From a virus: a stretch of 30,970 bases of DNA. The notes below the pieces were generated by a model. It saw nothing but the letters and a program-made list of their open reading frames with translations, was not told the origin of the DNA and made no database searches. Location: positions 1 through 30,970 of IMG/VR virus record IMGVR_UViG_3300008111_001318. One strand, 5' to 3'. This document shows positions 1 to 30,970 of the stretch, one piece after another. Position 1 is the stretch's first letter; each line of letters begins with the position of its first letter. The position numbers and the translations under genes are program-made.

Positions 1-8
1 GTGTGTAG

Positions 9-28
9 ACTCAGTGTTTCTACTGAGT
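9..28 (+). other. Hairpin in the left-end non-coding stretch
   Basis: ACTCAGT and ACTGAGT form a 7-bp stem with a 6-nt loop. No clear T-run follows, so it is either the weak end of an upstream transcript or an mRNA structure. The rest of 1-116 holds a late-promoter-like GTTAAATA at 91-98 and no gene. Confidence 0.35.
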
Positions 29-116
29 ATTTAGTCTGCTCTTGTGCGATTGCACATTTTTCAGTACAATGTTATTATTGTTTAAAATGAGTTAAATACA
101 CAATAGGAAATAATAT

Positions 117-404
117 ATGAAACTTCGCACCAGATCAATTCTGCAGGAACTTAATGAAATTGCCGAAGTACGCAATACGGACAGCTTGATCGAAAGCCGC
201 GCCACTAATATCATTAATTCTGCTATTAATCTGTTGGAAAGCATACACAAGCATTATGACGCTGAATCAGCGGATGAGCTTGAACGTAGGCTTATTAATG
301 CTATTAAAGGACAAGATCCCAGTAAGTTTACTCGTGGAGTACGTAGGCTTGCTGAAGCACGTAAGACTAAAAAGAAATTAGAAGAATCCAATGACAATCA
401 GTAA
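117..404 (+). CDS. Small conserved-type phage protein, unknown function
   Basis: I do not recognise a named family. The 95-residue product is mostly helical and charged, with no cysteine, no membrane segment and a lysine-rich end (KTKKKLEES). Its N-terminus contains an L-x-E (LQELNE) of the kind cut by T4-type prohead proteases, so a head-associated role is possible but only inferred. AGGAAA lies about 10 nt before the ATG. The end overlaps the next gene by 14 nt, which suggests translational coupling and a shared transcript with the two enzymes that follow. Confidence 0.75.
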   Translation: MKLRTRSILQELNEIAEVRNTDSLIESRATNIINSAINLLESIHKHYDAESADELERRLINAIKGQDPSKFTRGVRRLAEARKTKKKLEESNDNQ

Positions 405-1206
405 TCTATTCGAAGGGGGCAATGTATTCAAAGGCCCTGACAAGCAGCCATTAACACAGCGTATTGCTACGGGTGATGTAGAGGAAACTATTCTTTACAT
501 TGAAAAAATTACAGGCCTAGACTTTACTAAAGAAAAAGATCTAGATGATAAAAAACCTGTAAAATGGCTAGGCACCACTGGACGCAAAGAAGATCCGGAT
601 GGCACATTTGAACGCAACAGTTCCGGAGATCTAGATCTTTCTGTAGATGCTAACGAAGTAGATAAGAAATCATTTGCAGAAAAGTTAATCAGTCAATTTG
701 GTAAAGAAAATGTCAAACTAAGCGGCGACAATGTACACTGGAAAACTCCTATCAAAGGCGATCCGGCTAATGGGTTTGTACAAGCAGATTTCATGTTCTC
801 AGCCAATCCCAAGTTCCAACAAGGTAGCATGATAGGCGGACAAGGTGAGTATCGTGGCGAACATCGTCATATTGTGTTAAGCTCAATTGCTCGTGCTAAG
901 GGCATGAAATACAGTCCTAAACACGGACTACTCAATGCTACCACTGACGAACTACTTCCCGATGGCAACGATTGGAACAACATTGCCAAACAGCTACTAG
1001 GTCAAACAGCCACAGTCAAAGACATTCGTTCGGTTGATGCTATTCTAAATTATATTAAAAAACTGCCCAACTACGAAGAACTAGTTGCAGGTGCAAGAGA
1101 AACACTGGGCAAACAGGGAATTGAATTGCCTAAGAATGAAGCCTTTGAAAGCTATCAACCGGGAACAATAGGTTGGATGCGCAGAATGATAGACCTTACA
1201 AAATGA
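391..1206 (+). CDS. Nucleotidyltransferase-fold protein (polymerase-beta-like), probably virion-associated
   Basis: The 271-residue product carries the pattern of the nucleotidyltransferase superfamily: a small-residue turn followed by G79-D-L-D82 (SSGDLDLSVD) and a third acidic residue in VQAD133F, which would give the metal-binding triad D80, D82, D133. These enzymes transfer a nucleotide to RNA, protein or a small molecule; the substrate cannot be told here. No membrane segment is seen. The gene lies in an overlapping string (14 nt with the gene before, ATGA overlap with the gene after) and pairs with a ligase-like protein, so the two may work together. Motif spacing supports the fold well; the exact activity is unknown. 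Confidence 0.65.
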   Translation: MTISNLFEGGNVFKGPDKQPLTQRIATGDVEETILYIEKITGLDFTKEKDLDDKKPVKWLGTTGRKEDPDGTFERNSSGDLDLSVDANEVDKKSFAEKLISQFGKENVKLSGDNVHWKTPIKGDPANGFVQADFMFSANPKFQQGSMIGGQGEYRGEHRHIVLSSIARAKGMKYSPKHGLLNATTDELLPDGNDWNNIAKQLLGQTATVKDIRSVDAILNYIKKLPNYEELVAGARETLGKQGIELPKNEAFESYQPGTIGWMRRMIDLTK

Positions 1207-2303
1207 GAGCATTTGAATTCCTAACCGAAGCTGAAGCAGCACCTGCTCCCAAGAAAGTGGGCAGAGAGTTTAACCACCTAGAAGATTTAGTGTTCACAGA
1301 AGCCAACGGTGCTGTTAAAGCTATCAAGATTCTAAAAGATCTAGCCAGTCCCAATACCAGTATTACTATCAAATGGGACGGCAATCCCACAGTCTATTGG
1401 GGACGTGAAGAAGACGGCTCATTCCGTATGGTTGGTAAAAACAACTGGGGACGTGAAGAAGGCAAGAGCTCAAGCCCAGAAGAACTAAAACAGTTTATCA
1501 TGAGCCGTGGCAAGGGCGAAGAATGGCGTGCCAAATTTGCCGGAGATATGGCTGCATTATGGCCCGTATTTGAAAAGGCGACTCCTGCAGAATTCCGTGG
1601 TTATGTATATGGAGATATTCTATTCCATCCAGGTAAACCTTATAAAGGTGGCGATGGTCGTATATCGTTCACTCCTAACCAAACAACCTACTCTGTTACA
1701 GGCAACAGTGAAGTTGGACGTCAGCTGACCAAAGCTAAAATAGCAGTAGCCGCTCATAAAGTATTCAGCTACTTTGGAGACAAGAGTGGTGAGGACTTCA
1801 CAGACCCTGAACAATTTAGCAGCAATCCAGAACTTAAAGTATTTGGCTTAACCACAGTTAGCCATAGACCCGCAGTTGGTGCAGAAAATCTTGCAAAAAT
1901 TGAAGCTCTAGCTAAAAATCAAGCAGCAATTAATAATTTATTAGCACCTGTTGCAGGTATGGGCTATTTGCAAACAGAAATATACACGTTTGTTAATACT
2001 AAATCAAAAGACAAACAGCTAGATGATATCAACACTGAAGCCTTTATGGCCTTCGTGCAAAAAACTCCCGCAAAAGCAGCCAAGATACAGGCACACAGTG
2101 ATGCCCACCCGGGTGTAATGGACAAGCTGTTTGAACTTGTGCGTGAGATTATGGCAGCTAAAGACGAAGTAATTCGTGAGCTTGATCAAGCAGAGGGCGA
2201 TATCACTGCTACCACAGGCGGCAAACCGGGCGGTGAAGGATATGTAGCTGGCGGTTCAAAACTAGTACCTAGAGACCGTTGGACTCCATTTAGACCTGAC
2301 TAA
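1203..2303 (+). CDS. Ligase-like KxDG protein (DUF6267-like) with capsid-targeting-like N-terminus
   Basis: The ATG at 1203 overlaps the upstream stop (ATGA) and starts a 366-residue protein; an ATG 30 nt upstream in the same frame lies inside the previous gene and is less likely. K57-W-D-G60 resembles motif I (KxDG) of covalent nucleotidyltransferases such as RNA/DNA ligases, and FRGYVYGDILF (131-141) resembles a later ligase motif. The first ten residues, MRAFEFLTEA, closely match the T4 internal-protein capsid-targeting pattern (MKxYxEFIAE), with a likely prohead-protease site after LTE. I therefore infer a protein packaged in the head and possibly delivered with the DNA. The family name is from memory; ligase chemistry is an inference. 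Confidence 0.65.
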   Translation: MRAFEFLTEAEAAPAPKKVGREFNHLEDLVFTEANGAVKAIKILKDLASPNTSITIKWDGNPTVYWGREEDGSFRMVGKNNWGREEGKSSSPEELKQFIMSRGKGEEWRAKFAGDMAALWPVFEKATPAEFRGYVYGDILFHPGKPYKGGDGRISFTPNQTTYSVTGNSEVGRQLTKAKIAVAAHKVFSYFGDKSGEDFTDPEQFSSNPELKVFGLTTVSHRPAVGAENLAKIEALAKNQAAINNLLAPVAGMGYLQTEIYTFVNTKSKDKQLDDINTEAFMAFVQKTPAKAAKIQAHSDAHPGVMDKLFELVREIMAAKDEVIRELDQAEGDITATTGGKPGGEGYVAGGSKLVPRDRWTPFRPD

Positions 2304-2337
2304 AATCAACCGTTTTGGCTTGATTTTTCCTTACCAA

Positions 2338-2345
2338 TATAAATA
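2338..2345 (+). promoter_or_regulatory. T4-type late promoter (perfect TATAAATA)
   Basis: TATAAATACTAT matches the T4 late consensus, lies 44 nt before the gene at 2390, and is followed by a hairpin and a strong ribosome binding site. Confidence 0.7.
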
Positions 2346-2349
2346 CTAT

Positions 2350-2369
2350 GCCGGTCCCGGAGCGGGATC
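2350..2369 (+). promoter_or_regulatory. 5' leader hairpin
   Basis: GGTCCCG and CGGGATC pair (7 bp, one G-T) around a 3-nt GAG loop, just downstream of the late promoter and before the ATAAGGAG ribosome binding site. A stem this close to the 5' end usually protects an abundant mRNA. Confidence 0.5.
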
Positions 2370-2389
2370 ATTGATAAGGAGAAAACATC

Positions 2390-2755
2390 ATGGCAGCATA
2401 TACAAGAAGCAACCCTACAGCAGTAGCATTGGGCACACTACAATCTACTCTACAACTAAAAATATTCAAGTGTGTTTTAAGCGGTGGCGGTGGCGCAACA
2501 GCACGTGACGCAGCAACTATGTCACTATTGACAGATGAAATCGGTACTACCGGTGCATTGATGCAAGGCAAGGCCAACGGTCTAGAGCTAGCATTTATCG
2601 GTGACGGTCACGCACTTGATGTTGACGCAGTTGCAACACGTTTAGGTCGTATCGTTGGTGCAGGTTCATTGACATCATCTGGTGTTTGGACATTTACAGC
2701 AACTGGTACACTAACAGTTACTAACCCATCAACATTCATTGGTTTACAGTCCTAA
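2390..2755 (+). CDS. Probable abundant virion protein, unknown family
   Basis: The 121-residue product is small, Gly/Ala/Thr-rich and without cysteine-pair or membrane motifs beyond one isolated cysteine. Its C-terminal third (SGVWTFTATGTLTVTNPST) alternates beta-prone residues, as in phage decoration or fibre proteins. The gene has its own complete unit: a perfect late promoter, a 5' hairpin, an AAGGAG site 8 nt before the ATG, and a strong terminator directly after. That layout is what one expects for a highly expressed structural protein. The specific role (head decoration, tail or other) cannot be read from the sequence. Confidence 0.7.
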   Translation: MAAYTRSNPTAVALGTLQSTLQLKIFKCVLSGGGGATARDAATMSLLTDEIGTTGALMQGKANGLELAFIGDGHALDVDAVATRLGRIVGAGSLTSSGVWTFTATGTLTVTNPSTFIGLQS

Positions 2756-2785
2756 TTAGTTAATTCTCAGGGATGGGAAGCACTA

Positions 2786-2808
2786 AAGCACCTTCGGGTG
2801 CTTTTTTG
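2786..2808 (+). terminator. Rho-independent terminator
   Basis: AAAGCACC-TTCG-GGTGCTTT forms an 8-bp stem with a UUCG tetraloop followed by a T run. It closes the single-gene unit at 2338-2755. Confidence 0.9.
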
Positions 2809-2827
2809 TTGGCTGACCAATCTCGAG

Positions 2828-2835
2828 TGTAAATA
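2828..2835 (+). promoter_or_regulatory. Late-promoter-like TGTAAATA
   Basis: One base off the NATAAATA pattern and only 10 nt before the ATG at 2846. No ribosome binding site is visible between, so transcripts from it would be almost leaderless. Confidence 0.4.
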
Positions 2836-2845
2836 GTAGCATATT

Positions 2846-3250
2846 ATGGCAAGATACCAAGTTATTACACTCGTCGACATTACTAGAACTCACGCTTCTA
2901 GATATGAGACAGACAAAACTAAATTAGGTCAACAGGCTAATTTTAATGCTCTTCAACAGGCAATTGGTCTGCGTTCTAACTTTTCCTTTCTGTCCGATCC
3001 ACTGCAACAAGCAGGTCAATTGCCAAGAGACCTAGAAGGCAAGGCTACCTATTGGACATGGAATTTTGATACAGAGCGTGATAGCGTTTTCCTCAAAGGC
3101 AATGATCCAGTTGGCCTATTAATTGACGATATACACGGGGTTCCTATAACCAATCAACTAAATAATTCAGTTGATATAGACCCGGCAGCATTTATCAGCA
3201 AAGGTGATCGTGCAAACATTTGGATATACGAAATCACACAAGCGGGATAA
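2846..3250 (+). CDS. Unknown phage protein, possibly structural
   Basis: The 134-residue product has no family I recognise. It is soluble, rich in Asn/Gln and aromatic residues, with a conserved-looking central stretch (ATYWTWNFDTERDSVF, about residues 72-87) and an acidic second half. It sits between a terminator and the late-promoter-like motif that overlaps its own stop codon, so it is likely its own late transcript. Context among virion genes suggests a structural or assembly role. The start has no purine-rich site upstream, consistent with a leaderless mRNA from TGTAAATA at 2828. Confidence 0.7.
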   Translation: MARYQVITLVDITRTHASRYETDKTKLGQQANFNALQQAIGLRSNFSFLSDPLQQAGQLPRDLEGKATYWTWNFDTERDSVFLKGNDPVGLLIDDIHGVPITNQLNNSVDIDPAAFISKGDRANIWIYEITQAG

Positions 3251-3253
3251 ATA
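3246..3253 (+). promoter_or_regulatory. Late promoter GATAAATA
   Basis: Matches NATAAATA and overlaps the stop codon of the preceding gene; it would drive the small ORF at 3347 and possibly the gene at 3515. Confidence 0.55.
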
Positions 3254-3300
3254 CAGTTTAACAGGCAAAACATATTAGGCATTTCTAACTTAGGCACATG

Positions 3301-3324
3301 GCTCGGAGCGAGCACTTGAGGTGC
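3301..3324 (+). other. Two adjacent small hairpins
   Basis: GCTCG-GAG-CGAGC (3301-3313) and GCAC-TTGAG-GTGC (3312-3324) share the bases at their boundary, so only one can be fully formed at a time. They lie just upstream of a small ORF with no good start codon, and may control its translation. Confidence 0.4.
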
Positions 3325-3346
3325 AAGCTGTCAACAACACAGCGAA

Positions 3347-3472
3347 TTGGCCAGTAAAATTACAGAATTAGAAAAATTTAGACAGAAATGGATCTATATG
3401 ACTGCCGGAGGCGTAGCAGTATTAGGATGGGTGTCAGGGCATATGGATCTAGTTGCCAAGATATTCAATTAA
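3347..3472 (+). CDS. Small XhlA/holin-like membrane protein with uncertain start
   Basis: The reading frame ending at TAA 3470-3472 encodes a heptad-like charged helix (ASKITELEKFRQKWI) followed by one hydrophobic segment (MTAGGVAVLGWVSG) and a short tail. This is the layout of XhlA-like or small tail/lysis-associated phage membrane proteins. No ATG precedes the helix: the frame is open back to a TGA at 3317-3319, and the best start is TTG 3347 without a clear ribosome binding site. The open frame upstream of the TTG (GASCQQHSE) also looks coding. The start may be non-AUG, or a frameshift from the ATG at 3298 may be involved. Only 41 residues from the TTG. Confidence 0.45.
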   Translation: MASKITELEKFRQKWIYMTAGGVAVLGWVSGHMDLVAKIFN

Positions 3473-3492
3473 CAACAAATGCTCACTTAAAT

Positions 3493-3514
3493 AAGGGCCA
3501 TAGGTCCTTTTTTT
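3493..3514 (+). terminator. Rho-independent terminator
   Basis: AAGGGCC-ATA-GGTCCTT makes a 7-bp stem followed by a T run that ends exactly at the next ATG (3515). Confidence 0.8.
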
Positions 3515-3955
3515 ATGACTAACATTTCTAAACGCTTAGAGCAAGTAGTTAGTTCTGCACAACAAAAATTAATTGAAAAACATCAGATTCTTCCAATTAA
3601 AGTTGCGGAAGGCATTCTTGTAGGTGATGTTTTGATAGTCAGTGAAGGAACAGTTAAACATCTAAAATATCAAAACGAGTATTTGTACAAAGACATATAC
3701 TTAAACGCAGCCGCCATACGAATTGCCAACATGCTGGCAGTGAACAAACAATCAGTACAAGCAGATAATCTATACAGACTGGATCAAGAATACGGTCGTT
3801 GGTATCACGATAGCCAGCTGCTAAGAGCACAATATCAACGTTCTATCAATAATCAAGATCATGACCGAGCAGACACCTTATGGGCTAGATACTGTGAAAG
3901 CCGTGATCGTGCTGTAAATGCTAAAAATATTGTACAACGATTGGCTTCTATCTGA
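3515..3955 (+). CDS. Unknown phage protein, helical
   Basis: The 146-residue product is strongly helical and charged in its second half (about residues 85-146), with a more beta-like middle (KVAEGILVGDVLIVSEGTVKHLKY). No membrane segment or catalytic motif is visible, and I do not recognise the family. The ATG follows the T run of a terminator with no Shine-Dalgarno in its usual place; AGGTCC in the terminator stem is the only purine-rich element near it. Translation may therefore depend on read-through transcripts in which the hairpin is melted. A virion or assembly role is suggested only by position. Confidence 0.7.
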   Translation: MTNISKRLEQVVSSAQQKLIEKHQILPIKVAEGILVGDVLIVSEGTVKHLKYQNEYLYKDIYLNAAAIRIANMLAVNKQSVQADNLYRLDQEYGRWYHDSQLLRAQYQRSINNQDHDRADTLWARYCESRDRAVNAKNIVQRLASI

Positions 3956-3962
3956 ATAAATA
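3955..3962 (+). promoter_or_regulatory. Late promoter AATAAATA
   Basis: Overlaps the stop of the gene before and lies 26 nt before the ATG at 3989; matches NATAAATA followed by CACTATC. Confidence 0.6.
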
Positions 3963-3988
3963 CACTATCACTCTGGACCCTTTGAAAT

Positions 3989-5518
3989 ATGAAAACTACA
4001 GACCTTTTTACAAATAATAGATCAGCAAAAAGACTCAATGAATCTTTGGCAAAAACATTTGGGCAAAAACTAAACCTAGAATCGTTTAGCATTGAACAAC
4101 TTGAAGATGCACGTAATAAATTGCGTACACAGATCTACACAGCTCGAAGTGGTTCGAACTTCAACGAAACAGTTGAAAACGAAACACTAAGCAAAGCACA
4201 GTTCATGCACGATGCTATTGTTGCAGAGCTAATGGATCGTAACGAACCCATTGTAGATACTACAGTACAAGAAGAAGCACAAGAGTTCTTTGTAATGCTC
4301 TTAGGTCCACGTTCCGGTCAAAGCGATCCATATCAAGGTCCTTTCAGTAGTCCAGACGAAGCACAGGCATGGATTGACACCGAAGCACCTAACCCGGAAG
4401 ATTACGAAGTAGGCGAGTACCCTGCCGGACAATTTGGTCAATACGATAATGGCCAAGAAGTAGCAGCGCAAGAAGGTATGATGGAAGGTGGCAACTTTGA
4501 CGAACAAGAACTATTAGATGTCCTTAAGGCATTTGATGAGCAAATGAATGAACGTGGTGGTTACGGTGAACCTGACTTCGAAAAAATTATAACAGCATTG
4601 GACAATGGTGATGTTGAATCTGCTATCGATATAGTATGGGATGCCTACAGTGATCAAGACGGTGGCGAAATTGACATGAACGATGCTATTGAAGACCTTG
4701 AAGGCGAATTCAAGTTTCTTGTACACAGCAACCCTCAACAACGAGTTAGTTCCACCCGTCCACTTGTCATTCGAACTGATGACAAACGTGCCACTTTCAA
4801 TCAAGGCGAAAGTCTGCAGAATGAAGCGTACATTAACAATGCAGAAGATGCAATTAATCTACTAGCAGCAATTAGAAAACAATCCAAGATGGCAGAACGT
4901 GGCGGCGGCGAACCAGTCCGTCCAAATCAATTGGTCAATGACCTTTGGGATGTCATGCAATGGATCGAAGCCAACATGAAAGAATCAATTGAAACAGAAT
5001 CAAAAAATACAGGAGATAATATGCGTAATCTAAGAGAAGGTGAAATCCAGCAAGCGTCTGCGATTGTCACAGCAAAGACAATGGTTGACAGAGTTGGTCG
5101 TTGGATTGAAGAGCTTTCTGGCATGGAGAACGACACTCTATTGCAGTTAGGTGATTCAATCCGTGATGAGATGGGACAAGAACAGGCCAAGGCATTTATT
5201 CAAGCAGTGGCTCCAGCAATTCAACAGGCTCTAGACACACTAAAAGGCACACGTGATACACTGTCAACTGGTGTACGTAGTCTTGCTAGTGGTGAACAAC
5301 CCGCAGACATGTTGGGTGCAGAGCCAGGTGCCGATATGGCCGCTCCAGCAGAACCAGATGCTATGAATGCAGAACCAGGTGCTGATATGGACGCTGAACC
5401 AGCAGCCGACGATTTTGCTGCTGCTGAACCAGCAGCAGGTGGCATAGGTGATGCAGGACGTGAACAGCGTGAAAGCATTGACCGTCAGAGCCGTTTGTTA
5501 AAAGTTCTAGCAGGATGA
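3989..5518 (+). CDS. Large acidic virion or prohead-core-like protein
   Basis: The 509-residue product is very acidic. It has helical N- and C-terminal parts, a central segment with repeated D/E-rich stretches, and a low-complexity tail (about 435-495) rich in Ala, Glu, Pro, Asp and repeated PGADM. Such composition is common in phage prohead scaffold/core and packaged internal proteins. It opens with MKTTDLFTNN, loosely like the capsid-targeting starts of its neighbours. The last codons overlap the next gene by 4 nt (ATGA), so it heads a three-gene string with two other small head-like proteins. Function is inferred from composition and position only; no enzymatic motif is seen. Confidence 0.7.
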   Translation: MKTTDLFTNNRSAKRLNESLAKTFGQKLNLESFSIEQLEDARNKLRTQIYTARSGSNFNETVENETLSKAQFMHDAIVAELMDRNEPIVDTTVQEEAQEFFVMLLGPRSGQSDPYQGPFSSPDEAQAWIDTEAPNPEDYEVGEYPAGQFGQYDNGQEVAAQEGMMEGGNFDEQELLDVLKAFDEQMNERGGYGEPDFEKIITALDNGDVESAIDIVWDAYSDQDGGEIDMNDAIEDLEGEFKFLVHSNPQQRVSSTRPLVIRTDDKRATFNQGESLQNEAYINNAEDAINLLAAIRKQSKMAERGGGEPVRPNQLVNDLWDVMQWIEANMKESIETESKNTGDNMRNLREGEIQQASAIVTAKTMVDRVGRWIEELSGMENDTLLQLGDSIRDEMGQEQAKAFIQAVAPAIQQALDTLKGTRDTLSTGVRSLASGEQPADMLGAEPGADMAAPAEPDAMNAEPGADMDAEPAADDFAAAEPAAGGIGDAGREQRESIDRQSRLLKVLAG

Positions 5519-5793
5519 AATTTTTTGACATTACCAACGAGAGCGACTTCTTAAAAATTAGAGAACTTGCTCCCGCAGTGGCTCCAGGAACTCCTGGTGC
5601 GCCATTAGGTGCCCCGCCCCCAGGTGCTGCACCTGCTGGTAGTGCTCCACCACCTGATCCACAGATGCAACAGAAAATGATGGCTCAACAGGCGTTGGAT
5701 AGACAAAATCAAAAGAAACAGATCCAAGATCAAATAAAATCAAAGCAAGAAGAACTTGCTGAATTACAAAAACAATTGGCAGCTATAAAATGA
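5515..5793 (+). CDS. Pro/Ala-rich protein with C-terminal coiled coil, head-core-like
   Basis: The 92-residue product starts with MKFFDITNES, similar to the MRAFEFLTE and MRFFEFSGD starts in nearby genes. It then has a Pro/Ala/Gly linker (about 19-50) and ends in a Gln/Lys/Glu heptad helix (about 52-92). A leader, linker and coiled coil fit a scaffold or internal head protein. It overlaps both neighbours by 4 nt (ATGA at each end), so the three are translationally coupled. The coding potential is clear from the tight overlaps; the role is an inference. Confidence 0.7.
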   Translation: MKFFDITNESDFLKIRELAPAVAPGTPGAPLGAPPPGAAPAGSAPPPDPQMQQKMMAQQALDRQNQKKQIQDQIKSKQEELAELQKQLAAIK

Positions 5794-6158
5794 GATTTTT
5801 TGAATTTAGTGGTGACGATGAAGGCGATAGATTTGTTATGGTTCTTAGAAACTATATTGGTCGTGCCGCAAGTAAAAAAGCACCAGCTAAATTAAATTGG
5901 AACGGCCTAAACAAAGTATTGGCCACAAATGGATTTGAGTTAACAGCAGACTATGAAACGTTCAAAGCTATGTACGACTCAATTCCAACTATCCAACAAA
6001 TGGTTAAGAACTTCAATGCCGACGGAATTGAACTCAATGTTCCTGGCGCACCAGATGAAGAACCAAAAGGTGACGGCACACAAACTCCAGCAGATAGTCA
6101 AGCTGCTGTAGATAAAATAGCAGCGTCGGCAGCTCCCCAACAACTAGCTCAGGCTTGA
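5790..6158 (+). CDS. Small head-associated-like protein, unknown function
   Basis: The 122-residue product opens with MRFFEFSGDDEG, sharing the M-[KR]-x-F-[DE] start with two nearby proteins. A compact helical domain (about 15-85) precedes an acidic, Ala/Pro/Gln-rich tail. No catalytic motif or membrane segment is visible. It overlaps the preceding gene by ATGA. The final codons carry the -35 box of a sigma70-type promoter for the next gene, which separates this late-type string from an early/middle-type gene. Confidence 0.7.
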   Translation: MRFFEFSGDDEGDRFVMVLRNYIGRAASKKAPAKLNWNGLNKVLATNGFELTADYETFKAMYDSIPTIQQMVKNFNADGIELNVPGAPDEEPKGDGTQTPADSQAAVDKIAASAAPQQLAQA

Positions 6159-6183
6159 CAAACTAAAATTTTTACTGTAATAT
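6155..6183 (+). promoter_or_regulatory. Sigma70-type promoter
   Basis: TTGACA, a 17-nt spacer, then TAATAT. It lies just before the exonuclease at 6191, so the transcript start would be at or next to the ATG. Confidence 0.65.
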
Positions 6184-6190
6184 ATACAGT

Positions 6191-6910
6191 ATGAATATTA
6201 CTCCACCTCCGTTCGTTGAACGATTCCAATACAAAAACTGTGTTCAAATAAACGACCCTGTGACACGTAAACGTGTTTACAAAACTCCAGACGGCGAAAG
6301 CCTACCCTCTGTGACCACTATCCTTTCAGCAACAAAGGATATGACTCACCTAAATGAATGGAAGAATCGCATAGGTCATGCTAAAGCACAACAGATAACC
6401 ACAGAAGCTGCTGGCGTAGGTACAGCTATGCATGCCAATCTAGAACGTTTCTTGATTGGCGAGCAACGACAGCCTGGCAACAATCCTGTGCATGTACAGG
6501 CCAACAAGATGGCTGATGTGATTATTGCTAACGGACTTAGCAAAATGGACGAAGTATGGGCTATGGAACAAAGTTTATACTTTCCAGGATTGTACAGTGG
6601 AACTACTGACCTAGTTGGGGTATATGAAGGACAGCCATGCATTGCAGACCATAAGCAGACTAACAAGCCTAAGAAAGCAGAATGGGTAGAAGATTACTAT
6701 CTACAACTAACAGCGTATATATTGGCTCACAATGAAGTCTACGGCACTGACATGAAGCGTGGTGTTATCTTTATGTGTTCAAGAGACCTACAATATCAGC
6801 AATTTGACCTAACTCCCGATAACTTTAACAAGTATCAAGATATGTGGTTAAACAAGGTAGAAGAGTACTACACAACGGGCTTACAAGGCTACAAGCAACT
6901 GCTCACCTAA
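6191..6910 (+). CDS. PD-(D/E)XK exonuclease, RecB/Cas4/MGME1-like
   Basis: The 239-residue protein has the core of RecB-family nucleases. It shows a conserved aspartate in SGTTD (about 139), the D-x-K pair in IADHKQT, and the downstream QLTAY helix (Q-x-x-x-Y) typical of RecB, Cas4 and MGME1-type enzymes. An upstream GTAMHANLERFL histidine-containing helix also fits. Such enzymes degrade or trim single-stranded DNA ends and occur in many T4-like aquatic phages, where they may recycle host DNA or process replication ends. No iron-sulfur cysteine cluster is visible, which argues against Cas4 proper. It has its own sigma70-type promoter, which suggests early or middle expression. Confidence 0.85.
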   Translation: MNITPPPFVERFQYKNCVQINDPVTRKRVYKTPDGESLPSVTTILSATKDMTHLNEWKNRIGHAKAQQITTEAAGVGTAMHANLERFLIGEQRQPGNNPVHVQANKMADVIIANGLSKMDEVWAMEQSLYFPGLYSGTTDLVGVYEGQPCIADHKQTNKPKKAEWVEDYYLQLTAYILAHNEVYGTDMKRGVIFMCSRDLQYQQFDLTPDNFNKYQDMWLNKVEEYYTTGLQGYKQLLT

Positions 6911-6913
6911 TAA

Positions 6914-6921
6914 GATAAATA
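6914..6921 (+). promoter_or_regulatory. Late promoter GATAAATA
   Basis: Matches NATAAATA followed by CCCTATA and lies 21 nt before the tail-fibre ATG at 6943. Confidence 0.65.
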
Positions 6922-6942
6922 CCCTATAACGGGAATATATCT

Positions 6943-8535
6943 ATGGCAGTCGTGCAAATCTCAAAAATTCAGGTCCGAAGAGGATTAAAAAATTCAGGAA
7001 TTGGCGTTCCTCAACTAAGCTCGGCAGAATTTGCATGGGCAGTTGATTCACAAGAACTATTCATTGGTAATGGATCCCTCGCTGAAGGTGCTCCTTACGT
7101 GGGAAATACCAAAGTTTTAACTGAGCATGACAATATTCTAGAATTAGCTTCTAGTTATAGATTTGCTGAAACAGAGCCTTCTATTACAGAAAGCATTCCT
7201 AGAAGCCTACAAACTAAACTAGATGAATATGTCAGTGTGTTGGATTTTGGTGCAGTACCCGATGGCTCTTCTGATTGTACCGCAGCGTTTCAGAATGCGT
7301 TAAACAATCTATTCCAAAATGCAAATTCAATATTCAAAAAAACTTTATTAATTCCTAACGGAACTTATACATTTGCCAACAATCTAAGAATACCTAGTAC
7401 AGCAGTTATTCGAGGTGAAACTCAAAACGGTGCAATTTTAAATATAGGCAATAACAATATCTTGTTTGTTACAGAAAATGGATTAGAAGTTGGAGATTTC
7501 AACAGTAGTAATCGTCCCCGTAATGTAAAGATTTCAAACTTAACCATTCAACACGATTTAGGTCAAACAGTATTGACAGGTGTAGGAGATAGTGAACTTG
7601 ACAACGTTCGATGGGTGTCAACTTACATGTTAGGTGATGCACTCACAGGCCTAGTCGAAGATAACACTGCATCACTATATTGGGAAAATTCGCTTGCTGG
7701 TACAAAAGTAACCAACATTAAAATAACAGACTGCATTTTCGAATCAACACCACTGGCTATTAGATCAGATCAGATCACTATTGACCCAAGCTCACCGCCT
7801 AGGTTTGATACCAGCATTACTTTTGATGGTACTAGGTTTGTTGGTTGCGATACTGCTATCGTAATTAACGGTGTACTAGGACAAGAAAATCTTTGGAGAA
7901 TAAATGATTGTGAATTTGAAGAAATTGCATATCATGCTTTCAAATCAGATTTTGGTACAGGTACTATAATCCAACGATCACGATTTATCAATTGCGGAAA
8001 TAACACTAACACAGCGGCCACTCCGATATCTAGTATTGTTAAGTTCGGTGAGAAGAGTGGTAATGCTGTCATTGACTGTTCGAGCAACAGACATCAAGAA
8101 GCAGGCTTCACTGCGGTGTCAACCAAGTACGCAATTACAGAAGTTGAAAACGCCAATCGAACAAGTCTAGTTGACATGAACTATGATGATATTTTCTTAT
8201 CAGACGGTTTTAAACCACTAGCAGTATTCAGTGCATTCAATAGATACACATACATAGATTATGTTTTGCAATTGGGCGATCATGCTCGAGCAGGACAGAT
8301 AGTAATAACAGTAAACGAGTCGTTAGGAGAGTTTTCCTTTACAGATAACTATTCATACTCGACTTTATACTCAACAACTCCAGAGGGGATTCTTATGACA
8401 AATTTTGTTTTTAATGTAGAATTAAAAGACAACGACGGCGATAGTGGAATAGAGACACTATTATTATCATACCGAAATCCGAACGCTTCTGGAAGAACCG
8501 GAACGGTATCATACTCGATATCGTACGGTGTTTGA
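6943..8535 (+). CDS. Tail fibre/spike with pectate-lyase-like beta-helix
   Basis: The 530-residue product starts with a short domain (about 1-50, ISKIQVRRG...ELFIGNGS) like the N-terminal domain of phage major tropism determinants and other receptor-binding proteins. From about residue 92, SVLDFGAVPDGSSDCTAAFQNAL is the classic entry to a pectate-lyase-superfamily right-handed beta-helix, followed by many short strands. Such trimeric proteins attach to, and may cleave, surface polysaccharides. No signal peptide, as expected for a virion part. It has its own late promoter, and its stop overlaps the next gene by 8 nt. The catalytic activity, if any, cannot be seen. Confidence 0.85.
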   Translation: MAVVQISKIQVRRGLKNSGIGVPQLSSAEFAWAVDSQELFIGNGSLAEGAPYVGNTKVLTEHDNILELASSYRFAETEPSITESIPRSLQTKLDEYVSVLDFGAVPDGSSDCTAAFQNALNNLFQNANSIFKKTLLIPNGTYTFANNLRIPSTAVIRGETQNGAILNIGNNNILFVTENGLEVGDFNSSNRPRNVKISNLTIQHDLGQTVLTGVGDSELDNVRWVSTYMLGDALTGLVEDNTASLYWENSLAGTKVTNIKITDCIFESTPLAIRSDQITIDPSSPPRFDTSITFDGTRFVGCDTAIVINGVLGQENLWRINDCEFEEIAYHAFKSDFGTGTIIQRSRFINCGNNTNTAATPISSIVKFGEKSGNAVIDCSSNRHQEAGFTAVSTKYAITEVENANRTSLVDMNYDDIFLSDGFKPLAVFSAFNRYTYIDYVLQLGDHARAGQIVITVNESLGEFSFTDNYSYSTLYSTTPEGILMTNFVFNVELKDNDGDSGIETLLLSYRNPNASGRTGTVSYSISYGV

Positions 8536-8962
8536 TCTTTACGGAAACGAAAGATTAATCAAGTGGAAACAGTTTAGAGATAGTTTAGAACTTAGCAATA
8601 CGCCATTGAGCGATGTTGCCGAATTCTGGAGCCATGCTCCATTTGTTAATCCTTTCTTAGACCCCAAACAACCAGATACATGGCCCGATCCGTGGCATTT
8701 GGTAATCGACGGCAAACTCGATGATCTTGCTATTTGTCTCGGTATGCTGTATACTATTAAATTAACACAGCGGTTTACTGATACTGTTTGTGAGATACAT
8801 ATGTCTATGCTTCCCAAAGATCGTTATTCGAAATTCTTTTTAGTAGCAGATAACTCTGTATTAAACTACGAACCTAGGATAGCGCATGATCTTAAAGTTT
8901 TACATCAAATTCAAACCGACATAGTGTGGTCCGGCCCAGCATTACCTATAAATATCAAATAA
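8528..8962 (+). CDS. Small protein coupled to the tail fibre, unknown function
   Basis: The start is GTG 8528, overlapping the tail-fibre stop by 8 nt. The 144-residue product is soluble and Trp/Pro-rich near its middle (PDTWPDPWHLVIDGKLDD, about 49-66). I do not recognise a family. The tight overlap suggests a fibre chaperone, cap or partner, which is an inference. A perfect TATAAATA for nrdA lies within its last codons. Confidence 0.7.
   Translation: MFDLYGNERLIKWKQFRDSLELSNTPLSDVAEFWSHAPFVNPFLDPKQPDTWPDPWHLVIDGKLDDLAICLGMLYTIKLTQRFTDTVCEIHMSMLPKDRYSKFFLVADNSVLNYEPRIAHDLKVLHQIQTDIVWSGPALPINIK
8947..8954 (+). promoter_or_regulatory. T4-type late promoter (perfect TATAAATA)
   Basis: TATAAATA lies inside the end of the preceding gene and 21 nt before the nrdA start. 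A late-type element before nucleotide-reductase genes is unusual, since these are normally early/middle genes. Confidence 0.6.
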
Positions 8963-8975
8963 AGTAGAGACATAG

Positions 8976-11297
8976 ATGGAAATTACAGTAATTAAAAGAA
9001 ATGGTCAAAAAGAGCCTCTGACTATTGAAAAATGGCAGGCACAGATTGCAAAAGTTTGTAGTGGCATTGCTGATGTTAGTCAGAGCATGATTGAAATTAA
9101 AGCACAGCCACACTTCTATGATGGCATCACCACTCGAGAAGTTGACGAGATCACTCTACGTGCTATCGTAGATCTAATCGATGTAGAACAAAATCCCGAC
9201 ATTGGTCATACTAATTATCAATACGTAGCAGGTAAACAGCGTGTGAGCATGTTGCGTAAAGATGTGTATGGAAATTATATTCCTCCTCACCTTTACGAAA
9301 TTGTAAAGACTAATGTGGCCACTGGATTATACACACCCGAATTGTTGCAGTGGTATAACGAAGACGACTGGAACAAAATGAATGATATGTTAGATCATGA
9401 GAAAGACGAAACATATTCATACGCAGCCGTTGAACAATTAATTGAGAAGTATCTAGTCAAAAATCGTGCCACAAAGGAGATTTATGAAACACCTCAAATT
9501 CGTTATATGGTTGCAGCCGCGACTGTCTTCCATAAAGAAGAACCTAATGCAGCCCGTATGCGTTACATCAAAGAGTACTACAACGCGGCTTCAGATGGCT
9601 TGTTTACTCTTGCTACACCTGTCCTGGCTGGGCTCGGGACTCCTACTAAACAGTTTTCTAGTTGTGTTCTTATCCGCAGTGACGACGATCTGGATAGCAT
9701 ATTTGCTTCTGGTGAGATGATGGCCAAGTATGCTAGCAAGCGAGCTGGCATTGGTTTGGAGATTGGTCGTCTACGTCCACTAGGTAGCCCCATCAGAGGT
9801 GGCGAAATCATGCACACAGGTATGATACCTTTCTTAAAGAAATGGTTTGGCGACCTACGCTCATGTTCACAAGGAGGCATTCGTAATGCAAGTGCTACTG
9901 TATTCTATCCTATTTGGCATCATCAGTTTGATGATCTTATTGTACTTAAAAACAACCAAGGAACAGAAGAAACCCGAGTCCGTCATATGGATTATGGGGT
10001 TGTGCTTAGTGCTTTCTTCTGGAGACGATTCCGAAACAAAGAAGACATAACCTTCTTTGATCCTAACGAAGTACCGGACTTATATGAAGCCTTTTATAAA
10101 GATGCTGCTCTGTTTGAAGAGCTCTATGTCAAGTACGAAAAACAAAAAGGCCTCCGTAAGAAAACAATGAGTGCCGAGGAAGTGTTCAAGAGTGGTATAC
10201 TAAAAGAACGCACAGACACGGGTCGAATATATCTCGTGTTCATTGATAATGTAATGAACCAAGGACCTTTTGATCCAGAGTATCATACGATTTATCAAAG
10301 TAACTTGTGTTGTGAGATCCTATTACCCACACGTTCATTTAAGCGATTAGACGACGATAGTGGACGCATAGCGTTATGTACACTGGGATCTATCAACTGG
10401 GGATCGTTCCGTAATCCAGAGGATATGCGTAGAGCCTGTAGGATTCTACAACGTAGCCTGTGTAACATTCTTGACTATCAAGACTTCTTGTCGATACAGA
10501 GCAAACTGTCTAACGACGAGATTCAGCCATTAGGTATTGGTGTTACTAATCTTGCCTACTGGCACGCCAAACGTAGTTTACGCTACGGAGAAAAGGATGC
10601 TCTACAAGAAGTTAAGTCGTGGATGGAGCATCAGGCCTACTATCTAACAGAAGCTACGGTTGAGTTAGCTAAAGAAAGAGGTGCCTGTGGCGAGAGTGCC
10701 AAAACACGATACGGCCAAGGTGTATTCCCCTGGGAACTACGTGCTAAAGGTGTTAATGAGTTAGCAGATTTTGCTCCTGAGTTAGACTGGGAAACACTAC
10801 GCACAAATATGAAACAGTACGGTGTTCGTAATGCAACACTAATGGCAATTGCTCCTGTTGAAAGTTCCAGTGTTGTTATTAACTCAACTAACGGCATTGA
10901 AATGCCTATGAGTCTGATCAGTGTTAAAGAATCAAAAGCAGGATCATTTGTACAAGTTGTACCTGAGTATCATAAGTTAAAGAGCAAATATCAAATGATG
11001 TGGGAACAAACTGATTGTGATGGCTATATTAAAACAGCAGCAGTACTAGCCGCTTATGTTGATCAATCAATTTCAACCAACACATTTTATAATCCAGCGC
11101 ACTTTGCTGATCGTAAAATTCCAACTACATTAATTGCCAAAAATCTAATGCAAGCACATATGTGGGGTTTAAAAACATTCTATTACAGTTTGATTAACAA
11201 ACAAGGTAGCAAGGCAGTCGCTGAAGAAGCACCAACTATGGGACTATCTCCAATCAACTTCGACGAGGAAGAAGATTGTGAAAGTTGTAAACTATAG
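8976..11297 (+). CDS. nrdA: Ribonucleoside-diphosphate reductase, class Ia large subunit
   Basis: NrdA reduces ribonucleotides to deoxyribonucleotides with the partner NrdB to supply dNTPs for phage replication. The 773-residue protein has an N-terminal ATP-cone (about 1-95, VIKRNGQKEPL). It also has the active-site pair C230 and C468, the radical cysteine C445 with N443 and E447 (SNLCCEI), the radical-transfer tyrosines Y736-Y737, and a C-terminal redox pair C768-E-S-C771. All key residues are present, so it should be active and overall-regulated by ATP/dATP. Length fits class Ia. nrdB and a glutaredoxin follow at once, forming a complete reductase operon. Confidence 0.97.
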   Translation: MEITVIKRNGQKEPLTIEKWQAQIAKVCSGIADVSQSMIEIKAQPHFYDGITTREVDEITLRAIVDLIDVEQNPDIGHTNYQYVAGKQRVSMLRKDVYGNYIPPHLYEIVKTNVATGLYTPELLQWYNEDDWNKMNDMLDHEKDETYSYAAVEQLIEKYLVKNRATKEIYETPQIRYMVAAATVFHKEEPNAARMRYIKEYYNAASDGLFTLATPVLAGLGTPTKQFSSCVLIRSDDDLDSIFASGEMMAKYASKRAGIGLEIGRLRPLGSPIRGGEIMHTGMIPFLKKWFGDLRSCSQGGIRNASATVFYPIWHHQFDDLIVLKNNQGTEETRVRHMDYGVVLSAFFWRRFRNKEDITFFDPNEVPDLYEAFYKDAALFEELYVKYEKQKGLRKKTMSAEEVFKSGILKERTDTGRIYLVFIDNVMNQGPFDPEYHTIYQSNLCCEILLPTRSFKRLDDDSGRIALCTLGSINWGSFRNPEDMRRACRILQRSLCNILDYQDFLSIQSKLSNDEIQPLGIGVTNLAYWHAKRSLRYGEKDALQEVKSWMEHQAYYLTEATVELAKERGACGESAKTRYGQGVFPWELRAKGVNELADFAPELDWETLRTNMKQYGVRNATLMAIAPVESSSVVINSTNGIEMPMSLISVKESKAGSFVQVVPEYHKLKSKYQMMWEQTDCDGYIKTAAVLAAYVDQSISTNTFYNPAHFADRKIPTTLIAKNLMQAHMWGLKTFYYSLINKQGSKAVAEEAPTMGLSPINFDEEEDCESCKL

Positions 11298-11319
11298 TAC
11301 TTGCATCAGGAAATTATAA

Positions 11320-12420
11320 ATGAGTAAACAACAATATAACCTAAAAACAAAAACAGATTATCTAAGCCGTAAGATGTTTCTAGATCCAGCAGGTCCAGTC
11401 ACTATCCAACGATTTGAAGAAGTCAAATACAAAAAGATTGCAGACTACGATGCAACAGCACGTGGCTTCTTTTGGCAACCAGAAGAAGTTAGCCTAACCA
11501 AAGACAGCAATGACTTTAAAGAAGCCAGCGATGCAGTTAAACATATTTTTACTAGCAACCTACTACGTCAAACAGCACTTGATAGTCTACAAGGTCGTGG
11601 ACCAACACAAGTGTTTACTCCGGTGTGTAGTCTTCCAGAAGTTGAAGCCTTGATGTATAACTGGGGCTTCTTTGAAACTAACATTCACAGCAAGAGCTAC
11701 AGCCATATTATTCGCAACATCTACAATGTACCCAAAGACGTTTTCAACACGATTCACGATACCAAAGAGATTGTTGACATGGCATCAAGTGTAGGCAAGC
11801 ACTATGACGACTTGCATAGAATCAATTGCAGGAAAGAGCTAGGAGAAGCAGTTGACGAGTATGAACACATTAAAGCAATTTGGATGGCTCTACATGCCAG
11901 CTATGCTTTAGAAGCATTCCGCTTTATGGTATCTTTTGCCACAAGTTTGGCCATGGTAGAGAACAAGATCTTTATTGGCAATGGCAACATTATCAGCCTA
12001 ATTCTGCAAGACGAATTACTACATAAAGGTTGGACAGCCTATTTGATCAATCAAGTAATTAAAGAGGATACTCGCTTTGTTAAGGCTAAACAAGAGTGTG
12101 AAGCAGAAGTCTATGCATTGTATATGGATGTCATCCGTGAAGAAAAAGAGTGGGCTACCTATTTGTTTAAATTAGGACCGGTAATTGGACTTAATGCAAA
12201 CATCCTTAGAGATTTTGTAGACTATACAGCAGCAGGAGCATTAAAGGATATTGGTATTAAATATAATAATCCTGCGCCAAAGACAACTCCTATTCCTTGG
12301 TTTAACAAACATAGTGATACTAGCAAGAAACAGACTGCCTTGCAGGAGAACGAGTCAACAAATTATGTTATTGGGGTCATGGGAGAAAATATTGACTACA
12401 ATGAATTGCCAGCTATATAA
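11320..12420 (+). CDS. nrdB: Ribonucleoside-diphosphate reductase, class Ia small subunit
   Basis: NrdB carries the di-iron centre and tyrosyl radical used by NrdA. The 366-residue protein has metal ligands D88, E119, H123, E198, E232 and H235 and a radical tyrosine at Y127. The C-terminal tail (YVIGVMGENIDYNELPAI) resembles the NrdA-docking tail of the family. One oddity is that E119 and H123 are separated by three residues (ETNIH), while E. coli and T4 have two (ETIH); the rest of the helix stays in register. It follows nrdA by 22 nt with an AGGAAA site. Function is clear; the metal-site insertion deserves checking. Confidence 0.96.
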   Translation: MSKQQYNLKTKTDYLSRKMFLDPAGPVTIQRFEEVKYKKIADYDATARGFFWQPEEVSLTKDSNDFKEASDAVKHIFTSNLLRQTALDSLQGRGPTQVFTPVCSLPEVEALMYNWGFFETNIHSKSYSHIIRNIYNVPKDVFNTIHDTKEIVDMASSVGKHYDDLHRINCRKELGEAVDEYEHIKAIWMALHASYALEAFRFMVSFATSLAMVENKIFIGNGNIISLILQDELLHKGWTAYLINQVIKEDTRFVKAKQECEAEVYALYMDVIREEKEWATYLFKLGPVIGLNANILRDFVDYTAAGALKDIGIKYNNPAPKTTPIPWFNKHSDTSKKQTALQENESTNYVIGVMGENIDYNELPAI

Positions 12421-12441
12421 TAGATATTAAAAGGAAACACA

Positions 12442-12699
12442 ATGAACGCGGTAGTATGGAGCAAATATCATTGCCCTTATTGTGATCAAGCAAAAGCATT
12501 GCTAACACAAAAGGGCGTTAAGTTTGAAGAAAAGAAAATTGGTGATGGTTATACCAAAGAAGAATTATTAGAAGCAGTACCAACTGCACGAACAGTTCCA
12601 CAGATTTTCCTAGATGGAAAATTAGTTGGCGGATTTACAGAATTGAAAAAACTTTTCGAACAGTGGGATGGACAGGGATATGGAGACGGACCAATATAA
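12442..12699 (+). CDS. grx: Glutaredoxin
   Basis: The 85-residue thioredoxin-fold protein has the redox motif C11-P-Y-C14, the TVP cis-proline loop (51-53) and the GG-F glutathione-binding turn (63-65). It probably reduces the C-terminal cysteine pair of NrdA, like the NrdC/glutaredoxin genes of T4-like phages. It comes 21 nt after nrdB with AAAGGAA 5 nt before the ATG, and its TAA shares bases with the next ATG (TAATG), so it belongs to the same transcript. Confidence 0.95.
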   Translation: MNAVVWSKYHCPYCDQAKALLTQKGVKFEEKKIGDGYTKEELLEAVPTARTVPQIFLDGKLVGGFTELKKLFEQWDGQGYGDGPI

Positions 12700-13016
12700 T
12701 GTTATTAAATAAACACAAATTTGCAGTAGGTGATATTGTCACAATCAAATTGATTTCAGGTGACGAGATCATGGGTAAGTTTATCGAAGATGCTATGGGT
12801 AGCATCACCTTAGATCGGCCAGTTATGTTGGCCATGACTCAGAAAGGACCAGCAATGGCTCCTGTGCTATTAACAGTTAATCCTGATACAAAGTTAACCT
12901 TTAACACACAGGCAATTATAGTAATGGCTGAAAGTGATGCTGAAATTGGTAAACAGTATGTATATCAAACCACAGGTATTCAACCCGTAAGTGCTGGCAG
13001 TATTATAAAGGGATAA
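12699..13016 (+). CDS. Small beta-barrel protein, Sm-like candidate
   Basis: The ATG at 12699 overlaps the glutaredoxin stop (TAATG). The longer frame from 12663 would overlap the glutaredoxin by 37 nt and is less likely. The 105-residue product starts FAVGDIVTIKLISGDEIMGKFIEDAMGSITLDRPVML (about 8-44), a strand pattern and GDEIMGKF turn reminiscent of Sm/Hfq-type barrels. Such proteins bind RNA, but no Hfq-type lateral or proximal residues can be confirmed. No membrane segment. Position in the RNR operon offers no functional link. Treat the Sm-like call as a weak fold guess. Confidence 0.6.
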   Translation: MLLNKHKFAVGDIVTIKLISGDEIMGKFIEDAMGSITLDRPVMLAMTQKGPAMAPVLLTVNPDTKLTFNTQAIIVMAESDAEIGKQYVYQTTGIQPVSAGSIIKG

Positions 13017-13019
13017 TGT

Positions 13020-13403
13020 ATGGCTGCCCACGATACTCCAATTGATTACAGTAGTTACTATGCCGATATTGCTACAGCATTGGGTACAATTGCTACAAAT
13101 TCAACAGAGATTAAAAATTCTCTAGCTATTATAGCCACCCAAACAACTACCTTAGCTAGTACACTAGGAGAAATCGAAGGGCACCAGCAAAAATTGCGTG
13201 AGCTCGGCGAAGGGCCTGGTATCCATATTATTGGGCCTTATGAATTGGTGCAATTTATTACCTCATATAGAAGCCTAATTGAGGAAGGCAAACTGCTGAG
13301 TTTCCGTGATAAACAACCGTCGGAAAAAGAAGTTAGCAAAGCACTAAATGATCTTGGCAACTATATAGCAAAGATCAAACAGAATATTCCCAAGGACTTT
13401 TAA
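13020..13403 (+). CDS. Unknown small phage protein, helical
   Basis: The 127-residue product begins 3 nt after the previous stop. Its first half is a Thr/Ser/Ile-rich repeat-like helix (ATALGTIATNSTEIKNSLAIIATQTTTLASTLGEI, about 18-52), as in coiled-coil tail or baseplate parts. The second half is a charged helical domain. No catalytic motif, cysteine or membrane segment is visible, and I do not recognise the family. It lies 1 nt before a PAAR spike gene, so a baseplate role is possible. Confidence 0.65.
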   Translation: MAAHDTPIDYSSYYADIATALGTIATNSTEIKNSLAIIATQTTTLASTLGEIEGHQQKLRELGEGPGIHIIGPYELVQFITSYRSLIEEGKLLSFRDKQPSEKEVSKALNDLGNYIAKIKQNIPKDF

Positions 13404-13404
13404 T

Positions 13405-14367
13405 ATGCCAGGAGTATCGAGACAAGGCGCCGACACTGCCGGCGGAACAATAGCAGCAGGATCTTCTAATGTGTTTGTAAACGGTTCACCAATTGCAAGA
13501 AAGGGAGATGCAGTAGCCGGACACGGGCGCGGCTCCCATAGCAGTCCTACAATGTCCGGATCAAGTAGTACGGTTTATGCCAACGGTATTTTGATATGCC
13601 GAGAAGGCGACCCGGCCACTTGCGGTCATCCTGCTACCGGCAGTGGAAACGTATTCTCTGGAACCTTTACATCTTTTGTAGTTCCACCAGTGGTGATTGC
13701 GCCAGCAACACAAGCAGCCATTAATAGACAAACAAGTGCATATGTGGCCAATCCCAGTGCTTACAAGGTTGCATCTAACGACCAGGTTAAACAAAACTTT
13801 CCTGGAACTCCGCAAGGTGCCGACGGTGAAAGTTTACTTGATACTGATGTAGTTTTAGCCAGTGATATTCCTAGTCTACTTTCACAGAACCTCGATGAAG
13901 CCGCTAAAGGTGTGTGGGAAGAAACAGGTATGGGTGGGAAGCCCAGCAATTCTAAAATTACAGGTATATGGAAAGAATTAGGATATCCGCAAACCGGAGC
14001 ATGGTTAACTGATCAAACTGCTTGGTGTATGGGTTATGTAAATTGGGTTTTAAAAAGATGCGGCTACAGATTTGTGCAAACTGCCTGGGCATTTGATATC
14101 AAAAATAAAACGGCTGCATATAAAGCAACTACTATACCGTTAAATCAAGGACAGCCAGGAGACATTGCCCTATGGAGTTATGGACACGTAAACTTCATCT
14201 ATACTGCTAGTAGCGGTGTATACACCTTCGTGGGGGGAAATCAAAGTTCGTCGGCTAAGAATGTTAATAATCCGTCAAGCGGATCAGTAACGCGATCTTG
14301 GCCAAGTGGCTATCGAACACCGGGCGACAATTCCTTAGTTGGAATATTTAGACCAGTTAAGGAATAA
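13405..14367 (+). CDS. PAAR spike fused to amidase-like (CHAP/NlpC-P60-type) domain
   Basis: The N-terminal about 95 residues form a PAAR domain (repeated SNVFVNGSPIARKGD, STVYANGILICREGD, HPATGSGNVF), the metal-tipped cone that caps the central spike of contractile tails. The C-terminal part (about 165-320) looks like a cysteine peptidase/amidase of the CHAP or TIGR02594 type. C208 lies in TAWCMGYVNWVL and H261 in SYGHVNFI, in the usual order. The linker is Pro/Ala/Gln-rich. A spike that carries its own cell-wall hydrolase would cut peptidoglycan during injection. It starts 1 nt after the preceding stop, and a small membrane protein gene follows. Confidence 0.85.
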   Translation: MPGVSRQGADTAGGTIAAGSSNVFVNGSPIARKGDAVAGHGRGSHSSPTMSGSSSTVYANGILICREGDPATCGHPATGSGNVFSGTFTSFVVPPVVIAPATQAAINRQTSAYVANPSAYKVASNDQVKQNFPGTPQGADGESLLDTDVVLASDIPSLLSQNLDEAAKGVWEETGMGGKPSNSKITGIWKELGYPQTGAWLTDQTAWCMGYVNWVLKRCGYRFVQTAWAFDIKNKTAAYKATTIPLNQGQPGDIALWSYGHVNFIYTASSGVYTFVGGNQSSSAKNVNNPSSGSVTRSWPSGYRTPGDNSLVGIFRPVKE

Positions 14368-14368
14368 A

Positions 14369-14788
14369 ATGAAAAAGTTATTTTGGAACATATTAGGATT
14401 CATTAGTCTCGGACTTGCCTATGTGGGAGTTATTACTCCAGGTATGCCCTATAGTATTTTTGTAGTATTTGCCGCCTATTGCTTCAGTAAGGGCAACGAA
14501 CGTATGCATCGTTGGTTATACAATCACAAACTGTTCGGCCCGTTCTTGACCAACTGGGGCGAGAAGCGTGTATTCCCACAAAAGATGAAATACTTTATGT
14601 TGGCCATGATGACAACCAGTCTAATCATTATGTGGTTCACTGGTGTAAAACCTATAGGCATCTTAAGTACTGCTGTGTTCATGACCGTAGTTGCTGTATG
14701 GGCTTGGCGCTTTCCTGGTAGTGTAGAAGCCTACGATCAACGTATAGCTGATGGTAAAAAAGTTGGCTGGTTTAACAATTCGTTTTAA
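14369..14788 (+). CDS. YbaN/DUF454-family inner-membrane protein
   Basis: The ATG at 14369 follows the PAAR stop by 1 nt; an in-frame start at 14339 would overlap the PAAR gene. The 139-residue product has hydrophobic segments at about 5-35 and 75-110 and the family-type region AYVGVITPGMPYSIFVVFAAYCFSKGNERMHRWLYNHKLFGPFLTNW (shown here only as a landmark by its start AYVGVITPG and its end GPFLTNW). The DUF454 family is a small membrane family of unknown role. Phage copies are found in some large genomes. Function is not known. Confidence 0.75.
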   Translation: MKKLFWNILGFISLGLAYVGVITPGMPYSIFVVFAAYCFSKGNERMHRWLYNHKLFGPFLTNWGEKRVFPQKMKYFMLAMMTTSLIIMWFTGVKPIGILSTAVFMTVVAVWAWRFPGSVEAYDQRIADGKKVGWFNNSF

Positions 14789-14791
14789 TAT

Positions 14792-15040
14792 ATGAAAAAA
14801 ATAACACTCGAACAATTGGTAGAAATTGCCGCAGAAGTAGAAGCAGGCGACCCTACAGATTGGGGCAAACTAGCTGTTGGGCAAGAACAGGCATTTCGAA
14901 TGATCGGTACAAGTATACTTGACATGTTCGACAAAGAAGCGTATACTGATGATGATAAGCTAATAATGCTGGCAACTATAACTAAACTAACAGTTGAAAA
15001 CATGTTGCTTAATTTAAAAATTATGGACAAAGATTCATAA
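14792..15040 (+). CDS. Small acidic protein, unknown function
   Basis: The 82-residue product is helical and acidic, with no membrane segment or catalytic motif, and I do not recognise a family. It begins 3 nt after the DUF454 stop. CATAAATA overlaps its stop codon and would drive the CspA gene. Coding status is supported by tight packing. Confidence 0.65.
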   Translation: MKKITLEQLVEIAAEVEAGDPTDWGKLAVGQEQAFRMIGTSILDMFDKEAYTDDDKLIMLATITKLTVENMLLNLKIMDKDS

Positions 15041-15043
15041 ATA
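15036..15043 (+). promoter_or_regulatory. Late promoter CATAAATA
   Basis: Overlaps the stop of the preceding gene and lies 45 nt before the cspA-like start. It could also feed the tmRNA precursor that follows with no terminator between. Confidence 0.55.
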
Positions 15044-15088
15044 TACACTCACACACATGATAAATTTACAAACAAGGAAAATAGTAAA

Positions 15089-15292
15089 ATGGTAACAGGA
15101 AAAGTAAAATGGTTTAACGACGCCAAAGGTTTTGGTTTTATTACACCGGACAATGGCGGCAATGATCTATTTGCACATTTTTCACAGATTAATTCGAGTG
15201 GCTTCAAAAGTCTACAAGAAGGACAGAGTGTAAGATTTGAAGTGACTATGGGTCAAAAAGGCGAGCAGGCTAGCAATATTCAGCCAGCCTAA
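15089..15292 (+). CDS. CspA-type cold-shock RNA chaperone
   Basis: The 67-residue protein matches the cold-shock domain over its full length: [14 protein letters not shown] carries RNP1 and DLFAHFS is RNP2. Csp proteins bind single-stranded RNA/DNA, melt mRNA structure and can act as antiterminators. AAGGAAA lies 8 nt before the ATG. The stop is directly followed by the tmRNA acceptor piece, only a few nt away, so the mRNA and tmRNA precursor may be one transcript. CspA-like genes occur in several phages. Confidence 0.95.
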
Positions 15293-15299
15293 GAAATTG

Positions 15300-15360
15300 T
15301 TGTAATCCCTTCAAAGCGAAGGCGTTGCGGACCCGGGTTCGACCCCCGGCAGGTCCACCA
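15300..15360 (+). ncRNA. ssrA: tmRNA acceptor piece (3' part) of a permuted two-piece tmRNA
   Basis: This is the tRNA-like 3' part of transfer-messenger RNA, placed before the coding piece. The T arm is CCGGG-TTCGACC-CCCGG (15333-15349). CAGGTCC (15350-15356) pairs with GGGCCTG at 15444-15450 in 7 bp, and ACCA ends the piece at 15360. The pair at the third position is G-U, the alanyl-tRNA synthetase identity element. An upstream hairpin CCTTC/GAAGG and GTTGC (15324-15328), able to pair with GCAAC (15484-15488), support a bridge to the coding piece. The 5' end is approximate. It abuts the CspA stop. Confidence 0.9.
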
Positions 15361-15443
15361 TAAGGAGATTAGTATGGACACAGGATATACCACCTTAATT
15401 GGTTTTATCTTTGTTGCTATAGTATTTCTAGTCATTTTATGAT
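15361..15443 (+). other. Intervening segment of the permuted tmRNA
   Basis: The 83 nt between the CCA end and the first G of the coding piece correspond to the spacer removed during maturation. Unusually, almost all of it is an ORF with a ribosome binding site. Confidence 0.8.
15374..15442 (+). CDS. 22-residue membrane peptide inside the tmRNA spacer
   Basis: TAAGGAG lies 6 nt before an ATG, giving a strong start. The 22-residue frame begins MDTGYTTLIG and continues with an unbroken run of twelve hydrophobic residues (FIFVAIVFLVIL), then TGA 1 nt before the tmRNA coding piece. It would make a single-pass membrane peptide. Such peptides act as toxins, holin-like lysis helpers or regulators, but nothing here tells which. 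If real, its mRNA is the tmRNA precursor before spacer removal. It could also be a chance ORF; the well-placed start site is the main evidence. Confidence 0.5.
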   Translation: MDTGYTTLIGFIFVAIVFLVIL

Positions 15444-15662
15444 GGGCCTGTATTGGCTTCGACGTGGCGAGATAGTAGAGACGGCAACACAGTAGGCGAT
15501 GACTGTCAATCAAGCAAATAAAGTAAAAGCAAACGCTGATACATTTGAGTTTGGCGCAATGAGCTTCACTGGAAACACTGTTTCTGGCAAAAGCAAAGTT
15601 GCACTAGCAGCCTAAGAAACTGCAACTCCGAGGTAGTTATACCTTGTCATCCAAAATAGCAG
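15444..15662 (+). ncRNA. ssrA: tmRNA coding piece (5' part, tag reading frame)
   Basis: GGGCCTG starts the acceptor stem, followed by TGGCTTCGACG, the D-loop signature of tmRNA. The tag frame resumes at GCA 15529-15531 and stops at TAA 15613-15615. The 28-residue tag begins ANADTFEFG and ends KVALAA, with the LAA end recognised by ClpXP-type proteases. Together with the upstream acceptor piece it rescues stalled ribosomes and marks the peptides for degradation. The tag is longer than the 10-15 residues usual in proteobacteria. The true 3' end is unmapped, and the terminator follows. Confidence 0.88.
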
Positions 15663-15687
15663 AACCCGCTTCGGCGGGTTTCTTTTT
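15663..15687 (+). terminator. Rho-independent terminator after the tmRNA
   Basis: AACCCGC-TTCG-GCGGGTT forms a 7-bp stem with a UUCG loop and a T-rich tail. A 28-nt stretch including it (15664-15691) is identical to 17829-17856. Confidence 0.92.
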
Positions 15688-15699
15688 GGCATCTACTAA

Positions 15700-15824
15700 A
15701 TAATTCGCAACATAGTTGCTCTATGACTGTTTGGCTAGCAAGGACCCGCAAGGGCAGTGGATGTGTCCGTTAATAGCTTTTTGACGATTGAATTCGAATT
15801 GGGCACTGTAGTGCCTTTTATTTT
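15700..15824 (+). ncRNA. Candidate small structured RNA with its own terminator
   Basis: Between two terminators lies a stretch with nested pairing. GCTA (15734-15737) pairs with TAGC (15774-15777), GGA (15742-15744) with TCC (15766-15768), and CCC-GCAA-GGG (15745-15754) is a stem with a GNRA loop. An upstream GCAAC-ATA-GTTGC hairpin and a closing terminator add to this. No promoter of good quality is seen. The same bases also contain a 16-codon ORF (15723-15773, MTVWLARTRKGSGCVR) without a ribosome binding site, so a short peptide is the alternative. Confidence 0.4.
15802..15824 (+). terminator. Rho-independent terminator
   Basis: GGCAC-TGTA-GTGCC followed by TTTTATTTT. It isolates the tmRNA region from the promoter at 15839. 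Confidence 0.8.
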
Positions 15825-15838
15825 GAGCAAATTAATAT

Positions 15839-15867
15839 TTGACAACGATAAATATTGATGCTATACT
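15839..15867 (+). promoter_or_regulatory. Sigma70-type promoter
   Basis: TTGACA, 17-nt spacer, TATACT, with the shared core GATGCTATACTA also seen at 23607. A GATAAATA late-promoter match lies within the spacer (15847-15854). It drives the AAA+ gene. Confidence 0.85.
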
Positions 15868-15949
15868 ATTAGCACAGTAAGAGATTAGGTCTTTGGGCCT
15901 AATACAACAACTCTTAAACATTGTTAGTAAACTTTTTAAGGAGGTTGAA

Positions 15950-16849
15950 ATGACCACAATACTAAGATCTATATCTCGCGAATCTACAACAGAATTTGCC
16001 GACCCCGAAGCTCTATACCAAGCCGAGCTATTAAAACAAACAGAACATGTAGACCGTCTCAAATCAGAGATGGAAAATATCTACGACTTAACTGCTAACT
16101 TTGCGTCAGATCTCGACGGTTCAAAAGGACTTGCTGTATTTGGACCCCCTGGCGTAGGTAAAACAAAGATGGTTTCTCAGGCATTATTGGATGCTAGCGC
16201 AAGTGTTGAGTATCACAAAGGTGCTGATATGAGTGCCGCTGGCCTATTTGGATTGCTATGGTTTAATCGACAACCGCATCGTGTTTTAGTATTAGATGAC
16301 GTAGATCTAAACAAAGGAGGACAAGATAGTAAAGCTATCATTGCATTACTAAAGAGTGCTACTGAGATGACTTTTAGGCCACGAGAAGTATCTTGGATTA
16401 AGGCAGCACCAAATGCACAGATGCGAGAACATAACATCCCTTCAAAATTTGAATATTGGGGCAACATTATCTGGATTACAAATGATAGGCCAGAAGACTT
16501 ATTAAAGAAACAATCTACTGCAAAACACTTTTCTGCATTAGTAGGCGAAGGCGGTCGCTTTACTCCGGCAATTCTTGACTGGAATAAAAAAGACAAGTAT
16601 CTTTGGACCAAATATCTGATTGAAGAACGTGATATGCTTGGCAAGAATTGCGAAAGTAGAAAAAATGGATATGACGAAGAAATTATTAGGGATGTTTTAG
16701 GATTCTTCAAAAAATATTATGTTAATCTTGTTGGTATTACTCCACGATATGCAACTAAGGTTGCTCATAATAGATTCCGCTTCCCAGATAAATGGGAAAA
16801 AATGAGTTTACTCGCTAACTCTATCGAGGTAGAACATGTTCAAAAGTAA
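15950..16849 (+). CDS. AAA+ ATPase, unknown role
   Basis: The ATG at 15950 has a strong AAGGAGG 6 nt upstream and is preferred to an in-frame start at 15893. The 299-residue protein has a Walker A motif G65-PPGVG-K71-T72, Walker B VLVLDD (112-117) and a sensor-1-like WITN (175-178). The fold resembles DNA-related AAA+ proteins (clamp-loader or RarA/DnaC-like), but no specific subgroup is clear. The following NUMOD protein overlaps its end by 14 nt. A role in DNA replication or transposition-like processes is an inference only. Confidence 0.85.
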   Translation: MTTILRSISRESTTEFADPEALYQAELLKQTEHVDRLKSEMENIYDLTANFASDLDGSKGLAVFGPPGVGKTKMVSQALLDASASVEYHKGADMSAAGLFGLLWFNRQPHRVLVLDDVDLNKGGQDSKAIIALLKSATEMTFRPREVSWIKAAPNAQMREHNIPSKFEYWGNIIWITNDRPEDLLKKQSTAKHFSALVGEGGRFTPAILDWNKKDKYLWTKYLIEERDMLGKNCESRKNGYDEEIIRDVLGFFKKYYVNLVGITPRYATKVAHNRFRFPDKWEKMSLLANSIEVEHVQK

Positions 16850-17420
16850 TTTACCACCCGGATTTGACATAAACAAAAGATATGTGCCGGTTAAAAGCCA
16901 GACAGAACGAAACGAGATAAGCGAAAAAACTAAAGAAGCATTTCAGAATCCAGATATTAAAGAGAAGCACAAAAAAGCAAGGCAAGAATCAGAGCTCAAG
17001 CCTGAAGTTATTGCTGTTCGCAAAAAGGCAGGCGAAGCATTAAAAACAAATGAAGATTGGCGGCAAAAGCAAAAAGCTGCAATGGAAGATCTTAGAAATG
17101 ATCCGATTAGATGGGCAGAGTATAAAAAGAATTACAGTAAAGGTAATAGCAAGAAATACGACAATCCAGAATATTGGGAAAATTATTACGCAGGAATTGC
17201 TAAACGCGATGCTGACGAAGAATATACTAAGAAGCGATTAGACGCATCACGTGCAAAGATTTGTAAGAAAGTACATACTCCGTTAGGAGTGTTTGATAGT
17301 ATTACAGCCGCATCAAAAGCCTATGGGATGAGTAATTCTGAAACAATGCGTGGGCGAATTAAAAGCCCTAACTTTCCAGATTTTTATATTGTTGAAGAAA
17401 CTCAAAATAATACAGAATAG
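16836..17420 (+). CDS. NUMOD-type DNA-binding protein without nuclease domain
   Basis: The 194-residue protein is very basic and helical, with lysine-rich repeats such as SEKTKEAFQNPDIKEKHKKA (about 28-47) that resemble the NUMOD3 modules of GIY-YIG homing endonucleases. Its C-terminus (KKVHTPLGVFDSITAASKAYG, landmark start about 146, ending near 166) is a NUMOD1-like helix-turn-helix. I see no GIY-YIG, HNH or LAGLIDADG catalytic motif. It therefore looks like a stand-alone relic or repurposed DNA-binding part of a homing endonuclease. It overlaps the AAA+ gene by 14 nt, suggesting co-translation and perhaps a partnership. Confidence 0.7.
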   Translation: MFKSNLPPGFDINKRYVPVKSQTERNEISEKTKEAFQNPDIKEKHKKARQESELKPEVIAVRKKAGEALKTNEDWRQKQKAAMEDLRNDPIRWAEYKKNYSKGNSKKYDNPEYWENYYAGIAKRDADEEYTKKRLDASRAKICKKVHTPLGVFDSITAASKAYGMSNSETMRGRIKSPNFPDFYIVEETQNNTE

Positions 17421-17422
17421 CT

Positions 17423-17824
17423 ATGAGAGGTAGATACATCGGTCCATGGCCCCCGGCCAACAAAGCGGCTGAAAAAGCAGTACTAGAAAATAAAGTTAAG
17501 GAGACAACGTCTATGAGCAAAGCTAAAAGCATATTAGACATGATTAGGCACAGACAAAGATTCAGTTGGATCTACAACACCGTAGAATACGAAGAGCCTG
17601 GCCCACCAGAAATAGCCACACAAAAAATGTCAGCCGATGATTGGCAGGAGTTCAAGCGTAAGTTTGTAGAAGAGTACGGAGGCGAACCTGTAGAACCTAC
17701 CGGTATGACACACTCGGAATTTATGGAATATATTAAAACATCCGGTAAACGTGAAAACTCAGAGTTTGACGGCGCCCGTAGAATTAGAGCCATACTGAGA
17801 AAAATGGATGATGACACTCAGTAA
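17423..17824 (+). CDS. Small soluble protein, unknown function
   Basis: From ATG 17423 the product has 133 residues. An in-frame ATG at 17513 has a better ribosome binding site (AAGGAG, 9-nt spacing) and would give 103 residues (MSKAKSILDMIRHRQRF). No family is recognised. The protein is charged and has no membrane segment or catalytic motif. The gene ends the AAA+/NUMOD string and is closed by a terminator. Confidence 0.7.
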   Translation: MRGRYIGPWPPANKAAEKAVLENKVKETTSMSKAKSILDMIRHRQRFSWIYNTVEYEEPGPPEIATQKMSADDWQEFKRKFVEEYGGEPVEPTGMTHSEFMEYIKTSGKRENSEFDGARRIRAILRKMDDDTQ

Positions 17825-17828
17825 TAGG

Positions 17829-17852
17829 ACCCGCTTCGGCGGGTTTCTTTTT
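17829..17852 (+). terminator. Rho-independent terminator
   Basis: ACCCGC-TTCG-GCGGGT with a T-rich tail; part of a 28-nt perfect repeat of the tmRNA terminator. Confidence 0.92.
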
Positions 17853-17883
17853 GGCAATATTTCTAAATTATCGTGTCGAAGTT

Positions 17884-17925
17884 GTGCGTGTACGCACATG
17901 TTTTGTTTTATAGTTCGTGTATAAT
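17884..17925 (+). promoter_or_regulatory. Inverted repeat and -10 box before the surface-protein gene
   Basis: GTGCG-TGTA-CGCAC (17884-17897) is a 14-nt inverted repeat, followed by TATAAT at 17920-17925. No good -35 is present at the usual distance, so the repeat may be an activator or repressor site. Confidence 0.4.
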
Positions 17926-17957
17926 GGTAGGATCATATTATTTAAAAAGGAAAAATT

Positions 17958-18857
17958 ATGACAACAACAATCACAATCAAAGATAAACCAATCAATGCAA
18001 CCTATCAAAACGTCACAGGGTTAACAGGCGGCGCAGGAGTTGACGCAACATTTGATGTCACAAAAACTGACGGAACATATTCTGTTGTATTAGACAGTCT
18101 TGCCGCTAGTGCAGGTACAGGCTATGTTGCAGGTGACACTATCACTCTTGCTGGAACAGCTTTAGGTGGAACAATTGCCAACAACTTGATTGTCACAGTT
18201 GCCACAGTCGGCACCGCAGGTAAAATTGCTACATTTGGTGTAGTAGGTACAGGTCGTGCAGGAGACGGCACAGTGGACATTACTGTAGATGTCACAGGCA
18301 CCACAGGTGTTGACACTTACACAATGGGCGGTAAGAGTACAGAGTTTACAACAACTAAAACTGCTGACAATGTAAAGTTAGCCAGCACATTGGTTAGCAA
18401 CATGGAATTTAATCTCGCCAACCACGAGCGTGTGGTATTCACCGACAAGGCCATTGCCTATGATGCGGCTGGTCGGGCTGGTGATGTATATGCATTGTTA
18501 TCTGCCGCATTAGGAACTGCTGATGTGACTAATGCCTATAAGGGCATTGGTATTCATCTTGCCGATGCAGGTTGGACCAACAAAGAACTAGCCACAGCAT
18601 TATTGGCTACAGATGTTTACAAAACTGACGCAGGCGGTGTCAGCAATGAAACATTTATCAAGCACGTTTACAAAAATGTATTTGGCACGGATGCCACATT
18701 GACACAAGTCACTGAATACACAAATTGGATGACTAACAGCAATTTGACACAAGCTGATGTATTAGTTGCTGCCAGCGAACTAACAGCTTTTGAAACTACG
18801 ATTGGACTAGTTGGTTTGGCTACAACTGGTATTGAATATACTCCAGTTATTGTTTAA
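17958..18857 (+). CDS. Virion-surface-like protein with DUF4214-like C-terminus
   Basis: The 299-residue protein is Thr/Gly/Ala/Val-rich with almost no cysteine. Its first half contains beta-repeat text (SAGTGYVAGDTITLAGTALGG, landmark near 52-72; ...IANNLIVTVATVG) typical of long structural proteins of T4-like aquatic phages. About residues 220-270 (FIKHVYKNVFG...WM...LTQADVLVAASE) resemble DUF4214, found in bacterial surface and S-layer proteins. It stands alone between a terminator and a strong downstream hairpin, with an AAAAAGGAA ribosome binding site, which fits high expression. A decoration, fibre or adhesin role is inferred. Confidence 0.7.
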   Translation: MTTTITIKDKPINATYQNVTGLTGGAGVDATFDVTKTDGTYSVVLDSLAASAGTGYVAGDTITLAGTALGGTIANNLIVTVATVGTAGKIATFGVVGTGRAGDGTVDITVDVTGTTGVDTYTMGGKSTEFTTTKTADNVKLASTLVSNMEFNLANHERVVFTDKAIAYDAAGRAGDVYALLSAALGTADVTNAYKGIGIHLADAGWTNKELATALLATDVYKTDAGGVSNETFIKHVYKNVFGTDATLTQVTEYTNWMTNSNLTQADVLVAASELTAFETTIGLVGLATTGIEYTPVIV

Positions 18858-18870
18858 ACAATAAAAACTC

Positions 18871-18899
18871 AGAATAGGCTTGTGGCAAGCCTATTCTTT
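18871..18899 (+). terminator. Strong hairpin terminator
   Basis: AGAATAGGCTTG and CAAGCCTATTCT form a 12-bp perfect stem around TGG. The T run after it is short. Confidence 0.75.
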
Positions 18900-18911
18900 G
18901 TTAAGTATTGT

Positions 18912-19697
18912 ATGATTAAGCAAATTACTGTTGGCGGCTGTCGTATCCCAGTTACAAACAATATAGCAGATAATTTAGTTGAAATTAAAAATGCTATTAA
19001 TTGGGCTTTTGATAATTCAGTAGATATCATATGTACTCCCGAATGTTCTTTGAGTGGATATATGTGGAAGCCCAACAACAAAGAAGATCCGAGAGTATTA
19101 GAGCTTGATATAGCTATAGAAGAAGTCAAACGATACTCGGCAGAAAAGAAAGTTGATATTGTTCTAGGCACCGCATGGTACAACAATAAAAATCAGTGGG
19201 CCAACACACAGGCATTTATCATTGACGGGGAACACCAATTTACCCATGAAAAAAATCTACTGTTCCCATTAGAACAGGAAATATACTATCCAGGAAACTC
19301 GTCTGAAGTATTTGATTACAAGGGCGTTAGGATTGCAGGATTAATCTGCAATGATGCGTGGGCAAATACAATGTATTGGCCAGGCCAATCCGGAATTCTG
19401 TTAAAATCTTTAGCAGAAAAAAATGTTCATTTTGTATTTTTAAGTTCATTTGTTCCCAAAGAACCAGGTCCTAATAACATGTTCTATAGATGGTGTCAGA
19501 GTCAAGTTGAATTAGCCGGAGCATTTGGTAATTGGCACACTATTGTCTGTGACACTACAACCAATATCAATGGATCGGCTTATAACGGACCTCCTGCTAG
19601 CCCTATTGGAATTTGTGACTCTTGTGCAGAGTGGACTCGAGATTCCGATACAGGCATCACTTATTTTAAAGCATCATTTCGGCCTGAGCATAATTGA
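18912..19697 (+). CDS. Nitrilase-superfamily carbon-nitrogen hydrolase
   Basis: The 261-residue protein shows the catalytic triad of the family: E44 (TPECSLSGY), K114 (HEKNLLFP) and C146 (GLICNDAW). The fold residues around them match amidases that hydrolyse C-N bonds, such as N-carbamoylputrescine amidase or omega-amidase; the substrate cannot be told. The ATG at 18912 is preferred to an upstream in-frame start that would lie in the terminator. It has no ribosome binding site of note. It is a metabolic-type gene not usual in a phage, next to redox genes. Confidence 0.85.
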   Translation: MIKQITVGGCRIPVTNNIADNLVEIKNAINWAFDNSVDIICTPECSLSGYMWKPNNKEDPRVLELDIAIEEVKRYSAEKKVDIVLGTAWYNNKNQWANTQAFIIDGEHQFTHEKNLLFPLEQEIYYPGNSSEVFDYKGVRIAGLICNDAWANTMYWPGQSGILLKSLAEKNVHFVFLSSFVPKEPGPNNMFYRWCQSQVELAGAFGNWHTIVCDTTTNINGSAYNGPPASPIGICDSCAEWTRDSDTGITYFKASFRPEHN

Positions 19698-19740
19698 TTT
19701 TTTCTATTGCTGTAATTAAAAAATATTTAGAAAAAAACTA

Positions 19741-19770
19741 TTGACATTGCTAGTTAATAGACTATATACT
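19741..19770 (+). promoter_or_regulatory. Sigma70-type promoter
   Basis: TTGACA, 18-nt spacer, TATACT, followed by an AAGGAGA site 6 nt before the peroxiredoxin ATG. Confidence 0.75.
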
Positions 19771-19823
19771 ATGAACATTAGTGTAAACACTGATGTAGTT
19801 TTTATCACACACAAGGAGAAGAT

Positions 19824-20363
19824 ATGAAAACAGTTGGCGATAAGTTAGAAAAATTTGCAGTCACAGGAGTTAAACCTGGACAACCAGAAGATGCGTTCTT
19901 TGAAATTACAGACGAGAGCTTTCCAGGTAAGTGGAAAGTAATTGTTTACTATCCAAAAGATTTTACATTCGTATGTCCTACAGAAATTGTAGCCTACGAC
20001 AAACTAGCAGGTGACTTTATTGACCGTGATGCAGTATTGCTCACGGGTTCAACAGACAACGAATTCTGTAAAGTCAGCTGGCAGAAGGCGCACAGTGATC
20101 TACAAAAGATCACACACACTCAATTTGCCGACACACAGCGTGGCGAGTTGAGCTTAATTGAACAGTTGGGCGTATTCTATGCTCCGGCAGGTGCCGCACT
20201 TCGTGCCACATTCATTGTTGACCCAGACAACGTTATCCAACATGTCACTGTCAACAATTTGAACGTGGGTCGTAGCCCAGAAGAAACTCTGCGAGTTCTT
20301 GATGCCCTACAGACCGGCGAGCTATGTGCCTGTAACCGCACATTAGGCGGCGAGACCCTGTAA
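19824..20363 (+). CDS. ahpC: AhpC-type peroxiredoxin
   Basis: AhpC reduces H2O2, organic peroxides and peroxynitrite in the cytoplasm. The 179-residue protein has the peroxidatic C51 in DFTFVCPTEI. Its C-terminus has C168-A-C170 (ELCACNR), the layout of the mycobacterial AhpC type that uses three cysteines and is reduced by AhpD. An AhpD gene lies 2.2 kb downstream. It has its own promoter and a strong ribosome binding site. All catalytic residues are present. A phage-borne peroxidase would protect the cell during infection. Confidence 0.95.
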   Translation: MKTVGDKLEKFAVTGVKPGQPEDAFFEITDESFPGKWKVIVYYPKDFTFVCPTEIVAYDKLAGDFIDRDAVLLTGSTDNEFCKVSWQKAHSDLQKITHTQFADTQRGELSLIEQLGVFYAPAGAALRATFIVDPDNVIQHVTVNNLNVGRSPEETLRVLDALQTGELCACNRTLGGETL

Positions 20364-20454
20364 TGTTTAAACCTCAACAAGGTATTGATTGTCGATCTCA
20401 AAGTTCTGTTTCTGTGTTATTCATCCAGGTATTTAATATTCGATATATACAAAC

Positions 20455-21879
20455 ATGCAGATTGTAATATTAACAACGAATACAGATCCAACTCGTCAGG
20501 TTCGATATCTAGGCCCTTACCAAATAGCATGGTGGATGAGATCACAGGGTTATAGTGTTCAAGTTTTAGATTATCTATATTTCATGTCTAAAGAACAAAG
20601 ACTGGATTTGTTTCGTAAGTTTATAACGAAAGAAACTAAAATAGTTGGATATGCTCCTTTTGCAACACTCGGTATTCAAAGATTTTGGCTAGGTGATCAA
20701 ATTATATTTGATATAATCGATGAAGTCAAAGAAAATTTTCCCTGGGTGAAATTTATTATAGGAGGTGCTTGGGCCGGAAAATTTTTATCTCATTTCCCTC
20801 ATAGACAACGTTCTAAAGTTGATGCAGTATTCAAGAAAGAATCCGAGCATTCATTTTTAGATTATGCAGATCATGTTTTTAAAAATACCAATCATCCTCC
20901 TTTTTATTTGAAAAACAATTATAAAATTATTAATCCAACTAAAGAGTACGATATCGAAAAATGCGGAATGGTTTTTTCCGAAAATGATTTCGTACTGCCG
21001 GGAGAATCTCTTCCAATGGAGTTTAGTCGAGGATGTATTTTTAAATGTAAATTTTGTCAATATCCAAACATTGGCAAAGACAAAGACGACTTCAACAGAT
21101 CTATAGAATTAATAGAAAAATCTTTGATCACAAACTATAAATTGTTTGGAACAACAAGGTATCATATAACTGATGATACTTTAAATTCTCATAGAGAAAG
21201 GACCAGAAAGTTTCACGAGATGACGAAACGTTTACCTTTCAAGATAGAATTCGTTGGATATGTTAGGATTGATCTTTTAGATATATGGCCTGAACAAGTT
21301 GAAATATTACCAGAGAGTGGATTGATCAGTTGTCATTTTGGAATCGAAACTTTTGATCCAGACTCTTGTAAAATGATAGGTAAGGGCTGGGGAGCGAAGA
21401 ATAACAAAAAGTGGTTAAATTATCTTTCGGAAAAATGGGGCGATTCGATGATCATTAATTGTTCTATGATAGCCGGTCTAGGTAAAGAAACGGAAAAGCA
21501 GTGGGAAGAATCAAATCAATGGTTTTTAGAATCAAAGATACATGATTGGTTTTTTAATCCTTTGAATATTATGACGGATCACCCCCAAAGTGATTTAGAA
21601 AAGAATCCAGAAAAGTATGGATATAAGATTTTAGAAGATGGTAGTTGGGAATCGGAACACTCAACAGAAAAGAAAGCAATAGAATGGTGCAACCAAAATC
21701 GTTCCTATTTTGATCAAAGAATAGCTAGTGTTTGGAATTTTTCTGCTTGGAGAAACATGGGGTTTACCAAAGAGCAAATTCTTCAAAGTAATTATATCGA
21801 GCTCAATGATATTAGAACGAAAGAAAATCTCACTCAAAATCTCATAAACAGTTATCATTCTATTGCCATGAATTACTGA
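20455..21879 (+). CDS. Radical SAM enzyme, B12-binding-like N-terminus
   Basis: The 474-residue protein has the 4Fe-4S motif C194-IFK-C198-KF-C201 and a GGxx-like SAM region downstream. Residues 1-140 resemble a cobalamin-binding fold, but no DxHxxG motif is visible, so cobalamin use is uncertain. Substrates include peptides, lipids, nucleic acid or sugars and cannot be inferred. The ATG lacks a ribosome binding site and the codon use is more A/T-rich than in neighbouring genes. Together with the next gene it looks like an acquired pair inserted between ahpC and ahpD. Confidence 0.85.
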   Translation: MQIVILTTNTDPTRQVRYLGPYQIAWWMRSQGYSVQVLDYLYFMSKEQRLDLFRKFITKETKIVGYAPFATLGIQRFWLGDQIIFDIIDEVKENFPWVKFIIGGAWAGKFLSHFPHRQRSKVDAVFKKESEHSFLDYADHVFKNTNHPPFYLKNNYKIINPTKEYDIEKCGMVFSENDFVLPGESLPMEFSRGCIFKCKFCQYPNIGKDKDDFNRSIELIEKSLITNYKLFGTTRYHITDDTLNSHRERTRKFHEMTKRLPFKIEFVGYVRIDLLDIWPEQVEILPESGLISCHFGIETFDPDSCKMIGKGWGAKNNKKWLNYLSEKWGDSMIINCSMIAGLGKETEKQWEESNQWFLESKIHDWFFNPLNIMTDHPQSDLEKNPEKYGYKILEDGSWESEHSTEKKAIEWCNQNRSYFDQRIASVWNFSAWRNMGFTKEQILQSNYIELNDIRTKENLTQNLINSYHSIAMNY

Positions 21880-21896
21880 TACCTGCTCTTGTTATT

Positions 21897-21904
21897 CATA
21901 AATA
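21897..21904 (+). promoter_or_regulatory. Late promoter CATAAATA
   Basis: Only 5 nt separate it from the ATG at 21910, so transcripts would be leaderless; no ribosome binding site is seen. Confidence 0.5.
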
Positions 21905-21909
21905 GTATC

Positions 21910-22524
21910 ATGAACAATTGCTATTACAAATTAAATTTAAAATTATCTGAAGATAATCCATTGCTAAAAGATTTTAAGGATATGGATTATCATTACGCTA
22001 ATGTGCCTAAGTTTTATGGTAGGGACGAAACTAATCGAGATGTTAAACCTACAGCTACATTTAAAAGAGCCGTTGTTCCTAGATCCTATTTCGAAAATGA
22101 CCCAGTCATTGAATTGATTGAACTTTTTAATCTAGACATTAAGATCTTTTTAGTTGAATCAGAACATATTTATAATTGGCATCGAGATGTGTATAGGTAC
22201 GCTGCCTTCAACATGATGTTAGGGGGCGACGAAGACTATTTGGTTATGTTTTCTCATGGTTATCCAGAAAAGAGATTTCCTGTCTTAACTTACAAAGACT
22301 ATGCATATTTTCCTTACACTAGGTTAATATACGAACCTAGAAATTTCTATCTGTTTAATGGCCAAATTCCTCACATGGTTGTAAATCATGGCAAGACTAA
22401 TAGATATCTTTTAACTATGGCTGAATTCGTTAATGAGCCGGTCGAAGCTACGTTAACCGGAATACCTAATTTTACCTATCTCGATAACACCCTCGATAAA
22501 CTTAAAAAACATAATTTTTTATAA
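21910..22524 (+). CDS. 2OG-Fe(II) oxygenase-like protein
   Basis: The 204-residue product shows an HxD pair H91-R-D93 (NWHRDVYRYA), a distal H155 (GQIPHMVVNH) and R165 (KTNRYLLTM). These make the metal facial triad and the 2-oxoglutarate-binding arginine of the dioxygenase superfamily. Such enzymes hydroxylate proteins, nucleic acids or small molecules using O2. An in-frame TTG at 21889 is possible, but the ATG at 21910 is better. It follows the radical SAM gene by 30 nt and has a similar A/T-rich codon use. Confidence 0.7.
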   Translation: MNNCYYKLNLKLSEDNPLLKDFKDMDYHYANVPKFYGRDETNRDVKPTATFKRAVVPRSYFENDPVIELIELFNLDIKIFLVESEHIYNWHRDVYRYAAFNMMLGGDEDYLVMFSHGYPEKRFPVLTYKDYAYFPYTRLIYEPRNFYLFNGQIPHMVVNHGKTNRYLLTMAEFVNEPVEATLTGIPNFTYLDNTLDKLKKHNFL

Positions 22525-22596
22525 ATGAATTTTGATGAACACATTGAACGACTAGAACATATTTGTCAAATTGTATTATCATCAGGGAAATATTAA
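22525..22596 (+). CDS. Possible 23-residue peptide
   Basis: The ATG abuts the previous stop and the frame ends 1 nt before the ahpD ATG. The product (starting MNFDEHIERLEHICQIV) has an amphipathic helix that faintly resembles the first helix of exonuclease VII small subunit, but it is far too short to be one. It could be a leader for ahpD translation. Weak evidence. Confidence 0.3.
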   Translation: MNFDEHIERLEHICQIVLSSGKY

Positions 22597-22597
22597 A

Positions 22598-23104
22598 ATG
22601 AGTTTTATAGAATCAGTAAAAGGCGCATTGCCAGACTACGCAAAAGATACAAAACTGAATCTTGACGCTGTGTTACTACGCAGCACGTTGGATCTAGATG
22701 TAGCCATGGGCTGTGCAGTAGCAGCTCTGGCAGCTACAGGCAACGGTAAGGTACTCGCTGTTATGTTAGCTGATGCCCCTGTTCACGCAGACTCAGCAAT
22801 GACAGCGGCAAGTATCATGGCACAGAACAATGTGTGGTATCCCTATGTTGAAATGGCTGATGATCCTGCACTAAAAGGATTACCAGCAGGCCTACGTATG
22901 AATGCTATTGCTAGCCATGGCGGAACTACCAAGGCTAACTTTGAAGCATTCAGTCTTGCAGCCAGTATTGTTGGCAAGTGTCATTTCTGTGTAAAAGCAC
23001 ATTATGATACTTTAAAGCAAGAAGGCTACACAGTAGAGAACCTGCGTGACATTGGCCGTATTGCCAGCGTTATGAACTCTGTAGCAAAAGTTCTAAACAG
23101 TTAA
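22598..23104 (+). CDS. ahpD: AhpD-type alkylhydroperoxidase (carboxymuconolactone-decarboxylase family)
   Basis: AhpD reduces AhpC and links it to lipoamide/dihydrolipoyl dehydrogenase. The 168-residue protein starts like mycobacterial AhpD (ALPDYAKDTKLNL) and has the redox motif C128-H-F-C131 with H135 and E116, matching the catalytic E, C, C, H set of that family. The ATG at 22598 is preferred to the in-frame 22571. AGGGAAA lies 7 nt upstream. It is separated from ahpC by two unrelated genes. Confidence 0.9.
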   Translation: MSFIESVKGALPDYAKDTKLNLDAVLLRSTLDLDVAMGCAVAALAATGNGKVLAVMLADAPVHADSAMTAASIMAQNNVWYPYVEMADDPALKGLPAGLRMNAIASHGGTTKANFEAFSLAASIVGKCHFCVKAHYDTLKQEGYTVENLRDIGRIASVMNSVAKVLNS

Positions 23105-23111
23105 TTTGAGC

Positions 23112-23140
23112 TTGACAATATTAAACAACCATTGTATAGT
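23112..23140 (+). promoter_or_regulatory. Sigma70-type promoter
   Basis: TTGACA, 17-nt spacer, TATAGT, ahead of the SGNH hydrolase with a CGGAGA site before ATG 23172. Confidence 0.75.
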
Positions 23141-23171
23141 TATGCAATGGTTGTTTTTTACGGAGACCAAT

Positions 23172-23591
23172 ATGTTAGAATGTTTGATCTTAGGCGATAG
23201 TATTGCGGTTGGTACACATCAGTTTCGTAAAGAGTGTGTTGCATACGCTAAAGGCGGATGGAATACTAAACAGTGGAATCGAGATTATTTGCAAAATGAT
23301 CTCACAGCAGGTACAGTGATTATCAGTCTTGGATCTAACGATCACAAGTATGTTAACACTGAAGCAGAACTACTGAAGATGCGTGAGAAGGTCAAGGCTC
23401 AACGAGTATTTTGGATATTGCCTGCAGGCAATCTAAAAGCCAGCGAAGTTAACATTCAATGGATACAAGGTTTGGTTAGAGAAATTGCCAGCAAATACGG
23501 TGATACTGTTCTTCCAATCAAAGGACTTCAAAAGGACGGAATTCATCCTAGTTGGTCTGGTTATAAGGCCATAGCCGAACAAACAAAATAA
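23172..23591 (+). CDS. SGNH/GDSL hydrolase
   Basis: The 139-residue product opens with the block I motif LGDSIAVG (nucleophile S10), then SLGSND (oxyanion Gly and Asn) and DGIHPSW (catalytic Asp/His). The family removes acyl groups from lipids, polysaccharides or peptidoglycan. The ATG at 23172 has a CGGAG site; a start at 23106 would fall before the promoter. No signal peptide, so it acts in the cytoplasm or in the virion, or after lysis. It may trim surface O-acetyl groups, by analogy only. Confidence 0.85.
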   Translation: MLECLILGDSIAVGTHQFRKECVAYAKGGWNTKQWNRDYLQNDLTAGTVIISLGSNDHKYVNTEAELLKMREKVKAQRVFWILPAGNLKASEVNIQWIQGLVREIASKYGDTVLPIKGLQKDGIHPSWSGYKAIAEQTK

Positions 23592-23606
23592 TTTGAGCAT
23601 TAGTTA

Positions 23607-23635
23607 GTTGACAACCTCTAAACTAGATGCTATAC
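23607..23635 (+). promoter_or_regulatory. Sigma70-type promoter
   Basis: TTGACA, 17-nt spacer, TATACT with the same GATGCTATACTA core as the promoter at 15839; GGAGG follows at about 23660. Confidence 0.85.
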
Positions 23636-23669
23636 TAGTTCTATAGTTTAACAAGTTTGGAGGTTTCTT

Positions 23670-24065
23670 TTGACAATGCATTTAGAAGGTCCGTGGCTTT
23701 CAACCACAGGCAAGAAAAAAGGTAAACAAAAATTCGCTTCGGCTGCACATGCTAGAAAGGCTAGAGAATTGGACGAGTCTTGGAAAGAACTACAAAAGAA
23801 ATGGGCTGTTGAAGCTGAGGACAAGAAACGTCGTCGTGGTCTAGCGGCAGAGTCTTTGAGCAAATCATATTCGTTGAAGATTCCCGAAGGACGAAATACC
23901 ACTGCACATATCAAAAGTGTAGATACCGGCGGTAATGCTGTGTTGAAAGCCAGTCCAATCTACACAGGAACCAAAGTCAAAGGCATTGCTACAATGCACA
24001 AGAGCAACGCCGTACCTGTGTTCAGTGACGAAGAAGCACAAGATATTTCCAAAATGCGCCGTTAA
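23670..24065 (+). CDS. Small basic protein, unknown function
   Basis: The 131-residue product begins TTG at 23670 (GGAGG 6 nt upstream); ATG 23676 is the alternative. It is lysine/arginine-rich in its first half (STTGKKKGKQKFAS and KKWAVEAEDKKRRRG) and otherwise soluble. This start pattern (HLEGPWLSTTGKKKGKQ) looks conserved in T4-like aquatic phages by memory, but no function is known. Its strong promoter suggests early expression; DNA or RNA binding is a guess. Confidence 0.75.
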   Translation: MTMHLEGPWLSTTGKKKGKQKFASAAHARKARELDESWKELQKKWAVEAEDKKRRRGLAAESLSKSYSLKIPEGRNTTAHIKSVDTGGNAVLKASPIYTGTKVKGIATMHKSNAVPVFSDEEAQDISKMRR

Positions 24066-24072
24066 TTAGGTA

Positions 24073-24101
24073 TTTACAAACCTATTTGTTCATGTTATGA
24101 T
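24073..24101 (+). promoter_or_regulatory. Sigma70-type promoter
   Basis: TTTACA, 17-nt spacer, TATGAT. It would start the long leader RNA ahead of the SleB-type gene. Confidence 0.6.
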
Positions 24102-24109
24102 ATATATTA

Positions 24110-24343
24110 CTACGTTTCGCAAAGAAACTGAGATAGTAGATCCAAAGTATGTCAAAAGCTGAAACGGATCCGCGGGTCTTGGCCAATGAGAAACCCGTAT
24201 TTTCGGGATGCCAAGGGTCGCCAAAGGTACCACAAGTTATGAGCTGTGGTGGCTAATGGAGACAACTACACGAAAGTAGGGTTCTTTCAGAGCCTCGTGA
24301 AGTTAACTCCCTTTATGTAATGTAATCTGTATTTTGGATTACA
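24110..24343 (+). ncRNA. Long structured leader RNA before the lysis gene
   Basis: About 230 nt without a gene show dense complementarity. CTAC-GTTTC/GAAAC-GTAG lies at 24110-24139. CGGGT pairs with ACCCG (24173-24177/24193-24197), but CCCG can instead pair with CGGG at 24204-24207. ACCACA/TGTGGT lies at 24229-24250, CTAC-ACGAAA-GTAG at 24266-24279, and TGTAATC/GATTACA (24321-24343) just before AGGAGG and the ATG. The alternative pairing makes a switch possible. It does not match the cobalamin, hammerhead, group I intron or tmRNA patterns I know. Confidence 0.5.
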
Positions 24344-24362
24344 CCAAGTCAAAGGAGGACTT

Positions 24363-24908
24363 ATGGAAAAATTTATTAGATTTACCACCTATGTTATAGG
24401 TTTGATTGTAGTATGCCTATTGGTGCAGAATGTGACTTTTGCCAAAATGGAAAAGCTACGTGAGGGTCAGATGTTATCATCGCCCGATATTGTGTCAATC
24501 AAGACTAGAGAACGACAACTAGAATGCCTAGCGATGAATATCTATCGCGAAGCAGGACACGAAAATTTTGAAGGCAAAGTAGCAGTAGCGCAGGTCACCA
24601 TGAACAGGGCGTCTCATCCCTCGTTCCCAAAAGATGTCTGTGCAGTTGTTTTTCAAAAGTCAGTAGTGATAGACAGAGTCATTTGCCAATTCTCATGGTA
24701 CTGTGATACTGCTCACAAATCCAGACCTATTAATCAGAGCGCATACAATGAAAGTATGGCAGTAGCCAAAAAGGTATTATTGGAAGGTTTCCGACTTGAC
24801 GTAATGAAAGAAGCATTGTATTATCATGCAAACTATGTCAACCCTCGCTGGAACTTAGAAAAAATTGGATCAATCGGTAATCATATCTTTTACAAAGGAA
24901 AGAACTAA
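24363..24908 (+). CDS. SleB-type cell-wall hydrolase with N-terminal membrane anchor (endolysin candidate)
   Basis: The 181-residue protein has a hydrophobic segment at about 6-27 (signal anchor or SAR-type) and a SleB/Hydrolase_2 domain with catalytic-region motif NIYREAGHENFEGKVAVAQV (about 59-78). Members cleave peptidoglycan glycan strands. The anchor would allow export without a classical holin channel. AGGAGG is 4 nt before the ATG and a structured leader precedes it. A holin candidate follows 1 nt after the stop, making a lysis cassette. Confidence 0.8.
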   Translation: MEKFIRFTTYVIGLIVVCLLVQNVTFAKMEKLREGQMLSSPDIVSIKTRERQLECLAMNIYREAGHENFEGKVAVAQVTMNRASHPSFPKDVCAVVFQKSVVIDRVICQFSWYCDTAHKSRPINQSAYNESMAVAKKVLLEGFRLDVMKEALYYHANYVNPRWNLEKIGSIGNHIFYKGKN

Positions 24909-24909
24909 A

Positions 24910-25245
24910 ATGGTAGACTTTAACAAATTTAATCCATTACCCCATTTTGAAAATCTTCAGGAATTCAAAACCTGGGCCACTGCCAAAGTCAGCCATATTT
25001 CAGCAGAGACATTTGGTTGGCTAGCAGCCATTGTGCTACACGCTGCCACTGTTCCTAGTCTGTTCGCTGTAATGGGCGGCCTAACTGACAAGATGCCCGC
25101 AGTGGATCTTGTGCTCCTATGTTGGGGAGGCTTAACCTTGTTGTTCGTCAAGGCCGCAGTGCAAAAAGACATGCTCAATGTGGTCACTATTGGATTGGGA
25201 TTTATTGTCCAAGCAGTAATGATGGCTCTAATCTTTTTTAAGTAA
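24910..25245 (+). CDS. Small membrane protein, holin candidate
   Basis: The ATG at 24910 comes 1 nt after the hydrolase stop (in-frame start at 24865 would overlap it). The 111-residue product has three hydrophobic segments at about 36-55, 64-82 and 91-110, and a short charged N-terminus. This matches a class-I-type holin topology, and its position next to a cell-wall hydrolase supports lysis timing. No sequence family is recognised. Confidence 0.65.
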   Translation: MVDFNKFNPLPHFENLQEFKTWATAKVSHISAETFGWLAAIVLHAATVPSLFAVMGGLTDKMPAVDLVLLCWGGLTLLFVKAAVQKDMLNVVTIGLGFIVQAVMMALIFFK

Positions 25246-25262
25246 ATTGGTAAAACATCGAG

Positions 25263-25291
25263 TTGACTTTGAGTACACTCGGTGCTATACT
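25263..25291 (+). promoter_or_regulatory. Sigma70-type promoter
   Basis: TTGACT, 17-nt spacer, TATACT with a GTGCTATACTAG core like those at 15839 and 23607. It drives the lipoprotein pair. Confidence 0.8.
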
Positions 25292-25325
25292 AGTATTATC
25301 GTTAACACACACAGAAAGGTACACG

Positions 25326-25805
25326 ATGAAAAAGGCAATTCTAGTTGGTCTAATGGCAGTAGCTATTACTGGTTGTTCTTCGATGAAGAGCATTGAAGAA
25401 CGCAAGAACTATGCACAGCCAGATTGGTATCAAGAATGTCAACAGGCAGGTGTCAAAGGTTGGTTCTGGTGGAAGAAAGAGTTTGCCTATGCCTGCGGTG
25501 GCGGCGAAAGCATTCACGCACAAGCAGCTGAAGAACAGATGTATGCTATTGCAATGAATAATTTTGCAAAACGCATCAATTCAGAAGTCAACAGCGAAAC
25601 CAAGATTGATTTTGTCAATGACAAAAAGTCTACAAAGACATCGATCTCTTATGTGGTAAAGAATACTACTATTCGCGAACACCTAAAAACTGAGACTGCA
25701 CATTTTACTATGCAAGGTCGTCACTATACCTTTGTGCGTCTTGAAATGCCAAAGCCTGTGTTTGACCAGTTGATTGCAGAAGCCAAACAAGCCAAGGTAC
25801 AGTGA
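25326..25805 (+). CDS. LPP20-like lipoprotein
   Basis: The ATG at 25326 follows GAAAGG; an in-frame TTG start at 25263 would contain the promoter. The 159-residue product has a signal peptide with lipobox AITGCSS (Cys about 17), so it should be lipid-anchored. The mature part (PDWYQECQ...GGGESIHAQAAEEQMYAIAMNNFAKRI) resembles the LPP20 family of outer-membrane lipoproteins. Phage copies may block superinfection or help lysis (outer-membrane spanin). Role uncertain. Confidence 0.7.
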   Translation: MKKAILVGLMAVAITGCSSMKSIEERKNYAQPDWYQECQQAGVKGWFWWKKEFAYACGGGESIHAQAAEEQMYAIAMNNFAKRINSEVNSETKIDFVNDKKSTKTSISYVVKNTTIREHLKTETAHFTMQGRHYTFVRLEMPKPVFDQLIAEAKQAKVQ

Positions 25806-26224
25806 TGAAAATTCTAGCTCTAACGATCCTTGCGGTATCGTTGGTTGGCTGTAGTTCCTCTCCTAAGGTTGCAGCCAACAAGCCGCAGTACTGTTATACC
25901 AGTCAAACTATCACCACTCAAAATCGAGAGACTGTTGATAGTAAGACTGTGTTAGAATGCACGGACGATGATGTCAAACGAATTACCACTGCACGATTAG
26001 GCATGTCAGCTAATTGTGGTGAATTTACTTATTGGATGCAAATTGGAGGCCGTGATGTTCGTGATGCCAGTGGAGTTGCAGTGCCAGTGATGACTTGGCC
26101 AACCGGTTCGGGCTATTGTCGACGTATGCATATCCAGGCAATAGCCTATGGGGTGCAAAAAACGCTAAGTAAGACTGCCTGCTTTTCAAATGCTAGCAGT
26201 AATTGGCAATGGATACGGGAATAA
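25805..26224 (+). CDS. Second lipoprotein, unknown family
   Basis: The ATG at 25805 overlaps the previous stop (TGATG). The 139-residue product has a short signal peptide with lipobox LVGCSS and a mature part with several cysteines (CYTSQ, LECTDD, ANCGEF, GYCRR, TACFSN), which suggests disulfides in the periplasm. I do not recognise the family. As a coupled partner of the first lipoprotein and downstream of the lysis cassette, it may be part of outer-membrane disruption or exclusion. Confidence 0.7.
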   Translation: MKILALTILAVSLVGCSSSPKVAANKPQYCYTSQTITTQNRETVDSKTVLECTDDDVKRITTARLGMSANCGEFTYWMQIGGRDVRDASGVAVPVMTWPTGSGYCRRMHIQAIAYGVQKTLSKTACFSNASSNWQWIRE

Positions 26225-26227
26225 ATA
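26220..26227 (+). promoter_or_regulatory. Late promoter AATAAATA
   Basis: Overlaps the stop codon of the preceding gene and ends 7 nt before the ATG at 26235, so the transcript would be leaderless. Confidence 0.5.
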
Positions 26228-26234
26228 TTAGCTC

Positions 26235-27623
26235 ATGAAGATTAATTTAAGCGATAAAATCATAGCCTGGCTGGCCTTATTCAGCGGATTAACAATATCC
26301 GCTGTTGCCATTTGGTATTCAGTAGCAGGACTGGTTAGTATCTTTGCTGCCGCAGTGATTCCTATCATTGTCATGGGTGTGGTTCTAGAAGTCAGCAAAC
26401 TGATTGCCACGGTATGGCTCAAGATAAATTGGAATCGAGCGCCAGCCTACATTAGGACTTATCTAATAATAGCCATTACTATTCTAATGATTATTACTTC
26501 GATGGGTATTTTTGGTTTCTTGTCAAAGGCACACAGTGATCAAAGTCTAGTGAGTGGCGATGTGCAGGCCAAGATTGCAGTGTTCGACGAACGTATAAAG
26601 ACCGAGAGAGAAAATATCGAAGCCAACCGAAAAGCTCTCAAACAGATGGATGCTACTATAGATGAAACTATTGCTCGCAGCAAAACCGATCAAGGTGCAG
26701 TAAATGCTAACGCCATGCGACAGAGACAGGCAAAAGAAAGAGCTCAAATTCAATCCGACATCGCTAAATCACAAAAATTAATCGCTAGTCTAAATGAAGA
26801 ACGAGCTCCTATTGCCGCAGAAGTTCGAAAGGTCGAAGCTGAAGTAGGACCTATTAAATACATTGCGGCATTTGTTTACGGCGATAATCCAGATGCTAAC
26901 CTACTAGAAAAAGCTGTAACTTGGGTAATCATAATTATCGTATCAGTATTTGATCCGTTGGCGGTTATTTTATTATTGGCCAGTCAGTATAGCTTTCAAT
27001 GGTTCCGCACTGTTCGTGACGAAGAAGAAAAAACAAAATCTATTAACGACTTTGTTCCACAAACACTGATACAAGACGAAGAGCCCAAGGCAAAGGCAGA
27101 ACCATTCTATCCTACTGGAAGTCCTCTCTGGCCTTTCCCAGCCGCACCGTATATAAAAGAAACAACACACACAGACCCTGTCCCAAGCGAAACACCGTTG
27201 ACTGCACTAGGAGGTGATATAACAGCACCGGAGGAAATGCATGATGAGGACGACGATCTCGATGATGAGAATGACACTATCGAAGTTCGTGAGGCTAAGA
27301 AAAATTGGAAACACGATCATCCTGAAGATTCTTTAAAAAGACACAAGCGTCTACTTGAAAAGGGTCTCATTGATCGTCTTCCTTGGGAAGCCTATTTAAA
27401 AGCCAAACCTGATTTTACAGATAACGAAGCTGCCGAAGAAGCTGCTAAGTGGGCCTTAGAACAGGTTGAAGAATCTAAAAAAAAAGATAACGACATGGAT
27501 GGAACGAGTGGGCGATCAGCAGATCAAGAAGACCAAAGAAGATTAGCAGGTTATGTACAAAATGCAGAACAGAATCCTTCTACTCTCTGGCAAAGAGTAC
27601 AAAAAGCTAAAGGCGTCGAATGA
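26235..27623 (+). CDS. Membrane protein with coiled coil and acidic cytoplasmic tail
   Basis: The 462-residue product has hydrophobic segments at about 8-50, 72-95 and 225-255, with a long charged coiled coil between them (about 105-215, repeating E, K, Q, A). The C-terminal third is acidic and Pro-rich (DEDDDLDDEND) and ends in a charged helix. No enzyme motif is visible. Similar large phage membrane proteins exist, but I cannot name the family. It overlaps the next gene by 4 nt. The start has no ribosome binding site. Confidence 0.75.
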   Translation: MKINLSDKIIAWLALFSGLTISAVAIWYSVAGLVSIFAAAVIPIIVMGVVLEVSKLIATVWLKINWNRAPAYIRTYLIIAITILMIITSMGIFGFLSKAHSDQSLVSGDVQAKIAVFDERIKTERENIEANRKALKQMDATIDETIARSKTDQGAVNANAMRQRQAKERAQIQSDIAKSQKLIASLNEERAPIAAEVRKVEAEVGPIKYIAAFVYGDNPDANLLEKAVTWVIIIIVSVFDPLAVILLLASQYSFQWFRTVRDEEEKTKSINDFVPQTLIQDEEPKAKAEPFYPTGSPLWPFPAAPYIKETTHTDPVPSETPLTALGGDITAPEEMHDEDDDLDDENDTIEVREAKKNWKHDHPEDSLKRHKRLLEKGLIDRLPWEAYLKAKPDFTDNEAAEEAAKWALEQVEESKKKDNDMDGTSGRSADQEDQRRLAGYVQNAEQNPSTLWQRVQKAKGVE

Positions 27624-28003
27624 CTGACAAAGTATTAGTAGTAACTCCGCCCGACGATGTGTTAATTGATGGTTTTAGATTGTTATTAGTTGATTTGGAT
27701 GCAGATCAAACTAAAATAATTTCTAATAATCTTTTAAATCTTGTTTCCAATTTAACTGTTATAACATATCTTTGGACCACCAATGATAACACCAGTTGGT
27801 TGTTAGATAAAAAAATAAAAAGCGATTTAATTATTTTTAACGCTAACAGTCAAAATGAACTGATAGTAGGCTATATTGCCGCCCAAAAAAATTCACATTA
27901 CTTTGGAACACTGAAAACTTTAGCCATGGCAAACGCAAAGGCTATATATGCTAGTGAGGATTGTGAATCTTTACTTAAATTACATATAGATAATCATGAA
28001 TAA
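27620..28003 (+). CDS. Unknown soluble protein
   Basis: The 127-residue product alternates strands and helices ([29 protein letters not shown]), somewhat like a receiver-type alpha/beta fold, but lacks a phosphoacceptor set. No family is recognised. ATGA overlap with the preceding gene and 8-nt overlap with bS21 suggest co-translation. Confidence 0.65.
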
Positions 28004-28232
28004 ATCAAGAGTGCTAGTAGGAAGAACCGTAGTTCTAAAAGAAGGCGAAAACATCAATCAAGCCCTAAGACGCTTCAAGAAAAAAGTTGAAGATTCCGGT
28101 GTGCTTGAAGAACTCCGTCTAAAAGAATTCTACGAAAAGCCAACAACAGAACGCAAACGCAAAAAAGGTGCAGCAGTGGCACGTTGGCGTAAACAACTTC
28201 GCGATAACCAATTACCTAAGAAAATGTATTAA
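27996..28232 (+). CDS. rpsU: Ribosomal protein bS21 homologue
   Basis: bS21 joins the 30S subunit late, near the anti-Shine-Dalgarno end of 16S rRNA, and helps initiation. The 78-residue product shows the family core almost throughout: [21 protein letters not shown], then [30 protein letters not shown] and the basic C-terminus. bS21 is a known phage-carried ribosomal protein, including in pelagiphages. A phage copy may replace the host protein to favour phage mRNAs. Confidence 0.95.
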
Positions 28233-28236
28233 TCTA

Positions 28237-28265
28237 TTGACCATTGGTCAGAAAGGTAGTATAAT
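28237..28265 (+). promoter_or_regulatory. Sigma70-type promoter
   Basis: TTGACC, 17-nt spacer, TATAAT, 6 nt before the exonuclease ATG at 28272; the transcript would be nearly leaderless. Confidence 0.8.
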
Positions 28266-28271
28266 AGCTGT

Positions 28272-28853
28272 ATGAACACAGATATTATGATAGACCTGGA
28301 GACACTAGATGTCCTCCCTTCCGCAACTATTCTAACTATTGGCGCAGTTAAGTTTAATCCATTTGGTGAGGAAGCTAACGATCCAAAAATGGAAAAATTC
28401 TATGTCAAAGTAGATGTAGATAGTTGCGATAGAATAGGTGCAACAGTTTCCACTGCCACATTAGATTGGTGGGCGAATCAAACAGCCACTGCTCAAGCAG
28501 ATGCCTTTGATCCTACCAATCGTATTTCAATTGAAGATGCTATGACACAGCTCTACAAGTTCTGCTGGGGAGGCAAACGTGTTTGGTCGCATGGCGCAGG
28601 CTTTGACGTTATTATTCTAGAATGGTATTTCCGTAAAATTGGTAAAGCTATTCCTTGGAGTTTCTGGGAAGTTCGTGACACTCGCACATTGTTTGACATT
28701 GGTATCAATCCTAATCGTGCTTCGGTTACAGCTCACAATGCTCTAGCAGATGCTGTAGATCAAGCACAAGGTGTTCAAAAGATCTACAGAACACTCCGTA
28801 GCTCAACAATGAGTGACGGACAATATATTAACCCGTTGGCAAAAACAAATTAA
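28272..28853 (+). CDS. DEDDh 3'-5' exonuclease
   Basis: The 193-residue protein has the DEDDh motifs: D8-L-E10 (Exo I), the HGAGFD aspartate (Exo II) and AHNALADAVDQ (Exo III, H and D). This is the DnaQ-like fold, close to exonuclease VIII/Rv2179c-type proteins. It could degrade RNA or DNA from the 3' end, for example to recycle nucleotides. Its end abuts the MazG gene, in a strong promoter unit. Confidence 0.85.
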   Translation: MNTDIMIDLETLDVLPSATILTIGAVKFNPFGEEANDPKMEKFYVKVDVDSCDRIGATVSTATLDWWANQTATAQADAFDPTNRISIEDAMTQLYKFCWGGKRVWSHGAGFDVIILEWYFRKIGKAIPWSFWEVRDTRTLFDIGINPNRASVTAHNALADAVDQAQGVQKIYRTLRSSTMSDGQYINPLAKTN

Positions 28854-28854
28854 C

Positions 28855-29139
28855 ATGGATCCACAAACTAAAGAAGTAATGGACATTCTACAAGAAGAGT
28901 GTGCAGAAGTTATTCAAGCGGTAAGCAAAATTAGTCGTTTTGGGCTTGATAACTATAAACCAGGTAAACCTAAAACTAACAGGGAACACCTAGAAGAAGA
29001 GCTAGGCGATATGCTAGCCATGATTGATATTCTGCACAGCATGGATATTGTATCATATTCTAACATTGAACGTGCCCAAGCTGCTAAAATAGAAAAATTA
29101 AAAAAGTGGTCAAATATTCAGAATTTAGAGAATATTTGA
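28855..29139 (+). CDS. mazG: MazG-like nucleotide pyrophosphohydrolase
   Basis: MazG-type enzymes hydrolyse NTPs or (p)ppGpp-type alarmones. The 94-residue product has the ExxE pair (LQEECAEVIQ, E15/E18) and a second EELGD motif in the right order. The ATG at 28855 follows the exonuclease stop by 1 nt; an in-frame start at 28813 overlaps the exonuclease. Phage MazG genes are common in T4-like aquatic phages and may adjust host starvation signalling. Confidence 0.9.
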   Translation: MDPQTKEVMDILQEECAEVIQAVSKISRFGLDNYKPGKPKTNREHLEEELGDMLAMIDILHSMDIVSYSNIERAQAAKIEKLKKWSNIQNLENI

Positions 29140-29147
29140 TATAAATA
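29140..29147 (+). promoter_or_regulatory. T4-type late promoter (perfect TATAAATA)
   Basis: Perfect TATAAATA directly after the mazG stop; the leader to dnaK is 80 nt long. Confidence 0.7.
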
Positions 29148-29184
29148 AAATTTGTAAATTGTACCATTTAATGGGCAGTTTATA

Positions 29185-29197
29185 GAGCAAAGTGCTC
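29185..29197 (+). promoter_or_regulatory. Leader hairpin before dnaK
   Basis: GAGCA-AAG-TGCTC forms a 5-bp stem in the dnaK 5' UTR, 15 nt before the ATAAGGAG site. Confidence 0.4.
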
Positions 29198-29227
29198 ACT
29201 AGATCTTACTTTATAAGGAGATGACAT

Positions 29228-30970
29228 ATGTCAAAGATCATCGGTATCGACTTAGGTACCACAAACTCATGCGTAGCCGTTATTGAAAACGGTATCCCCA
29301 AAGTTATTGAAAATTCAGAAGGTGCAAGAACAACACCCTCGATCGTTGCCTACGGCAAAGATGAAATTTTAGTAGGTGCTAGCGCAAAGCGTCAATCAGT
29401 AACTAATCCAAAAAATACCATCTATGCTTCAAAGCGTTTGATCGGTAGAAAATTTAAAGAGGAAGCTGTCCAAAAAGACATCGACCTAATGCCTTACGAA
29501 ATTATGGAAGCAAAGAATGGTGATGCTTGGATTCGTGTAAACGACCAAGAACTTGCACCACCACAGATCTCAGCTGAAGTACTACGTAAGATGAAAAAGA
29601 CCGCGGAGGATTATCTTGGTACAACGGTTACTCAAGCAGTTATCACAGTCCCTGCGTACTTTAACGACAGTCAGCGCCAGGCTACAAAAGACGCTGGTAA
29701 AATTGCCGGCCTGGAGGTACTGCGTATTATTAACGAGCCTACTGCGGCAGCTCTTGCTTATGGCGTTGATAAAGCTGATAAAAAAGATCGGAAAATTGCT
29801 GTTTACGATCTTGGTGGCGGTACATTCGATGTTTCGATCATCGAGATAGCCAACGTTGATGGCGACAAACAAATTGAAGTTCTATCAACAAACGGCGACA
29901 CATTCCTCGGCGGTGAAGATTTTGATCAACGCATTATGGACTTCCTAGTTGAAGAATTCAAGAAAGACCAAGGTGTTGACCTAACCAAGGATGTTTTGGC
30001 ACTCCAGCGTCTAAAAGAATCTGCAGAGAAAGCCAAGATCGAATTGTCAAGCTCGGCTCAAACTAGTGTAAACTTACCTTACATTACAGCAGATGCAAAT
30101 GGCCCTAAGCACATGAACATCACTATCAGTCGTTCTAAGTTGGAACAACTAGTAGATGAGTTAATTCAGCGTTCAGTGGGACCATGTCAAACTGCTATTA
30201 AAGATGCTGGTATTAACATTGCCGATATCGACGAGGTTATCCTTGTTGGCGGTATGACACGTATGCCTAAGGTACAGGAAACTGTAGAAAAGTTGTTCGG
30301 CAAGGCTCCACGCAAGGATGTTAACCCAGACGAAGCAGTTGCCGCAGGTGCAGCAGTACAAGGTGCAGTGTTAGGTGGTGATCGCAATGACGTTCTATTG
30401 TTAGACGTGACTCCTTTAAGTTTAGGTATTGAAACTATGGGAGGCGTGTTTGCCAAGGTCATTCAAAAGAATACAACTATTCCTACTAAGGGACAACAGG
30501 TGTTCTCAACAGCAGAAGACAATCAACCTGCAGTGACCATTAAGGTATTCCAGGGAGAGCGTGAACTTGTACAACATAACAAACTGTTAGGAGAATTTAA
30601 CCTTGAAGGTATTGCTCCAGCACGTCGCGGCCAGCCACAGATCGAAGTAGCATTCGATATCGATGCTAACGGTATCATGCATATTAGTGCTAAAGATAAA
30701 GGTACCGGTAAAGAGAACAAGATCACTATTAAATCAGATAGCGGTCTAAGCAAAGATGAAATTGAACGCATGGTTCGTGAAGCAGAAGAAAATGCTGAGA
30801 GTGATAAACAAGCTCGTACATTGATTGATACTCGAAATCAAGCAGAAGCCACAGTACATGAGATCAAGAAAGATCTTGAAGAGTTCAAAGATGATCTTAC
30901 AGACACAGAAAAAACAGACATCGAAACAGCAATTAAAGCAGTAGAAGATGCTATGAAAGAAAATGATGCT
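29228..30970 (+). CDS. dnaK: Hsp70 chaperone DnaK (runs off window end)
   Basis: The 581 visible residues include the whole ATPase domain ([29 protein letters not shown]), the linker [16 protein letters not shown], the substrate-binding beta domain and most of the helical lid. The open frame continues to the last base, so only the C-terminal tail is missing. ATAAGGAG lies 8 nt before the ATG. DnaK is rare in phages. It may aid folding or assembly of virion proteins, or replace a host chaperone. No degradation or missing motif is seen. Confidence 0.95.

Follow-up and report, generated by a model that had tools for sequence, protein, structure and literature searches.

Large eukaryotic DNA viruses package repair sets, made up of a family X DNA polymerase (PolX) and a ligase, in the virion. 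The normal substrate of PolX enzymes is DNA. Among bacteriophages, two kinds of system are close to the subject of this work. The internal proteins of T4 are targeted by about ten N-terminal residues, of which residues 4 and 7 act in targeting and residues 8 and 10 in processing (PMC9026906). The gp21 protease of T4 cuts after L/I-X-E (PMC9026906). RlaP is a known RNA-repair nucleotidyltransferase of jumbo phages, where it occurs with an RNA ligase (PMC7824862).

Here we describe a gene pair that is a variant on T4-type internal proteins and on polymerase-ligase repair pairs, both of which are known. The pair lies in a 31-kb viral genome fragment, IMG/VR virus record IMGVR_UViG_3300008111_001318, positions 1 to 30,970; these 30,970 bases are called the window in this text. 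The first gene encodes a PolX-like nucleotidyltransferase (NTase), and the second one encodes a KxDG protein of the DUF6267 family. As in the eukaryotic viruses, gap filling and sealing would be carried together in the particle, although the viruses are unrelated and the packaging route is different. The resemblance to RNA ligase with RlaP (PMC7824862) is that a Pol-beta-superfamily enzyme adjoins one with a ligase fold, and that the phages are jumbo phages rich in tRNAs; unlike that system, the NTase is PolX-like with no RlaP match, and the pair has capsid-type leaders. The features of the locus are as follows (↓ marks a candidate cleavage site).

117..404, + strand: upstream gene, match to a virion-structural PHROG (phrog_11854, E 4.4e-20)
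391..1206, + strand: PolX-like nucleotidyltransferase gene, 271 aa (invariant catalytic residues; AF2 model and structural matches)
391..414, + strand: MTISNLFE leader of the NTase; a prohead protease may cut at LFE↓G, after base 414 (conserved; disordered)
571..636, + strand: catalytic motif G61-T-T-G64 ... S78-G79-D80-L-D82 (invariant columns; aligns with the PolX palm motif)
781..789, + strand: third carboxylate motif Q131-A-D133 (invariant; lines up with (Q)VD of PolX)
808..1038, + strand: PolX-thumb-like region, residues 140-216, YRGEHRH...IARAKGMKYSPKHGLLN... (VIA alignment to Pol beta; hhalign with the PolX profile)
1203..2303, + strand: DUF6267 gene for a 366-aa predicted KxDG nucleotidyltransferase of ligase fold (PF19782 E 1.3e-18; AF2 pLDDT 89.9; top structural matches ligases only)
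1203..1229, + strand: MRAFEFLTE leader of DUF6267, similar to capsid-targeting peptides; may be cut at LTE↓A, after base 1229 (pattern enrichment; disordered)
1371..1382, + strand: motif I K57-W-D-G60 with the expected adenylated lysine (invariant in 54 homologues)
1614..1616, + strand: D138, motif III-like acidic residue (YGDILF/QGDLLY; invariant)
1881..2186, + strand: insert of residues 227-328, helical, that separates the core from motif IV (DSSP of the model)
2235..2273, + strand: motifs IV-V, E345-G-Y-V and K353-L-V...R357 (invariant; aligns with EG-V...K-D of the Atu_ph07, Phosso and PA5oct KxDG proteins)

Folds and catalytic motifs of the two proteins

The open reading frame 391-1206 carries the Pol-beta-type signature WLGTTGRKED...NSSGDLDLSVD...VQADFMF. 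Residues G61, G64, S78, G79, D80, D82, Q131, and D133 are invariant among 43 homologues, and all of them except S78 are still invariant when the homologues from Phosso, Atu_ph07, and PA5oct (25-28% identity) are included. The NTase has no significant family match in Pfam or PHROGs, and a search of the NTase and its relatives with Pfam, PHROGs, and the PolX thumb family gave no PolX match, so a comparison of folds was needed to class the protein. The top structural matches of the AF2 model (pLDDT 84.2) are DNA polymerases lambda, beta, and mu: the best 37 Foldseek rows are PolX enzymes (E 4.7e-4 for Pol lambda), and residues 14-216 align with residues 139-335 of Pol beta, i.e., with its palm and thumb, at a VIA Z of 8.5-9.1. 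The hhalign comparison with a nine-protein PolX profile is collinear over the palm and thumb motifs and weak (P 0.01-0.016; score 24.7 vs a maximum of 23.5 in 100 column shuffles). Since the fold matches and the profile score is low but above all shuffles, we call the NTase PolX-like, which is not to say a proven PolX. The initial annotation had proposed a polymerase-beta-type protein; the invariant motifs agree with a Pol-beta-superfamily nucleotidyltransferase, and the fold sharpens the assignment to a family-X-polymerase-like protein. By its model, the NTase is a member of this superfamily and is predicted to adopt the palm and thumb fold known from family X polymerases.

The NTase shares with Pol beta, lambda, mu, and the minimal viral PolX enzymes the palm and thumb fold and the G[ST]...SGDxD...QxD motifs, and differs from them in lacking the 8-kDa domain and a Pfam PolX match and in having extra C-terminal helices. 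Two other identities were considered and are not supported. The NTase has no match to PF10127 (RlaP), and hhalign against one RlaP sequence is at noise level; the pair-bearing contigs G001 and G002 have no PF10127 match either. It likewise has no match to PF01743 (CCA-adding enzymes), again with hhalign at noise level.

The second gene starts at the ATG at 1203, a longer TTG frame being a scan artefact. Its product matches DUF6267 (PF19782) with 67.9 bits vs the Pfam cut-off of 27. Residues K57, W58, D59, G60, K79, D138, E345, G346, K353, and R357 are invariant among 54 homologues, the most distant of which have about 21% identity. The AF2 model has a nucleotidyltransferase core; there is no OB fold in the model, which stops after motif V, and the insert 227-328 is helical. 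All 50 listed VIA matches of the model are RNA or DNA ligases, with a best Z of 6.8 over 179 residues. The scores are 6.8 for Naegleria RNA ligase, 6.1 for the trypanosome editing ligase, 5.6 for T4 Rnl2, and 5.5 for human DNA ligase IV, where rows within about 1 Z are to be read as tied. The first Foldseek match is DNA ligase IV (E 0.018). The structural Z is moderate, and the weight for the ligase reading comes from the uniform list of matches together with the invariant motifs. DUF6267 has no match to Pfam RNA_ligase, the Atu_ph07 counterpart has a weak one (E 0.002), and hhalign against sets of RNA and DNA ligases places DUF6267 with neither. A PDB sequence search with the NTase and DUF6267 profiles returned chance matches only, and no mention of DUF6267 was found in the literature searched.

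Structural prediction against RNA ligase and nucleotidyltransferase families had been set beforehand as a test, and it returned PolX for the first protein and ATP-dependent ligases for the second. The earlier description of the second protein as a ligase-like KxDG protein thus stands, given KWDG at K57-G60, the invariant motifs, and top structural matches that are all ATP-dependent RNA or DNA ligases. On the strength of the model, we regard the product of 1203-2303 as a KxDG nucleotidyltransferase of predicted ligase fold.

Pairing, spread, and genomic neighbourhood

At 1203-1206 the genes share an ATGA overlap that recurs in relatives, in keeping with the translational coupling that had been read from the sequence. 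The dN/dS ratio is 0.03-0.07 for both genes, i.e., both are under strong purifying selection. A close search of IMG/VR gave at least 532 NTase-related and at least 288 DUF6267-related stretches. Among the fetched loci, the two genes co-occur in 237 NTase hits (duplicate contigs included) and are mostly directly adjacent.

More remote pairs have other arrangements. In Atu_ph07 and Phosso a KxDG gene lies 5' of the NTase gene and overlaps it, whereas in PA5oct it lies three genes upstream of the NTase homologue. On motifs IV-V, the KxDG set of these three phages aligns with DUF6267 at an hhalign score of 33.1 vs a shuffle maximum of 20.5. Deeply separated phages thus have in common the pairing of a PolX-like with a KxDG protein, although the order of the genes varies.

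The gene at 117-404 has homologues in PA5oct, Atu_ph07, and Phosso; it is conserved and tied to the pair in several deep lineages. The placement of the pair among head genes, as initially annotated, holds in part: the neighbours match two virion-structural PHROGs, and most annotations in the syntenic cluster of PA5oct record detection by mass spectrometry (MS), but the same run of genes includes an exonuclease and a ribonucleotide reductase. Elsewhere in the window, a permuted, phage-encoded tmRNA lies at 15257-15706 (Rfam RF04321, 134.6 bits); it also matches beta_tmRNA, which suggests a betaproteobacterial host. A 353-kb relative (G001) also has a predicted tmRNA (L293:4882-5318), more than 30 tRNA genes that cover most amino acids (L294, L295, L308), and a separate ATP-dependent DNA ligase.

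DUF6267 proteins of T4-like marine phages and cyanophages share with the window protein the family, the KWDG, EGYV, and KLVxR motifs, and the leader type, whereas the marine members have no NTase neighbour. In marine T4-like loci such as L153, L274, and L276, the gene after DUF6267 encodes a protein with a nucleotidyltransferase domain of the HIGH type (PF01467); this protein is often leader-tagged as well (MRFRQFIIEA in S-WAM1). The gene upstream of the marine DUF6267 genes is PD-(D/E)XK-like in look, as judged by eye.

Leader peptides and candidate prohead protease sites

Both proteins begin with a short segment that precedes the enzyme fold and is modelled with pLDDT below 50 (residues 1-8 of the NTase; residues 1-3 and 5-11 of DUF6267). 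In the NTase, [LIVM]xE↓[GAS] stands at the end of the leader, on the fold boundary, in 110 of 114 distinct homologues; those of PA5oct, Atu_ph07, and Phosso have no leader and begin at the boundary with M-GG or M-SG. Leaders of DUF6267 relatives (MRFWELLLE, MLSFKKYLSE↓A, MTTFLDFISE↓A, MKNFLTYLKE↓S, and others) stand ahead of a conserved HLED-type core, and a broad leader pattern is matched by 132 of 159 distinct members. On the 353-kb relative, a broad leader pattern proved too loose (9 of 449 ORFs vs 9 of 1749 internal Met), and a stricter one was used to assess enrichment. The strict pattern follows 161 of 5671 N-terminal-type ATGs vs 8 of 13180 internal ATGs, which shows that it does not arise by chance. 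DUF6267 proteins account for 135 of these 161 N-termini, and the remainder are spread over roughly a dozen further families.

In some relatives the two genes are separated by inserted genes, and these are leader-bearing as well. One of them (L248:4862-6001) encodes a CCA-adding enzyme (PF01743, E 2.1e-36) with the leader MRAFEFLIED; others (L186:1856, L189:6798, L193:1963) encode basic proteins that end in DUF6321. A short Cys/His-containing insert, WSKKYKSSINCSNPKGFSQKAHCAGRKK, lies between the leader and the enzyme in the DUF6267 proteins of L041, L102, L104, L116, L119, and L220 and is also present in one of the basic leader-bearing proteins (L189:6798); it looks like a mobile module. The protein encoded at L186:2886-4250 has a cysteine segment resembling HiPIP (PF01355, E 9e-4, below the cut-off) inserted between the leader and the DUF6267 core.

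The leaders are like those of the T4 internal head proteins (IPI-III and Alt) in being short and N-terminal, with an aromatic/hydrophobic pair and an L/I-x-E end. Several unrelated proteins share the leader, as in T4, and a gp21-family protease is found, here in relatives: the two long contigs that carry this pair encode a Peptidase_S77 protein, as do PA5oct, Atu_ph07, Phosso, and S-WAM1, and there is no protease gene in the 31-kb window. The cargo differs, being a polymerase-like and ligase-like pair whose packaging is predicted, and the leaders in the window have 9 and 8 residues rather than 10. MRAFEFLTE had been described as near-identical in pattern to the T4 targeting peptide. It does have the aromatic residue at position 4, the hydrophobic pair, and the E; the wording is nevertheless too strong because the peptide is one residue short of the ten in T4. 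The exact ten-residue spacing occurs in distant DUF6267 members, e.g., MLSFKKYLSEA and MTTFLDFISEA.

The PA5oct NTase homologue is annotated as 'structural protein, ESI-MS/MS'. The MS list of this phage also flags a ribonucleotide reductase, and an FtsH-like protein is annotated as structural there, which means that the list cannot be read as one of packaged proteins only; the PA5oct KxDG protein EST35_0228 is not flagged as MS-detected. The capsid-targeting reading gains strong, if indirect, support from the leader enrichment, the cleavage-type sites at the boundary between disorder and fold, the gp21-family protease in near relatives, and the MS-annotated PA5oct homologue. As a prediction from sequence, capsid targeting of both proteins is well supported.

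Proposed role and alternative readings

What was first noted from the sequence is confirmed, and its initial interpretation is supported in part. The computation gives the folds, the conserved catalytic motifs, the selection, the conserved pairing, the leader enrichment, and the protease in relatives. From these we infer packaging, cleavage, activity, substrate, and timing, and consider it on balance probable that the proteins form a capsid-packaged pair that fills gaps and seals ends in nucleic acid, with RNA (tRNA) slightly preferred as substrate. The N-terminal leader would draw each protein into the prohead core, where a gp21-type prohead protease would remove the leaders after LFE and LTE. 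The mature enzymes would enter the host with the phage DNA and act before phage gene expression. The NTase would add nucleotides by means of its family-X-type palm and thumb, and DUF6267 would join ends through a lysine-AMP intermediate at K57. Their substrate may be RNA (tRNA) cut by host anticodon nucleases, which we slightly favour over nicked or gapped DNA. This lean is due to the lack of an OB fold, to KWDG-N/A-P where the DNA ligases of these phages have KxDGxR, to the CCA-adding enzyme in one operon, to the weak RNA_ligase match of the Atu_ph07 counterpart, and to the more than 30 tRNA genes and separate DNA ligase of the 353-kb relative. It is weakened by the fact that PolX enzymes normally act on DNA.

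A packaged pair devoted to DNA, with the PolX-like enzyme filling short gaps in the incoming phage DNA and the ligase sealing its nicks or joining its ends before replication, is a serious contender, if one we would not bet on. All top structural matches of the NTase, thumb included, are DNA polymerases lambda, beta, and mu, the Foldseek list for DUF6267 opens with DNA ligase IV, and phage IME392 is annotated with a PolX gene that adjoins a putative DNA ligase gene. However, the ligase model has neither an OB fold nor KxDGxR, relatives have a separate ATP-dependent DNA ligase, and the best VIA matches of DUF6267 are RNA ligases, with rows within about 1 Z tied. It is unlikely that the enzymes are active but unpackaged, made early or late in the cell, with the leader a chance or regulatory N-terminus. 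The leaderless NTase homologues of PA5oct and Atu_ph07 would fit such an origin, but the enrichment of the leader, its presence on unrelated proteins encoded at the locus, the cleavage-type site at the fold boundary, and the gp21-family protease in relatives all argue against it.

We give still less credence to an injected takeover pair similar to T4 Alt, in which the KxDG protein transfers AMP to a protein or small molecule and the NTase is a second modifier. KxDG chemistry could in principle deliver AMP elsewhere, the helical insert of the DUF6267 model is unusual, and in distant marine phages DUF6267 genes precede a HIGH-type nucleotidyltransferase rather than a PolX-like one; yet all listed structural neighbours are polynucleotide ligases, and a PolX-like partner fits end repair better. 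Reuse of the enzyme folds as inert structural head proteins, to which the matches of the neighbours to virion-structural PHROGs could point, is highly improbable, as every catalytic residue is invariant across wide divergence.

Returning to the packaged repair pair with its slight RNA preference, we extend it only tentatively, and with less than even confidence, to a broader claim: several tailed-phage lineages may carry in the head a polymerase-plus-ligase kit with T4-type leaders that mends tRNA or incoming DNA before expression, with DUF6267 as a new ligase family. DUF6267 is a Pfam family with no assigned function across marine, cyano-, and jumbo phages, and it would thereby obtain a testable one. 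The leader with its gp21-type site offers a simple rule to find other injected proteins in uncultured phages. If packaged, the pair would be a protein-level phage answer to host nucleases at time zero, in contrast to T4 Pnkp and Rnl1, which must first be synthesised. If this is true, the genome of a large phage may enter the host together with a phage-encoded kit for nucleic-acid repair.
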